From Exiguobacterium sp. s124 (GTDB taxonomy: Bacteria > Bacillota > Bacilli > Exiguobacteriales > Exiguobacteriaceae), in the NCBI RefSeq assembly GCF_018617485.1, contig NZ_JACSKH010000001.1, positions 372,001-436,000 on the forward strand: a stretch of DNA of 64,000 nucleotides. The letters are read 5' to 3'. The position numbers were made by a program, and so were the translations under genes. Shown piece by piece: positions 1 through 64,000 of the stretch. Within the stretch, counting starts at the first letter, position 1. Each line of letters begins with the position of its first letter. Under the pieces are notes generated by a model. That model was given only the letters and a program-made list of their open reading frames with translations. It searched no databases and had not been told where the DNA came from.

Positions 1-414
1 GAACAGGTCGCGATTGACTTGCCGGAGACACTTCGCAAACGGGCACGTCATGCCGTCTCGGAGAACGAGCGGACGAAACTCGCTTACACCGCCCTGCAGG
101 AAGGACGCCTTGAGACGTTCGGTCAGTTGATGAACGCCTCGCACGCCTCGCTCCGGGACGATTACGAAGTGACTGGTCTTGAACTCGACACGCTCGTCGC
201 AGCCGCGCAAGGCTGTGACGGTGTCATCGGTGCCCGCATGACAGGTGCTGGATTCGGTGGCTGTGCCATCGCCATCGTCCGTCAAGACAAGACGGAAGCG
301 ATGATTCAAGAGACGTCGGACCGTTATGTGGCGACAATTGGCTATGCGCCGACGTGTTACATCGCCTCGGTCGGGGACGGTGTCCGAGAACTCGTAGAGG
401 AGGAAGTGAAATGA
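1..414 (+). CDS. galK: galactokinase, C-terminal part (5' end outside window)
   Basis: This is the 3' end of a galactokinase, which phosphorylates galactose with ATP to galactose-1-phosphate in the cytoplasm. The frame is open from base 1, so the gene starts upstream of the window. About 137 codons are visible. The GHMP-kinase C-terminal glycine motif ([10 protein letters not shown]) lies at about 80 residues into the visible part. The stop overlaps the galE start as ATGA, which indicates translational coupling in a galK-galE-galT-galM operon. The identity is firm from the motif and the neighbours. Confidence 0.93.
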
Positions 415-1415
415 GTGTACTCGTTGTTGGCGGTGCCGGATATATCGGTTCGCACGCCGTTCGTGCCTTGTTGAAAGAAGGGGAAGACGTCGTCATCCTC
501 GACAATCTGCAGACAGGACATGTCGAGTCGATTCCGCACGATGTCCGTTTTTATGTAGGCGACTTGCGTGACCGCGCGTTCGTGAAAGACGTGTTTGTAA
601 AAGAGACGATCACGGACGTCCTCCATTTCGCGGCGAATTCGCTTGTCGGCGAATCGATGACGGACCCGCTCGCCTACTATGACAATAACGTTTTCGGAAC
701 ACAGATCCTTCTCGAGACGATGCGCGATACCGGGGTGAAGCGCATCGTCTTCTCCTCGACGGCTGCGACGTACGGGGACCAGACGGTCATGCCGATCGAT
801 GAGACGGCGCTCACGAATCCGACGAATACGTACGGGGCGACGAAGCTTGCGATGGAGTCGATGATTCGCTGGTGTGACCAGGCGCATGGGATTCGCTCGG
901 TCGCACTCCGTTACTTCAACGTCGCCGGCGCGATTGCGACCGGTGAGATCGGTGAAGACCATGACCCGGAGACGCATCTCGTCCCAATAGTCCTTCAAGT
1001 GGCGAACGGGCAGCGTGACGCGATCACCGTGTTCGGTGACGACTATGCGACAGAAGACGGGACGTGTATTCGCGACTACATTCACGTCCAAGACCTCGTC
1101 GACGCGCACATATTAGCGCTCCGTTATTTACGAGAAGACGGTGCGAGTGACGTCTTCAACCTCGGGACGGCGAACGGTCTATCGGTGCTCGAAATCATTG
1201 AGGCGGCACGCCGCGTGACGGGACATGACATCCCGGTCCGACTCGGGGAACGCCGTGCCGGCGACCCGGCCAAATTGATCGCCTCGTCTGAGAAGGCGAG
1301 ACGCATCCTCGGATGGACACCGACCCGTTCAGACGTCGAGACGATTTTGACGGACGCATGGAACTGGCATGCGACCCATCCGTTCGGTTATCAGGTGAAA
1401 GAGGTGAGACGATGA
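411..1415 (+). CDS. galE: UDP-glucose 4-epimerase
   Basis: GalE interconverts UDP-galactose and UDP-glucose with bound NAD, closing the Leloir pathway and supplying UDP-Gal for glycan synthesis. It is an extended SDR protein of 334 residues, normal for GalE. The N-terminal GGAGYIG nucleotide-binding motif, the serine segment SSTAATYG and the YGATK catalytic Tyr/Lys motif are all visible. I chose ATG 411 because an AGAGGAGG ribosome site lies just upstream and it overlaps the galK stop. A longer open frame upstream lies inside galK and is not used. Its stop overlaps the galT start in the same ATGA manner. Confidence 0.96.
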
Positions 1416-2941
1416 TCGACGTGACGATTGAGGCACTCGTTGAGGCGGCGATTCGTGCAGAGCTCATTGATGAGCAGGACCGTATCTATTCGCGGAACCG
1501 TGTGCTCGCAAAACTGAACAAGCTTGATTTTGATGTCCCACGTTTTGTGTCGGAGATGCAGATCCCTGAGTTGCTCGAGCAATTGGTCGCGTATGCGGTG
1601 GAGACGAACATCATCGAGCCAATCCTTGAGGAAAAAGACCGTTTCATGGCAGAAATCATGGATATCTTCGTCTCGAAGCCGTCGGAAGTGACACGTCGTT
1701 TCAATGAACTCCGCGAGACGGACGTCACAGCGGCGACGGACTATTTCTATCGGATGAGCCAGGCGTCAAACTATATCCAGACGCGGCGAATCGCGAACAA
1801 CATCACGTACAAGGCACCGACCCGCTACGGCACGCTCGACATCACAATCAACTTGTCGAAGCCGGAGAAGGACCCACGTGAGATCGCACTCGCCCGGACA
1901 CAACCGACGCCGACGTCGAACTATCCGAAAGGACTGCTCGCGATTGAGAACGAAGGATACGGCGGTCACTTGAAGCACCCGGCGCGTGCGAACCATCGCA
2001 TCATCCCGCTCACACTCGGCGGACAGCCGTGGTCGTTCCAATATTCACCGTATCTGTACTACAATGAGCACTCGATTTTACTGTCGAACGAGGTGCGGGA
2101 CATGGTCATCGATCGGGGCGCGTTCGAGCGTCTGCTCGACTTCATCACGCAGTTCCCGCACTACTTCGCCGGGTCGAACGCGGACTTGCCGATTGTCGGA
2201 GGCTCGATTTTGACGCACGACCATTACCAGGCCGGCCGCTACCGCTTTGCGATGGATGATGCGCGAGTCGTCTCGACCTATCGCTCGGAGCGCTATGACC
2301 AAGTCGACATCGAGACGCTCTACTGGCCGCTCTCGGTCGTCCGTCTCCGATCCCGTCAAAAAGAGCAGCTCGTCATGTTGGCGAACCAGTTGCTCGGCTA
2401 TTGGCGCGACTATGAGGATGAATTGAGTGAGGTCATCCCGTATACAGATGGCGTCCCGCATAACACGGTCACGCCGATCGCGAGAAGACGGGACGGGAAG
2501 TATGAGCTCGACCTCGTCCTTCGGAACAATCGGACGAGCGAGGCGCATCCGGACGGGATTTTCCATCCGCATGCTGACGTTCACCATATCAAGCGTGAGA
2601 ATATCGGTTTGATTGAAGTGATGGGGCTCGCCGTCTTACCGGCACGCCTGAAGGCGGAACTCGAACAAGTCGTCCGTTATGTGGCGGGCGAGGATGTCGA
2701 AGTCGAAGCGATGCATCAGGAATGGGCCGATACGTTACGGAAGAAAGCGGGCGAGCCGAAAATGATTGTCGATCAGGCAGTCGTCGACAAGTTCGTGAAA
2801 GGACTCGAGGACGCCGGTGTCTTCAAACAGACGGAGACGGGGCAGGAACAGTTTGATGCGTTCGTCCGTTCGCTCCTCGGTCATGTCGATAAAGTGGAGT
2901 ACGGAACACCAAGGTCGGGAATGAGAGAGAAAACGAACTAA
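1412..2941 (+). CDS. galT: galactose-1-phosphate uridylyltransferase, bacillary long type
   Basis: GalT exchanges UMP between UDP-glucose and galactose-1-phosphate. The protein has 509 residues, matching the long Bacillales/lactobacilli GalT class rather than the roughly 350-residue E. coli type. A histidine-rich catalytic region (GIFHPHADVHHIK) lies near residue 380. The start at ATG 1412 overlaps the galE stop (ATGA), and a purine-rich AAAGAGGTGAG ribosome site precedes it. No truncation is seen. Confidence 0.94.
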   Translation: MIDVTIEALVEAAIRAELIDEQDRIYSRNRVLAKLNKLDFDVPRFVSEMQIPELLEQLVAYAVETNIIEPILEEKDRFMAEIMDIFVSKPSEVTRRFNELRETDVTAATDYFYRMSQASNYIQTRRIANNITYKAPTRYGTLDITINLSKPEKDPREIALARTQPTPTSNYPKGLLAIENEGYGGHLKHPARANHRIIPLTLGGQPWSFQYSPYLYYNEHSILLSNEVRDMVIDRGAFERLLDFITQFPHYFAGSNADLPIVGGSILTHDHYQAGRYRFAMDDARVVSTYRSERYDQVDIETLYWPLSVVRLRSRQKEQLVMLANQLLGYWRDYEDELSEVIPYTDGVPHNTVTPIARRRDGKYELDLVLRNNRTSEAHPDGIFHPHADVHHIKRENIGLIEVMGLAVLPARLKAELEQVVRYVAGEDVEVEAMHQEWADTLRKKAGEPKMIVDQAVVDKFVKGLEDAGVFKQTETGQEQFDAFVRSLLGHVDKVEYGTPRSGMREKTN

Positions 2942-2955
2942 AGGTGGTTGTACGA

Positions 2956-3918
2956 GTGAAACAAGCGACGATTCAAAACACCAACGGCATGAAACTATCC
3001 GCCATCGATTACGGCTGTGCGATGACGGAACTGACGGCCCCGGACCGGGACGGCAAATTAGACTCGGTCATCTTAAAATACGGGGACGTCTCTCAATACT
3101 TAGAAAACCCGGTCTATCTCGGATCGGTCGTCGGGCGGATTGCCGGACGAATCCGTGACGCGGAGATTGATGGCGTCGCCTTGACCCCAAGCGAGGCGCC
3201 CCATCATATCCACGGTGGTGACAAAGGCATCACGGCCCGTCACTGGGAGATGGATGCCGACGATCAGTGTATCCAGTTCACGTATGTGAGCCCGGACGGG
3301 GAGGAAGGGTATCCCGGGAACGTCTTCTTCAAAGTGCTATACGAACTGACGGATGACAATGAACTGATTGTCACGATGACGGCGGAGACGGACCAACTGA
3401 CGTGGGTCAACCTGAACCATCACAACTACTTCAATCTCGGAGGGCGCCCGACTATCCACGACCATGAGCTGACGCTACCAGCTGATTCGGTCGGGGTGCT
3501 CGATACGGAGTCGCTGCCGACTGGGGAGTTGCGTGATGTGAGTGGGACCCCGTTTGACTTCCGAGACGGGAAAGCGGTAAGAGAGGCGCTCGCGTCGGGA
3601 GACGAGGCGATTGAACGGGCTGGTGGACTCGATCACCCATTCATCTTGAAGGACGGGGAGACGAGGCTGCATGACCCGGTGAGCGGACGGACGATGACGG
3701 TCGAGACGAATCAACCGGTCATGGTCGTCTATACGGGCAACTTCCTCAGTGAAGAGACACCGGTGACGCTCAGTGGTCGACAAAAACATAGCGCGATTTG
3801 TCTTGAGGCACAGGCGTTCCCGGACGCCCCGAACCATCCAGACATCGCGACCTCGATCGAACTGAAACCGGGTGAGCTGTATCACTCTCGGACAGTGTAT
3901 CGGTTTGGGGTGAAGTGA
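2956..3918 (+). CDS. galM: aldose 1-epimerase (mutarotase)
   Basis: GalM converts beta-D-galactose to the alpha anomer used by GalK. The protein has 320 residues and shows the family's catalytic histidine region (NLNHHNYFNLGG, near residue 155) and the glutamate motif CLEAQAFPDAPNHP near the C terminus. The open frame begins with GTG at 2944, but the AAGGTGG ribosome site at 2941-2947 is properly spaced only from GTG 2956, so I start there. It is the last gene of the galactose operon, 14 bases after galT, and is followed by a strong terminator. Confidence 0.93.
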   Translation: MKQATIQNTNGMKLSAIDYGCAMTELTAPDRDGKLDSVILKYGDVSQYLENPVYLGSVVGRIAGRIRDAEIDGVALTPSEAPHHIHGGDKGITARHWEMDADDQCIQFTYVSPDGEEGYPGNVFFKVLYELTDDNELIVTMTAETDQLTWVNLNHHNYFNLGGRPTIHDHELTLPADSVGVLDTESLPTGELRDVSGTPFDFRDGKAVREALASGDEAIERAGGLDHPFILKDGETRLHDPVSGRTMTVETNQPVMVVYTGNFLSEETPVTLSGRQKHSAICLEAQAFPDAPNHPDIATSIELKPGELYHSRTVYRFGVK

Positions 3919-3925
3919 AGAACTC

Positions 3926-3976
3926 AAAAGACACTCACTTATGCTTAAATTCAGCATAAGTGAGTGTCTTTTTTTA
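3926..3976 (+). terminator. Rho-independent terminator of the gal operon
   Basis: A near-perfect stem of about 19 base pairs (arms 3926-3945 and 3953-3972) with a 7-base loop ends in a run of T. It begins 8 bases after the galM stop. The A-rich left flank means it may also stop transcripts arriving from the convergent beta-glucoside operon. Confidence 0.93.
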
Positions 3977-4068
3977 CTGTGGTAGAAATTAAGATATTCA
4001 AGTGATAAGAGGAAAATCAAAATACTAGAGTTACGACAAATATTTTATCAAATTCTAGAGTTTTCTCA

Positions 4069-7465
<3,397 letters not shown>

Positions 7466-7510
7466 GTCCGTTCCCTACCTTTTCCATTAGATTTTTGGTT
7501 TGCGTCAAAT

Positions 7511-7576
7511 AAAAAACCTGACCCGTGTCAAATGAAGAGCGTGAAATCACGTCATTCATCTGACTCGAGTCAGGTT
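7511..7576 (-). terminator. leader terminator upstream of bglP
   Basis: On the minus strand a long imperfect hairpin (about 22 pairs at its base, a few G-U pairs and one mismatch) ends in TTTTTT, 46 bases before the bglP start. Its 5' arm overlaps the last bases of the antiterminator sequence at 7572-7599. This is the arrangement of a BglG/LicT-controlled attenuator. Confidence 0.9.
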
Positions 7577-7599
7577 ATGCCCACTAAAGGTAACATTCC
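7572..7599 (-). promoter_or_regulatory. ribonucleic antiterminator (RAT) for a BglG/LicT-type protein
   Basis: The minus strand reads GGAATGTTACCTTTAGTG followed by GGCATAACCT. This closely follows the RAT consensus of LicT/SacY/BglG targets (GGAT-TGTTACTG ... GGCAAAACCT). Its last five bases are shared with the 5' arm of the terminator, so binding of an antiterminator protein would prevent the terminator folding. The inducer is inferred to be the bglP substrate. Confidence 0.88.
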
Positions 7600-7636
7600 T
7601 GCGCAGGAGACCGTTCAGTTGTTATTTGATAATTGA

Positions 7637-7666
7637 AATGTAGCATGAGTGAAATCGAAATGTCAA
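7637..7666 (-). promoter_or_regulatory. sigma-A-like promoter of bglP-bglA
   Basis: On the minus strand a perfect TTGACA -35 (7661-7666) and a TACATT -10 (7637-7642) are separated by 18 bases. Transcription would start near 7630, upstream of the RAT. The -35 lies inside a perfect cre. Confidence 0.72.
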
Positions 7667-7674
7667 CGCTTACA
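7661..7674 (-). promoter_or_regulatory. CcpA-binding cre site
   Basis: The minus strand reads TGTAAGCGTTGACA, which matches the cre consensus TGWAANCGNTNWCA at every position. It overlaps the -35 box of the bglP promoter, so CcpA bound in the presence of glucose should block polymerase. The function is inferred from the consensus and position. Confidence 0.88.
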
Positions 7675-7779
7675 TTTATATATTTTTCGTGACTTTCAAC
7701 AAATATATGTAGCGTGTATGGGCAGAGATTCGACAAAATTAAAAAACCATTATTATACATATCTTTTGATTAAGTGGTT

Positions 7780-7785
7780 TATAAT
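7780..7785 (+). promoter_or_regulatory. candidate -10 box for the transglutaminase-like gene
   Basis: A perfect TATAAT lies 36 bases before the ATG at 7822. No convincing -35 lies 16-18 bases upstream, so this is tentative. Confidence 0.4.
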
Positions 7786-7821
7786 GACAATTAAAGTGAC
7801 TACTGTTGTGAGGGTGAATCT

Positions 7822-9006
7822 ATGAGTCCTATAATCATTGGAGCGATTGTATTATTAATTTGTTTACCGTTGAGTTACCTGTTAGGAAAGCGTGCCTTTC
7901 AATTATTTCGGATTCACACGCGCTTACGTGCCGGCTTGTTCTCGGTCCGTCATGCATTACGGGCTGCGAAGCATCATCCCGGTCGTCAGTTTGATATACT
8001 CGATCCCATTTACCGGGGTGTCGTCTTTCAGCTTAACGGAAGGAATTTGATGAAGCGGACAGAGCTCGAACAAGCCGTCAATGATGAGTTGAATCGCGTG
8101 TTGAAGTACGGATGGTTGTCTTCCTTGGCTCTTGTCGGAAGAGGGGCACTTGCGATGATTTTTCTCGTGATTGCCAGCGTGAGTGGGAACGTTGTCGCAA
8201 AAGATGCGAAGTCGCTGGACATGACGAGTTGGTTCGAACCCGAGCACGTCGAAAGTGAGACGAACGTGCTCGGTAAAACGTTCAAACTTCCATACGAAAT
8301 TGATTCGGCCGAGACGCTCGGGACGGCTATCGCTTATCACATGACCCGCTTCGATGAGACGTTTTCGATTCCGTATACAGGAGACACGGACGATATGCAA
8401 CAGACGATGGATGCCGCTTGGGATTGGATTGAACAACATCATATCTATGTGTATCGACTCTCGCGTGGTGGGGAATCAAAATGGGTCGAGCAGAACGGAA
8501 CATTCGACTTACAGATGACACTGAATTATGACATGACCGCTTCTGAAGCGGCACAAGTGCAGGAACGCGTGAACGAAGTGATTCGCGACATGCCACGTGA
8601 TCTAGATGAGGTCGGGAAGGTCAAATACGTCAACGACTATATCGTCTCGCATACCGCCTACAACCTAGACAGTCAGGCAAGCCCGTATACGCCATACTCG
8701 ATTTTATTTAACGGGGAAGGGGTGTGTGAAGGCTACGCGCTGACGACACTCTTGTTGTTAGAGACGGCAGGGATCGAAGCACGTTACATTTCCGGGGAAG
8801 TTGCAAGCGGTCTTCATGCGTGGAACCTCGTCCGCGTGAACAACGAATGGTACCATCTCGATACGACGTGGAATGATCCCGTCCCGAACCAACCTGGGAA
8901 CGGGCGAACGGATTATTTTCTCGTCTCGGATACAACACTTCGTGCGGACCATACGTGGACGTTTGGCCAATATCCGGTAACTGCCACGCAGAATATTCAA
9001 TTGTGA
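7822..9006 (+). CDS. membrane-anchored transglutaminase-like protein
   Basis: This 394-residue protein has a hydrophobic N terminus (residues 3-22), a second membrane segment near residues 103-125, and a C-terminal transglutaminase-like domain. The Cys-His-Asp triad is visible as GEGVCEGYA (about C302), GLHAWN (about H332) and HLDTTWNDP (about D347). Such domains in Bacillales act outside the membrane as cysteine proteases or amidases, or as crosslinking enzymes; the substrate is unknown. It is a single-gene unit with its own terminator. The start has a GAGGGTG ribosome site. Confidence 0.82.
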   Translation: MSPIIIGAIVLLICLPLSYLLGKRAFQLFRIHTRLRAGLFSVRHALRAAKHHPGRQFDILDPIYRGVVFQLNGRNLMKRTELEQAVNDELNRVLKYGWLSSLALVGRGALAMIFLVIASVSGNVVAKDAKSLDMTSWFEPEHVESETNVLGKTFKLPYEIDSAETLGTAIAYHMTRFDETFSIPYTGDTDDMQQTMDAAWDWIEQHHIYVYRLSRGGESKWVEQNGTFDLQMTLNYDMTASEAAQVQERVNEVIRDMPRDLDEVGKVKYVNDYIVSHTAYNLDSQASPYTPYSILFNGEGVCEGYALTTLLLLETAGIEARYISGEVASGLHAWNLVRVNNEWYHLDTTWNDPVPNQPGNGRTDYFLVSDTTLRADHTWTFGQYPVTATQNIQL

Positions 9007-9007
9007 G

Positions 9008-9035
9008 AGCGAAGGAGATTCTCCTTCGCTTTTTT
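9008..9035 (+). terminator. terminator of the transglutaminase-like gene
   Basis: The stem AGCGAAGGAGA / TCTCCTTCGCT is followed by six T and starts at the stop codon region. Confidence 0.88.
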
Positions 9036-9043
9036 GCATACAA

Positions 9044-9071
9044 AAAGGACCGATGTTTCAATCGGTCCTTT
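9044..9071 (-). terminator. terminator of the yda operon (minus strand)
   Basis: An inverted repeat AAAGGACCGAT / ATCGGTCCTTT is followed by TTTTTG on the minus strand. It lies about 85 bases beyond the stop of ydaN. Confidence 0.83.
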
Positions 9072-9155
9072 GACTATTCAGGAATTGTTCACACCAGGCG
9101 ACCGATTCCTCTTATATAGTATTCATAATTTTTGAAAATGGTGCTTTCTTCATCA

Positions 9156-11201
9156 TTAAGAGGTTTTCTTATTGCGTCGCATATAGATGAGAATGGTGAT
9201 AATCAATCCGATTAACACGATGAATCCGATGAAGTACCATTTTGAATCGACAGAAATCGATGATTGTTCATCGGATGTCGCATTTGAATTCGAGTTCTCA
9301 CTAGCAACACTTGAGCTATTCGTAAAGATAGATCCATTCTGGTTTTTTACTGCTACACTGAACGTTTCACTCGGAAAAGCGAGCGTTTGGATCAAGTTCG
9401 AGTCGATTGCATCTTTGGTGGAAACGACAATCATCGCCTTGTCCTCGTTCCAAGGAGAAGGTTGGATCCAAGCAAATTCGGAAGACGTTTCTGGAATAAA
9501 GCCATACTGTGCCAAATCAATTTGCTTGTCCTTCGTGACAATCCAATTTTCTTTTTGTTCATTGAACAAAGGGCTTTCCTCTGGATTTCCAATAAAGAAA
9601 ATCGAACGATTGCTCACCATTTCTTCAGTCACTTCGCTTGAACGAACAAATTTGACTTGCGTGGTCAAAGGTGTGATGGGTAAGCCACTCATGACATCTG
9701 CCATGTTTTTTAATGATTTCTCGTCCGCTTCATCTGGAATAACGAACACGATACCAGGATCCATCGTGAAGAGGCTAGCCATATTTAAGAAGACCTCATT
9801 ATTTGCTTGTCCATTGTTCACGGGTAACGTGATTTGACTGTCACTCGAAACAAAAATCCAACGATCTAAATCACTTGCGGTGCATGGTGCCTCTGAGCGC
9901 AATCCATTTGCCTCAAATGACACGTCTAAAAATGTTGCTTTTTTAAGCGTCGATGCATCGACTCGGATGACATGATGTTGCCATTCATCCTCTGTCTCCA
10001 TGTCCGTTAAAGGGATTGAGTGAGGAATACCGTTTACCCATGCGATCAATTCAGGTGCGAGGGCACCTTCTCGCTCTACTACTAAATTTTCTGAGGCTTT
10101 GAAACGTACATCTAGTTCCACTACAGATTGCTTATCGATTACAGGTAGCGGATAAAAGTAGTTCGGACTAACGGCTTGACTCCCGCTCAACATCAAATCT
10201 GCTGCACCGAGCGCACGTAAATTAATCGTGTCTCCACTCTTTTGAATGGACGGTGCGCTCGTTAATGTCAATTGTTCCCCATTCAATTGCTGACGTTGTT
10301 GAACGACAAGTAAGTTGTCTAAAGTGCCTTCGAAGGCATCAGCATCTTCGGTGAGTACAAACATCGCATCAGCGGATTTTCCATCACTTACAAGACGGAC
10401 CTGTTCAAACAAAACCTCTTCATCTTTCGGAAGTGTCTTTAATTCTTGAATGAAATCTTTGACGGGACCTGTGAAGGAGTCCGTTTGACCAACGAACACA
10501 TAACGACCATCTAATGATTTTAACTGTTCTTCATATTGCAGGGACACATGATCTGGATCGGTCGCATCCCCTTTTAACTGTCTGTAAAGAAGAAGACCGG
10601 CTTCTAATGATTCTACTTTCGGTGAGTTCGGAAGAACAACGGTCAACTTTTGGTTTGTCGTCTGTGTGAACGGGTTTGGATAATCGTTTAAGGAGAGTTC
10701 AGCCTTATTTCCGACTGAAACAAAACTAGATGGTCGGACGGTCAACCAGCTCCCAGATGTATTCCCGGTATCACACATCCGACCTTCGATGATTCCTGTG
10801 AATCGGACCGTCACTTCATGTGTACCTTTTGTTAAGTGCTTATTTTGAAGTGATACTTTCACATTTCCTTGCGAAGATTTCTTCGTCAACGCCACCGATT
10901 TTAATGGTTCACCATCAATATCGATTGTAAGGGCTGACGGCGGAATCAATAATTCAGAATGAATCCAATCTAGTGACAAGTATTTTGCTGAACCAGCTTT
11001 CTCGTCACCTACCATCGTATATGTATACGTGCGGGAAGAGGTTTCTCCAGGCAATACATCATCATTTGTTGTCAGCAAACGTTCTCCGGCATCACTTTTT
11101 GATTCGATTGGTAGAGATGAACGGATATTGCTGGCGGCTTGAGCAGAAGTAGTCGATACAATCAACAACGTACTTAATAAATATGGCATGTAAGATTTCA
11201 T
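9156..11201 (-). CDS. ydaN: YdaN-like / BcsB-like exopolysaccharide export protein
   Basis: This 681-residue exported protein has a signal peptide (residues 1-19, ...SAQA), a large extracytoplasmic region and one C-terminal membrane anchor (about 653-674) followed by RRNKK. It resembles the BcsB family, the accessory subunit next to cellulose-synthase-type enzymes, and it holds the ydaN position of the B. subtilis ydaJKLMN operon. I start at 11201, where AAAGAGGAG is 6 bases upstream; the longer open frame begins inside ydaM. It lies 13 bases after ydaM and is the last gene of the operon. It probably partners the YdaM synthase in moving polymer across the wall. Confidence 0.82.
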   Translation of the reverse strand: MKSYMPYLLSTLLIVSTTSAQAASNIRSSLPIESKSDAGERLLTTNDDVLPGETSSRTYTYTMVGDEKAGSAKYLSLDWIHSELLIPPSALTIDIDGEPLKSVALTKKSSQGNVKVSLQNKHLTKGTHEVTVRFTGIIEGRMCDTGNTSGSWLTVRPSSFVSVGNKAELSLNDYPNPFTQTTNQKLTVVLPNSPKVESLEAGLLLYRQLKGDATDPDHVSLQYEEQLKSLDGRYVFVGQTDSFTGPVKDFIQELKTLPKDEEVLFEQVRLVSDGKSADAMFVLTEDADAFEGTLDNLLVVQQRQQLNGEQLTLTSAPSIQKSGDTINLRALGAADLMLSGSQAVSPNYFYPLPVIDKQSVVELDVRFKASENLVVEREGALAPELIAWVNGIPHSIPLTDMETEDEWQHHVIRVDASTLKKATFLDVSFEANGLRSEAPCTASDLDRWIFVSSDSQITLPVNNGQANNEVFLNMASLFTMDPGIVFVIPDEADEKSLKNMADVMSGLPITPLTTQVKFVRSSEVTEEMVSNRSIFFIGNPEESPLFNEQKENWIVTKDKQIDLAQYGFIPETSSEFAWIQPSPWNEDKAMIVVSTKDAIDSNLIQTLAFPSETFSVAVKNQNGSIFTNSSSVASENSNSNATSDEQSSISVDSKWYFIGFIVLIGLIITILIYMRRNKKTS

Positions 11202-11214
11202 AGTATGCTCCTCT

Positions 11215-12462
11215 TTAGTCGAATCGGTCTGTTTTGTACCATTTGACTTCTTGGTTGAATAATATACGTTTTGTTTCAAGATAGAGTGAATAAATGACAA
11301 GTAAAATCCAAAGTTGACTATATGTGAAGTACATCAAAATAACGGTGAAGAAGTTTTGTGCGTTGAATTCCGAACGTTCAATACTGAGTGTGACAAACAC
11401 CTCGGTCACAAATAGTAAAAAGGCGAGAATCCATAAAATCAGTGTGATATTTCCGACTTCAAGACCAATATCGATAAATAGATTCAGAACGAATAAACTG
11501 TTCGAGAGAATGACTCCAAAGAAGAACAAGAAGTAGGTGAAGAAGAAGTAAATAATGTCGAACACAATTTTTTTTCGCTTCAATGAAAAAAGCTGACTCA
11601 TGAATTTTAGGACTACATATTGATTTCCACGAGCCCATCTTGTGCGTTGTTTCCACCAAACGTTAAGTGTCTGAGGCTCCTGTTCCCAAGTGATCGCAGC
11701 AGGGAAAAAGCGAATATGCCATCCGAGCTCATAAACACGAATGGTCAGTTCTGTATCTTCCGCAAGTGCAGCTTCATCCCAACCACCCAGTTCTTCGATG
11801 ATTGAGCGACGGATTGCAAAGTTTGTTCCAGGAATGGTAGCGATATTGAACCATTTCCATCTGCCGGCTTGAGCCATCCATTGAAAACAAATCGTTTCAA
11901 TGTTGATTAAACGGGTGAGAAGTGTCTCATACGCATTTGTCACCCGAAATTTCCCTACGACCGCACCGGCTTTCGGATCATTCAAGAGTCCCATGACTAA
12001 ATGATAAACACTGTCTTTTTCAGGTGTGTTATCAGCATCATAGACAACAATCACATCTCCTGTGGACTGAGTTAATCCATAGTTAAGGGCAGAAGACTTT
12101 CCTCTTCCTGCATAAGCAGGTGTCGTTTGTACAACATGGATGAAAGCGTACTTGTCTGCGAACTGTTGAGCGATTTCGCCTGTTCGATCTGACGAGTTGT
12201 CATTGATTAATAGGACTTCGAGTTTGTCATGCGGGTAGGCGATTCGCGACATTGCTCGTAATGTCGCGGCCACCACAACGGCTTCGTTATGAGCCGGAAT
12301 TAAAACAGAGACTTTTGGCAAGTCTTGCATGTGCTTTGACCATTCAGGGATTGGATTCCGAAACGTCATGAAGTGCCAAAACCCACCTTGCATTAAAAAC
12401 ATATGGTATAAAAGCATCACCCAAATCATGACGAGTGAAAATAAGAAGAGTATGTTTGCCAT
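11215..12462 (-). CDS. ydaM: processive glycosyltransferase 2, YdaM-like
   Basis: This is a membrane polysaccharide synthase of 415 residues. The N-terminal membrane helix (4-24) is followed by a GT2 catalytic domain with LINDNSSD, the DXD-type YDADN, the AEDTEL acid motif and QRTRW, the set diagnostic of processive cellulose/chitin/hyaluronan-type synthases. Three to four C-terminal membrane segments follow (about residues 300-400). It is the polymerase of the Yda exopolysaccharide. The ydaL end carries its ribosome site (AAGGAG). The sugar it polymerises is not established by sequence. Confidence 0.88.
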   Translation of the reverse strand: MANILFLFSLVMIWVMLLYHMFLMQGGFWHFMTFRNPIPEWSKHMQDLPKVSVLIPAHNEAVVVAATLRAMSRIAYPHDKLEVLLINDNSSDRTGEIAQQFADKYAFIHVVQTTPAYAGRGKSSALNYGLTQSTGDVIVVYDADNTPEKDSVYHLVMGLLNDPKAGAVVGKFRVTNAYETLLTRLINIETICFQWMAQAGRWKWFNIATIPGTNFAIRRSIIEELGGWDEAALAEDTELTIRVYELGWHIRFFPAAITWEQEPQTLNVWWKQRTRWARGNQYVVLKFMSQLFSLKRKKIVFDIIYFFFTYFLFFFGVILSNSLFVLNLFIDIGLEVGNITLILWILAFLLFVTEVFVTLSIERSEFNAQNFFTVILMYFTYSQLWILLVIYSLYLETKRILFNQEVKWYKTDRFD

Positions 12463-12464
12463 GA

Positions 12465-14156
12465 TTATCCACGCTCCTTAAAGAGTCGTTTTTTACGTTG
12501 CGTACGTAAGTAAATTGTGTAAATTAGAAAAGTAAGGACTGCTACTAACGTAACAAGGGCGAGTGCCAAAAGTGAACGTTCAAGAAATGATGTCGGGAGA
12601 TACCGTTTTAGTTGATTGATGACTTGAGAACGGTCATCCCGCAATGTGAGGACGCCATCCACAGTCGTGACGGATACATCTACCGTACTTACTTGCTCAT
12701 CTTGCTCACGCAAATTGAACCAGCGGAAACCAGGAGTCGATTCCATCATGTCCACGAGAGCGGGTAGGTGCTCTGTTCCAATATACGGGTGGTAAAATCC
12801 ACCAATCATCGACTCTCGGACAATCATCATCTCATCACGTGCTCGCCGCATTTCCTCGACGGGTCTAGGCAGGTCGGTACGCACGTAACCAATCGTTTCC
12901 GGATACAGTGTCATCCCCTGTAACAGAGTAGGCTTTGAAATGTAAGGGGTGGTTCCCATCACTTCCCAATCGCTGTTGCTCCATTGTACTTGTCCGAAAA
13001 TATTCGAAAATTGCTCGGATGCCAATGCATAGCCAGAGTGTGACATCGTATAGTGAGGTGCTTCAAAACCTAACGGATGCAGGTCGAGCGAAACGAGCTC
13101 ATGAATGGAGCGGGTCAATTTTGAACGAATGTAGGCGGTTTCGCCTTCTAGAACCGTTTCCATGTACTGTTTATAGTCACGGTCGTTACTGAACGCCTCT
13201 TGTTGTTTTAATATCGGCGGTGTTTCATTTGAAGGAACGAGAACAGGTTGATTGTTTTCGACATCCCAAAATTCAAAACCCTCTCCCGTCTCAGAAGAGC
13301 GATATTGATGGGTATATCCATGAGAAATCACCGTAGCCCCGCGTTCTTCGAGCCGATTGATCACTTGAAGTAACTTCGGACGGTCGGTATAGTGAACATT
13401 TTGTCCGTTGTCTGGATCGACATACACTGCAATCACGGCTAACAGGATTGGGACATCACGGTCTAACAAGTAATCACCGACCTTTTCAAGCAGTACCGGA
13501 TCCGTACTCGGGTTGATGTCCTCTAATCGCAGGTAACCGAGATGTTCCTCTTTTGCTTTGACCTTAAAAAAGTCATACAAACTATCTGCTACGAGTAAGG
13601 AAGAACGGTTCAAGAGGTTATAAACTCCCGAATAAAAATGAGTACCTGTTTGGATGATCATCGGCCGTTTCACATTTTTCTCAATCAAACTCGCGTGCAC
13701 GATCGAGTCATCATGATTTACCAAAAAAACAGTGTCTGCTAACTCGAATGTCAAATCTGTATCTGTACGTGTTTGATGAAACTTCGAGATACCTTGAACG
13801 CGTGTTGTGTCAATTTTCTTGAAGACATTGAGTTGATCTACATTGTATCCAATACCATAGAGTGGGAGATTTGACTGATTGATTTGTTCACGAGTTGATT
13901 TAGGGATTGGAGAAGGATTCACACCGTAGTAAAAAAGATGACTCGTCTTACTAAGTGAATTTGGTACTACTTCTGTATCGCGAATGATGTCAATCTCTTT
14001 AGAAAATCGAGAAACGAGCGCATCCAATTTGTACACTTCTGGCGGTATATCGTTCGATTGAGAACTATAAATGATTGAAACGTGAGAATCTTGTGCTTGA
14101 ACCGGTTGTGGTATACAAAGTAATGCAACGAAAAAGAAGAATATCTTATAGCGCAT
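12465..14156 (-). CDS. ydaL: DUF2334 polysaccharide-deacetylase-like protein, YdaL-like
   Basis: A 563-residue exported protein with a signal peptide (1-21, ...PVQAQ) and a C-terminal membrane anchor (about 530-552) followed by basic residues. The body resembles DUF2334, a family distantly related to carbohydrate esterase 4: the segments LRLEDINPS, ISHGYTHQY and GFEAPHY fit the expected metal and catalytic regions. It probably modifies the Yda polymer outside the membrane. The ribosome site is weak and the start overlaps ydaK by 11 bases, suggesting coupling. Confidence 0.8.
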   Translation of the reverse strand: MRYKIFFFFVALLCIPQPVQAQDSHVSIIYSSQSNDIPPEVYKLDALVSRFSKEIDIIRDTEVVPNSLSKTSHLFYYGVNPSPIPKSTREQINQSNLPLYGIGYNVDQLNVFKKIDTTRVQGISKFHQTRTDTDLTFELADTVFLVNHDDSIVHASLIEKNVKRPMIIQTGTHFYSGVYNLLNRSSLLVADSLYDFFKVKAKEEHLGYLRLEDINPSTDPVLLEKVGDYLLDRDVPILLAVIAVYVDPDNGQNVHYTDRPKLLQVINRLEERGATVISHGYTHQYRSSETGEGFEFWDVENNQPVLVPSNETPPILKQQEAFSNDRDYKQYMETVLEGETAYIRSKLTRSIHELVSLDLHPLGFEAPHYTMSHSGYALASEQFSNIFGQVQWSNSDWEVMGTTPYISKPTLLQGMTLYPETIGYVRTDLPRPVEEMRRARDEMMIVRESMIGGFYHPYIGTEHLPALVDMMESTPGFRWFNLREQDEQVSTVDVSVTTVDGVLTLRDDRSQVINQLKRYLPTSFLERSLLALALVTLVAVLTFLIYTIYLRTQRKKRLFKERG

Positions 14157-15003
14157 AGCTTTTCAGCTCGTTTCGCATGAGGCCCAATACGTCCGCTGGT
14201 GATTCGATACCGGATTTGTTTGTGACGGTATAGTGGGCAATATGATTTGTGAATGAAATCGTTTTTCCATTGGAAATGTGATAGTCTCCAATCATTCTTC
14301 TGAAGCGGTTCAAAATGATCTCCATATTTTCTTCTGAAGCATACGGTAAAATGAGAGCGAACTCTTCGGTAGACAATCGAAATTTTTTATCTGTCGTTCG
14401 TGTGGATTGATGTAACCGCTCACTGAAAAACGTTAAGAATCGCGTTGACTCTTCTGCACCATACAATCCTTTAAAATCCGCTAAATGATCAATTTTGTAT
14501 AGGAGGACGGTGAACGATTCACCATGACGGTTTGTCCGATCAATCTCTAATTGAAGCTCAAGTTCGAAACGGTCCGCATTGTCGAGTCCAGTCTCATCAT
14601 CGATTGCGACGAGTCGCCTGACTTTTTCAAGTAGTGCGATATTAGTTTGACTTAATTGGTTGATTCGCTCATAGACGCTCCCGCTCAAAATCACAAGTCC
14701 AATGAGCCAAAGCCCATAGTAGAAGAGAGTGGCTTCTGAAAAAAGAAAGGTCTGGTCACCCGGACGAAAGAACATATTCCAAAAATAAAGACTTCCGAAA
14801 AGGAATAATATTAATAATGTAGTGAATAAACCGGCTCGCATTCCTGCAAACAAACTAATACAGACGGCTAGGGCGATGAGCATCATTCCCTCGTTTTGCA
14901 CTTTTCCTAAATCGGGCACATACATAAACAACACGGCGACGGCAAGAAGCAACAGGCCGATTTGTAAACTGATCAGACTCGTTTTACGGAATGAGGTATC
15001 CAT
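14146..15003 (-). CDS. ydaK: degenerate GGDEF membrane protein, c-di-GMP receptor YdaK-like
   Basis: The 285-residue protein has four predicted membrane segments in residues 10-115 and a cytoplasmic GGDEF domain. The signature GGDEF is replaced by STEEF (about 211-215), so diguanylate cyclase activity is unlikely. The allosteric I-site RxxD is kept as RTTD (about 202-205), exactly five residues before it. B. subtilis YdaK and Listeria PssE, in the same gene position, are c-di-GMP receptors that activate polymer synthesis; the same role is inferred here. I start at ATG 15003, eight bases from AAGGGGG, rather than at a TTG two codons earlier. It overlaps ydaJ by 20 bases. Confidence 0.85.
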   Translation of the reverse strand: MDTSFRKTSLISLQIGLLLLAVAVLFMYVPDLGKVQNEGMMLIALAVCISLFAGMRAGLFTTLLILFLFGSLYFWNMFFRPGDQTFLFSEATLFYYGLWLIGLVILSGSVYERINQLSQTNIALLEKVRRLVAIDDETGLDNADRFELELQLEIDRTNRHGESFTVLLYKIDHLADFKGLYGAEESTRFLTFFSERLHQSTRTTDKKFRLSTEEFALILPYASEENMEIILNRFRRMIGDYHISNGKTISFTNHIAHYTVTNKSGIESPADVLGLMRNELKSYAL

Positions 15004-16054
15004 TTTCAAGTCCCCCTTCTGCTAGTAGTGGTAATAAGTTATCAAATGAGTGAGTTTCTTTTGTTGAGATATCAAGATACCCTCCGACATATTCAGATGA
15101 AGAATCGGAGACCATCGATGACTTCAAACGTGCCATCACTTCCTCCGCAAACTCATGCTCGTCGCGTTCGAGTAAATAAAAAACAGCTAACGCATAGACG
15201 GCTTGAGATTCATAATCAACAATTGGCTCTTTCGTTACTCGATCGTATCGACCAAATACCGGACCTTGATCAAAGGCATCTTTAAAAAAGATATAGAAAG
15301 GATTTGTCGATAATCCAAACTGTTCATATCGAAGAGCGACATAAAGTTGGTCAATCATATTGATTTCATCATCGAATTGATATGTTTTCTCGGAAATGGA
15401 GTAGGATTTTGCAAAGAATGGCTCGCTCAAAGGAGCTTTTTCAAGTAGTTTCTTACTGTTTTCGTATAAATTATTTGATGACGACATGAGACGGAGCGCT
15501 GATTCATCTAAATAACTTAGTGTCAACATATCACCTGTTTCATTTGTCGGCCGATTTATATAATCGACGGGAAGACCGTCTTTCACTGCATGAGTCGTCA
15601 GGGGTTTGGCGATGCGTTTGGCTAAGTCGGCGTATGACATCTCGTCAAATACATCTGCTGCCTGGTATAAGGCATGAACGATTCGAGCATCATCAATCCA
15701 TGCGTTGGCAGGACTTTGGGTAATCGTGTGATCGACTTGTTCGAGTCGCCAACTGACTAGATTGGAGTCATCCAAAAAATAGTGTTCGAGTACATCGGCT
15801 TGATGGGCAAACTCGTCTTCACGTTTTTGTTGAACTAAAAATAGTAAATAAAGCCCGAGGGACTCAGACAAAAATTCATGATCTCGATTGGTGATGTCTG
15901 TTTGAATCAAACCTTCCTCCGTCATTAAATGCTTCCGGATAAACGATTCAGTTGGGAATTGACTTTTGTACTCTTTAGAAGGCTTTGGTTCATCATTGAA
16001 GCAACCTGATAATAAAAAAATACATGATAGTGAAGCAAAAACGAGATATCGCAT
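14984..16054 (-). CDS. ydaJ: YdaJ-like lipoprotein, GH8-like fold
   Basis: A 356-residue lipoprotein with a lipobox LLSGC (Cys18) after a hydrophobic signal. The rest resembles the alpha-helical GH8-type glycosidase-like YdaJ/PssZ group, with NAWIDDARIV as a recognisable segment. It is the first gene of the ydaJKLMN operon. It probably trims or releases the exopolysaccharide outside the membrane; enzyme activity is inferred only. The ribosome site ATAAGGAG is well placed. Confidence 0.78.
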   Translation of the reverse strand: MRYLVFASLSCIFLLSGCFNDEPKPSKEYKSQFPTESFIRKHLMTEEGLIQTDITNRDHEFLSESLGLYLLFLVQQKREDEFAHQADVLEHYFLDDSNLVSWRLEQVDHTITQSPANAWIDDARIVHALYQAADVFDEMSYADLAKRIAKPLTTHAVKDGLPVDYINRPTNETGDMLTLSYLDESALRLMSSSNNLYENSKKLLEKAPLSEPFFAKSYSISEKTYQFDDEINMIDQLYVALRYEQFGLSTNPFYIFFKDAFDQGPVFGRYDRVTKEPIVDYESQAVYALAVFYLLERDEHEFAEEVMARLKSSMVSDSSSEYVGGYLDISTKETHSFDNLLPLLAEGGLENGYLIP

Positions 16055-16151
16055 GGAAAGCTCCTTATCAACTTGTTGTAAGTAATGAGGTCAGGCAAAA
16101 AAAAGTGGATTGTTCTTTGAATAGTCTGTTCTATTCTAAAGTTCGTATAGG

Positions 16152-16181
16152 ATTAGAATTTATTCTTTACTTGAGTGTCAA
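16152..16181 (-). promoter_or_regulatory. candidate promoter of the yda operon
   Basis: On the minus strand TTGACA (16176-16181) and TCTAAT (16152-16157) are 18 bases apart, about 100 bases before the ydaJ start. The rest of the 16055-16314 gap is A/T-rich, and I see no gene in it. Confidence 0.55.
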
Positions 16182-16392
16182 TACATAATTCATTCGATTC
16201 TCTGTAAGCGAAGTGACTAAAAAATCATTACTATATATATCGGTATTAAATTTTAATAAATTGAGCGGAACATAGAAAATATTGCACTAAAAAATACTTT
16301 TACCAACTTTTTAACTAAATCAGGCGAGAATTCTCCCTCCTCTAAGCGTCTTGGGGCGAAGCCTAGCGTAGGTGGGAGATGAATCGCACATC

Positions 16393-16421
16393 TTGGTAAG
16401 ATTGTATGTGCTCAATATAAT
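16393..16421 (+). promoter_or_regulatory. promoter of tnpA
   Basis: TTGGTA (16393-16398) and a perfect TATAAT (16416-16421) are 17 bases apart, 37 bases before the tnpA ATG. Confidence 0.6.
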
Positions 16422-16458
16422 CAGTGTAACCAATCAAAAGGACTGATGTATCAATGAA

Positions 16459-16836
16459 ATGGATACGAACAAACATTCAGTCCTTCTTCTGAACTACCAT
16501 CTCGTCTTGGTGGTCAAATATAGACGCAAGGTGATTGAAGAAGACGTCTCGGAGTTCGCGAGACGAACGTTCGAACGGATCGGCGCGTCATACCACATCA
16601 CACTGACCGAGTGGAACCATGACGGCGATCATGTCCATGTGTTGTTCAAAGCCCACCCGAACACAGAGATGTCGAAGTTCCTGAACGCCTACAAGAGCGC
16701 CAGTAGCCGACTGATCAAACGAGACTTTCCGCACGTCAAGGGACGACTGTGGAAAGAAATGTTCTGGTCTCGAAGCTCCTGCCTCGTGACGACCGACGGC
16801 ATCAGGCAATACATCGAAAAACAAGGGAAGGAGTGA
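16459..16836 (+). CDS. tnpA: IS200-type Y1 (HUH) transposase, possibly impaired
   Basis: TnpA cuts and rejoins single-stranded element ends through a tyrosine-DNA link. The 125-residue protein shows the HUH motif (H58 and H60 in GDHVHVLF) and the catalytic tyrosine Y118 in RQYIEKQ. Compared with my knowledge of the family, the conserved loop between the last beta strand and the tyrosine helix (usually T-x-G-G-A-x-x-x-x-I-x-x-Y) is about five residues short: here TTDGIRQY. This looks like an in-frame 15-base deletion and may disable the enzyme. The purine-rich ribosome site lies unusually far (17 bases) from the ATG. Its stop is 5 bases before tnpB. Confidence 0.85.
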   Translation: MDTNKHSVLLLNYHLVLVVKYRRKVIEEDVSEFARRTFERIGASYHITLTEWNHDGDHVHVLFKAHPNTEMSKFLNAYKSASSRLIKRDFPHVKGRLWKEMFWSRSSCLVTTDGIRQYIEKQGKE

Positions 16837-16841
16837 TCACT

Positions 16842-17933
16842 TTGCTGAAGGCGTACAAGTTTCGGCTATACCCGACAAGACCGCAACAGGAATACTTCAT
16901 GAAGACGTTCGGTTGTGTGCGTTTCGTCTACAATAGGATGCTCGAAGAACGTATCCGGATGTATGAAGAGTCGAAGCTGAACCCCGACGCAAAGCAGAAG
17001 CTCCCGACCCCGGCGAAGTATAAACCCGAATTCCCTTTCTTGAAAGAGGTCGACAGTCTGTCCCTTGCCAATGCCCAGATGGATCTGAACAAGGCATACG
17101 CCAACTTCTTCCGGGACAGGTCTGTCGGTTTCCCGAAGTTCAAATCGAAGCACAGCGACCGTGCCTCCTACACGACCAACAATCAGAACGGGAGCGTCCG
17201 CATCGAGGACGGGAAGGTGAGACTTCCTAAGATCGGCTTCGTGAAGTTCAACCAACATCGTCCGTTCGAGGGTATCATCAAGTCCGCGACGGTCTCGATG
17301 ACGAAGACGGGCAAGTTCTTCGTCTCCATCCTCGTCAATCAAGGTGAAGAAAAGTGGGTTCCTGCCAAAAATAAAATCGGTATCGATCTCGGCCTCGAAC
17401 ACTTCGCCATCATGACGAATGACGAGATGGTTTCGAACAAGATTGACAATCCTCGTTTCCTTCGCAAGTCGGAAGAGAAGGTCAAGAAGGCGCAGCGCGC
17501 TTTGTCACGAAAGAGGATTGGAAGCAAGAACCGAGAGAAAGCCAAGCTGATCCTCGCCAAGAAATACGAAAAGATTGCAAACCAACGTAAAGACTTTCTT
17601 CATAAATTGTCGAAACGAATCGTTGACGAGAACCAAGTCATCGTCGTGGAGACATTGAAGTCGAACAACATGATGAAGAACCACAAGGTCGCTAAATCGA
17701 TCGCAGATGTCAGTTGGTACGAGTTCGTCCGGCGACTCGAGTACAAATCAAACTTCTACGGACGGACGCTCATCAAGGCGGATCAATGGTTCGCATCGAC
17801 GCAGATCTGTTCCACTTGCGGCGAGAAAGGCGAGAAGAAGACGATGGATGTCCGTGAATGGACGTGTGCCTGTGGCGCTCATCATGACCGTGACATCAAC
17901 GCGAGCATCAACCTGTTGATGTTGGCAAACTAA
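16842..17933 (+). CDS. tnpB: RNA-guided nuclease TnpB
   Basis: TnpB is the omega-RNA-guided DNA nuclease of IS200/IS605 elements, an evolutionary relative of Cas12. The 363-residue protein keeps the three RuvC acidic residues: D182 (IGIDLG), E270 (VVETLK) and D351 (HDRDINAS). The zinc-finger cysteines C323, C326, C342 and C344 sit between the last two. I start at TTG 16842 because AAGGAG lies 8-9 bases upstream and the N terminus LKAYKFRLYPT is typical; the longer frame overlaps tnpA. The protein appears intact, unlike the neighbouring tnpA. Confidence 0.9.
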   Translation: MLKAYKFRLYPTRPQQEYFMKTFGCVRFVYNRMLEERIRMYEESKLNPDAKQKLPTPAKYKPEFPFLKEVDSLSLANAQMDLNKAYANFFRDRSVGFPKFKSKHSDRASYTTNNQNGSVRIEDGKVRLPKIGFVKFNQHRPFEGIIKSATVSMTKTGKFFVSILVNQGEEKWVPAKNKIGIDLGLEHFAIMTNDEMVSNKIDNPRFLRKSEEKVKKAQRALSRKRIGSKNREKAKLILAKKYEKIANQRKDFLHKLSKRIVDENQVIVVETLKSNNMMKNHKVAKSIADVSWYEFVRRLEYKSNFYGRTLIKADQWFASTQICSTCGEKGEKKTMDVREWTCACGAHHDRDINASINLLMLAN

Positions 17934-18058
17934 AACGAATTCCTTCAGGGTGGGAACCACCCGACGAGCTTGGTAAACAACCGTGGCTAGTAAAAGTACG
18001 GTCTTCCCAAGAAGCCCCCACTTCAATTTGCGAAGCAAATAAGTGGTGAGTAGTTCAC
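17934..18058 (+). ncRNA. probable omega-RNA scaffold and right end of the IS
   Basis: The region after the tnpB stop has the features of a TnpB guide-RNA scaffold. A short stem (GGGTGGG/ACCACCC type) lies near 17949-17969, and a perfect stem-loop (CCACTT with an inner AATTTGC arm) lies at about 18018-18046. The tail ends GTTCAC at 18058. The RNA probably begins inside the 3' end of tnpB. The guide would be the flanking bases starting at 18059. Boundaries are inferred from the family layout. Confidence 0.5.
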
Positions 18059-18078
18059 GTGTATAGGAATTGGAACAT

Positions 18079-18131
18079 AGAAACACCTCGTAAAATCTGG
18101 ATTTTCTATCCGGATTTTACGAGGTGTTTCT
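18079..18131. terminator. 19-bp perfect hairpin, terminator-like
   Basis: Arms 18079-18097 and 18113-18131 are perfectly complementary with a 15-base loop, and T-rich sequence flanks both sides. It lies just beyond the stop of the minus-strand acetyltransferase, for which it is the likely terminator. It is only 20 bases from the IS right end. Confidence 0.7.
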
Positions 18132-18150
18132 AATTTTATTCTATAGTTTT

Positions 18151-18798
18151 TTATAAATATTTTTCTTGGATGTCACGCTTACGTGTCACTTTAGCAGGTG
18201 TACCGTAAGCGATGACTTGGCTCGGTAGATTGGAGACGACGGTGGCACCGGCGCCGACGACGGTATCGGATCCGATATGAATATTATGGATGACCGTCGC
18301 GCCCATCCCGACAAAAGTTCGTTCGCCGAGACGAACATTGCCACCAAGATGAGCACCTGGTGCAACAGAAGAAAACGGGGCGAGGTGACAGTCGTGGTCG
18401 ACAGAAGACATCGTGTTGACGACGCTGTGTGCCTCGAGTCGCGTGTTCGGATTGACGACGCTTCCCGCCATCACGGCGACACCTGGACCGATGGTTACAT
18501 TTTTGCCGATGATGGCGCTCGGATGAATGGCAGAGATGAATTCAAAGTCTGGCATTTGTTCTCGTATGCGATATTCAATCATTGCGCGTTGATCATTGTC
18601 CCCAATTCCGATAATTCCTTTTCGGATAGCCACATTTGAACTGATTTTTCCGAGAATCGGATAGCCGAGAATGAATTTACCGATTAAACTTGGGCTATCG
18701 TCATATATGCCTGCAATCCGATAAAGTCCTGTCAGCTCCAATATATCAATCAATACTTGCGCGTGACCACCCGCTCCAAAAACTACGATCCATTCCAT
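18151..18798 (-). CDS. NeuD/PglD-type sugar O/N-acetyltransferase
   Basis: A 215-residue acyltransferase. An N-terminal Rossmann-like sugar-binding domain (IVVFGAGGHAQVLID) is followed by left-handed beta-helix hexapeptide repeats (residues 90-205) with the catalytic-base region SSVDHDCHL. Family members acetylate sialic acid (NeuD) or the 4-amino group of UDP-amino sugars (PglD). No sialic acid genes are in the window, whereas a dTDP-amino sugar route is, so N-acetylation of an amino sugar is the better guess. It is transcribed divergently from the aldolase gene and ends at the 18079-18131 hairpin. Confidence 0.8.
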   Translation of the reverse strand: MEWIVVFGAGGHAQVLIDILELTGLYRIAGIYDDSPSLIGKFILGYPILGKISSNVAIRKGIIGIGDNDQRAMIEYRIREQMPDFEFISAIHPSAIIGKNVTIGPGVAVMAGSVVNPNTRLEAHSVVNTMSSVDHDCHLAPFSSVAPGAHLGGNVRLGERTFVGMGATVIHNIHIGSDTVVGAGATVVSNLPSQVIAYGTPAKVTRKRDIQEKYL

Positions 18799-19019
18799 TT
18801 GGAAGTCACCCCTTTGCCGAAAAATGTCGAGTTATCTGTAATCACATTATTGCCGATTCTCTTAAATTCAAACAAAACCAAAAAGAATTGACGAGCATGA
18901 TTTTGGAATGCCATTTGAGAAGACGTATATCGTTGCAAAAAGATGCTATTCTTTTCTGTTTCATTGTTTTTTGGGATGGCTAATTTCAAATCGTAGTGAT
19001 TTTGGTGAAGGGGGTTAGG

Positions 19020-19868
19020 ATGATGTCTTTGGCGTTCATGTATATTACGAATCAACCGGAAGTTGCACGTTTGGCTGAACAAAATGGGGTCGATCTCATC
19101 TTTGTCGATTTAGAATTAAACGGAAAAGAGGAACGACAGGGACATCTCGACACAGTCATTTCGAGACATTCAATGCACGATGTCAGTCGCATCCGTTCCG
19201 TCTTGAAACACGCCATGCTGCTCGTTCGCATCAATCCGATTCATGCCGGATCACGTTTTGAAATTAACGAAGCGATTTTTCGTGGCGCGGACATGTTGAT
19301 GCTGCCGTATTATAAAACGGTTGATGAAGTGGCAACATTTATCGAAATGGTTGATGGTCGCGTCAAAGTATGTCTCCTTTGCGAGACGAAAGAAGCGGTC
19401 ACGTGCATGCCGGACGTATTGCGTTTACGCGGAATCGATTCGATTCATATCGGATTGAACGATCTTCATTTGAGTTATGGTCAGACGTTTTTATTTGAAC
19501 CACTCACAACGGGACTCGTCGAATCGATTGTCACGCGAATTCGAGCAACTGGAATTCCGTATGGCTTCGGTGGGATTGCCCGGATTGGGGAGGGGCGGGT
19601 TCCTGCCGAACGAATCATTCCGGAACATGTCCGCCTCGGTTCGTCATGTGTCATTTTGTCTCGGAGCTTCTGTCATATCGGTCACGCGATAAAAGTATCT
19701 TCACAGCAGGCTCAAACATTCCAAGAAGGGGTATGGAGAATTAGGGCATATGAGCAGCAACTCGAATCGATGCCTGTTGAATGGTTTGAACAAAATCGTA
19801 TGCGACTCATCGAAGAAGTTCAAGCCATCACATCAGAAATACGCCAAGAGAAAGGAATGTTGTCATGA
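19020..19868 (+). CDS. HpcH/HpaI aldolase/citrate lyase family protein
   Basis: A 282-residue TIM-barrel protein. VDLIFVDLE near the N terminus, the RINP segment, CLLCETKEAV and IGLNDLHLSYGQ match the HpcH/HpaI family, which makes or cleaves C-C bonds of 2-keto acids with a divalent metal. The start could be ATG 19020 or 19023; GAAGGGGG lies 5-8 bases upstream. Its stop overlaps the next gene as ATGA, so the aldolase and the 2-hydroxyacid dehydrogenase form a coupled pair. A role in making a keto-acid-derived decoration of the polysaccharide is only inference. Confidence 0.8.
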   Translation: MMSLAFMYITNQPEVARLAEQNGVDLIFVDLELNGKEERQGHLDTVISRHSMHDVSRIRSVLKHAMLLVRINPIHAGSRFEINEAIFRGADMLMLPYYKTVDEVATFIEMVDGRVKVCLLCETKEAVTCMPDVLRLRGIDSIHIGLNDLHLSYGQTFLFEPLTTGLVESIVTRIRATGIPYGFGGIARIGEGRVPAERIIPEHVRLGSSCVILSRSFCHIGHAIKVSSQQAQTFQEGVWRIRAYEQQLESMPVEWFEQNRMRLIEEVQAITSEIRQEKGMLS

Positions 19869-20776
19869 ACGTATGGGTGACAGGGATGCGTCTATCCCTC
19901 GACCAACAAGCGCAGCTTGAACAGTTAGGCCACAACGTCACAATTCTTCAAAAAGAGTCAGAGATTCAAGAGCGAGATGTATCTGAAGTAGAAGTGCTCG
20001 TCTGCCAAAACGTGTTTGCTTATCGGGCGCTTGAAGATTTTCCTCGCTTGAAGGTCGTTCAAGCCGTGAGTGCCGGCCTTGATCGCTTACCCGTTGAAGC
20101 ATTAAAAGAGAAAGGCATTCGCATTTATAACGCCGGCGATACATACGCCGTTCCGATGGCAGAATGGGTCGTCTGGCAATTGCTCGACTTTATGAAACAT
20201 GGCGCCGCGTTTCGCGAGAAGCAACAAAATCGACAATGGGAAAAAGAAAGACGATTACTCGAACTGACGGGAAAGACGGTCACACTGCTTGGGGTCGGCA
20301 ACGTCAGTGAAGCGATCGCGAAACGGTTACGTGCGTTTGATATGCATCTGATTGGTGTCGGGCACCGTGAAAAAGACGTACCGTTTGTCGACCGCTACGT
20401 GTTATTGGACGAACTCCATGATGTGTTGAAAGAGAGCGATGTCGTCATTTTGGCGTTACCGCTCAAGGACGAGACGTATCATCTGATCGATCGGGATGCA
20501 CTCGCGGCGATGAAAGAGGACGCCATCCTCATCAACGTGGCGCGCGGGGCAATCATTGACGAAGAGGCACTGGTCGAAACGCTCCAAGAAGGAAAATTCT
20601 TCGGCGTCGCGCTCGATGTATTCGAAACGGAGCCGATTCAACCGAGTCATCCGTTGTATGAGTTCGCGTGGGTGAGTCTCACGCCACACAATTCCTACGT
20701 ATCGGATCAGGTAAACAACCGACTCTTCCAGAACGTGCTCGCGAATCTACAGAATGAACAACCATCTACCACGTGA
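19865..20776 (+). CDS. D-2-hydroxyacid dehydrogenase
   Basis: A 303-residue NAD(P)-dependent enzyme that interconverts 2-keto and D-2-hydroxy acids. The catalytic Arg (about R227, NVARGAIIDE), Glu (in DVFETEP) and His (H275, TPHNSY) are present. The dinucleotide loop reads GVGNVS, with Ser in place of the usual last Gly. It is coupled to the aldolase by an ATGA overlap, so the two may act in sequence on the same keto acid. A terminator follows, separating the pair from the glycosyltransferase operon. Confidence 0.85.
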   Translation: MNVWVTGMRLSLDQQAQLEQLGHNVTILQKESEIQERDVSEVEVLVCQNVFAYRALEDFPRLKVVQAVSAGLDRLPVEALKEKGIRIYNAGDTYAVPMAEWVVWQLLDFMKHGAAFREKQQNRQWEKERRLLELTGKTVTLLGVGNVSEAIAKRLRAFDMHLIGVGHREKDVPFVDRYVLLDELHDVLKESDVVILALPLKDETYHLIDRDALAAMKEDAILINVARGAIIDEEALVETLQEGKFFGVALDVFETEPIQPSHPLYEFAWVSLTPHNSYVSDQVNNRLFQNVLANLQNEQPSTT

Positions 20777-20782
20777 CGACGG

Positions 20783-20812
20783 ACAGACCGAAACTTTCGG
20801 TCTGTTTTTTTG
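20783..20812 (+). terminator. terminator after the D-2-hydroxyacid dehydrogenase
   Basis: The stem ACAGACCGAA / TTCGGTCTGT with a 3-base loop is followed by TTTTTTT. Confidence 0.92.
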
Positions 20813-20910
20813 TTGTGCCGCTTCAAAAGAGGTCCTTATGATAATTCACTAAAAAATTATTCGCTACTCATTTCAATTCGTATTTATTCAAAAAATCGAA
20901 TGGGAACAAC

Positions 20911-20925
20911 GAGTTATAGTAACTC
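20911..20925. promoter_or_regulatory. palindrome before the capsule operon, candidate operator
   Basis: GAGTTA-TAG-TAACTC is a perfect 6-bp dyad 41 bases before the first glycosyltransferase ATG. It contains a TATAGT that could be the -10 box; no good -35 is seen. A repressor site over the promoter is a reasonable guess. Confidence 0.4.
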
Positions 20926-20966
20926 ACCTACACCATGACTCTGCACCGAAGAAGGAGTGAACGCAC

Positions 20967-22019
20967 ATGGAACGTCCGGAAACACTCGTTAGTATCATCG
21001 TGCCTGTTTACAACACGAGCGCGTTTTTACGCCAGTGCTTAGACAGTCTCGTCAATCAGACGTATCCTCACCTTGAAATTATTTGTATCAATGATGGCAG
21101 TACGGATCAAAGTCTTGATATCATGTTGGAATTTGATGATGACCCGCGCGTCATCTTAATCGATCAGACGAATCGTGGGTGTTCCTTCTGCCGCGATCGT
21201 GGTCTTCAAATGGCGACCGGTGAATATATGATGTTCATCGATAGTGATGACTGGTTGGACCATGATGCGATTCGGCTTCTCGTCAAACATGCGGAAGCAG
21301 AACGAGCCGATGCGGTCATGGGCACATACGTTCGTGAGTATGAAGAGCGGTCCTTGCCAAAACGCATCTTTGAGGCTGATTTTTTATCGTATAACGCCGA
21401 AGAGACGAGACGTTTCGTCCATCGTCGTCTGTTCGGACTTGTCGGAGAAGAGCTCGCTCATCCGGAGACGGTCGATGCGCTGAATTCGAATTGTATCACC
21501 TTGTACCATCGCGATTTGATTCGTCATCTCTCGTTTCGTAGCCCGTACGGTTCGTTTGTCGACCTTTATTTTCAAATCCAGGCGCTCGAGCATTGCCAAC
21601 GTTTTATTTACATCGATTATCCAATCTATCACTACCGTAAGACGAACGGACAGTCTGAGACGAGTGTTTATCAACGTAACCTCGTGAACTCACGATTGGA
21701 ATTCTTCCACATGCTCATGACGTACATTGAAGAACATGATCTCGGAGAAGATTACACGCGTGCGCTATACAACCGGATTGCACTCAGCATGATCGGCATT
21801 GGATTAAACGAATTGAGTTCCAACAAACCGCTGTTTGCGCAAGCGGAAGTGTTGAGACAAGTGCTCCAACAAAAAGAATACAAAGAGGCCTATTCCCAGA
21901 TGGATATGCGTTACTTTGATTTGAAATGGCGGACGTTCTTCCAATTGTGTAAGCACGAACGGACCGTGCCTCTCGTCTTGATGCTCCGTAGCGTGAACTA
22001 CTTACGGAAACGTGTGTGA
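20967..22019 (+). CDS. family 2 glycosyltransferase
   Basis: A 350-residue cytoplasmic GT-A enzyme. SIIVPVYNTS, INDGSTD and the DXD-type FIDSDDWL are the standard nucleotide-sugar and metal motifs of GT2; there is no QxxRW, so it is non-processive. It is the first gene of the long capsule/exopolysaccharide operon, with an AAGAAGGAG ribosome site. Donor and acceptor cannot be assigned. Confidence 0.86.
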   Translation: MERPETLVSIIVPVYNTSAFLRQCLDSLVNQTYPHLEIICINDGSTDQSLDIMLEFDDDPRVILIDQTNRGCSFCRDRGLQMATGEYMMFIDSDDWLDHDAIRLLVKHAEAERADAVMGTYVREYEERSLPKRIFEADFLSYNAEETRRFVHRRLFGLVGEELAHPETVDALNSNCITLYHRDLIRHLSFRSPYGSFVDLYFQIQALEHCQRFIYIDYPIYHYRKTNGQSETSVYQRNLVNSRLEFFHMLMTYIEEHDLGEDYTRALYNRIALSMIGIGLNELSSNKPLFAQAEVLRQVLQQKEYKEAYSQMDMRYFDLKWRTFFQLCKHERTVPLVLMLRSVNYLRKRV

Positions 22020-22031
22020 GGGGGAATCGAG

Positions 22032-23189
22032 ATGAAACGAGTCCTCATGGTCGCTTCCGTCGTATCGATGATTGAAAGTTTCAATCGTGACAACATCCGA
22101 ACCCTTCAGAACATGGGATACGAGGTACATGTCGCCACAAACTTTGAATGGGGCAGCATGTACAGCGCAGAAAAAGTCGAACGCGTCAAACAGAGTTTAC
22201 GAGAGGAAGGAGTCACCCTTTTTCAAGTTGACTTTGAACGGGACATCAAAAAAATGAACGGACATGTCCGGGCATTCCAACAATTGAAACGCGTCATGAC
22301 GACGAATTCGTATGCGTTCATTCATTGTCACTCCCCAATCGGTGGCGTCATTGGGCGTCTCGTCGCGAGACAAACGGACACGCCATGCATGTACACGGCT
22401 CACGGGTTCCACTTCTTTAAAGGCAGTCCTTCCCTCAACTGGATGCTCTATTATCCGGTCGAACGGACGCTTGCCCGATTGACAGACACCATCGTGACGA
22501 TTAATCAGGAAGACTTCTCGAGAGCACAGACGTTTAAGACGACGCACACGTTCCGCATCCCGGGCATCGGGGTCGATACGAAACGGATTGAGCAGGTTCA
22601 CATCGATCGTCCGTTGAAACGTCAGTCGCTCGGGGTGAATACCGATACCGATTTCGTCTTACTTTCGGTCGGGGAGTTGAACGAGAACAAAAATCACGAG
22701 ACCATCATTCGAGCGATTGCCGAACTCGGTGATGCAAGCATTCGTTACTGGATTGCCGGGACCGGGGATGCAAGACCTCAATTAGAACGAGTCATTCGAG
22801 AGACGAACCTCACGAATCAAGTACAGCTCTTAGGATTTCGGGATGATGTGTTTGAAGTGATGAAAGGGGCAGACTGTTTCGTCTTTCCGTCTAAACGAGA
22901 AGGACTTGGGATGGCGGCGCTTGAGGCGATGGCGGCGGGTTTACCGATCATCACCTCGAATGTGCATGGAATCAACGATTATTCGGTAGATGGAGTGACG
23001 GGTTTCAAGTGTGCGCCGAACGACATTCAAGGATTCGCTCGCGCCATTCGAACGATGCGACTTGATTTCGAACTATCTCATCAGATGGGGTTGCATAATA
23101 CACAAACGGCAAAAGCGTTTGATGTCGAGCGCTCCCATGAAGAGATGAAGCAGATTTACGATACGTTCACGAATCGGCGTCCTTCTTGA
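22032..23189 (+). CDS. family 4 glycosyltransferase, EpsD-like
   Basis: A 385-residue GT-B enzyme. The N terminus MKRVLMVASVVSMIESFNR and the HGFHFFKG segment resemble the EpsD/CapM group of Bacillota exopolysaccharide loci. The retaining GT4 E-x7-E motif is in KREGLGMAALEAMAAG. It follows the GT2 gene by 12 bases and shares its operon. A 122-base gap without a clear gene or terminator follows before the kinase pair. Confidence 0.86.
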   Translation: MKRVLMVASVVSMIESFNRDNIRTLQNMGYEVHVATNFEWGSMYSAEKVERVKQSLREEGVTLFQVDFERDIKKMNGHVRAFQQLKRVMTTNSYAFIHCHSPIGGVIGRLVARQTDTPCMYTAHGFHFFKGSPSLNWMLYYPVERTLARLTDTIVTINQEDFSRAQTFKTTHTFRIPGIGVDTKRIEQVHIDRPLKRQSLGVNTDTDFVLLSVGELNENKNHETIIRAIAELGDASIRYWIAGTGDARPQLERVIRETNLTNQVQLLGFRDDVFEVMKGADCFVFPSKREGLGMAALEAMAAGLPIITSNVHGINDYSVDGVTGFKCAPNDIQGFARAIRTMRLDFELSHQMGLHNTQTAKAFDVERSHEEMKQIYDTFTNRRPS

Positions 23190-23311
23190 TAGTTTATAAA
23201 AAGATGGTCATGATTTCTTTTGATTTGTCAGAAGAGCGGGGGTAAGTAGTAAGCACACAAAGATTCTAGGTACTAGGAAATGCAGCTGAATAGTTGAAGG
23301 AGGGTTCACCC

Positions 23312-24094
23312 GTGAATAGTCAGACGATGCTCCTATCGGATTTACTCGCTGTTTTCAAGAAGAGTAAACTGTTGATTCTTTTGACGGTCATGATCGCTGG
23401 AGGAGCGGCCTATTATGTAAGCCAATATGTGGTCGAGCCAACATATGAAGCATCGACCCAGGTGTTGATCGTACCGAAGCAAGAAGCCGGCTCAAACGTT
23501 GTCGACAGTACCCAAGTCTCTTCTTCCCTCTCATTGATCAATACGTATCGTGTCATCATGCGTAGCCCTGCAATCTTAAACGAGGTACAGGAGCAAGTCG
23601 CGAACGCCCCAGATGATATTAGCGAAGTGTTGTTGGTCGAGAGTGAGGAAGAATCGCAAGTCATCAACATCGTCGTCGAGTACAGCGACCCGGTCGTCGC
23701 GGCGAATATCGCAAACGTCATCACGGAAGTATTCGCCACTGAAATCCCGGATCTCATGAATATTGATAATGTTCGCGTTTTGTCGGTTGCTGACGTGCCG
23801 AGTGATCCCGTCGCACCGAGTACGGTCATGTATACAGCAATCGGCTTAATCGTTGGTTTTGTCATCGGAAGTGTGCTCGCACTCATCCGTTACACGTTCG
23901 ACAAACGGATTCGCGATGAAAAAGAAGCAGAGAAGCTACTGGCGCTACCGGTCATCGGAAACATTCCTGTGATTGAAAAGCGAGACATGGCCGCGAAGCG
24001 GTCGAAACCGGAACCTGTAAAAGATGTCAATCCAGTGGCGAAAGGAGACGAGCCAAATGTTCCACCTACCAAAGACACAAGACAAAGTTCGTGA
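23312..24094 (+). CDS. tyrosine-kinase modulator / chain-length protein (Wzz-like, CapA/YveK type)
   Basis: This 260-residue membrane protein has two membrane segments (about 22-42 and 175-195) around an extracytoplasmic Wzz-type domain, and a short cytoplasmic tail. In Bacillota it activates a partner BY-kinase and sets polymer length. I start at GTG 23312, 8 bases after GAAGGAGG, not at an earlier in-frame start. It overlaps the kinase gene by 38 bases. The tail after the second membrane segment is about 65 residues. Confidence 0.88.
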   Translation: MNSQTMLLSDLLAVFKKSKLLILLTVMIAGGAAYYVSQYVVEPTYEASTQVLIVPKQEAGSNVVDSTQVSSSLSLINTYRVIMRSPAILNEVQEQVANAPDDISEVLLVESEEESQVINIVVEYSDPVVAANIANVITEVFATEIPDLMNIDNVRVLSVADVPSDPVAPSTVMYTAIGLIVGFVIGSVLALIRYTFDKRIRDEKEAEKLLALPVIGNIPVIEKRDMAAKRSKPEPVKDVNPVAKGDEPNVPPTKDTRQSS

Positions 24095-24758
24095 GGCGAA
24101 ACGGAGCTTGATCACTCTCGTGAATCCGCAGTCTCCCATCGCTGAACAATACCGGACGATTCGGACGAACTTACAATTCACTTCACTTGGAGCCGACTTA
24201 CAAACGATTGTCGTCACGTCCGCATCACCAGGAGAAGGGAAATCGACGACGGCTTCCAATCTGGCCATTGTCTATGCGCAACTTGGAAAGCGTGTCTTAC
24301 TCGTCGATTGCGATATGCGAAAACCGACAGCCCATTTCACCTTCCAACTTCCAGGGCAACTCGGACTTTCGACAGTGCTCGCCAAACGGACGACGCTCGA
24401 GAGATCCATCCAAGCTACCCAAGTGCCTAAACTGTATATGCTCCCGGCCGGACCGATTCCACCGAACCCTTCGGAATTGCTTGCTTCTCCGATGATGAAA
24501 CGGGTACTTGAAGAAATTAAGCAATCGTATGACATGATCATCCTAGATGCGCCACCAATCATGCAGGTCGCGGACAGCCGGATTGTTGCCAGTGAGGCGG
24601 ACGGGACGATTCTTGTCATCGGCTGTGATAATTCGAACCGGGACTACGTGCTCAAGGCGAAAGAACAGCTTGAATTGTCGGGTGCGAACATCCTCGGCCT
24701 TGTGATGAATAAGCGAGATAAAGGAAAAGAACGTCACTATCACTACAAATACGATTGA
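24057..24758 (+). CDS. BY-type protein tyrosine kinase, CpsD/YwqD/CapB family
   Basis: A 233-residue cytoplasmic kinase that pairs with the preceding membrane modulator to control capsule polymerisation. Walker A is SASPGEGKSTTASN, Walker A' is LLVDCDMRKP and Walker B is MIILDAPP. The C terminus carries the autophosphorylation cluster RHYHYKYD with three tyrosines. The start at ATG 24057 has AAAGGAG upstream and lies within the modulator's last codons. Splitting activator and kinase into two genes is typical of Bacillota. Confidence 0.93.
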   Translation: MFHLPKTQDKVREAKRSLITLVNPQSPIAEQYRTIRTNLQFTSLGADLQTIVVTSASPGEGKSTTASNLAIVYAQLGKRVLLVDCDMRKPTAHFTFQLPGQLGLSTVLAKRTTLERSIQATQVPKLYMLPAGPIPPNPSELLASPMMKRVLEEIKQSYDMIILDAPPIMQVADSRIVASEADGTILVIGCDNSNRDYVLKAKEQLELSGANILGLVMNKRDKGKERHYHYKYD

Positions 24759-24781
24759 GCCAGGAAAGGAGGCGAAGGGCG

Positions 24782-26053
24782 ATGCGCATCTTACACATTA
24801 ACGCGATCAATGAGGAGAAGAGCACAGGGCGAATTTGTAAAGAGCTCTCGACCGTCGCCAACCAAGCTGGTCATGAGAGTGTCGTTGCCTATGCAACGGG
24901 ACCTGACAGTGAATCCGGCATTCGAATCGGCTCGTCGTTCGATCAAAAGCGTCATGCTTTCTTGTCGAGACTTACGGGCAAGCAAGGGTACGCCTCGAAA
25001 GGAGCGACGGAAGAACTAATCAGACGACTGGAAGCAAATCCACCAGACGTTGTCCATCTTCATAATCTTCATTCCAACTATATTCATTTGGAGACACTGT
25101 TGACGTGGTTAGCTGAAACCGACACACCGACCGTCCTGACGTTACATGACTGTTGGTTCTATACCGGTAAATGTACGCATTATACGAGTTCGGGATGTGA
25201 CCGCTGGCAATATGGGTGCGGAAACTGTCCACGCCTCGCCCTTGATAATCCAAGTTGGGGGCTCGATCGGACCGCACAGATGTGGCAAGACAAGAAAATG
25301 TGGTTCCAAGCGATTCCGCGACTCGCTGTCATCGGGGTCTCGGATTGGATCACGACGGAAGCACGATTTTCATTTCTTGGACAAGCTTCAATCATTCGTC
25401 GAATCTATAATTGGATCGACACCGACATCTTTCGTCCGCGGGACACGGCGTTGTTACGGCGAAGACTCGGATTGACGAACCGATTTGTCCTTCTAGGGGT
25501 AGCCAGCTCATGGGACGATTCGAAAGGGTTGTCTAAATGGATTGATTTGGCTGAACGGCTGCCCGACGCAACCATTCTGTTAGTAGGGGCGATGCCAGAC
25601 ATCGCATTGCCGAAAACAATCATCCACATCCCGTCGACGAATCGTCCGGAAGAGCTCGCGGAATACTATGCGCTCGCCGATGTCTTTTTAAACTTATCTG
25701 AAGAAGAGTCGTTCGGGAAAGTGACGGCAGAAGCGATGGCGTGTGGCACGCCAGCAATCGTCTTAGATGGAACAGCGAATCCTGAGCTTGTCCCGGATTC
25801 GTGCGGATCTGTCGTATCTGGAAGTCACCCCGCGCTGCTAGTTGATGCGATTGAGCGAATCAAACGAGATGGAAAAGCGTCTTATACGGAAGCGTGTGTC
25901 TCGCACGCCCATCAAGCGTTTCGGATGGAACGACGCATCGCCGACTACTTGAACGTCTATCAGGAATTGATGAACCAGAAAGGAAGGGATTCACTATGGC
26001 ACAGCCACTCGTCTCCATCGTCATCCCCGTCTACAATGGAGCGGACTATTTGA
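24782..26053 (+). CDS. family 4 glycosyltransferase
   Basis: A 423-residue GT4 enzyme of the WcaC-like group, recognised by MRILHINAINEEKSTGRI, the cysteine-bearing loop LTLHDCWFYTGKC...CGNCP and the E-x7-E motif in EEESFGKVTAEAMACG. I start at ATG 24782, 9 bases after AAAGGAGG. Its last 58 bases overlap the next glycosyltransferase out of frame, giving a Ser-rich C-terminal tail that is probably dispensable. Confidence 0.86.
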   Translation: MRILHINAINEEKSTGRICKELSTVANQAGHESVVAYATGPDSESGIRIGSSFDQKRHAFLSRLTGKQGYASKGATEELIRRLEANPPDVVHLHNLHSNYIHLETLLTWLAETDTPTVLTLHDCWFYTGKCTHYTSSGCDRWQYGCGNCPRLALDNPSWGLDRTAQMWQDKKMWFQAIPRLAVIGVSDWITTEARFSFLGQASIIRRIYNWIDTDIFRPRDTALLRRRLGLTNRFVLLGVASSWDDSKGLSKWIDLAERLPDATILLVGAMPDIALPKTIIHIPSTNRPEELAEYYALADVFLNLSEEESFGKVTAEAMACGTPAIVLDGTANPELVPDSCGSVVSGSHPALLVDAIERIKRDGKASYTEACVSHAHQAFRMERRIADYLNVYQELMNQKGRDSLWHSHSSPSSSPSTMERTI

Positions 26054-26913
26054 ACGAGACAATCGAGAGTGCGCTCGCTCAAACGTACGAACCGATTGAA
26101 GTGATTGTCGTGAACGATGGGTCGACGGATGGTGGTGCGACGGCAGCTATCGCCAAACAGTTCGGTGATCGCATCCGCTATTTTGAGAAGGAGAACGGTG
26201 GCGTGTCGACCGCCTTGAATCTTGGGATTGAGAAGATGCGTGGGGAATGGTTCTCGTGGCTCAGTCATGACGATCTATATACTCCTGAAAAAATCGCGCA
26301 TCAAATGAAAATTCTCGACCGCATGGACAATAAGCAGAAGACGATTCTATCTTGTGGGACGGACTTGATTGATGAGGTAGGGCGCCCGATTCAACGACTT
26401 CGGAAGCGTACGAAAGGCTTTTACACGAGTGACCAGATGTTTGATTACTTAATGCTAGAAGCTTGTCTGAGTGGATGTGCGCTACTCGTTCCAAAGCAGG
26501 CATTTGAGGAAGCAGGAATGTTTCCGACGAACTATCGCTATATCCAAGATTGGGTGCTTTGGGTCGATATGGCGCTTGCGGGATACGAGTTTCTCGTCAC
26601 AACGAATCCTTATGTCAAATCGCGTGTTCATCCGAAACAGCAGACGAAACGGATTTCGGATGTGGCCCCGATCGAGTCACGACGGTTCTTCGAACAGCTA
26701 CTGCAGCGACTCGAGTCACCCTCAAAACAAAAGACAGTCTTTCGAGCCATCTATAGGTCTGCCGCACCAGATGTGCGTGACGAGTTGATGACACGTTACG
26801 ATGGGCATCAGGTGTTGTCTAGTCGTGAACAGAAGTGGCTGCAAGGTAGGTCTTATGTATATCATCGTGCGCTGTCCGTTTATCGCGGTGTCATGGACTT
26901 ACGTTATCGCTAA
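25996..26913 (+). CDS. family 2 glycosyltransferase
   Basis: A 305-residue GT-A enzyme. SIVIPVYNGADY, VNDGSTDGG and WLSHDDLY are the GT2 motifs. AAAGGAAGGGA precedes ATG 25996, which lies inside the end of the previous gene. It belongs to the capsule operon; its sugar is unknown. Confidence 0.86.
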   Translation: MAQPLVSIVIPVYNGADYLNETIESALAQTYEPIEVIVVNDGSTDGGATAAIAKQFGDRIRYFEKENGGVSTALNLGIEKMRGEWFSWLSHDDLYTPEKIAHQMKILDRMDNKQKTILSCGTDLIDEVGRPIQRLRKRTKGFYTSDQMFDYLMLEACLSGCALLVPKQAFEEAGMFPTNYRYIQDWVLWVDMALAGYEFLVTTNPYVKSRVHPKQQTKRISDVAPIESRRFFEQLLQRLESPSKQKTVFRAIYRSAAPDVRDELMTRYDGHQVLSSREQKWLQGRSYVYHRALSVYRGVMDLRYR

Positions 26914-26930
26914 CGAAAAGGAGGGGCGAC

Positions 26931-27995
26931 ATGCTCATCTATTTGATCAACCTCATTCTCCTCATCGCATGGGCAGCGTTGCTCCTTCGCGATGACGGCA
27001 TCCGAAACGGAAAATTGTTGTTTGTGATCATTGCGACCGTCCAATGGATTGTCCTATCCGGATTTCGACATCTAAGTGTCGGGGCAGATACGATGCAATA
27101 CAAATGGATGTATGACCAATCGAGGGTCATGTCGTGGGAGCAAATCGGAAACAACTTCATGAGCGGTTTATTCGAGAGCGGTGACGAGCGAGATCCGGGC
27201 TATTTCGTTCTTCAAAAAGCGACCCAACTTATAACCGAAAACTACCAATGGTACTTGCTCATTGTCGCGATACTATTCCTCGTGCCGTTCGGGATTTGGA
27301 TTTATCGCAACTCGACGGAACCGTTACTTAGCTTCATCATCTTTTCGACGTTATTCTATGCGTTTTTTGCGATTACAGGGATCCGTCAGACGATTGCGAC
27401 GGCCATCGCCGTCATGATTGGCTATGGGTTCGTGAAGGCGCGCCGGTTTTGGCCATTCCTACTCATCGTTCTTCTCGCAGCGACCATTCATAAATCCGCA
27501 CTCGTCTTCTTACCGTTTTATTTCTTGGCAAACAAGCAATTGACGAGCCGTTATCTCCTTTTCATGGGAGCGCTCATCCCGTTTTTATTCGTCTTTAGAG
27601 GACAACTGTTCGAACTATTCCGTCTCATCAGTGGGTATGACCAGTACGATTACTATGCAGGGGCAGGGACGCTCAACTTTTCGTTACTTCTCCTCTTGAT
27701 CACCATCGTCGCCGTCTGGCGAAAGGACGAGATGATAGCGAACAATCCGAACGCTGTCCATTACATCAACGCGCTGTTGCTCGCGCTCTGCTTCTTACCG
27801 CTCACATTCATCAATCCATCGATGATGCGCGTCGTCCAATATTTCTCCGTCTTTATCATGCTTCTCATTCCAGAAATCTTGCGATCGTTTGACCGAAGGG
27901 AGCGACTTCTCGTCTATTACGTGGCCATCACAGCGCTTCTCTTCCTATTCGTCAGGAACGAACCGATTTATCTATTCTTCTGGCAACAAAAATAA
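26931..27995 (+). CDS. EpsG-family polysaccharide polymerase-like membrane protein
   Basis: A 354-residue protein with about ten membrane segments. The segments GFRHLSVGADTMQYKWMY, ITGIRQTIATAIAV and TIHKSALVFLPFYF are typical of the EpsG family, the Wzy-like polymerases of Bacillota exopolysaccharide loci. It lies directly before the flippase gene, matching a Wzx/Wzy pathway. AAAGGAGG precedes the start. Confidence 0.87.
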   Translation: MLIYLINLILLIAWAALLLRDDGIRNGKLLFVIIATVQWIVLSGFRHLSVGADTMQYKWMYDQSRVMSWEQIGNNFMSGLFESGDERDPGYFVLQKATQLITENYQWYLLIVAILFLVPFGIWIYRNSTEPLLSFIIFSTLFYAFFAITGIRQTIATAIAVMIGYGFVKARRFWPFLLIVLLAATIHKSALVFLPFYFLANKQLTSRYLLFMGALIPFLFVFRGQLFELFRLISGYDQYDYYAGAGTLNFSLLLLLITIVAVWRKDEMIANNPNAVHYINALLLALCFLPLTFINPSMMRVVQYFSVFIMLLIPEILRSFDRRERLLVYYVAITALLFLFVRNEPIYLFFWQQK

Positions 27996-28010
27996 AGGAG
28001 GGAAGTCAAG

Positions 28011-29543
28011 ATGGCGACGAAAGTGGAATTCGATGAACAACGCAGCTCCCGTCAAATCAAAATCGGTGCCCTCATGTCGTATACCGCCATCGGCTTCAAT
28101 ATTTTAGCGGGGTTGATTTATACACCGTGGATGATCGCCGAGATTGGACAAGCCAGTTACGGACTCTACATGTTGTCCATCTCTCTCGTCAGCATGTTCG
28201 CCCTCGATTTTGGACTCGAGGCAGCCGTATCTCGCTTCTTGTCCAATTATCACGCCCTCGGTGATGAAGAGGGGGCATCTCGCTTTTTAGGTGTCGCCTT
28301 CAAACTGTTCACAGGCATCGCCATCTTAATTGGCCTCGTGCTCATTGGCGTATACGTCATGATCGAGACGATTTATGCAAGCTTGTCCGCTAGTGAAATC
28401 GATACACTGAAGACGCTCTATATCATGGTCGGCTTTTATATCGTCGTCCTCTTCCCGACAAAACCGTTCAACGGCATCCTGATTGCGAATGAACGATTTG
28501 TTGTCTTGAACTGGTTCAACTTATCTGAAAAAGTACTCACCGTCGTCTTGATGGTTGGGGCGCTCCTTCTCGGATACGGGTTATATGCGCTCGTGTTCGT
28601 CAACGCGCTCGTCGGGCTCTCCATCATCGTCGGGAAGGGACTTTACTTGATGCGACGAACGGACACCGCCGTCGAGTTTCTCTATTCGAGTCGCACCATG
28701 TACCGGGATATCTTTTCCTTTTCTTCTTGGACGACGTTGATCGCACTCGCTCAGCGATTCATCCTCAATATCACACCGACCATTCTAGGTGCGGTCGCGG
28801 GGAGTGCCTCAATCGCGCTCTTCTCCATCGGGATGGTCATCGAGGGATACGTTTGGACCATCTCATCTGCCATCGGCTCGCTCTTCCTTCCGAAAGTCAC
28901 ACGGATGACGACGAGTAATCGGCACGGCGACTTAGAGAACTTGCTCATCCGGGTCGGGCGGATTCAACTGTATATCGTCGGGTTGATCATCGTCGGCTTC
29001 ATGACGATGGGACAAGAGTTCATTCGATTGTGGGTCGGTGAGTCGTTCCACACCTCTTACTGGGTGGCGCTCTTCTTGATTGCCCCGGGCTTTATCACGT
29101 TGACGCAAGAGATTGCCTATACGACGCTCATTGCGACGAATCAAATCAAATATCGAGCATTCGCCTCTTTGATTGTCGCACTCGTCAGCGTCATCTTATC
29201 TTCCATCTTGTCGCCGCATTACGGGGCCATCGGGGCAGCCGTCGCCATTTTGATTGGGAATGTATTTGGCACGATCTTGTTCATGAACTGGGTCTATCTT
29301 CGGATTCTACATCTGAATATGTGGCGCTTCTTTAAAGAGTGTCATATGAAGATTATGCCTACGCTCATCATGTTAGGCGTGGCGGGATGGATGATTCAGC
29401 AAACGTTCCCCGTCAATTCACTCTTTCTCTTCTTACTCAAAGCTGCGTTGCTTGGGGGCGCCTATCTTCTCGTATTGTGGCTCTTCACATTTCGAGAAGA
29501 TGAAAAACAACTCATCACCGGGTTTTTACGACGTTCTTCTTGA
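28011..29543 (+). CDS. oligosaccharide flippase, Wzx/EpsK-like
   Basis: A 510-residue membrane protein with 12-14 predicted helices of the MATE/polysaccharide-synthesis superfamily. It would move undecaprenyl-linked repeat units across the membrane. It follows the polymerase gene by 15 bases with an AAAGGAGGG ribosome site and ends at a terminator, which closes the first block of the locus. Confidence 0.9.
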   Translation: MATKVEFDEQRSSRQIKIGALMSYTAIGFNILAGLIYTPWMIAEIGQASYGLYMLSISLVSMFALDFGLEAAVSRFLSNYHALGDEEGASRFLGVAFKLFTGIAILIGLVLIGVYVMIETIYASLSASEIDTLKTLYIMVGFYIVVLFPTKPFNGILIANERFVVLNWFNLSEKVLTVVLMVGALLLGYGLYALVFVNALVGLSIIVGKGLYLMRRTDTAVEFLYSSRTMYRDIFSFSSWTTLIALAQRFILNITPTILGAVAGSASIALFSIGMVIEGYVWTISSAIGSLFLPKVTRMTTSNRHGDLENLLIRVGRIQLYIVGLIIVGFMTMGQEFIRLWVGESFHTSYWVALFLIAPGFITLTQEIAYTTLIATNQIKYRAFASLIVALVSVILSSILSPHYGAIGAAVAILIGNVFGTILFMNWVYLRILHLNMWRFFKECHMKIMPTLIMLGVAGWMIQQTFPVNSLFLFLLKAALLGGAYLLVLWLFTFREDEKQLITGFLRRSS

Positions 29544-29568
29544 GCATCCTAACCGAGGATGCTTTTTC
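29543..29568 (+). terminator. terminator after the flippase gene
   Basis: The 8-bp stem AGCATCCT / AGGATGCT with a 5-base loop is followed by TTTTCT. It begins at the stop codon. The following 160 bases, up to capE, hold no gene and presumably a promoter that I could not define. Confidence 0.82.
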
Positions 29569-29726
29569 TAATTATGGAAACGCGCCATCAAGCCATCTTT
29601 CAAAAAAATGATACACATATCTTTCAGATTCTTGTATGAGAAGGGTATCACGTTAATATCCACTCATTGCAATAGTTTTCCAATCACCGATAGAAGCCAT
29701 TTACATCATGAAGGAGAGGATCTGCA

Positions 29727-30752
29727 ATGTTTCAAGATAAGACGTTACTCATCACAGGAGGGACTGGGTCGTTCGGTCACGCGGTCATGCAACGCTTCCT
29801 CAAAACGGACATTAAAGAGATTCGTATCTTCTCGCGCGATGAGAAGAAACAAGACGATATGCGTAAGCTCTATATGGACGATAAACTCAAGTTTTATATC
29901 GGGGACGTCCGTGACGTGAACAGTGTTCGTAACGCCATGTACGGAGTCGACTATGTTTTTCACGCAGCGGCATTGAAACAAGTCCCGTCTTGTGAGTTCT
30001 TCCCGCTCGAAGCAGTCAAGACGAACGTACTCGGTACAGATAACGTCTTGACGGCAGCCGTCGAGCAACAGGTGAAAAAAGTGATTTGTCTCTCAACAGA
30101 CAAAGCAGCTTACCCAATCAATGCGATGGGCATCTCGAAGGCGATGATGGAAAAAGTGTTCGTCGCGAAAGCAAAAGCGGTTCGTCCGGATCAAACGCTC
30201 ATTTGTGGGACACGTTACGGAAACGTCATGGCGTCGCGTGGTTCGGTCATCCCGCTCTTCGTCGAACAGATCAAACGAGGTGAACCGTTGACGGTAACGG
30301 ACCCATTCATGACACGGTTCTTGATGAGTTTAGAAGACGCGGTCGAACTCGTCGTCTTCGCCTTCAAAAACGCACATGCCGGAGACATCATGGTCCAGAA
30401 AGCACCAGCTTCCACGATCGGGACGTTGGCACAAGCGCTCATCGAACTATTCGGTGTCGACAATCCGATCAAAGTCATCGGGACACGTCACGGGGAGAAA
30501 CAGTACGAGACACTCTTGACGCGAGAAGAGAATGTAGTCGCAGAAGATATGGGTGGCTTTTACCGGGTGCCTGCCGATACACGAGACTTGAACTATGAAA
30601 AATACTTCAGCGAAGGCAGTCAAAAATTGACCGTCGAAGGCGAGTACAATTCGGCGAACACTGAGCAACTCAACGTCGAACAAGTGAAGCAGCTCCTCAT
30701 GAAACTTCCTTATATCCAACAAGAGTTGAAGAGCTGGGTGAAAGTCTCATGA
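29727..30752 (+). CDS. capE: UDP-N-acetylglucosamine 4,6-dehydratase (5-inverting), CapE/FnlA type
   Basis: CapE starts UDP-N-acetyl-L-fucosamine synthesis by dehydrating and inverting UDP-GlcNAc. The 341-residue SDR protein has GGTGSFG for NADP binding and the modified catalytic pair M134/K138 (MGISK), which replaces YxxxK as known for CapE. LSTDKAAYPINAM and the C-terminal part are well conserved. An AAGGAGAGG ribosome site is present. Together with capF and capG next to it, this makes a complete UDP-L-FucNAc pathway. Confidence 0.93.
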   Translation: MFQDKTLLITGGTGSFGHAVMQRFLKTDIKEIRIFSRDEKKQDDMRKLYMDDKLKFYIGDVRDVNSVRNAMYGVDYVFHAAALKQVPSCEFFPLEAVKTNVLGTDNVLTAAVEQQVKKVICLSTDKAAYPINAMGISKAMMEKVFVAKAKAVRPDQTLICGTRYGNVMASRGSVIPLFVEQIKRGEPLTVTDPFMTRFLMSLEDAVELVVFAFKNAHAGDIMVQKAPASTIGTLAQALIELFGVDNPIKVIGTRHGEKQYETLLTREENVVAEDMGGFYRVPADTRDLNYEKYFSEGSQKLTVEGEYNSANTEQLNVEQVKQLLMKLPYIQQELKSWVKVS

Positions 30753-31921
30753 AAATCTTAATCACAGGGGCGAACGGGTTTGTCGGAAAGAATTTGAGGG
30801 TGACGCTCGAAGCGGCAGGGCATGAAGTGTTTGCCCAAACGCGTGAGACAGACGAGGAGACGTTCGAGACCTACTGTCGCGACGCATCGTTCATCTATCA
30901 TCTGGCTGGCGTGAATCGACCGAAAGAGGAGCGCGAGTTTTTCGAGGGAAATGTCGGCTTGACGAGACACCTTCTCGATGTGCTGACGCAAGTCGGAAAT
31001 CCAGCCGCAATCGTGTATGCCTCTTCCGTTCAAGCCGAACTCGACAACCCGTACGGACAAAGCAAGCGTCAAGCCGAGCAATTATTACTTGAAGAAGTGA
31101 CCCGGACTGGGCGTCAGGTGATGATCTATCGACTTCCGAACTTATTCGGGAAATGGAGCCGCCCAGATTACAACAGCGTCGTCGCCACATTTTGTGACCG
31201 AGTCGCCAAAGAGGAGCCGATTGAAATCCATGATCCGAATCGAACCGTCACCCTCGCTTATATCGATGACGTCATAGAGACTTTCGTGCATGTGCTGGAA
31301 CATCCGGTCGTTGGCTATCAGATGGTTGAAACACATGAACCGGTTACGTTGGAACGTCTGGCTAATCTCCTTCTTTCGTTTCGCGATAGTCGGAAGAGTC
31401 TAGCCGTCCCTGCGCTCGATGACCGCCTCACGAAGCAACTATACAGCACGTATCTCAGCTATTTGCCCGTCGATGCATTCGGATATGACCTATTGAAACA
31501 TGAGGATGCGCGAGGATCGTTCACCGAATTCCTTCGGACACCCGACCGAGGTCAGGTCTCAGTCAATGTGGCCAAGCCAGGAATCACGAAAGGGAACCAC
31601 TGGCATCATACGAAGAATGAAAAGTTTTTGGTGGTCAGCGGGGAGGCGAACATCCACTTTCGAAAAGTCGGAGAGGATATCGTCCACTCGTATTATGTGA
31701 CGGGTGAAATGATGCGCGTCATTGACATCCCTGTCGGTTATACGCACAGTATCGAAAACGTTGGGACGGTAGATTTGGTGACGGTCATGTGGGTCAATGA
31801 AGCGTTCGATCCAAATCGTCCGGATACTTATATCATGGAGGTGCAAGATGAAACAGCTCAAAGTGATGACCATCGTCGGGACGAGACCCGAGATCATTCG
31901 TCTGTCGGCCGTCCTTCATAA
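30749..31921 (+). CDS. capF: CapF-like bifunctional epimerase/reductase (SDR + cupin)
   Basis: The N-terminal SDR domain (ITGANGFVGKNL, YGQSK) reduces the keto sugar and the C-terminal cupin (about 245-365; KGNHWHHTKNEKFLV metal-binding histidines) epimerises it, giving UDP-N-acetyl-6-deoxytalosamine. It overlaps capE as ATGA. The normal end of the family falls near residue 365; here about 25 extra, charged residues are read through the start of capG (74-base overlap). This looks like loss of the original stop. Confidence 0.93.
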   Translation: MKILITGANGFVGKNLRVTLEAAGHEVFAQTRETDEETFETYCRDASFIYHLAGVNRPKEEREFFEGNVGLTRHLLDVLTQVGNPAAIVYASSVQAELDNPYGQSKRQAEQLLLEEVTRTGRQVMIYRLPNLFGKWSRPDYNSVVATFCDRVAKEEPIEIHDPNRTVTLAYIDDVIETFVHVLEHPVVGYQMVETHEPVTLERLANLLLSFRDSRKSLAVPALDDRLTKQLYSTYLSYLPVDAFGYDLLKHEDARGSFTEFLRTPDRGQVSVNVAKPGITKGNHWHHTKNEKFLVVSGEANIHFRKVGEDIVHSYYVTGEMMRVIDIPVGYTHSIENVGTVDLVTVMWVNEAFDPNRPDTYIMEVQDETAQSDDHRRDETRDHSSVGRPS

Positions 31922-32999
31922 ACTTGAACAATCTGAAGCCATCGAGCACATCCTTGTGCACACCGGACAAAACTATGACTACGAATTAAATGAAGTCTTC
32001 TTTGAAGACTTTGGGCTACGAAAACCAGACCACTTTTTAAATGCAGCGACAGGTAGCCCGATGGAGACGATCGGCAACATCTTGATCCACATCGACCCGA
32101 TTTTAGAGCAGGAACGTCCCGACGCGGTCCTCATCCTAGGGGATACGAACTCTTGCTTGACGGCCATCGCGGCCAAGCGACGGAAGATTCCGATTTTCCA
32201 TATGGAAGCGGGCAATCGTTGCTTCGACCAGCGCGTACCGGAAGAGACGAACCGCAAAATCGTGGACCATACGTCAGATATCAACTTGACGTATAGCGAT
32301 ATTGCCCGGGAATATCTGCTTCGTGAAGGGTTACCACCAGAACGGGTGATCAAGACGGGGAGTCCGATGTATGAAGTGCTCGCTTCAAAACGTGAGGCCA
32401 TCGAACAGTCGGACGTACTCGACCGACTGGGCTTAATACGGGAGGGATACTTTCTCGTCTCTGCTCATCGGGAAGAGAATATCAATTCAGACAAACATTT
32501 CATCACGCTCGTGGACAGTTTGAATACGGTAGCTGACGTGTACGACCTTCCTGTTATCGTAAGCACGCACCCACGCACGATGAAGCGGATCCAAGAGTTG
32601 AACATCACGTTTCATCCACATGTCCGTTTACTCAAGCCACTCGGTTTTATCGATTACAATCACCTGCAACTTCACGCGAAGTCGGTCCTCAGTGACAGCG
32701 GGACGATCAGCGAAGAGTCTTCGATTCTTGGGTTGCGAGGTCTGAATATTCGCGAGAGTCATGAACGTCCAGAAGCGATGGAGGAAGGGGCTGTCCTCAT
32801 GGTCGGTCTCGAGAAAGAACGGATTCTTCAAGGGATTTCTGTCGTCTTGTCACAACCACGCCCACGACTCGTCAGTGACTATAGTATGCCGAACGTCTCG
32901 GACAAGGTCGTGCGAATCCTCTTGTCCTACACGGACTACGTTCGACGTGAAGTATGGAAAGGTAGCGTCGACCCGAGACAGGTCGTCAAGGAGGGATAA
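31848..32999 (+). CDS. capG: UDP-N-acetyl-L-fucosamine synthase, CapG-like 2-epimerase
   Basis: CapG is a WecB-type 2-epimerase that completes UDP-L-FucNAc. The 383-residue protein has VGTRPEIIRLSAV, HTGQNYDYELN and the HMEAGNRCFDQRVPEETNR block that separates CapG-like from WecB-like enzymes. GGAGGTG is 4 bases before ATG 31848, inside the end of capF. The later SAHREENI and SDSGTISEES motifs are intact. Confidence 0.93.
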   Translation: MKQLKVMTIVGTRPEIIRLSAVLHKLEQSEAIEHILVHTGQNYDYELNEVFFEDFGLRKPDHFLNAATGSPMETIGNILIHIDPILEQERPDAVLILGDTNSCLTAIAAKRRKIPIFHMEAGNRCFDQRVPEETNRKIVDHTSDINLTYSDIAREYLLREGLPPERVIKTGSPMYEVLASKREAIEQSDVLDRLGLIREGYFLVSAHREENINSDKHFITLVDSLNTVADVYDLPVIVSTHPRTMKRIQELNITFHPHVRLLKPLGFIDYNHLQLHAKSVLSDSGTISEESSILGLRGLNIRESHERPEAMEEGAVLMVGLEKERILQGISVVLSQPRPRLVSDYSMPNVSDKVVRILLSYTDYVRREVWKGSVDPRQVVKEG

Positions 33000-33002
33000 A
33001 CG

Positions 33003-34133
33003 ATGAAACAGAAGCTCGTCTTTATTAGTAATATCGCGTCTCCGTATCAAGTGAAACTCTGTTATGCCCTAGAAGAATATTTCGATGCAGAGTTTTGGTT
33101 TTATGAACACTTGGATGCGAACCGACCGGACTGGTGGAAAATCCCGCTCGGAGACAAGTGTAAGATTTTAAAGTATTCGAAACGGTTCCCGAAACTGAGC
33201 TATCTCTCACTCGGGTTGATTCCTGAACTCATTCGTTTCAAACCTGACATCATCTTGCTCGGAGGATTCATGCCGATGCACGCACTGATCACGAAAGTAG
33301 CGAAACGGTTAGGCATCAAAACGGTCGTCATGAGTGAGCCGCTTCGTCCACTTCAAAACGACGATGACCCGTCAGACCGATTGATGAATCGGATTGATAA
33401 CCCTCGAAAAACTCAGTTATTACATTGGATGTTCAAAGATGCGGATTTATACTTCGGCATGGGGACGGTCGCGGTCGACCAGTTCAAACGGGAGTTACAG
33501 TTCGACCGCGATAAGGTCGTACATGCCACGTACGCGCAAGATATCGATGCGTATTTCGATCATGGACTCCGTCATAAAAAACAAGGGGACACGTTCAAGT
33601 TGTTGTTCGCGAATCGACTGGTCGAACGCTATCAACCGCTCCTCGTCCTCGAGGCGTATCGTAATTTATCGAAACGATACAACTTGGAGCTTTACTTGAA
33701 TCACTCGGGTCAACAACTCGAAGCCTGTAAATCATATATCGCGGAACATCATCTCGAGAACGTCCATTTCTTAGATGAGATTCGGGCATGGGACGAGATG
33801 CCAATCGTATATGAACAAGCGGATATCTTGATCCTCCCGGCGACGTACTCGAACGGGAACGGGACAATCATCGAGGCACGTGCTTCCGGGATGGGTGTCG
33901 TCATCAGCAATCAGATTAACAACGTATCGCATCATTCGGTGGATGGAGAGAACTGTTACATGTGTGATGTCACGGTGGAGTCCATCGAAGCGGGAATCGA
34001 GCAATATTTGGCACATCCAGAGCGCTTAATCGAACATGGAAAGCTCTCTCGGGAACTCGTGAAATTCCATCGAAATGATGTGACAGCAAAAGGGTATTAT
34101 GACACGTTGCGAGAGAAGCAAATCATTTCGTGA
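33003..34133 (+). CDS. GT-B glycosyltransferase
   Basis: A 376-residue protein with a GT4-like fold: an N-terminal SNIASPYQVKL segment, LLGGFMPMHALI, and a C-terminal acidic motif in NGNGTIIEARASGMG. It directly follows capEFG, the usual place for the transferase that uses UDP-FucNAc (WbuB in E. coli), so that donor is a reasonable but unproven guess. AAGGAGGG precedes the start. Confidence 0.8.
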   Translation: MKQKLVFISNIASPYQVKLCYALEEYFDAEFWFYEHLDANRPDWWKIPLGDKCKILKYSKRFPKLSYLSLGLIPELIRFKPDIILLGGFMPMHALITKVAKRLGIKTVVMSEPLRPLQNDDDPSDRLMNRIDNPRKTQLLHWMFKDADLYFGMGTVAVDQFKRELQFDRDKVVHATYAQDIDAYFDHGLRHKKQGDTFKLLFANRLVERYQPLLVLEAYRNLSKRYNLELYLNHSGQQLEACKSYIAEHHLENVHFLDEIRAWDEMPIVYEQADILILPATYSNGNGTIIEARASGMGVVISNQINNVSHHSVDGENCYMCDVTVESIEAGIEQYLAHPERLIEHGKLSRELVKFHRNDVTAKGYYDTLREKQIIS

Positions 34134-34145
34134 AGGAGTGTTCGT

Positions 34146-34862
34146 ATGAAAGTCGCCATCATGCAGCCGTACTTTTTCCCTTACCTCGGCTACTTCCAAC
34201 TGATGCACGCCGTCGATACATTTGTCATTTTCGACGATGTCCAATTTATCAAAAAAGGGTGGATTCATCGGAATCAGATTGTACTGGACGGTGAACCCCA
34301 TCCGTTCACCTTATCGATTCAGAAGATGAGTCAAAACAAGTTGATTTGTGAGCATGAACGGGCGCTCGCGGAAGAAACGGTTTTGAGGCAAATCAAACAG
34401 TTGCACCATGCGTATCATCGGGCACCTTATTTTGAAGAGGCCATGCCGATTCTCGAACGCGCGCTTTCGAATCCCGAACAAAACGTCGCGACCTATCTCG
34501 CTCAAGGTCTACAAGAAGTTGCTCGTTATCTCCACATCGACACGACGTTTCTCTATACGTCAAATCTTAATGGAGACCCGACGTTGAGAGGGCAGGAACG
34601 AATCCTTGACTATTGCAGGCAACTCGGCGCAACCCATTACATCAATGCAATCAACGGTAGAGCACTTTATGACGAGGAGTCGTTTCGGCAATCGGGCATG
34701 GCGTTATCCTTTTTACAATCGGAACTGCCGACGTATCGGCAGGAGACGGATACATTTCTTCCATACATGTCCATCATCGACTGCATGATGAACTGTTCTG
34801 CTCAACATATTCATGAAATGCTTCATCGTTACGAGCTTGTCGCCAATCACCAACCGACTTAG
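34146..34862 (+). CDS. WbqC-family protein
   Basis: A 238-residue cytoplasmic protein beginning KVAIMQPYFFPYLGYFQLM, the signature of the WbqC family found in O-antigen and capsule loci. Conserved FVIFDDVQFIKKGWIHRNQI follows. The biochemical role is not firmly established. Its position immediately before an aminotransferase gene suggests that it modifies an amino sugar, perhaps by acylation. Confidence 0.85.
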   Translation: MKVAIMQPYFFPYLGYFQLMHAVDTFVIFDDVQFIKKGWIHRNQIVLDGEPHPFTLSIQKMSQNKLICEHERALAEETVLRQIKQLHHAYHRAPYFEEAMPILERALSNPEQNVATYLAQGLQEVARYLHIDTTFLYTSNLNGDPTLRGQERILDYCRQLGATHYINAINGRALYDEESFRQSGMALSFLQSELPTYRQETDTFLPYMSIIDCMMNCSAQHIHEMLHRYELVANHQPT

Positions 34863-34872
34863 GAGGGAGCAT

Positions 34873-36030
34873 ATGTTGCACATCGTTGATCTTCAGTCGA
34901 GCACACCACCGCTACCATCACACGAGCCTATCATCCCCGTCATTCAATCGGCACTCCCTCCATTCGAAGAGTATGTGGAGGAAATCCGATCGTTGTGGGA
35001 GTCAAAATGGCTAACGAACAATGGGACCAAGCACCAACAACTTGAACAGGCGCTGAAAGAATATCTAAAAGTCGAACAAGTGGCCCTCTTCACAAACGGT
35101 CACCTCGCGTTAGAGGCCGCGATTGAGGCGCTCGGATTGACGGGAGAAGTTATCACGACACCGTTTACGTTCGCCTCAACGACACACGCGTTGATTCGAA
35201 AAGGATTGACACCGGTCTTTGGGGATATTCGGGCAGACAACTATACGCTCGATGCTTCAAAACTAGAGCGATTGATCACATCGAAAACATCCGCCATTCT
35301 ACCCGTGCACGTATACGGAAATGTTTGTGACGTCGAAGCGATTGAGGCGATCGCCAAAAAACATCACTTGAAGGTGATTTATGATGCAGCCCACACGTTC
35401 GGTGTGACGGTGAATGGACGAGGAATCGGAACGTTCGGAGATGTGTCGATGTTCAGTTTTCATGCGACGAAAGTCTTCCATACGATTGAGGGCGGGGCAC
35501 TCACATTCAATGACCCAGCGCTAAAACCACGTTTCGAACGACTAAAAAACTTTGGGATCACCGGTCCTGAAACCGTCAAAGAACCAGGTGGAAATGCGAA
35601 GATGAATGAATTTCAAGCGGCGATGGGACTATGTAATCTGCGCCGTATCGATGAAGTGATGGCAAAACGGAAGCGGGTCAGAGAACAATATGATGCCTCG
35701 CTGAAAGGAATACCAGGTATTCGTGTACTCGAGTATCAGCCAGGTGTCCACCCGAACCATTCCTACTATCCAATCGTTTTCACGGATGCAGTCAATCGTC
35801 GAGACGAGATGGAGACGCTGCTTGCCACAAAAGGTGTGTTGACGAGAAAGTATTTTTATCCGCTCGTCACGGACTATGACTGGATGGAAAATCGATTTGC
35901 GAGCCGTCGGACACCGGTCGCTCAACAGATTGCGGATCGCGTTCTGACGTTACCACTTTATCCGGATTTGACACCGACCGACGTCACACGCATTTGTGAC
36001 ATCTTGAGAGAAAGGATGATGACACGATGA
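34873..36030 (+). CDS. DegT/DnrJ/EryC1 sugar aminotransferase
   Basis: A 385-residue PLP enzyme that aminates a keto nucleotide sugar using glutamate. The PLP lysine is K200 in [10 protein letters not shown], with DAAHTFGV supplying the aspartate. ATG 34873 follows AGGAGGGAGC. Its stop overlaps rmlA as ATGA, and rmlB follows. No rmlC, rmlD or 3,4-ketoisomerase is present, so the product is probably a dTDP-4-amino-4,6-dideoxyhexose (Qui4N or Fuc4N). The stereochemistry is not readable. Confidence 0.88.
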
Positions 36031-36998
36031 AAGGGATCATATTAGCAGGCGGGAACGGTACGCGCCTCTATCCGATGACAAAAGCTGTATCGAAACAACT
36101 CTTACCAATTTACGACAAGCCGCTCATCTATTATCCGATGTCGGTCTTGATGCTCGCGGGTATCCGAGAAGTGCTCGTCATCTCTACTCCTCAAGACATC
36201 GGAGGATATGAACGTCTCTTCGGTGATGGTCATCAACTCGGGATTGAAGTGACGTACAAGGTTCAAACGAAACCGGTTGGCTTAGCTGACGCCTTTATAT
36301 TAGGGGAAACGTTTATCGGCGATGATTCGGTTTGTCTCATCTTAGGCGACAACGTCTTCTACGGACCAGATTTGACCCGATTTTTACGAGACGCGCAAGC
36401 GAAGACGAAAGGCGCGACGGTGTTCGGCTATCCGGTGAAAGATCCGCGGGCGTTCGGTGTTGTCGAGTTCGATGAAAATCACCGAGTCGTCTCCATCGAA
36501 GAAAAACCGGTCGCTCCAAAATCGAACTATGCGGTGCCAGGCTTATACTTTTATGACAATCAAGTCGTCGAATTTGCGAAACAAGTCAAACCGTCACCAC
36601 GAGGGGAACTTGAAATCACATCCATTAACAACATGTATCTCGAGCGCGGCGAGCTGAACGTCGTCTTGTTCGGTCGGGGGATGGCATGGCTCGATACAGG
36701 AACTCCAGAAGGGATGATCAAAGCGTCCATCTTTGTCCAGACGGTGCAAGAACGACAAGGCTACTATATTGCGTGTCTTGAAGAAATTGCGTGGCGACGT
36801 GGTTTTATCACACGTGAACAGCTCCGGGACATCGGCTTGACGCTCAAGATGACCGACTACGGTCAATATTTAATCTCACTCGTAGAGGAAGGGGAACAGA
36901 CAAATGCATACGATCCTAGTGACTGGCGGAGCCGGGTTCATCGGTTCAAATTTCATAAAACACTATCGGGCAAAACATCCGACGTCCCGCATTCTTAA
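36027..36998 (+). CDS. rmlA: glucose-1-phosphate thymidylyltransferase
   Basis: RmlA makes dTDP-glucose from glucose-1-phosphate and dTTP. It shows [32 protein letters not shown] and [11 protein letters not shown]. The family is usually about 290 residues; here 323 residues are read, because the last 31 or so overlap rmlB out of frame (95 bases). The extension has no known counterpart and is probably neutral. The start overlaps the aminotransferase stop. Confidence 0.94.
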
Positions 36999-37959
36999 CG
37001 TCGACGCGCTGACATATGCAGGCAATCTTAAAAACATCCAGGAGTTTGAGACCGACCCGCTCTACGTATTTCGAAAAGTAGATATTCGGGATCGTCCCGC
37101 CATCGACGAACTGTTCACATTGTTCAAAGTGGATGAAGTCGTCCACTTTGCGGCAGAATCGCATGTTGACCGCAGTATCCTCGAGCCTGAGCTGTTCTTA
37201 TCGACAAATGTACTCGGGACACAAGTGTTGTTAGATGTGGCGATGCGTCATTGGAAACTGAACCCGGACGACAAATATAGCCGAGAGTACCGAGCGGGTG
37301 TCTGTTTTGTCCACGTCTCGACAGACGAGGTATATGGATCACTCGGCGAGACCGGTTATTTTACGGAAGATTCACCGATTGCACCGAATAGTCCGTATTC
37401 AGCGTCAAAAGCCAGCTCGGATTTACTAGTCCGTTCGTATCATGAAACGTACGGTTTTCCAGTCAAAACGACACGTTGCAGCAACAACTATGGACCGTAT
37501 CAATTCCCAGAAAAACTGATTCCGCTCATGGTGCATCATTGCATGACCGAAAAACTGCTTCCCGTATATGGAGATGGGGGACACATTCGAGACTGGCTAC
37601 ACGTTCAAGATCATTGTGAAGCCATCGACCTCGTTCGGGAAAAAGGACGCTTCGGCGAGGTGTATAATATCGGTGGGAATAATGAGTTGACGAATCTCGA
37701 ACTCGTCCGTACGATTTTGCAAGTGTTTCAACAATCCGAGGACCAGATTCAATTCGTGACCGATCGACCAGGACATGACCGTCGCTATGCAATCGATGCT
37801 TCTAAAATGCGCGAAGAACTCGGATGGGCGCCTCGTTATCAATTTGAGCAAGGAATCGAAGAGACAATCGAATGGTATCGTACACATTCAGAATGGGTGG
37901 AGGACGTTGTATCGGGAGCCTATCGCGACTACTACGAAAAAATGTACGCTTCTCTATAG
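36904..37959 (+). CDS. rmlB: dTDP-glucose 4,6-dehydratase
   Basis: RmlB converts dTDP-glucose to dTDP-4-keto-6-deoxyglucose, the substrate expected for the upstream aminotransferase. The 351-residue extended SDR has [20 protein letters not shown] and YSASKASSD (catalytic Tyr/Lys), with [17 protein letters not shown] conserved. GAGGAAGGGG precedes ATG 36904 inside the end of rmlA. Confidence 0.95.
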
Positions 37960-37976
37960 AAAGGGGAAGGTTCAAT

Positions 37977-38612
37977 ATGTATGAACGACATTTTAAACGA
38001 ACTCAAGATATCACGTTAGCATCGCTCGCACTACTCGTATTGAGCCCGATCTTATTCGTTGTCGGTGTGATGATTCGAATCAAGCTCGGAGGTCCCATTT
38101 TCTTTCTGCAGGAACGCCCAGGCAAAGATGGCGTAGTGTTCCATTTAATCAAATTTCGAACGATGACAGAGGAGCGAGATGAAAACGGGGAACTGTTACC
38201 AGATGACAAGCGTTTGACCCCATTCGGTCAGAAGTTACGTTCCCTCAGCATCGATGAGTTACCGAGTCTGATCAATATTTTAAAAGGTGACCTATCAATT
38301 GTTGGTCCTCGGCCGCTACTTGTCGAGTATCTACCTAGATATAGTGTGGAACAGAAACGTCGTCACGATGTGAGGCCTGGATTGACGGGACTCGCTCAAG
38401 TGAACGGTCGCAACCGCCTATCTTGGGAAGATCGCTTCGATTTAGACGTTCATTACGTTGACCACATCACGTTTTTAGGAGACTGGAAAATTATCTTTCA
38501 GACAGCATATAAAGTGTTCAAACGGGATGGGATTTCTTCCGATACATCGGCAACCATGGAAGCCTTTATGGGAAGTGACGTAAATGAAAAACAAGACGCA
38601 CTCAGTCGGTGA
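37977..38612 (+). CDS. initiating phosphosugar transferase (small monotopic PGT, EpsL/PglC-like)
   Basis: This enzyme transfers a sugar-1-phosphate from UDP-sugar to undecaprenyl phosphate, the first step of repeat-unit assembly. The 211-residue protein is the minimal catalytic form: one N-terminal re-entrant helix (about 13-35), then the sugar-transferase core with FRTM, IDELPSLINILKGDLSIVGPRP and GLTGLAQVNGRN. AAAGGGGAAGG precedes ATG 37977. It ends the capsule operon; its last codons lie in the 5' arm of the terminator. Confidence 0.92.
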   Translation: MYERHFKRTQDITLASLALLVLSPILFVVGVMIRIKLGGPIFFLQERPGKDGVVFHLIKFRTMTEERDENGELLPDDKRLTPFGQKLRSLSIDELPSLINILKGDLSIVGPRPLLVEYLPRYSVEQKRRHDVRPGLTGLAQVNGRNRLSWEDRFDLDVHYVDHITFLGDWKIIFQTAYKVFKRDGISSDTSATMEAFMGSDVNEKQDALSR

Positions 38613-38621
38613 GGGCGTCTT
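38593..38621. terminator. shared terminator between capsule and ica operons
   Basis: The stem AAGACGC-A-CTCA / TGAG-G-GCGTCTT with a 5-base loop has T-rich sequence on both sides. It overlaps the stop codon of the phosphosugar transferase and reaches the stop of icaB, so it serves both convergent operons. Confidence 0.82.
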
Positions 38622-39474
38622 ATTTTGATGTAAAGTATGGTTTAACGAATTTGTCGAATAGTTGTTTGTCGAGTAAGTACCGATTAATGAAGAGAGGCGA
38701 ATTTTCATTCGTGATCGGGTTCGGGCTCAAGATGAAAGCATCGGTGAAGCCTTCAGACTGCGCGACGGCCGTCACCGCATCATCAGTCTCTCCAAATGGG
38801 TATGCAATCGAGGTCACGTTCACCCCTAGTTCTGCCTGAAGCGTCTCACGACTTTTGCTGAGATCTTCCCGAAACGCTTCGTGTTGAGTCGGATTCAAAA
38901 ATGTCGCCTGCCCATCCTCGATGTAATGGAAGTCATGTGTATGAGAACCGAAGTCGGCAAACCCGCTCTCGTTCATCTCCCTCAATTCATCCCATGTCGA
39001 AAGTTCTAAATTTTGAAAGCGTTCGCCGACATGTCCTGTGATGACAAATAATGTGAACGGGACTTGCATTTCTTTTAAAACCGGGTAGGCATTCTCGTAT
39101 ACGGTATGGTCCACATCATCAAAGGATAGCCATATACAGTTGTCAGGTATCGGGTTACCGCGAACGTATCCTGCCAACTCTTCTGCTGTTGCGAAGTGAA
39201 CGTCTTGTTGTTTGAGCCAGTTGATTTGGTCCTCGAATTCGTCTGCATACACATTGTATTTGGTCAGGTTATCAGATTTGGAAATCATTTCAACCGCCTT
39301 ATTCCATACATTCGGTGTCTTGATCCGATGATAATTCAGAGCGAGGCAGACGCCCTCCTTTGCGAGAAGCTCAGGGTCGGGTACCTCTGAGTCGTTGGAC
39401 ATGATGTCCTGTACTTTCCAGACGGTGAACAGTATGACGACCAGTACAATTGCCCATTTGAACCAATGTTTCAT
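38620..39474 (-). CDS. icaB: poly-N-acetylglucosamine deacetylase, IcaB-like
   Basis: An extracellular carbohydrate esterase 4 enzyme that partly deacetylates PNAG. The 284-residue protein has an N-terminal signal/anchor (5-20), NYHRI, the metal motif SFDDVDHT and the SHTHDFHY histidines, then IAYPFGE. It keeps the IcaB/PgaB-type NodB core only. It is the third gene of icaA-icaD-icaB, with a 4-base overlap with icaD. Confidence 0.88.
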   Translation of the reverse strand: MKHWFKWAIVLVVILFTVWKVQDIMSNDSEVPDPELLAKEGVCLALNYHRIKTPNVWNKAVEMISKSDNLTKYNVYADEFEDQINWLKQQDVHFATAEELAGYVRGNPIPDNCIWLSFDDVDHTVYENAYPVLKEMQVPFTLFVITGHVGERFQNLELSTWDELREMNESGFADFGSHTHDFHYIEDGQATFLNPTQHEAFREDLSKSRETLQAELGVNVTSIAYPFGETDDAVTAVAQSEGFTDAFILSPNPITNENSPLFINRYLLDKQLFDKFVKPYFTSK

Positions 39475-39935
39475 TCGTCGAGCTCCTTGACAGGATTTTT
39501 TTCAAAGATGATGACTTTGTCTTGTTGTAGCCTTTCAATTATCGAAGCATCGATTAGACCGAGATTATTCAAGTCTTCGATGGTGGTCGGTACAGGAGGT
39601 TTTCGACGTTTTAGTGGGCCATATCTTTTCTTGTTATAGGTTCGCCATACAAAAAGTAAAATGGATAAGCTGATCATGACCAGGACGCCAAAACTGATCA
39701 AATCCCGAATATCTGTATTGGTCACGTTTAGCGCAGACTTGAGTGTTGCGATGTAACGGTCATTTTGGTTGAGAAGTGCACTTGTGAAAAACCAAGTGAC
39801 TACGAACGTATATACCCAAAAGACGATAGTCAGCAAAATCTCAATGAACGATCGAATGAAAGAGCGCTTCGTCTTGATGAGGACGTCTTCTCCTATAAGC
39901 TGCTCCGTCTCGTTCCGCGATCGGGAGAGTTCCAT
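39471..39935 (-). CDS. icaD: PNAG synthase accessory subunit, IcaD/PgaD-like
   Basis: A 154-residue membrane protein with two transmembrane helices (about 28-50 and 80-102) and a cytoplasmic tail rich in basic residues. Size, topology and position between icaA and icaB identify it as the IcaD/PgaD-type subunit needed for IcaA activity. I start at 39935, nine bases from AAAGGAGG; the longer frame upstream overlaps icaA. It overlaps icaA by 43 bases. Confidence 0.8.
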   Translation of the reverse strand: MELSRSRNETEQLIGEDVLIKTKRSFIRSFIEILLTIVFWVYTFVVTWFFTSALLNQNDRYIATLKSALNVTNTDIRDLISFGVLVMISLSILLFVWRTYNKKRYGPLKRRKPPVPTTIEDLNNLGLIDASIIERLQQDKVIIFEKNPVKELDE

Positions 39936-41152
39936 GTCGCATATCCTCCTTTCAGAGTTGAACGAATCGCTTTCGGTGTGGCTGCGATGACGACAAACGT
40001 ATTGAGCATCCAATAAACAGCCGGATACCATGCGGCCCATACATAGTAGCGGAATACATTATCGTATTTCGCATCATTCCAAAGAGAGATGATTAATTGA
40101 ATATGACTGATCAACACGAGAGCGAACGAGTTATATGTGAACCAAATCAGCATGTCTTGGATCGTATCAGCCGTGATGAGTAGATAGAGCGTGACGATGA
40201 GCCAAGCATAAGCCCAAATGACACTGATGACTTGTTCAATATAGACCGGCCAAATTCGGCGTTGTCGCCAATCTTTGAAAATGTCGAAGTGACGTAAGAC
40301 GACTTCTTGTCCACCTTGAGACCAACGAACGCGCTGTCGCCAAATGCCGGATAGTGATTCAGGTACAAGCATCCAACAAAGTGCTCGTGGTTCGTAACGA
40401 ATATCCCAAAACTTTCGTTGGAGCTTCCAAGAGACGGCGATATCTTCAGTGATCATGTCGCGGTCCCATAATCCGACAGAGAGCAATGCCTTCTTCCGGA
40501 ACATCACGATGACCCCGGAGACGGTCATGATTTTACCCATGACACGTTGCGTCCGTTTGATTGAACCAATAATGGAAGCATACTCGACGATTTGCATCCG
40601 ACTGAGTAGCGTGTCTCGGTTTCGAATACGAGGGTTACCCGTCACTGCACCGACACGCTCTCCCTTTTCAAGGAAGTGACGCACGAGGTAGTAAGGCGCC
40701 TCCTCTGATAAAAACGCATCTGAATCGACGCAAAGCAAATATTCGGAATGAGCGGCATGCGCGGCCATATGTAGCGCATTGGCTTTTCCACGGTTTTCAT
40801 GACAATCAATGACGCGGAGACGTTCATGTTTATCTGCCAATTCGATTAATATTTTCCCGGTATCATCGGAACTTCCGTCATTTACCGCAATCATTTCTAG
40901 GTTGGGGTATGTGAGATGATTGAGATAGGTAATCGTTTCTTCAATCGTTTCCGCTTCGTTATAACATGGAATCAGAATACTAATCAGTGGCCATTCTCGT
41001 TCGAATAAATCCAATTCTTTCTCTCGTTCTCGGGTCACACTAAATAATAAAGCGCCCGAAATCCAAAATAGAGCCATTACAAATGGGTACCAAAAAACAA
41101 ACTGAGCCATTGGTTCAATCCAAGGGGCGAATTCTAGTAGATAAAAGGTCAT
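39893..41152 (-). CDS. icaA: poly-beta-1,6-N-acetylglucosamine synthase, IcaA/PgaC-like
   Basis: This processive GT2 membrane synthase polymerises UDP-GlcNAc into PNAG. The 419-residue protein has N-terminal helices, then IPCYNEAET, VNDGSSDDTG, the DXD-type VDSDAF, the ITEDIA acid and QRVRW. Three further helices form the C-terminal half. The start at 41152 follows AGAGGAGCC. It is the first gene of icaADB; no icaC (acyltransferase) and no icaR are in the window. Confidence 0.92.
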   Translation of the reverse strand: MTFYLLEFAPWIEPMAQFVFWYPFVMALFWISGALLFSVTREREKELDLFEREWPLISILIPCYNEAETIEETITYLNHLTYPNLEMIAVNDGSSDDTGKILIELADKHERLRVIDCHENRGKANALHMAAHAAHSEYLLCVDSDAFLSEEAPYYLVRHFLEKGERVGAVTGNPRIRNRDTLLSRMQIVEYASIIGSIKRTQRVMGKIMTVSGVIVMFRKKALLSVGLWDRDMITEDIAVSWKLQRKFWDIRYEPRALCWMLVPESLSGIWRQRVRWSQGGQEVVLRHFDIFKDWRQRRIWPVYIEQVISVIWAYAWLIVTLYLLITADTIQDMLIWFTYNSFALVLISHIQLIISLWNDAKYDNVFRYYVWAAWYPAVYWMLNTFVVIAATPKAIRSTLKGGYATWNSPDRGTRRSSL

Positions 41153-41229
41153 TTGCTGGCTCCTCTCTATCGAAAAATAACACATGTGCGGACAAGGGAA
41201 TTCGTATAAAATAATATGGATATTTCTAC

Positions 41230-41235
41230 ATTATA
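41230..41235 (-). promoter_or_regulatory. candidate -10 box of the ica operon
   Basis: A perfect TATAAT on the minus strand lies 78 bases before icaA. No good -35 is visible at 16-18 bases, which may mean activator dependence. The rest of 41153-41409 holds no gene that I can support. Confidence 0.4.
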
Positions 41236-41409
41236 CTAGATGTTGATCTTGTTTTACGATTATCTATTTCAAAAATAGGTAATATTTTAGGTTAGGAATG
41301 ACGCGTCTGAGTACTAGAACAATTCATCTTGTTCTATAGAGGAATAGAAGTTGTTCACAGCGTATTCATGTATCACGAGAAGGAATTTTACAAGCTTTCT
41401 CGAATAGGA

Positions 41410-41446
41410 CAAAAAGAAGAAGCGCCCGACCGAGGTCAAACACTTC
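41410..41446 (-). terminator. terminator overlapping the end of the small membrane protein gene
   Basis: On the minus strand a 13-bp stem (several G-U pairs; arms 41434-41446 and 41419-41431) is followed by TTCTTTTTG. The stop codon lies inside the 5' arm. Confidence 0.72.
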
Positions 41447-41675
41447 TCTTCATTTGCTGTTTTCGATCGCGCTGTACTTTCCAAATCACCGATATGATAA
41501 CAATCAAGATTGGTGCGAATATCCATGGCTGAGCTTCTAAGATTGAAACCAGTTCAAAAATCGAAAGCCAACCACTCACCATCATCAATACAAGTAGAAA
41601 GGTTTTCAGTCCCCCCCGGACTGGAAGCCAAAAATAAACTAATAAAGTCACCAAAAAGAAAGCGATTAAGCCCAT
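41436..41675 (-). CDS. small hypothetical membrane protein
   Basis: A 79-residue protein with three hydrophobic segments (about 3-18, 23-40 and 47-66) and a basic C terminus (KVQRDRKQQMKRSV). I chose the ATG at 41675 because AAAGGA lies 8 bases upstream. It has its own terminator. I do not recognise a family. The gap from 41676 to ugd holds a possible minus-strand TATAAT at 41708-41713. Confidence 0.6.
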   Translation of the reverse strand: MGLIAFFLVTLLVYFWLPVRGGLKTFLLVLMMVSGWLSIFELVSILEAQPWIFAPILIVIISVIWKVQRDRKQQMKRSV

Positions 41676-41800
41676 GCGGTTTGTCCTTTCACCCATCATT
41701 TTGACTCATTATAGCAAAGAACATCGAGAGAGTGTTAGAAGCTTCACTTCTTGAGTGTGTTTGGTTACGCTTAGGAAAGATGATTGAAGGAGGAACTGAT

Positions 41801-43042
41801 GTGAAATTTGGAATTATAGGCTTAGGATATGTCGGATTGGCGACACTATGCGGATTGGCCAAAGCGGGTCATGAGGTCATCGGGGTCGAGACGCACCAAG
41901 GGAAGTTAGGTCTCCTGAAGAGTGGTCATCCTCCATTCCACGAACCGGGCATGGCGGACGTGTTACAAGAGCACGCCGATCAAATCACGTTGACCGACGA
42001 AATCGCAAATACGGAGCACGTCGACTATTTAATTCTCGCAGTTGGCACTCCAAGTAAGCCTGATGGAAGTTGTGACCTCTTTTATATCGAAACGGCTCTT
42101 TCAGAATTAAAGACGAAGCACAAAGTTGTCATTCGTAGCTCGGTCCCACCTGGCACGACGGATTTGTTGAAAATCATGTATCCGTCTCATACGTTTGCGA
42201 TTGTACCTGAGTTTTTACAAGAAGGGCGCGCCCTCGCAGATGTGATGAAACCACATCGTGTCGTCATTGGATGTGAGGATCTTGAAGTCGCCGAGGAATT
42301 AGCGGGGATTTATGGTCGACTCGGTGTTCCGCTCATCTGTACGACGCCGATCAATGCCGAGCTCATCAAATACGCCTCGAACGCCTTTTTGGCGACAAAG
42401 ATCAGCTTCATGAACGACTTATCTCGTCTAGCCGATGAGGCAGGTGCGGACATCATGACGATTGCAGATGGGATGGGACTCGATCCTCGCATCGGACGCT
42501 CGTTCCTCAATGCTGGAATCGGATATGGGGGCTCTTGTTTCCCGAAAGATATGGATGCGCTTCTTCATGTCGCAAAAGAAAACGACGTGAATCTTCGCGT
42601 CATCAAGGCGGCAGTGAAAGTGAATGATACACAAGCAGAGTACGTATTATCGAAACTTCATCTAGAGCCTAAGACGCGTGTCGCCATTCTCGGTCTGGCG
42701 TTCAAACCAGGAACGGATGATATGCGGGATGCGCCGTCGATTCTACTCGCACACCATATGGTCGCCCGAAATGTTGAGGTCATCGGTTATGATCCGATCG
42801 CCACGTGGGAATACCCACAAGCGGCTTCTGTAGAAGAAGCTTTGAAGGGTGCGGATTATGCGATTCTCGTCACGGAATGGGAGGAGCTCGTCAACTTGGC
42901 ACCCGAGGCCTTCTCAGGTATGCGCCAACGTCGATTACTCGATGCGCGGAATGCGTGGAAATTTGCGCGTGACCCAGGTGACGTTTCGTACGAAGGCATT
43001 GGTCGGATGCAACGTCCGTCCAACACGCCGACATCCAATTGA
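41801..43042 (+). CDS. ugd: UDP-glucose 6-dehydrogenase
   Basis: The enzyme oxidises UDP-glucose to UDP-glucuronate with two NAD, supplying an acidic sugar. The 413-residue protein has GIIGLGYVG, the catalytic cysteine C246 in GYGGSCFPKD and the C-terminal LGLAFKPGTDDMRDAPS. The true start is GTG 41801, 7 bases after GAAGGAGG; the frame is open further upstream without a ribosome site. It stands alone with its own terminator, between the polysaccharide loci it probably serves. Confidence 0.93.
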   Translation: MKFGIIGLGYVGLATLCGLAKAGHEVIGVETHQGKLGLLKSGHPPFHEPGMADVLQEHADQITLTDEIANTEHVDYLILAVGTPSKPDGSCDLFYIETALSELKTKHKVVIRSSVPPGTTDLLKIMYPSHTFAIVPEFLQEGRALADVMKPHRVVIGCEDLEVAEELAGIYGRLGVPLICTTPINAELIKYASNAFLATKISFMNDLSRLADEAGADIMTIADGMGLDPRIGRSFLNAGIGYGGSCFPKDMDALLHVAKENDVNLRVIKAAVKVNDTQAEYVLSKLHLEPKTRVAILGLAFKPGTDDMRDAPSILLAHHMVARNVEVIGYDPIATWEYPQAASVEEALKGADYAILVTEWEELVNLAPEAFSGMRQRRLLDARNAWKFARDPGDVSYEGIGRMQRPSNTPTSN

Positions 43043-43048
43043 TTTTTC

Positions 43049-43081
43049 AGAGGACCGTTTCGATGAGCGGTCCTCTTTTTG
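43049..43081 (+). terminator. terminator of ugd
   Basis: The stem AGAGGACCG / CGGTCCTCT with a 10-base loop is followed by TTTTTG. Confidence 0.9.
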
Positions 43082-43139
43082 TGTGGGGTGAATCTTTTGC
43101 GAGACTTTTGACGTAAATGAAGATGAGGAGGGGAGGCAG

Positions 43140-43868
43140 ATGTGGATTCTTGTATTGGTTGCCATCATCGTCATCACGCTAGGCTTCGCAGTAGACCGGC
43201 TCGGATGGCACGATTTGATTTCAGGATACAATACGATGTCGAGAGAGAAGAAGGACCGGGTGAATATCAAAAAAGTGGCGCGTCTTGTTGCTTGGATGTG
43301 TTACGGGATTGGTGCGATCTTTCTCATCATTGCGCTCATCGAGGGATTTGAATTGGATATCCCGCTTGCCCCGTTCTTCTTGGTCATCATCGTCTTCATT
43401 GTTGTGATGCTTTGGCGTATGCAACGCTATGACGGCAATATCTATGACGAATCCGGAGGTTTAAGACCGGGTGGGAAAAAACGTCTTATCCCGATTGTCA
43501 TCGTCTCCGTCGTCTTGCTCGTCGGCGTGCCAGCGCTCCTGTTTTGGTTCAGTCAACCGACCGACGTGACTGTGACAGACTCCACCATTGTCATTGAAGG
43601 GAGCTACGGACGTGAGATCCCGTTTGATGAACTTGAGGACGTGACGTGGACGACGTTACCAGACATCGCTCGGCGGACGAACGGGGCGGATTCAGGCTCA
43701 CGTCTGACGGGGCATTTTCGGACGGAGGCAGGGGAGGATGTGCTTCTCTTTATCGACCGTGATGTCAAGCCGGTCATTCGCCTCGATTGGTCGGAAGAAC
43801 CGATTTATCTGAATCAGTCCTCGGCAGAAGCGACGAGGGAGTTATATAAGGACATTCGTTCTCGCTGA
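43140..43868 (+). CDS. DUF3784-type membrane protein with C-terminal PH-like region
   Basis: A 242-residue protein with four hydrophobic segments (about 2-18, 50-68, 75-93 and 115-135). The N-terminal half carries DLISGYNTMSREKKDRV, the recognisable signature of DUF3784 proteins. The C-terminal 100 residues, outside or inside the membrane, look beta-rich and may be a bacterial PH-like domain. Function is unknown. The GAGGAGGGGAGG ribosome site is strong. Confidence 0.7.
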   Translation: MWILVLVAIIVITLGFAVDRLGWHDLISGYNTMSREKKDRVNIKKVARLVAWMCYGIGAIFLIIALIEGFELDIPLAPFFLVIIVFIVVMLWRMQRYDGNIYDESGGLRPGGKKRLIPIVIVSVVLLVGVPALLFWFSQPTDVTVTDSTIVIEGSYGREIPFDELEDVTWTTLPDIARRTNGADSGSRLTGHFRTEAGEDVLLFIDRDVKPVIRLDWSEEPIYLNQSSAEATRELYKDIRSR

Positions 43869-43871
43869 AGA

Positions 43872-43898
43872 AAGGGACACTCATTTCGAGTGTCCCTT
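43872..43898 (-). terminator. hairpin at the convergent gene ends
   Basis: The perfect 11-bp stem AAGGGACACTC / GAGTGTCCCTT is followed on the minus strand by TTCTTC. The stop codon of the GGDEF-EAL gene lies in it. It may also block the convergent DUF3784 transcript. Confidence 0.78.
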
Positions 43899-46577
43899 CG
43901 TGTTGACCCATGATTCAAATGAAACCGCATCAAGAGCGGGTGAGAAGTAATAGCCTTGTCCGAGTTCGACCCCTTCACGGATCATCCGCGATAAGTCACT
44001 CTCGGTCTCGATCCCTTCAGCGAGAGCGGTGAGCTCTTGCTCGTTCGCAAAGCGCGAGACGGCACGTAAGAAAGACGTGCTCTCTTTCGCTTTTCCACTT
44101 ACGTACATACGGTCGATTTTCACTTCCTGAATCGGTAAATGCCAAATCGCTTCGAATGAGGCGTACCCCGTACCGAAGTCATCAATCGAGAGGCAATACC
44201 CGAGGTCGGCGATATCTTCCAAGCGCTCTAGCTCACTCGCATACGACATGATATCCGATGACTCGGTCAATTCAATTTTCAAGCGGTCCGGTAACCATGG
44301 ATACGATTCAATCGAATCACGAAGCTTTGTCACAATCGATGGATCGACGGAGTGGGCCGACAAGTTGAACGATAAGGAGATGTCTTCAAATATCGTTCCT
44401 TGCCATGCGACGAGCTGTTCAATCGTCAGGTCGAGGATGTTGTGTGACAACCAAAGGATTTGATCAGATCGTTCAGCGATGCGAATGAACTCGTTCGGAG
44501 GAATGACCCCGATTTCTGGATGAGTCCATCGGGCGAGCACTTCCGCTCCGACAACGCGTCCTGTTTTTAGTTCGACTTGTGGCTGATAAGCGACCGTCAA
44601 CTCACCTTTTCGAATCGCATCGGGAAGCGCCTGTTCAATTATGGCGGCGAGTTGCATCTGAGCCAAGATATCCGAGTCATACCAAACCGAGGGCGTGCGT
44701 GTCTCTTTCGCGTGTTGCAAGGCTTTCATCGCCTCGAACAAGCAATCGTTATATGCAGGTTTCGTCTCGGTCGCACCAATTTGGATGTGCACGTTTTGTC
44801 GTTTGTAGTTGACAATCAATTCGGTTGGGAACAGTTCCATCAGTTCATGTTCATCCTCAGCAGTGAACCCTTTGACGTATAGCATGAACATGTCATCCCG
44901 ATATCGACCGAAGAGATGGTGCGCATATTTGGATAAACGGGTTTCGACAGCACGTGCAAACTCAGTCATGAGGAGGTCCGCATAGGCAGGGTCGTACCAG
45001 TCGACGAGATGATGATAGTCGTGCACTCGGATGAGGATGAACGCCCCTTCAATCTCTTGTCGCTCCCACTTCTGGATGAATCCATACTCGTTATAGAGAT
45101 TGGTCGCTAAATCGAAGCGGACGAGTCGGTCGACCTTTCGTTCTCGTTCGACTCGATCGGTCTCGTCTTCGACAATCAAATAATACGTCAGTTTTTCTTC
45201 CCGCTTGAGCGGAGTCAGTTTGATGTTCAAATATCTGGTGTGTTCACCCTTTAAATGAATGATGAACTGAGCGCTCGTTCCTTGATCAGCTACACCCTCG
45301 AGCGCTTGTTCGAACAAACGGCGTCCAGTTTCGGTGAACAGTTGATTGATTTCATATAAGTTTCGGTCTCCAAAAAATTGACGGAACATCTCGTTTCGTT
45401 CCATCAGATTATACGAGTCGTCCATTAAAGCGATGGCGAGTCCCGTCTCAGAGAAGAGCGAAGACCAACGTTCGTGATAGCGTACGAGTTCCTGGGAACG
45501 ATTTTCGAGCTCGTGGACGGTGGAATGAACACTTGCCGCAATCTCACGGAGTTCGTCCTCGATTCCACGAAAATCGTGTGTTTTCGGGAACGTCGCTTCG
45601 ACCGGATCTAAACTCGGATCGATGGCGAGCGCACGTGCCTTCAGATGTGCCAAGTCGTGATTGTATCGTTTTCGTGTATAGTAGAGCAGAAAAATGAGTC
45701 CGAGCGATAAGAAGAGCGTCACAACAAATGATGTCGTGGCAAGGATTCGATAATGTTTACTCTCTTCTCGTAACATCGTCTCAGACGTAGAACGAATCGA
45801 GCGAAGGGCAGCGTATGCATCTTCATAGACGTTCGTTGAATTGACGTAACGAGCTTCAAGAGAAGCTTCACTACTTGCCATATTGGCAAATGACTGACCG
45901 CTCTCCGCCACATCGATGACCGCTTTTATTTGCAGTGATTCGTTTTGATTGATGATTTTTTGAATGATTGTCGCTTCATTGACGATCAAATCAACGGTGC
46001 TTGTCAATTGGTCCTCGTCAATCGGCTCTTGAAACAATGTATCACCACTGCGCGTGAGCAACGACTGCATCCGCATGATTGCATCCGTCAGCTCATATGT
46101 CGCATTCGGTTGATTAGTTTGTTCAAGCGCCTGATAGAGCCAGCGGCGATTGATTGAACTGATGACGTCAGACGGGACTGCTTCGAACTCTTCTGCATCG
46201 AGAATACGTTCTAATTCGTTCGAGAATGTTTGAAGTGTCTTTCGTTCTCGTTCGTTCACTCCGGACTCAAAGTCTTTCTGTAGTCGTTCATTGTATTGAA
46301 GTACGCGTTCCTTATATGGGGTGGACAGGAATGATGTCGCCTGGTTCGATTGCTCCTCATATCGAGTCGCCGCTTCGAACAAGGTGACATACGCTTCGAC
46401 ACCAGCCAGGTTCGCTGCCTGATTCAAGTTCGTAATCGTCTTGTCAATCGCTTCTTGTTTTTCATGCCAGTAATAACTCGTCCCGAGTCCGAATAACAGG
46501 ACACCGATGAGACAAGCGATTGCCAGTGCCATCGTGTAGGTACGGTATGGAATTTTAGCAAAACGGGGTTGCCCCAT
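43881..46577 (-). CDS. membrane GGDEF-EAL protein, predicted c-di-GMP phosphodiesterase
   Basis: An 898-residue signalling protein: membrane helix (15-38), a long extracytoplasmic helical sensor (about 40-295), a second helix (297-318), a PAS-like segment (about 370-480), GGDEF (about 485-620) and EAL (about 640-890). The GGDEF motif reads YRDDMF and is inactive. The EAL domain keeps GAEVLARW, NLSAHS, ELTES, DDFGTG, KIDR and AEGIET, so c-di-GMP hydrolysis is expected. I start at 46577 where AAAAGGAGGTG is well placed. It is a single gene near two exopolysaccharide systems. Confidence 0.9.
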   Translation of the reverse strand: MGQPRFAKIPYRTYTMALAIACLIGVLLFGLGTSYYWHEKQEAIDKTITNLNQAANLAGVEAYVTLFEAATRYEEQSNQATSFLSTPYKERVLQYNERLQKDFESGVNERERKTLQTFSNELERILDAEEFEAVPSDVISSINRRWLYQALEQTNQPNATYELTDAIMRMQSLLTRSGDTLFQEPIDEDQLTSTVDLIVNEATIIQKIINQNESLQIKAVIDVAESGQSFANMASSEASLEARYVNSTNVYEDAYAALRSIRSTSETMLREESKHYRILATTSFVVTLFLSLGLIFLLYYTRKRYNHDLAHLKARALAIDPSLDPVEATFPKTHDFRGIEDELREIAASVHSTVHELENRSQELVRYHERWSSLFSETGLAIALMDDSYNLMERNEMFRQFFGDRNLYEINQLFTETGRRLFEQALEGVADQGTSAQFIIHLKGEHTRYLNIKLTPLKREEKLTYYLIVEDETDRVERERKVDRLVRFDLATNLYNEYGFIQKWERQEIEGAFILIRVHDYHHLVDWYDPAYADLLMTEFARAVETRLSKYAHHLFGRYRDDMFMLYVKGFTAEDEHELMELFPTELIVNYKRQNVHIQIGATETKPAYNDCLFEAMKALQHAKETRTPSVWYDSDILAQMQLAAIIEQALPDAIRKGELTVAYQPQVELKTGRVVGAEVLARWTHPEIGVIPPNEFIRIAERSDQILWLSHNILDLTIEQLVAWQGTIFEDISLSFNLSAHSVDPSIVTKLRDSIESYPWLPDRLKIELTESSDIMSYASELERLEDIADLGYCLSIDDFGTGYASFEAIWHLPIQEVKIDRMYVSGKAKESTSFLRAVSRFANEQELTALAEGIETESDLSRMIREGVELGQGYYFSPALDAVSFESWVNTKGHSK

Positions 46578-46649
46578 CCTGCACCTCCTTTTTTCCTTCA
46601 TCATACTTCCGAATTCGGGTCGTGAGATGAAATTCCTGCAAAACGAAAG

Positions 46650-46675
46650 AAAAACCCGACTTTCGTCGGGTTTTG
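46650..46675 (-). terminator. terminator of the NlpC/P60 gene
   Basis: The stem AAAACCCGAC / GTCGGGTTTT with a 4-base loop ends in T on both strands. It lies 15 bases beyond the minus-strand stop. Confidence 0.9.
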
Positions 46676-46689
46676 TAGCGTGACAAAAG

Positions 46690-48492
46690 TCACGGTCGTT
46701 TATAACCGATTAAGCGTGATTGCCAATACGGTTCTTGAATTTTATTGTAGCCGAGTCCTGAAGAACCGGAATGAATGAACGTATTTGCATCAATCATAAT
46801 ACCCATATGAGATGGACCAGCTGTGTACGTGTTCTCGAAGAACACAAGGTCACCTGCTTTTGGAGTAAATGATGTACTTAACTGTTGGCCAAAATAAGAC
46901 CCGGTCCAATAATTATATACGTTTGTTCTCGGAATAGAGACACCAGCTTGATTAAATACATAGTAAATAAGACCAGAACAATCAAATCCTCCGTTTGCTG
47001 GACTAGACGAAGCCCATACATAAGGAGATCCTACATATTTTTGAGCAATCGCAATCGTGGCAAGTCGTGTAGCTTGGGCACTTTGACCGTTGATTTGAGT
47101 GACATAGGACTTGTGGATGTAGCCGGCTGATGTCCGATAATGGGTTGATGTTTCACCGATTACATTTAAAAGTTCTCCTCTGACGGTAGAACCGACAACT
47201 TGACTTGACTCATTTGCCTGAGCGCGAATGACGGTCGGACGATACGTATAAAAAGAATGTTGATCATATGTTCCTTCGACCCAAGATGGAGATTCAGTTG
47301 AATTTTTTGAGACCGACTTAACATAAGAGGAAGATACGAACCCGGTCGTATTCCCGTAATAAATTTGATGCCAACCGTTTGAAGTTTGAACGACACGCAA
47401 AGTCTGACCTGCCTTGACACTTCCTATTATTGATGAGTTTGTCGTGGCGCTCGAACGGACGTTTAATGATGGGGTGTTAACGACATAGTCAACCTCAGCG
47501 TTTCCGGCTCCGGCATCTCCATCATTTGGAGCAATTGGTTCGGTTGGAGTGGTCGTTGTTTGCTTTAAGTAACCTGCGCTGACATATCCAGATTTTCCGT
47601 TATACGTGACATAGTACCAGCCACCTGACTTTTTCGTAGCGTTAACAGTGGTACCGTTCGGGATTGTCGCGACGAGCGCATAGCCAATCCCGGCCCCTTT
47701 ACGCATATTCAAGTTTGCTGTTGTAACGAACTGTTGATCAAGTGAGTTTTCAGTTGGTGTACTAGGCGTACTAGGTACGGTTGGTGTTGAAGGTGTCGCT
47801 GATCCTGTTGTCGTTAAATATGTATGGGCGACATAACCTGTTCGTGTCCCGTACTTAACTTGTGACCAAGACCCCTCCCGCTTTAAGATCGTGACTGATT
47901 TTCCTTTTGGGATGGTCAGAAGTATACTCGCATTTGTCGAATTTGAAGCACGGAGATTCAAATTGACTGTTGTTTTAGCGGTCGACGTACTAGGCGTCAC
48001 GCTAGGCGGTGTCGTCGGTACGGGTGTTGTTGAGGTAGAAGTCTTTTTCAAATATCCGTTGTGCACCCAGCCCGTTTGGCCACCGTAGCTCACTTTTGTC
48101 CACGTGCCGTTCGTTTGGATTGGCGTGACTACTTTTCCTTTTGGAATCGTCAACAGAATCCGATGAGACGTCCCGGCACCCGAGCGTAAATTCAATGCAT
48201 CGGTTGTCGTCATTTTCGTTGTGCTCGACGGTGTTAACGATGAACCAGATGTTGAACTAGAAGAGCCTTGAGACAGCTTGAGAGTCTGTCCTACTCGAAT
48301 CACATCCGAGTTCAGATTGTTCAATGATTTTAGAGTTGATATAGAAAGATTATAGGAACGGCTGATGGACCACAATGAGTCACCGGATCGCACCGTATGT
48401 GTGCTTGCGGCAGAAGCCTCATCTGCTTGGGCAAGAAAACTAACTGCTGCAATTGCTGCGACTGAGTAGGTGAGAACAGATTTTTGATTCAT
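46690..48492 (-). CDS. secreted LysM-SH3b-NlpC/P60 peptidoglycan endopeptidase
   Basis: A 600-residue cell-wall hydrolase: signal peptide (1-29), one LysM domain (about 31-75), five bacterial SH3 repeats separated by Ser/Thr/Pro linkers (about 90-450) and a C-terminal NlpC/P60 domain (about 470-600). The catalytic cysteine is in FDCSGL, with histidines in SHMGIMI and IHSG. It should cut D-Glu/meso-DAP-type stem peptide bonds. I start at 48492, behind AAAGGAAGTGG. The fifth SH3 repeat is the most diverged. Single gene with terminator. Confidence 0.92.
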   Translation of the reverse strand: MNQKSVLTYSVAAIAAVSFLAQADEASAASTHTVRSGDSLWSISRSYNLSISTLKSLNNLNSDVIRVGQTLKLSQGSSSSTSGSSLTPSSTTKMTTTDALNLRSGAGTSHRILLTIPKGKVVTPIQTNGTWTKVSYGGQTGWVHNGYLKKTSTSTTPVPTTPPSVTPSTSTAKTTVNLNLRASNSTNASILLTIPKGKSVTILKREGSWSQVKYGTRTGYVAHTYLTTTGSATPSTPTVPSTPSTPTENSLDQQFVTTANLNMRKGAGIGYALVATIPNGTTVNATKKSGGWYYVTYNGKSGYVSAGYLKQTTTTPTEPIAPNDGDAGAGNAEVDYVVNTPSLNVRSSATTNSSIIGSVKAGQTLRVVQTSNGWHQIYYGNTTGFVSSSYVKSVSKNSTESPSWVEGTYDQHSFYTYRPTVIRAQANESSQVVGSTVRGELLNVIGETSTHYRTSAGYIHKSYVTQINGQSAQATRLATIAIAQKYVGSPYVWASSSPANGGFDCSGLIYYVFNQAGVSIPRTNVYNYWTGSYFGQQLSTSFTPKAGDLVFFENTYTAGPSHMGIMIDANTFIHSGSSGLGYNKIQEPYWQSRLIGYKRP

Positions 48493-48559
48493 GAAGCCAC
48501 TTCCTTTCTCGAACAACTTATGGTGATGGTTTACAGGCGTATCAATACATTTCCATTCT

Positions 48560-48589
48560 ATTGTACTTGTTATGCAATTTGAGCCGCAA
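48560..48589 (-). promoter_or_regulatory. candidate promoter of the NlpC/P60 gene
   Basis: TTGCGG (48584-48589) and TACAAT (48560-48565) are 18 bases apart on the minus strand, about 70 bases before the start. The rest of the 294-base divergent gap is A/T-rich without a gene. Confidence 0.4.
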
Positions 48590-48786
48590 TGAAATTGACG
48601 ATATTTTCAAAATGCCGTTTCGCAAAAAGGGTCAATATTTTTTTTAGTATGCTTAATTCAAGTTGATTTTTTAAAAAATGTAATGTCTAGGTAACCATTG
48701 ACTTTCTGTTGAATTTTGGAAAACGTGAAATAAAAAAATTCATGCTATTATAAGGTCAAATTCAAAAATGATGAGGTAGAAGACTG

Positions 48787-50634
48787 ATGGTCGAGAAGAA
48801 CTTTTCAAACCAAACATATCGTAAACATCAAGAGAAACTGTTCGAGCTCGTACGCATGCCAATCGTGACTGAAGAGACAGTACAAGAGGCAACCCGATAT
48901 ATGTGTGAGATTGTCGCCGATATGCTAGCGGTCGATACGGTGTCGATTTGGTATTTTGATGCGTCATATCGAGCAATTTCATGCCAAGTCGCCTATTCTC
49001 ATGAATCAGGGACACATTATCCTAAATTGACGGTTCATCGTGAACTCGCCCCGGACTACTTTGATGCGTTGCAGAAGGATCGTGTGCTCGCATTTGAGGA
49101 CGTTCGGAATCATCCATGGGTGAAGGAACTGTACACGGATTATTTCGTAGAAGGACAACGAATCCAATCGATGCTCGATGCTCCAATCTATGCAAACAAT
49201 CGTGTTAAAGGTGTAATTTGTTGTGAGACGTTTTCACCAAGGGAATGGACCTATCTCGAAGAATTGATTGTCAGTACACTGACAGACTTTATCGCGATTC
49301 TCTACTTCCGACTCGACCGACAGGCGGTCGATACACACATTCGTCGTCTAGCCTATATCGATGAATTGACGGGTCTATTAAAAGATACGGGCTTCATCGA
49401 GAAAATGGATGAAGAGCGTCAGCTACAATCGAAACAACTGGGCGCTTTAGTCTATTTAAAAGTCGACGATTTTCGGTCGGTCGAAGATGCGATTGGTATT
49501 GAGAAATCAGATGAAATCGTCCGAGAAGTCGCCAATCGCCTGCGTCGTTATGTAGATGAGTCAAAATTGAGTCGCATGTCGCAGTCAGGATTTGCGATTT
49601 GGTTACCGTATGGGGATCGAATCAAACTGAATGCCGTTGCTGATGAGTTATGTGAGGTGCTCGTGCGTGATCCGTTTCTTGTCGATGAATTAGAAGTCAT
49701 TTTGACGATGAGCGCGTTTATCGCTGTTGAGCAAAAGGACATCACGACGCTTGAAATGGTTCATCGGGCACGAATTGCCGCAAGTGAACGGGCGTTTCAA
49801 CGGGCCGCGATCGTCTTCTATGAAGAAGAAATGGGGACGAAAGCGGCGAACCGATTGATTTTAGAGATGAATTTACGGAGTGGACTCGCAGGAAATGAAT
49901 TCATGTTGTATTATCAACCGAAAATCGATGCGATGACCGGTGCGTTGAGAGGGTTCGAAGGCTTGATGCGCTGGAATCATCCCGAGCGAGGTCTCGTTCC
50001 ACCGCTCGACTTCATCCCGCTCGCCGAATCGACCGGGGTCATCATTGACTTAGAAGAGTGGGTGTTCGTGACGGCATGTCGTCAGCTCAAACGGTGGCAT
50101 GACCGAGGAGAATGGTACTCACTCGCCCTCAACTTGTCGGCACGTCACTTCTTGTCCGAAGGGGTCGTCGAGAAGTTTGCCCAAATCGCCCGTGAAGAAG
50201 GTGTCTGTACGAGCTATTTGACGCTTGAGATCACGGAGAGTGTCGGAATGGAAAATCAGCAGCATGTCATCGACCGTTTCGTCGCGTTCCGTGAAGAAGG
50301 ATTTTCGATTTCAATCGATGACTTCGGGACTGGATTCTCGGCGTTCGTCTACTTGAAACATTATCCGATTCATGAGATTAAAATTGATCGTCAGTTCATC
50401 CAAGTGACCGAGAACGACCCGACCGGAAACGTCATCGTCGAGTCGATTGTCGACCTCGCACGAGGGTTGAATTTAAAGACCGTCTGTGAAGGAATCGAGA
50501 CCATCGAGCAGTGGCACGCGTTACGTGAACTCGGCTGTGACGAGATGCAAGGGTATTACTTCTCTAAACCGTTGCCGCTCGAGGAACTCGAATCGTGGAT
50601 TGATCATTATACGACACAGCAAAGGGATGCCTGA
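48787..50634 (+). CDS. cytoplasmic GAF-GGDEF-EAL protein, predicted c-di-GMP phosphodiesterase
   Basis: A 615-residue soluble protein: GAF-like domain (about 20-185), GGDEF-like domain (about 195-350) and EAL domain (about 365-610). The GGDEF signature has decayed to SQSGF. The EAL domain is complete: GFEGLMRW, NLSARH, EITES, DDFGTG, KIDR, CEGIET and QGYYFSKP. It should therefore degrade c-di-GMP, perhaps gated by a ligand of the GAF domain. GATGAGGTAG precedes the start. It is monocistronic. Confidence 0.9.
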   Translation: MVEKNFSNQTYRKHQEKLFELVRMPIVTEETVQEATRYMCEIVADMLAVDTVSIWYFDASYRAISCQVAYSHESGTHYPKLTVHRELAPDYFDALQKDRVLAFEDVRNHPWVKELYTDYFVEGQRIQSMLDAPIYANNRVKGVICCETFSPREWTYLEELIVSTLTDFIAILYFRLDRQAVDTHIRRLAYIDELTGLLKDTGFIEKMDEERQLQSKQLGALVYLKVDDFRSVEDAIGIEKSDEIVREVANRLRRYVDESKLSRMSQSGFAIWLPYGDRIKLNAVADELCEVLVRDPFLVDELEVILTMSAFIAVEQKDITTLEMVHRARIAASERAFQRAAIVFYEEEMGTKAANRLILEMNLRSGLAGNEFMLYYQPKIDAMTGALRGFEGLMRWNHPERGLVPPLDFIPLAESTGVIIDLEEWVFVTACRQLKRWHDRGEWYSLALNLSARHFLSEGVVEKFAQIAREEGVCTSYLTLEITESVGMENQQHVIDRFVAFREEGFSISIDDFGTGFSAFVYLKHYPIHEIKIDRQFIQVTENDPTGNVIVESIVDLARGLNLKTVCEGIETIEQWHALRELGCDEMQGYYFSKPLPLEELESWIDHYTTQQRDA

Positions 50635-50648
50635 GCGCGTCCCTTTTT
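50621..50648 (+). terminator. terminator after the GAF-GGDEF-EAL gene
   Basis: The stem AAAGGGA-TGC / GCG-TCCCTTT is followed by TTG, overlapping the stop. It is convergent with the histidine kinase gene. Confidence 0.78.
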
Positions 50649-50649
50649 G

Positions 50650-52026
50650 TTATGGTGTGAAGATGATTCGGATGGTCGTCCCTTGTCCTTGACTACTTTC
50701 TACCTTGACCTTCCCACCATGTGCTTCGATGATATCCCGTGAAATCGCCATTCCGAGACCACTCCCACGAGCATCATCCGTGTTCGTTCCCCGATAATAG
50801 CGTTCGAATATATACGGCAATTCGGATTCGGCGATCCCGTTCCCATCATCCTGGATGGTCACGACGTCTTCATCGACCCGAACCGTCACGATGACCGATT
50901 CATCATTATGAAGGAGGGCGTTATATAGGAAGTTGAGCAGGGCGCGTTTCATAAAGTGACGATCGAGTGATACGGTCGCCGCCTCTGTTGCTTCGAATTC
51001 GATGTGGCGATCGCTGAACCGTGGGTCGTTCAACACGTCAATGATGACTTCTCGAACGAATGGCTCGAGGCGTGTCTCTTCTAAAGTAAGCGGGAAGTCG
51101 CCGTGCTGCAGTCGCATCGTCAAGTTGAAATCGTCGAGCAATTCTTTCATATACTTGGCTTGGCGCTCGATCACGTGTACATATTGGTTACGATCCGCTT
51201 CGTCCAACGAATCGTCATCCAACAACTCGGCGTATCCTTGGATCGAGGCAAGCGGTGTCTTCAAATCATGGGACACGTTACTCATCCATTCTTTCCGTCG
51301 ATCATCGAGTTCTTCGCGTTGTCGTTCGTACGTCGTGAGTGTCTCGGAGACCGCATTCAAGTCATGGAAGACAGGACGATAGATGCCGACACGCTTCGGT
51401 TCAGATCGAGAGAAATCTCGTCTCTTCAATTGTTGGATTCGCTCCGTCAATCGATAGACAGGGCGGGTCAATCTAGAACTGAACAAGAGACCGATCAATG
51501 CGGCAACGAGCAAATCGACGACGAGGATCCATAGAAACGCCTTCGACATATAGGAAAGGACCGCCTGTTCATCTAACATGAAGAGCACCCGGCGTTCACT
51601 CGCCTCTGGCACACCGATTAGATAACTGTAGGATTCATATTCTCCAATGAAATAGAGTCGAAGCTCGTCATCCATATATTTATAGATTTGAATCAGTTCA
51701 ATCGGCGAATAGGCATCCGGTAGTCCGCTCGGTGCATCGACTTCACTCACGACCCGGCCCATTTCATCTAAAAAGCGGATGAACGCCCCATACTGCTCGA
51801 GCGCCTCCTGACCTGCTGTTGAGACGACGGGTTCTCCATCTTCAAGTGATAAGTACGTGCTGAAGTTACGGGTAAAGGTTTCCCCAGAGTTGCTTTCCAC
51901 ATCGTCGAGTCCTGTTCGGTCATTGATGAGAAGTCCAAATAGAATGGCGATGTTCAGAAAGACGACAATGGCGACAATCAATACAATCGACAATAAATAG
52001 CGACCGGTCAGTTTCCATTTCATCAT
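50650..52026 (-). CDS. yxdK: sensor histidine kinase, YxdK position
   Basis: A 458-residue membrane kinase: helices at about 10-33 and 162-183 enclose a 130-residue extracytoplasmic sensor, followed by HAMP (about 184-235), HisKA with H253 (SNVSHDLKTP) and HATPase (NALLHND, DDGNGI, GSGLGMA). The large external domain differs from the tiny one of BceS-type kinases, although the neighbouring ABC transporter is Bce-like. It overlaps nothing; the regulator gene lies 9 bases upstream. AAGGAG precedes the start. Confidence 0.88.
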   Translation of the reverse strand: MMKWKLTGRYLLSIVLIVAIVVFLNIAILFGLLINDRTGLDDVESNSGETFTRNFSTYLSLEDGEPVVSTAGQEALEQYGAFIRFLDEMGRVVSEVDAPSGLPDAYSPIELIQIYKYMDDELRLYFIGEYESYSYLIGVPEASERRVLFMLDEQAVLSYMSKAFLWILVVDLLVAALIGLLFSSRLTRPVYRLTERIQQLKRRDFSRSEPKRVGIYRPVFHDLNAVSETLTTYERQREELDDRRKEWMSNVSHDLKTPLASIQGYAELLDDDSLDEADRNQYVHVIERQAKYMKELLDDFNLTMRLQHGDFPLTLEETRLEPFVREVIIDVLNDPRFSDRHIEFEATEAATVSLDRHFMKRALLNFLYNALLHNDESVIVTVRVDEDVVTIQDDGNGIAESELPYIFERYYRGTNTDDARGSGLGMAISRDIIEAHGGKVKVESSQGQGTTIRIIFTP

Positions 52027-52035
52027 AAACGCTCC

Positions 52036-52725
52036 TTATACCGTCAACCGGTAACCGAGACCTTTGACCGTCTTGATATAGGTCGGGGCAGAAGGATTCG
52101 GCTCGATTTTTTCTCGCAAACGCCGGATATGGACCATGACCGTGTTATCCGAACCAAAGAATGATTCGCCCCATACTTGGGTGAATAATGTCTCTTTGCT
52201 GAGAATCCGATTCGGATTTCGTAAAAAGCAGGCGAGGAGACCGACTTCCTTCGCCGTCAATTCCAATCGCTCTCCGTTCACATATACTTCTGTCTCATCT
52301 TCATTCATTTGGAACGGTCCGATGGTCGTCGTCTCGGGCATCGGTGCTTCCATCATCGATACTCGACGAAGTTGCGCTTTGACGCGGAAAGCGACTTCTT
52401 TTGGACTGAACGGCTTCGTGATGTAGTCATCCCCGCCAATAGCAAGACCGAGCAATTTATCGACCTCTTCCGATTTGGCAGATAGAAAGAGAATGGGGAT
52501 ATTCGAGTGCGCTCGCATCTGTTGGCAGAGTTGATAGCCTTCTCCGTCCGGTAGCATGACGTCCAAAATGGCCAAATGTGGGTGGAACGTCTCGAACACG
52601 TCAAACCCTTCCTTCAACGTGTGGGCAGTTCGAATCTCTTTAAATCCCTCTTTCTCAAGTGCACGTTGAATCAACGTACACAAGTCTTGTTCATCATCCA
52701 CGATGAGAATCCGTGGTTGTTCCAT
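52036..52725 (-). CDS. yxdJ: OmpR-family response regulator, YxdJ-like
   Basis: A 229-residue DNA-binding regulator: receiver domain with DD (10-11), phospho-Asp D55 (LAILDVMLPD) and K near 105, then a winged-helix domain (LTAKEVGLLACFLRNPN, GSDNTVMVHIRRLREKI). I start at 52725, 8 bases after GGGAGGTG, rather than two codons upstream. It is the first gene of the kinase operon and diverges from the ABC genes it probably controls through the TGTAAGG repeats. Confidence 0.9.
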   Translation of the reverse strand: MEQPRILIVDDEQDLCTLIQRALEKEGFKEIRTAHTLKEGFDVFETFHPHLAILDVMLPDGEGYQLCQQMRAHSNIPILFLSAKSEEVDKLLGLAIGGDDYITKPFSPKEVAFRVKAQLRRVSMMEAPMPETTTIGPFQMNEDETEVYVNGERLELTAKEVGLLACFLRNPNRILSKETLFTQVWGESFFGSDNTVMVHIRRLREKIEPNPSAPTYIKTVKGLGYRLTV

Positions 52726-52753
52726 CGTCATCACCTCCCTCATAAGGATATCA

Positions 52754-52812
52754 TGTAAGGATTTTGTAAGGTACGCGTGAGTTGAAGTTAAGACAGGGGG
52801 CGTAATGTAAGG
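52754..52812. promoter_or_regulatory. TGTAAGG direct repeats, probable response-regulator site
   Basis: TGTAAGG occurs at 52754-52760 and 52765-52771, exactly 11 bp apart (one helix turn), and again at 52806-52812. Tandem repeats on one helix face are the usual target of OmpR-type dimers. They lie in the 107-base divergent region between the regulator and the ABC genes. Confidence 0.6.
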
Positions 52813-52832
52813 GACAGAAAGAGGTGCTGAAC

Positions 52833-53594
52833 ATGGAAACTTTATTACAAGTGAAATCGATTCAAAAGACATATGGAAAAGGAAATACGACGTTTCGGGC
52901 GCTCGATGACGTCTCGTTCACAATCGAACACGGTGAATTCGTCGGAATCATGGGACCATCCGGGGCCGGGAAGTCGACGTTACTGAACGTCCTCGCGACA
53001 ATCGATACGCCAACGTCCGGTGAGATTTTAGTCGAGGAGGACGACATCGCGTCGATGGATGAGGAGGCGCTCGCCGATTTTCGTCGCGACCATCTCGGCT
53101 TCATCTTCCAGGACTATAACTTGCTCGACTCATTGACGGTACGGGAAAACATATTGCTCCCGCTCGCCGTCTCGAAGACACCGGTCCATGAGACACGGGA
53201 GAAAGTCGAACGGTTGGCGAAGCGGTTTGGGCTTGAAGGAATTCTTAACCAATATCCGTACCAAATCTCAGGAGGGCAGAAACAACGGACAGCTGTTTGT
53301 CGTGCCTTGATTTCGGACCCAAAACTCATCTTCGCCGATGAACCGACCGGCGCGCTCGACTCGAAGTCAGCGACGGACTTGTTGGATACGCTCGCACGGT
53401 TGAACGAGGCCGAGACGACGATCATGATGGTGACGCATGACGCCTTCGCGGCAAGCTTCTGTCGCCGAGTCCTCTATATTCAGGACGGACGTTTGAATAA
53501 AGAACTCATTCGGGGCAACGCCTCGCGGGATGCGTTCTATCAATCGATTCTCGAGGAACTGGCGAAAGGCGGTGCGGTCGATGACGCTATTTGA
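52833..53594 (+). CDS. yxdL: ABC transporter ATPase, BceA/YxdL-like
   Basis: A 253-residue ATPase of the antimicrobial-peptide/cell-wall-stress class. Walker A is GPSGAGKST, the Q-loop is FQDYNLLD, the signature is ISGGQKQR and Walker B is LIFADEP, with H-loop VTHD. AAAGAGGTG precedes ATG 52833. It overlaps the permease gene by 14 bases. By analogy with BceAB/YxdLM it works in peptide sensing or detoxification. Confidence 0.92.
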   Translation: METLLQVKSIQKTYGKGNTTFRALDDVSFTIEHGEFVGIMGPSGAGKSTLLNVLATIDTPTSGEILVEEDDIASMDEEALADFRRDHLGFIFQDYNLLDSLTVRENILLPLAVSKTPVHETREKVERLAKRFGLEGILNQYPYQISGGQKQRTAVCRALISDPKLIFADEPTGALDSKSATDLLDTLARLNEAETTIMMVTHDAFAASFCRRVLYIQDGRLNKELIRGNASRDAFYQSILEELAKGGAVDDAI

Positions 53595-55413
53595 ACTTGC
53601 GAAGAAGAACGTCGCGCGTAATTTATCGCGATATGCGCTCTACGTCGGGACGACCATTTTCTCGATTGTCATTTATTTCACGTTCGCTACGCTCAAACAT
53701 AGTCATGAGATTAGCGCGCTCGCGGAGACATCGAAAAAGATTAGCGGACTGATGAGTACGTCGACGTTCATTCTGATGCTGTTCGTTGCGCTCTTCATCG
53801 CCTATTCGAATGCCTTCTTTTTGAGAGGGCGTAAGCGGGAGGTCGGGCTCTACTCGCTACTCGGGGTCCGGAAGAAACAAATCGGCCTGCTGCTCTTGTT
53901 TGAGAACATCGTCATCGGAGCCGTGTCCTTGGTCGTCGGGATCATCTTGGGGCTATTCGGGTCGAATGCGCTGTTACAGCTGTTGCTGCGTTTGATGGAC
54001 AGTAACTTAGACATCGGCTTCGCCTTTTCAGGGTCGGCATTCATCGAGACGTTCCTCGTCTTTCTCGTGATCTTCCTTTTTACTTCATTTCAAGGGTACC
54101 GGGTCATTTATCGCTTTAAGTTGATTGACTTGTTCCATGCGGACAAGAGCGGAGAAGGTGTCCCAACGGCGAAAGGCTGGGTCGCTTTCGTAGGCGTCCT
54201 GACGATTGGTGTGGCGTATTGGCTCGCGCTCCAGGATTTGATGACGTCCTCCCTTTGGAGAACGCTCGGCCTCGCGATGCCGCTTCTCATCATCGGATTG
54301 AGCGTCATCGGTTCGGCGCTCCTCTTCCATAGTGTGTTGATTTTTGCGCTGACGTGGCTGAAAAAGAATGAGCGTTGGTCGTGGAAGCGTCTCAACCTGT
54401 TGACGACATCGCAACTCCTTTATCGCATCCGCGGGAACGCCAAGACGCTCACGTTGATTAGTATCATCAGTGCGACGGCGATCACAGCGGGTGGTGCCAT
54501 CTTCAGTGTGTATTATTATGCGGAAGAGAATGTGTCCTCGTATACACCGTATACGTACGCCTGGAAAGATGAGGCGGTCGAGGTGGAGGGTGCTACATTT
54601 GAATCAAGCGTTGAACAGAAGACGATTCGAATGGAAGCAGAATATGGGGAGCGCGAACTCGGGGTCATCGATGCATCGACGTATCGTCATCTTCTCAAAG
54701 GTCTCGGTCAGGGAGAACCAGAACCGTTCCCACAGGACGAGGTGCTATCGGTCGATCCGTTCTATGACGAGCGTTATTCCGAAGAAATCGAATCGGTCGA
54801 GCTTTCAGGTGATACGTTTGATGTTTCGACCCGGGTCGAAGCATCTCCACTCAACGTCATGACGTTTGGTGGAACGTTCCTTGTCGTCGCAGACGATGTG
54901 TTCAAGACGATGCCCGAGCCGAGCGAGAGGTATCACGTCGCACTCACGGAATCATTCAAAGATCAGCGCGATCAGTCTGACCGTCTATCAGAACTTGGGC
55001 TCGATTCATTCTCGAGTGCACCGGACGTATATGAAGAGACGATGGCGATGAACGGGGCACTCCTCTTCGTAGGAACATTCCTCGGTCTCGTCTTCCTTGT
55101 CGCGACAGGCAGCGTCATCTACTTCAAGACGATGACGGAAGCGGAGGATGACCGGGCGAAGTATGCGATTTTACAGAAAATCGGGATATCTGATCGAGAC
55201 GTGCGACGTACAGTCCGTCAACAGATTGTCGTCGTCTTTCTTGCGCCGTTCGCACTTGGGATTTTGCACGCGACGGTCGCACTCATTGCCTTTTCAAACT
55301 TGTTGAATATGAATTTCACGGTGCCTGTTCTCGTGTGGATGGGTGTCTATACCGCAATCTATGCGGTTTATTACGGAGTAACGGTTCGTCGTTTTATGAC
55401 GGCGATTCGATAA
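53581..55413 (+). CDS. yxdM: ABC transporter permease, BceB/YxdM-like
   Basis: A 610-residue FtsX-type permease with about ten helices. A large external domain of roughly 200 residues lies between helices 7 and 8 (about residues 320-490), the mark of BceB-type proteins that handle antimicrobial peptides. ATG 53581 lies within the end of the ATPase gene, with AAAGGCGG upstream. Its peptide ligand is not predictable. Confidence 0.9.
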   Translation: MTLFELAKKNVARNLSRYALYVGTTIFSIVIYFTFATLKHSHEISALAETSKKISGLMSTSTFILMLFVALFIAYSNAFFLRGRKREVGLYSLLGVRKKQIGLLLLFENIVIGAVSLVVGIILGLFGSNALLQLLLRLMDSNLDIGFAFSGSAFIETFLVFLVIFLFTSFQGYRVIYRFKLIDLFHADKSGEGVPTAKGWVAFVGVLTIGVAYWLALQDLMTSSLWRTLGLAMPLLIIGLSVIGSALLFHSVLIFALTWLKKNERWSWKRLNLLTTSQLLYRIRGNAKTLTLISIISATAITAGGAIFSVYYYAEENVSSYTPYTYAWKDEAVEVEGATFESSVEQKTIRMEAEYGERELGVIDASTYRHLLKGLGQGEPEPFPQDEVLSVDPFYDERYSEEIESVELSGDTFDVSTRVEASPLNVMTFGGTFLVVADDVFKTMPEPSERYHVALTESFKDQRDQSDRLSELGLDSFSSAPDVYEETMAMNGALLFVGTFLGLVFLVATGSVIYFKTMTEAEDDRAKYAILQKIGISDRDVRRTVRQQIVVVFLAPFALGILHATVALIAFSNLLNMNFTVPVLVWMGVYTAIYAVYYGVTVRRFMTAIR

Positions 55414-55426
55414 GGAGCGAAAACAT

Positions 55427-55768
55427 ATGAAGAAATGGATTGGAATAGCAGTTCTTGGCATTCTGCTCGCCGCAGGTTTGCTGCAAGTGGATTGGAATCG
55501 ATTTGGGAAAGACACCTTGTTTGTGGAAGTTCAAGAGGCGAGCGATGTGGAAGAGACGACGCTTGAAAATGGTGAGGTGATGAAACGATACGTGTACGCG
55601 CAAACCGCATTCACGTCAGACGGTGAGTCGAAGCAAGTCACGTTTACCGCAGGAAAAGAACTTCAAGAAGGCGCGTACTTGCGCTTATACGTCAAAGACG
55701 GGGACACCGTCACATCGTATGACGAGGTGTCCCGTGAGGACATCCCGCGCCAAGTCATTCAAAAATAA
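55427..55768 (+). CDS. yxeA: YxeA-like exported small protein
   Basis: A 113-residue protein with an N-terminal signal or anchor (4-20) and a short exported domain with the YxeA pattern (KRYVYAQTAF, KQVTFTAGKEL, AYLRLYVKDG, SYDEV). In B. subtilis yxeA follows yxdLM, which supports the assignment. The role is unknown. AAGGAGCG precedes ATG 55427. Confidence 0.82.
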   Translation: MKKWIGIAVLGILLAAGLLQVDWNRFGKDTLFVEVQEASDVEETTLENGEVMKRYVYAQTAFTSDGESKQVTFTAGKELQEGAYLRLYVKDGDTVTSYDEVSREDIPRQVIQK

Positions 55769-55772
55769 CCTA

Positions 55773-55814
55773 AAAAAACCATTCGTCATGAGCATCATGG
55801 CGGATGGTTTTTTG
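55773..55814. terminator. bidirectional terminator
   Basis: A 17-bp stem (two or three G-U pairs) with a 3-base loop has A and T runs on both sides. It serves yxeA and the convergent MerR-like gene. Confidence 0.9.
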
Positions 55815-55819
55815 CCTGC

Positions 55820-56263
55820 TCAGACGACAGGAGCTTCGTTAGTGTTCAGTTCGAGTTGTAGTATGTACGTCAATTCAAGATGCGCCAATTCCGAGAAATT
55901 TGTTTTTTTGACATGTGTCCGTGGACGCAATCCGCATTCTAATGCGATGTCGACAATGGTACGAATCTGATTTTCCGTATAGAATCGCTTCCGGCCGAAC
56001 GTGAATGGGGTAGGTGGCAACACGCCATCTGTCTCCCATTTGATCAACTGTTGTTGGCTGCGCGGAATGCCGGCCACACTGAAGGCGCGGCTCAATTCTT
56101 TGAGCGGATAGACAATCAAGTGTTGCTCTTTATACGAGATTGGTTTTCCTTGTTCCGGTCGGTATGTATCCCATTCGGTGGCTGAAAACGTCAGGTCGGC
56201 CTGGTCGAAGTCGTGTTGAGCGGAAGGAATAGAAGTAGTACGTGCGAGGTCTAGGCTGTTCAT
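55820..56263 (-). CDS. MerR-like winged-helix DNA-binding protein
   Basis: A 147-residue soluble protein. Residues 60-125 form a MerR-like helix-turn-helix (GIPRSQQQLIKWETDGVLPP, then GRKRFYTENQIRTI); the N- and C-terminal parts match no family that I know. I start at 56263, 7 bases after GAAGGAG; an upstream TTG frame is unlikely. It diverges from the small-protein operon, and two copies of a dyad-containing motif lie between them, so it may regulate that operon and itself. Confidence 0.65.
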   Translation of the reverse strand: MNSLDLARTTSIPSAQHDFDQADLTFSATEWDTYRPEQGKPISYKEQHLIVYPLKELSRAFSVAGIPRSQQQLIKWETDGVLPPTPFTFGRKRFYTENQIRTIVDIALECGLRPRTHVKKTNFSELAHLELTYILQLELNTNEAPVV

Positions 56264-56377
56264 ATGATGGATCTCCTTCTTCAAGACTGACTGGTCATTT
56301 CAAAATGTCTTCTTACGTATCGTACCCCATTTACAAGATTTTAACTTACAGTTTTTTCAAAGTGGGGAAATGATTCA

Positions 56378-56392
56378 TGGGACTTTTGTCGT
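56378..56392 (+). repeat. 15-bp motif, copy 1, in divergent region
   Basis: TGGGACTTTTGTCGT occurs here and, identically, at 56494-56508. The core GAC-TTTT-GTC is an inverted repeat. The divergent gap (56264-56581, 318 bases) is A/T-rich and otherwise holds no gene. A 14/17 match also lies near 43100. Confidence 0.65.
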
Positions 56393-56493
56393 AATTTTGA
56401 ACGATGTCTGTCGAACATTAAGATACCCTAATTGGTATCAAAACTCAAGTATAGCAGTAAAAATTTGAAAAATGATTAAAAATTCAGACAATC

Positions 56494-56508
56494 TGGGACT
56501 TTTGTCGT
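56494..56508 (+). repeat. 15-bp motif, copy 2, before the small-protein operon
   Basis: Identical to the copy at 56378-56392, 116 bases away, and 74 bases before the first ATG of the operon. It could be an operator for the MerR-like protein or the -35 element of a dedicated sigma factor. Confidence 0.65.
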
Positions 56509-56581
56509 TAAGGTGCTCTAAAAAATAGATTGAGCATATTCATCCGATGAACGGTTAATAAGGGCGAAGGAGGTGAGACAG

Positions 56582-56791
56582 ATGGCAACTTATGAAGAAG
56601 TGGCGACGATGTTTTATTTAGACACACGCCGACTCGTGGATGGGAAAGAGAAGAAACAGCTCGTCCGATACGGACCGCTCGGCAGTCAGATGGATGAGAC
56701 GTTGATGCGGCAGTTCGGAGATTTACTGGCGGCACTCATCGATGTCGAATCCGTCAATTACGTCGTAGCCCAAGAATTCATCGTGTATTAA
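56582..56791 (+). CDS. small protein, DUF1659-like (69 residues)
   Basis: A 69-residue soluble protein resembling the fourth member of the operon (57028): both have a basic stretch, R-[FY]-G-P, then a D-x(4)-[MV]-x(2)-F-G-x-L-L helix and a short beta end. The match to DUF1659 is weak and from memory. AAGGAGGTG lies 6 bases before the ATG, a very strong site. First gene of the operon. Confidence 0.72.
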   Translation: MATYEEVATMFYLDTRRLVDGKEKKQLVRYGPLGSQMDETLMRQFGDLLAALIDVESVNYVVAQEFIVY

Positions 56792-56803
56792 CACGGAGGA
56801 CTT

Positions 56804-56863
56804 ATGCAGAACCTCACTCGTATCGGCACCGACATTCGGCAGGATGAGCGGGTGGTCACATGA
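56804..56863 (+). CDS. 19-residue micro-ORF coupled to yvrJ
   Basis: An open frame of 19 codons with ACGGAGGA 5 bases before its ATG. Its TGA overlaps the next ATG as ATGA. The product begins MQNLTRIGTD and is hydrophilic. It may be a true peptide or a device to load ribosomes on yvrJ, which lacks a good ribosome site. Confidence 0.5.
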   Translation: MQNLTRIGTDIRQDERVVT

Positions 56864-57000
56864 GTTGGCCCGAACTCATCTCGAATCTCGGGTTCCCGAT
56901 CGTCGTTTCGCTCTATTTGCTTCATCGAATTGAGACGAAGCTCGATCGGATGATCCAGCTCCTCGAGCGAATGGATGATTCGACCTTATCAGAAACCTAA
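56860..57000 (+). CDS. yvrJ: YvrJ-family membrane peptide (46 residues)
   Basis: A 46-residue peptide with one membrane helix (NLGFPIVVSLYLLHRI) and an amphipathic charged tail (ETKLDRMIQLLERM), the exact layout of the YvrJ family. It begins in the overlap with the micro-ORF. In B. subtilis yvrJ belongs to the SigO/RsoA regulon; no such sigma gene is in this window. Function unknown. Confidence 0.8.
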   Translation: MSWPELISNLGFPIVVSLYLLHRIETKLDRMIQLLERMDDSTLSET

Positions 57001-57027
57001 TCCCTCATTGAAAGGAGCCATCCCCCT

Positions 57028-57240
57028 ATGGCTGTCTTAACGGAAAAGAAAGCAACACTCGTCTTGACGACACACCACGATCTTGAAACGGCAAAACCAA
57101 CGAAAAAAGCACAACGGTTCGGTCCAGTTCGTGCCGATCTAACAGCCGACGTAGTGAACACGTTCGGTCGTCTCTTAATCGATTTAGTGATTCAAGAAGA
57201 CGCAGACCTCGGTATCATCCGCGAATACGATTTAGTCTAA
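57028..57240 (+). CDS. small protein, DUF1659-like (70 residues)
   Basis: A 70-residue soluble protein related to the 56582 product by pattern (KKAQRFGPVRADLTADVV, FGRLLIDLV). AAAGGAG precedes the ATG. It probably arose by duplication with that gene; the intervening YvrJ gene separates them. Function unknown. Confidence 0.75.
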   Translation: MAVLTEKKATLVLTTHHDLETAKPTKKAQRFGPVRADLTADVVNTFGRLLIDLVIQEDADLGIIREYDLV

Positions 57241-57266
57241 CCCATACCCTAAGGAGGAAATAAACC

Positions 57267-57479
57267 ATGACTGACACAAAACTTGAAATCTCATTTTTAG
57301 ATGCATTCCATAAAGTCGTTCGCTTCCGTTTGAACAACGTGAAACAACCAGTCGACGCTCAAAAAATCGAAGCTTTGGCTGACTTCATGGTCGCCAACGA
57401 CCCACTTGCGAAAAACGTGATGGAATGGACGGAAATCAAAATGATCGAAGGCACACAGACCGTATTGAGTGCGAAATAA
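57267..57479 (+). CDS. DUF2922-like small protein (70 residues)
   Basis: A 70-residue protein. LEISFLDAFHKVVRFRLNNVKQPVD...IEALADFMVAND follows the DUF2922 pattern (a beta pair, N-x-K-x-P, then a helix). DUF2922, DUF1659 and YvrJ genes are, from memory, often neighbours in Bacillales. AAGGAGGAAA precedes the ATG. Last gene of the operon. Confidence 0.78.
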   Translation: MTDTKLEISFLDAFHKVVRFRLNNVKQPVDAQKIEALADFMVANDPLAKNVMEWTEIKMIEGTQTVLSAK

Positions 57480-57487
57480 TTGAACGG

Positions 57488-57521
57488 AAGGTGACTCTTG
57501 CATTTCGGAGTCACCTTTTTT
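57488..57521 (+). terminator. terminator of the small-protein operon
   Basis: The 10-bp stem AAGGTGACTC / GAGTCACCTT is followed by TTTT. Confidence 0.92.
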
Positions 57522-57604
57522 AAGTTTGGTCAATCCCCTTCACTATTTTCAGAAAATTGTCGATAGTATAGGAAACACTGCATGATTGAGAGGGGAATAC
57601 ATAG

Positions 57605-59449
57605 ATGACTTGGAAATCAATCTGGTCTAAGACACTCCGTCGAATCAAACGAAAACCGACATGGACGTGGAAACCGACACTCAAACGAAAGCATAGAGAG
57701 AAGCGTGAACGCACGACATCTTTCAAGACAGGGATTGGGAAGAACTTGACGATTCGTCAAAAATTGTGGGGACTCGTCATCATATCACTTGTCATGGTCA
57801 TTGGCGTTGGTGGGTACGCGTTGTTCTCATTAAATGATGCAAATCGACAGGCGGACGATATCGTCAACAACTGGAATAAGGGGCTTGATTATGCCCACGA
57901 ACTCAATACGCTCGCAGCGAACTATCGGACGCTCGAACTCGATCACATCGTTTCAGATGATGCGACGCAAAAAGAAGAACTGATGACGCAGATGAAAGAG
58001 ATTCGAGATGAAATCAATACGATTGCACCGAAGTACGCAAAAACGGCGACAGGTGAGACGGATAAAGAACTTTTCGAAAACTTCTCACGCCAATGGGAGA
58101 TGTATCAACGTGTCTCGGACAACATGTTGACGTTCAGCTCGACAGGAAATACTGGCATGGCACGTTCGTACTATGATGCCCAGTCACAAGCAACGTATGA
58201 TAACTTCACACAAAAATTAGCAAACCTTGTCGACTATAACTCAGAAGGTTCGCAGCGCGTCGGGCAAGACATGGAGCGCGAATTCATGCAGTCGCTCATG
58301 GCGCTCGTGGCTGTGACGGTCGGTGCCGTGGCAATCCTGTTATTCCTTGGACTCAGCTTGCTACGGTCGATTATCCGACCGATGCGTACGCTTCAGACTC
58401 GCTTCGATGAGCTCGCGACACAAGGCGGGGATTTGACGATGACGATTCCGGTGACGTCGAACGATGAAATCGCACAAGTGAGTCGCTCGTTCAATACGTT
58501 CCTCGGTACGCTCCGTGAGATCATGATTGATGTCGATGAGACGGCGAAGGTCGTCCTGTCATCTTCAAAAGAGGTTTCTGCAGAGGTAACACGTCTTAGT
58601 CACTATATGGAAGAGACATCTGGAACGGTCGAAGAATTGACGGCCGGCATGGAAGAAACGGCAGCATCTTCGCAAGAGATGAGCGCCTCGACGACCGAGA
58701 TGGGTAGCTCGATTGATTCAATCGTCGACCTATCTAATGACAGCGCCGAAACGGCGACGCGTGTCGAGATGCGAGCTCACGAGATGCGTGAACAGGCCGT
58801 CGTCTCGAAGACGGAGGCCGTGACGATTATTGAGAAGAAACAAGTTGAACTCGCAGAAGCGATCAAGGGAGCACAGTCTGTCGAAGAGATTCGCGTCTTG
58901 ACGACGGCCATTCTCGCCATCGCCGATCAGACGAACTTGCTCGCGTTGAACGCATCGATCGAAGCGGCACGAGCGGGTGAAGCCGGTCGCGGTTTCGCGG
59001 TCGTCGCTTCTGAGATTCGCAAACTTGCAGAAAACTCACGTCAGACGGTGAACGAGATTCGTGACGTATCGAACACGGTCATCGATTCGGTCGAACGCCT
59101 CAACACGAGCTCGGCTGATATGTTGACGTTCTTGAATACGAAAGTCATGGCCGACTACGATCGTCTCGAAGAGTCCGCGACACAATATGAACAGGACGCA
59201 ACGGTGTTCGGGGAGACAGCGAAGACGTTTGAAGGGAATGCGCTTCAACTCCGACATATGACGGACAATATTCTTGGTGTCATCCAAGAAGTGGCGACGA
59301 CCGTGACAGAAGGTGCGGACGGAACGCAGTCGATTTCGGAGAAAGTTCAACTTTCCGTCGAACGCTTCAATGATGTCCAGACGAAGATGAGTGAAACGGA
59401 AAAACGCGCGACTGAACTATCGAATCGAGTCGCTCAATTCAAACTATAA
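57605..59449 (+). CDS. methyl-accepting chemotaxis protein with a basic N-terminal extension
   Basis: A 614-residue chemoreceptor: helices at about 54-76 and 233-255 flank a four-helix-bundle sensor, then HAMP and a signalling domain with the hairpin tip [36 protein letters not shown]. Before the first helix stand about 50 residues that are very rich in Lys, Arg and Trp ([18 protein letters not shown]), unusual for this family. No later start has a ribosome site, so the extension seems real. No C-terminal CheR-binding pentapeptide. Own terminator. Confidence 0.9.
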
Positions 59450-59459
59450 GCAGTGATTG

Positions 59460-59487
59460 GAACCAGGCATACGTCTGGTTCTTTTTT
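59460..59487 (+). terminator. terminator after the first chemoreceptor
   Basis: The stem GAACCAG / CTGGTTC is followed by TTTTTT. Confidence 0.85.
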
Positions 59488-59617
59488 ATGTTTATTTGAA
59501 AAAATCGAAAGATAGGTCAATGCGTTCATTAATTTCAAATTGTTGGTACAAATTAGGCTGTCATGTCCGATATAAAATAGGCAGTACCAAACATAGAGAG
59601 AAAAAGAGGTGGAAGAG

Positions 59618-59640
59618 GAGAAGTCTCCTCGTAAGTCGTG
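59618..59640 (+). promoter_or_regulatory. ribosome-site hairpin before the second chemoreceptor
   Basis: GAGGAG-AAGT-CTCCTC is a perfect 6-bp hairpin (7 bp if the loop is tightened) in which the only AGGAG near the GTG start is paired. It could reduce or condition translation. The Shine-Dalgarno to start distance is also long (about 17 bases), unless the hairpin brings them together. Confidence 0.45.
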
Positions 59641-61344
59641 AAAACAGTATTTAACAAGTGGACGTTGTCCAAAAAAATTATGGGAAGTATCGGATTACTC
59701 CTCATTTTGACGTTCGTCGGGATGGGATATAATTTATGGACGCTTGAACGCATGACGAGTCAGTATGAACAGATGATCTCAAACGATGTCATGAAAATGA
59801 AAGCAGCAGATGACTTGGCGCTCGGAATGGTTCGCCAAGCATATGGGGTCCGTGGGTATGTGTTGGTGCAGGATGATGAACGCAAACAACAAATCATCCA
59901 AGGTGGAGAAGAAAAGAAGGCAGCCATCGAATCATTGATTGAACTGGCTGACAATGAATCTGAACGAAACGAGTACGAAGCATTACTTGAATATGCGACG
60001 GGGTACGATGCGCTCGCGACACAGGCGATCACGGCCATCGATCAAAATGATCAAGAGGCGATCGATCGCTTGACGCTCCGTCTCATGCCAGACGTCACGA
60101 AGTCGATTTCGTCGACAGGGGAGGCGCTTCAAGCCGAGACCGAGAAGGACATGTTGGGGATGCAAACCGAACTTAAACAGGCGGGCGAGCGTGCATTCTT
60201 GTATTCAGTCGTCATCGCCATCGTGAGCGTTGTATTGATGCTCGGGGCAGGATATGCCATCAGTCGGATGGTGACGGCACCGTTACGCTTTTTAGCGAAA
60301 GAAGTGGACGTGGTCGCGGAAGGTGATTTGACACGCGCCGACCTTGAAGCACTCACGCAAGATGAAATCGGACAATTGATGACAGGCTTCAACCGGATGA
60401 AAGGGAACTTGCGCGAACTCATTGACCGCGTCACACAAAACGCACAAGAAATTACAGCTCAATCCGAAGAACTGTATGCGAGTACAGAAGAGATGGCGTC
60501 GCAAACTGAAGAGACGACACGTCTCATCGACCGCGTTGTGGAAGAGACGGTCGCACAAGCGAAAGAAGCGAATGGCTCGGCCCGCGCCGTAGCAGCTGCC
60601 GACGAAGGAATCGGTCAAATCGCAGGCTCGATCGTCTCGATTGATGATGATGTGTCCCAAAGTTTGAAGCTCGCCGAAGAAGGTGGATCGACGATGACTC
60701 AGGCAAAAGACGAAGTACGTGCACTTGAGCGGGAGACACGTCTCACCGGTGAGTCGATTTCGGCCTTGAAACAACAGTCTGACGAGATCGCTCTCATCAC
60801 AGAGGTCATCCAATCCATCACCGACCAGACGAACTTGTTAGCGTTGAACGCGGCGATCGAAGCCGCACGTGCCGGAGAGCAAGGAAAAGGCTTTGCCGTG
60901 GTCGCAGAAGAGGTACGTAAACTCGCGGAGCAATCGAAGCAGTCGGCGACACAAATCGCCGGGCTCATCGAGTCGATTCAAGCGCAGTCGAATGCCGTTC
61001 TCGACCAACACGTCGTCAGTGCGAAACGCGTCGAGACGAATTCACAGTTACTCGAACGAGCGACGCGTGCGTTTGAACAGATTGTCCGTCAACTCGAGAC
61101 GTCGGTCGATAACACGTCACACATCCGAATCGCGTCAAACGAGATTGCAGAGACGACGAAGCAAGTCGCCACATCTTCTCTTCAAATGTCACGAGACAGT
61201 GAAAAGATGGCTGAAACGATGCGGTCAGTCGGAGAGACGGCTGATTCACAACTGGCGATGATTCAAGAACTGAACGGCGTCGCCGAGTCACTCGGGAATA
61301 TGACGAGCGACTTACAGACGTTGATTGGAAGATTCACCACGTAA
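59638..61344 (+). CDS. methyl-accepting chemotaxis protein
   Basis: A 568-residue chemoreceptor: helix (10-32), a small four-helix-bundle (4HB/CHASE3-like) sensor, helix (about 188-208), HAMP and a signalling domain with the tip [37 protein letters not shown]. The start is GTG 59638; no in-frame ATG comes before the first helix. It is closely related to the next gene over the whole length, including the ARGYV/VRGYV sensor segment and the GRFTT end, so the two form a tandem duplication. Confidence 0.9.
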
Positions 61345-61352
61345 GCAAATGG

Positions 61353-61383
61353 GGGTCATGGAAACCAAATCATGACCCTTTTT
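61353..61383 (+). terminator. terminator after the second chemoreceptor
   Basis: The stem GGGTCATG / CATGACCC with a 10-base loop is followed by TTTTTG. Confidence 0.88.
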
Positions 61384-61526
61384 GTGAACATCATATGAAA
61401 GCACTTACATTTTTTCATAGGAAATTTCTTCTTGTTGATACAAGTTTGATTTGTGCAACCGATATATCTATTGTATAAATCCTTTTATCTAACAGAATCG
61501 AGGTGAAATGAGGAGAAATCCTTGCT

Positions 61527-63236
61527 ATGTTTATGAAAAAATTGAAGCAATTATCATTGACCAAAAAACTATTTGGGGGCATCATTGCCATTCTTCTCGT
61601 CATCGCATGTGGGATGGGCTATGCCATCTTCAACATGGAACGTCTGACGAGTGAGTATGAACATGTGATCAAACAAGATGTGAGTAAGATGTTGACAGCC
61701 GATCAACTTTCGCGCGAAATGATGCGTCAAGCGTATGGGGCACGTGGATATGTCATGTCACCTCAGCCGGATCGATTAGACCAAATCGAACAAGGAAAAG
61801 TAGGCAAGAAGGAGGCCATCATTGAACTTCTTTCGCTTGCGGAAACGCAGGAAGAAATCGACGAGATGAATACGTTGTTATCTTATGCGATTGGTTATGA
61901 TGACTTGACCGTCCAACTCGTTGATGCCGTCGATGCAAACGAAACGGAGACGATTGAGCGTCTGACGACAAAGATCATGCCAGACATGACGGCTGCGATT
62001 ACGACAAAAGGTGAATCGATTCAGGCGAAGGCGGAACAGACGATGCAACAGAGCCAACTTGAGCTCACCAAGCTAAGTGAGCGATCGAATTATTATATGA
62101 TTGGAATCTCGTTGTTGACGTTCCTCTTAGCTCTCTTGGCTGGAGTCATCTTGCAGAGAATCGTCACACGTCCATTACGTGAATTATCATATGAGGTCGG
62201 TATTGTCGCAAACGGTGATTTAACACGCGAAAATTCGAAAGCGCTTTCGAATGATGAGATTGGCCAATTAATTACCGGGTTCAACCAGATGAAGACGAAT
62301 TTGCGTGAGTTGATTGATGAAGTGAGTCGGAATGCACAAGACATTACGGCTCAATCGGAAGAATTGTACGCGAGTACTGAAGAAATGTCTTCTCAAACAG
62401 AAGAAACGACGAGACGAATCGACCAAGTCGTTCAACAGACAATTCAACAAGCGCGACAGGCGACGCAAAGCGGACATGAAGTGGCGGCGGCGAACCTTGG
62501 TGTGGAGCGGATTGCCACTTCGATTGGCACCATCAACGATGATGTGGAAAAGAGTCTCGAGCTGGCGGAACGAGGAGAACAATCAATCCGACAAGCAAAA
62601 GACGAAGTACTCGCATTAGAAAAAGAGACCGTAGCGACGGGAGAATCCATCACCGTCCTAAAACAGCAATCGGATGAAATTGCCTTGATCACAGAAGTCA
62701 TTCAATCAATCACGGACCAGACGAACTTGTTGGCATTGAATGCGGCCATCGAAGCGGCACGAGCGGGCGAGCATGGAAAGGGATTTGCCGTGGTCGCGGA
62801 AGAGGTGCGTAAACTCGCTGAGCAATCGAAACAGTCCGCAATGAAAATCGCTGGGTTAATCGAATCGATTCAAGTGCAATCGAATGCTGTCTTAGACCGA
62901 CATGCGTCAAGCGCGAAGCGGGTAGAGACAAACACGATTTTGTTAGAAGAAGCGACGTCATCCTTCCGACAAATTGTCACCCAACTCCAAACATCTGCGG
63001 AGAACGCAGCACACATCCGTGTCGCGTCAAATGAAATCACTGAGACGACGCGACAAGTTGCCACAACGACTGCATCGATGGCATCCGGAAGTGAAGAGAC
63101 GGCGAATACGATGCGTGAAGTCGGAGAGACGGCTGACGTACAACTCGCCATGATTCAGGAACTGAATGGCGTTGCGGAAACACTTGGCAGTATGACCGGT
63201 GATTTACAGACGTTGATTGGAAGATTCACAACATGA
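61527..63236 (+). CDS. methyl-accepting chemotaxis protein (paralogue of the previous)
   Basis: A 569-residue chemoreceptor of the same plan as the gene at 59638: N-terminal helix, sensor with [12 protein letters not shown], second helix (about 190-212), HAMP, and the tip [27 protein letters not shown]. The C termini (IQELNGVAE...[10 protein letters not shown]) are nearly identical, whereas the sensor halves have diverged, suggesting different ligands. GAGGAG is 11 bases before ATG 61527; ATG 61533 is an alternative. Confidence 0.9.
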
Positions 63237-63244
63237 TATGTGGG

Positions 63245-63275
63245 AAGCCCTGTCTTTTGAAATCAGGGCTTTTTC
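63245..63275 (+). terminator. terminator after the third chemoreceptor
   Basis: The stem AGCCCTG / CAGGGCT with an 11-base loop is followed by TTTTTC. Confidence 0.85.
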
Positions 63276-63351
63276 ATTCACATTGAGACGATTCATGAAG
63301 CAGAAAGTAGGGAAATGAGAACAGGGTAAACGATAAAAAGGAGTGGATCAC

Positions 63352-64000
63352 ATGAAGTATACCGTCATTACAGGAGCTAGTTCGGGAATCGGTTATGAGA
63401 CGGCGAAGCTACTCGCCGAAAAAGGAAAGTCACTCGTCCTCGTCGCGAGACGAAAGGATGAGCTCGAATCGTTACGTGACGAGATCAAATCAATCTCATC
63501 AGATAGTGACGTCATCATCAAATCGACGGACCTTTCGTATAGCGAGAACGTGTACGGTCTGTATGAATCTCTCGCCGACCTCGAGATCGAGACGTGGATC
63601 AACAATGCCGGGTTCGGTGATGCAGATCTCATCAAAGATGTCGATTTAGGCAAGATTGAGAATATGATTCGCCTGAATATTGAGGCGCTCACGGTACTAT
63701 CAAGTCTATACGTCCGTGACTACCACGATGTCGAAGGGGCACAATTGTTGAACGTATCGTCCGTCGGGGGATATCGCATCGTGCCGAACTCGGTCACGTA
63801 TTGTGCGACGAAGTTTTACGTGAGTGCCTATACGGAAGGTCTCGCACAGGAATTAATGAATAGCGGCGCGAAGCTTCGGGCGAAAGTGCTCGCACCGGCA
63901 GCGACCGAGACGAGCTTCGCCGACCGGGCACGTGATACGGAAGGATTCGACTATAGTGAGAACGTGGCGAAGTATCATACGGCACGCGAGATGGCTGAAT
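63352..64000 (+). CDS. short-chain dehydrogenase, 3' end outside window
   Basis: A classical SDR oxidoreductase cut by the window end; 216 codons are visible. TGASSGIG binds the nucleotide, NNAGFG follows, and the catalytic Ser (NVSSVGGYR) and Tyr/Lys (YCATK) are present. ADRxxD-type C-terminal sequences resemble the YqjQ/DltE-like group. The substrate is unknown. AAAAGGAGTGG precedes the ATG. It is a separate unit after a terminator. Confidence 0.9.
   Translation, partial: MKYTVITGASSGIGYETAKLLAEKGKSLVLVARRKDELESLRDEIKSISSDSDVIIKSTDLSYSENVYGLYESLADLEIETWINNAGFGDADLIKDVDLGKIENMIRLNIEALTVLSSLYVRDYHDVEGAQLLNVSSVGGYRIVPNSVTYCATKFYVSAYTEGLAQELMNSGAKLRAKVLAPAATETSFADRARDTEGFDYSENVAKYHTAREMAE

Follow-up and report, generated by a model that had tools for sequence, protein, structure and literature searches.

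A clade-specific MerR-like regulator divergent from a small-protein operon in Exiguobacterium, a possible holin-like module

The window, the whole 64,000-nucleotide stretch of Exiguobacterium sp. s124 analysed here, carries a plus-strand operon of small proteins that diverges, across a 318-bp intergenic region, from a minus-strand gene for a 147-residue MerR-like protein. On sequence grounds we tentatively propose that the locus is a small, locally controlled holin-like membrane-permeabilising module with a clade-specific MerR-like regulator, a reading to which we give only slightly less than an even chance. The regulator and the four operon genes (gene 1–YvrJ–DUF1659–DUF2922), divergent from each other, keep this order in 19/19 genomes grouped as the genus of the window (also called Exiguobacterium clade II), which bears out the conserved neighbourhood that the first-pass annotation proposed to search for. 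A profile search found the regulator in 0/379 other Bacilli genomes, 19 sister-genus genomes included, and its relatives are all Exiguobacterium (aestuarii, profundum, algae, chiriqhucha, alkaliphilum, aurantiacum and others). Regulator and DUF1659/YvrJ/DUF2922 operon thus form a pair that is fixed in one clade and, as had been suspected, appears undescribed: a literature search found no account of it. Calling the locus a candidate new system went too far, as the operon itself is a variant, with changed gene order, of a cassette that occurs across Bacilli, and only the regulator and the control region are lineage-specific. The coding features and the terminator are as follows.

55820–56263, minus strand: MerR-like DNA-binding regulator, 147 aa (MerR_1 profile, structural model, 19/19 clade genomes)
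56582–56791, plus strand: gene 1, 69 aa, a divergent DUF1659-type paralogue of gene 4 (hhalign against the gene-4 alignment, E 5e-8, probability 94.8)
56804–56863, plus strand: 19-codon minigene with its own Shine–Dalgarno site; its stop overlaps the YvrJ start (ATGA)
56860–57000, plus strand: YvrJ, 46 aa (PF12841, E 9.1e-15, 54.4 bits against a cut-off of 29.5)
57028–57240, plus strand: gene 4, DUF1659 family, 70 aa (hhalign against 20 DUF1659 sequences of other Bacilli, E 1.3e-9, probability 96)
57267–57479, plus strand: gene 5, DUF2922, 70 aa (PF11148, E 4.3e-9, 36.6 bits against a cut-off of 25.5)
57486–57525, plus strand: putative intrinsic terminator closing the operon, a 13-bp stem followed by a T-run (consensus match only)

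The boundary at 56264 is correct because the regulator starts with an ATG at 56263, preceded by a AGAAGGAGA ribosome site, and the divergent arrangement described earlier stands. Of the five frames annotated, those of 69, 46, 70 and 70 residues were confirmed in place; the 19-codon frame is open in 19/19 genomes (18–19 codons) but shows no constraint at the peptide level. Because its changes have no third-position bias (366/450/433 by codon position), it looks more like a minigene for translational coupling than like a conserved peptide. Very strong ribosome sites had been reported for the frames; this minigene has a Shine–Dalgarno sequence, and YvrJ has no strong site of its own. The minigene would couple translation into YvrJ. 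We envisage transcription of the operon from one promoter just before gene 1 to the terminator past DUF2922.

The family assignments differ in strength. Gene 4 scores 18.5 bits against PF07872, below the Pfam cut-off of 24.1. Gene 1 has no Pfam match and reaches E 0.038 in hhalign against DUF1659 of other Bacilli, its link to the family running only through gene 4; the first-pass annotation did not mention this paralogy. The DUF2922 protein has a predicted beta-beta-alpha-beta-beta fold (pLDDT 91), and common ancestry of DUF1659 and DUF2922 is suggestive only (hhalign probability 48). No sequence relatives of DUF1659 or DUF2922 were found in the PDB, and candidate fold relatives of DUF2922 were rejected as background (best PDB E 0.35, viral E 0.011, VIA Z ≤5.2 for the phage antitoxin Dmd). 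A phage origin was likewise discarded, as searches of viral contigs and phage genomes gave no relative of DUF2922.

YvrJ is almost invariant across the 19 genomes and consists of one hydrophobic segment and a charged amphipathic tail. The window protein matches phrog_4898 (lysis, holin) at E 1.5e-4, a family matched by YvrJ from eight sources, with seven YvrJ proteins between E 1e-2 and 5.6e-8; a hydrophobic stretch this short can match by composition. No Pfam holin family was reported for the window YvrJ at E 1. YvrJ may be a holin-like membrane protein. It would form the membrane part of the module, and we suppose that the two DUF1659-type proteins and DUF2922 are small beta-rich cytosolic proteins that act as its partners, brakes or adaptors.

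The operon is one form of a cassette that is common in Bacilli yet almost unstudied. DUF2922 occurs in 237/398 Bacilli genomes, usually as DUF1659–DUF2922–YvrJ with variable neighbours, and the cassette is nearly missing from the literature, in agreement with the earlier statement that these families have no established function. The window operon shares with it the three families (PF07872, PF11148 and PF12841) in one operon, a very short leader with a GRAAGGAGGTGA ribosome site and a noncanonical promoter. It differs in its order (DUF1659 paralogue–minigene–YvrJ–DUF1659–DUF2922), in the extra DUF1659 paralogue and in the divergent MerR-like regulator, and no sigma, ComK or hydrolase gene adjoins it.

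Elsewhere, certain genes recur beside the cassette. We compared 74 loci, whose fractions are not population estimates because the loci are best-scoring or hand-picked, with four plasmid loci added, rather than a random sample. A sigma-70-like gene lies directly upstream on the same strand in 14/74 and a ComK-like gene upstream in 6/74, with the order comK–sigma–cassette in three; wall hydrolases lie downstream in six of the 74 (M15 twice, Amidase_3, GH25 twice and, in Aerococcus, CHAP). The Aerococcus order is sigma–DUF1659–DUF2922–coiled-coil protein–phage holin (phrog_881, E 3.5e-23)–CHAP protein. Downstream neighbours are otherwise mostly unrelated (SCO1, dehydrogenases). On plasmids of Geobacillus and Peribacillus (loci L093 and L095), a ComK homologue, DUF1659–DUF2922–YvrJ, a wall hydrolase and a site-specific integrase stand in a row. 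Downstream of the cassette at another locus (L029) we noted, by eye, a globin-like methyl-accepting chemotaxis protein.

In clostridia, UviA/UviB/amidase and toxin loci combine a sigma factor, a small holin and an endolysin, and the holin is linked to the release of cytosolic proteins (PMC9527704). In other genomes the cassette repeatedly comes with a small single-segment membrane protein, a dedicated sigma factor and a wall hydrolase. Because this combination recalls UviA–UviB–amidase, we think that the cassette most likely serves permeabilisation or release in the manner of a holin, the DUF proteins being partners. The analogy has limits: YvrJ gave no match to the BhlA/UviB Pfam family, DUF1659 and DUF2922 have no counterpart in the clostridial loci, and the window has neither exported cargo nor hydrolase. 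Against the proposed locally controlled holin-like module also stand the lack of an adjoining hydrolase or sigma gene in the window, the want of a convincing fold relative for DUF2922, the divergence of the control-region repeat in sub-clade 2 (below) and an operon promoter without the spacer and dyad of classical MerR targets. The links to dedicated sigma factors, to ComK, to wall hydrolases and, once, to a true phage holin suggest a concrete, testable function for the cassette.

The main rival sees in the cassette an output of competence (K-state) or stress that has nothing to do with permeabilisation, such as a small YvrJ-anchored envelope complex decorated by the DUF proteins; the sigma and ComK links would reflect that programme. 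We regard this as possible without being probable. In several families comK and sigma genes share an operon with the cassette, which agrees with it, as do the two ComK paralogues of the window genome, the mostly non-lytic neighbours and the near-universal presence of the operon in non-lysogenic chromosomes. However, ComK boxes are not enriched upstream of 71 cassettes (24 against 16.7 in shuffles, one mismatch allowed), the window intergenic region has a single one-mismatch box (AAAA-N5-TTTT), and the hydrolase and phage-holin links are left unexplained. Returning to permeabilisation, the broadest form of the idea is that more than half of Bacilli carry, in DUF1659–DUF2922–YvrJ, a chromosomal module for holin-type permeabilisation or non-lytic release, with DUF1659 and DUF2922 as a cytosolic gate or cargo adaptor and with a controller swapped by lineage (split sigma, single sigma, ComK or, here, a MerR-like protein with its own operators); in that generality we think it rather unlikely.

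In our reading, the window operon is a holin-like module that has been domesticated, with sigma or ComK control replaced or supplemented by the MerR-like regulator. Cassettes of most Bacilli have a putative noncanonical promoter of their own and often adjoin a gene for a dedicated sigma factor or ComK, sometimes also one for a wall hydrolase of endolysin type. The divergent MerR-like protein would take over this control, or add to it, in Exiguobacterium clade II. With a regulator of its own and candidate operators mapped, the Exiguobacterium locus is a compact and genetically simple form of the cassette, and switching its expression on could show the role of the module.

A link to the split sigma factor SigO–RsoA had been suggested, and part of it holds. 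SigO–RsoA transcribes yvrJ in Bacillus subtilis (PMC8103513), and the window YvrJ gene is likewise under what appears to be dedicated local control. Sigma genes adjoin YvrJ and DUF1659–DUF2922 cassettes elsewhere, and in a sister-genus strain (G028, locus L056, 1232–2267) a sigma region-4 gene, YvrJ and an HTH_16 gene stand in a row, a cluster that resembles the SigO–RsoA pair. This cluster lies beside an S8-type peptidase (by eye), and its arrangement looks like SigO–YvrJ–RsoA. Near the window operon, however, there is no split sigma gene, and the B. subtilis set lacks DUF1659 and DUF2922. A query with the linked type of sigma factor found no close relative in the window genome (best E 0.013).

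The regulator has a helix-turn-helix at residues ~52–110, nearly invariant across the clade, a C-terminal helix at 123–140 and a variable N-terminal tail of ~50 residues; no effector domain was seen. MerR_1 matches 8/8 members of the family weakly (best E 4.6e-4), the window protein at E 0.008 and 16.7 bits, under the cut-off of 21.6, and no sequence relatives were found in the PDB. In the AlphaFold model (mean pLDDT 69, N-terminal tail disordered), residues 47–140 best resemble the CarA N-terminal domain (Z 4.8, r.m.s.d. 3.2 over 76 residues), followed among MerR-type chains by CvkR (Z 4.0), RacA (3.8) and BmrR (3.5), all low Z scores. The recurring MerR-type chains agree with the profile; we call the protein MerR-like, and not a classical MerR activator. 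It resembles MerR-type regulators without an effector domain (CarA N-domain, RacA, CvkR and HiNmlR) in its winged helix-turn-helix and short C-terminal helix, and differs from them in its weak sequence match and 50-residue N-terminal tail. Classical activation is not claimed, because the putative operon promoter (GAGCAT-17-TTAATA) has neither the 19–20-bp spacer nor the internal operator dyad typical of MerR activator targets. The elements of the control region are listed below.

56322–56346, minus strand: putative regulator promoter, AGTTAA (56341–56346) and GGGTAC (56322–56327), strongly conserved in the 19-genome alignment
56325–56367, unstranded: inverted repeat CCCCATTTnCAAG (56325–56337) / TTTCAAAGTGGGG (56355–56367), overlapping the regulator's putative promoter; candidate autoregulatory operator
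56378–56392, plus strand: distal direct-repeat copy TGGGACTTTTGTCGT, exact; RGGACTWTnG kept in 18/19 genomes; ~70 bp upstream of the regulator's inferred start
56422–56439, unstranded: imperfect dyad GATACCCTAATTGGTATC between the two repeat copies, left half nearly invariant in the 19-genome alignment
56494–56508, plus strand: proximal direct-repeat copy TGGGACTTTTGTCGT, exact; GTC kept in 18/19 genomes; ~66 bp upstream of the operon's inferred start
56532–56560, plus strand: putative operon promoter GAGCAT–17 bp–TTAATA; GAGCA in 19/19 genomes, with the invariant leader GGGCGAAGGAGGTGA directly after

The motif that the first-pass annotation had seen twice is indeed present as two exact copies 116 bp apart. 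A 15-nucleotide repeat arose in 0/5000 dinucleotide shuffles of the 318-bp intergenic region, and no further exact copy of the 13-nucleotide core exists in the 2.8-Mb genome, where its three one-mismatch matches all fall within or at the ends of coding frames. Across the 19 genomes, the copies share the consensus RGGWCTWTWGnC at a spacing of 114–116. The GAC-TTTT-GTC inverted core claimed for the motif did not survive comparison: the distal-copy GTC occurs in the window species only (1/19), and sub-clade 2 has GGTC or GTTC at the proximal copy. What relatives keep is thus the direct repeat, in weak form in sub-clade 2, and not the GAC/GTC symmetry. A wider regulon was sought and dismissed, with one further IUPAC match genome-wide, between the 3′ ends of two convergent frames.

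We ranked profile pairs of 13-bp windows (72,024 pairs) in the intergenic alignment of the 19 genomes. The direct-repeat pair ranks first in all 19, third without the window species and sixth without its nearest relative as well; it ranks first in five sister species (window species and nearest relative left out) and 73rd in sub-clade 2, where the copies differ by several bases. From the last two ranks we conclude that the repeat is old in sub-clade 1 and has decayed or been retuned in sub-clade 2. Perfect identity confined to the window species, together with the divergence in sub-clade 2, could be taken to mean recent local conversion or chance convergence without function. That explanation is very unlikely in view of the shuffles, of the first rank in the five sister species and of conservation at both repeat sites above that of their flanks.

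The inverted repeat at 56325–56367, which the first-pass annotation did not list, ranks second of 72,024 in all 19 genomes and first both without the window species and in sub-clade 2, and is at or near the top in every genome set except sub-clade 1 alone. As an operator for a MerR-type dimer it is at least as good a candidate as the direct repeat, if not a better one, and both remain candidates. The regulator would most likely repress or tune its own gene through the inverted repeat and control the operon through the direct repeats, which lie about 66–70 bp upstream of the two transcription starts, at ~-66 for the operon and ~-70 for the regulator by arithmetic on inferred starts. Alternatively, another factor may bind the direct repeats, or these may belong to tandem promoters, while the action of the MerR-like protein is limited to its own promoter, through the inverted repeat, or to other sites in the genome; we see this as a serious possibility, somewhat short of an even balance. 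In its favour, MerR-type proteins bind dyads, and of the symmetrical elements the inverted repeat is better conserved, the direct repeat not having kept its dyad; the regulator may also have further targets. Against it, the direct repeat is restricted to this intergenic region and occurs only together with the regulator, and the sister genus has neither.

GAGCAT-17-TTAATA, ahead of the invariant leader, is the probable operon promoter. In the sister genus, which in this comparison has DUF1659–DUF2922 only, adjoining a potassium-channel-like gene (identified by eye), the counterpart is CGAACAA-17-TCAATAAGGGCGAAGGAGGTGA (TCAATA) with the same leader as in the window operon. In other Bacilli, TGTCC-N-TATATA precedes GTGAAAGGAGGTG in 18/71 regions upstream of cassettes, against 0.4 in shuffles. 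A sigma-70 promoter scan found one site, fewer than in shuffles. The putative regulator promoter, AGTTAA-12-GGGTAC, is by eye what we take to be a SigB-like sequence. No leader RNA element was detected in Rfam at E 1.

Palindromes (ACCGGCCGG(T), TGACCGGTCAC or ATCCCGGGAT) lie upstream of DUF1659 at six other loci (L050, L053, L099, L100, L105 and L118), with a TATATA-like box or the sigma gene on one side and the ribosome site on the other; they could be operators or 5′ hairpins, and 5/6 of these loci carry or adjoin a linked sigma gene. Just upstream of the locus, at 50650–55768, the window encodes a sensor kinase, a response regulator, an ABC ATPase, an FtsX permease and a YxeA-family gene, in what looks like a Bce/Yxd-type antimicrobial-peptide module. 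After the operon, at 57605–63236, come three genes for methyl-accepting chemotaxis proteins in succession, of which the first was checked.
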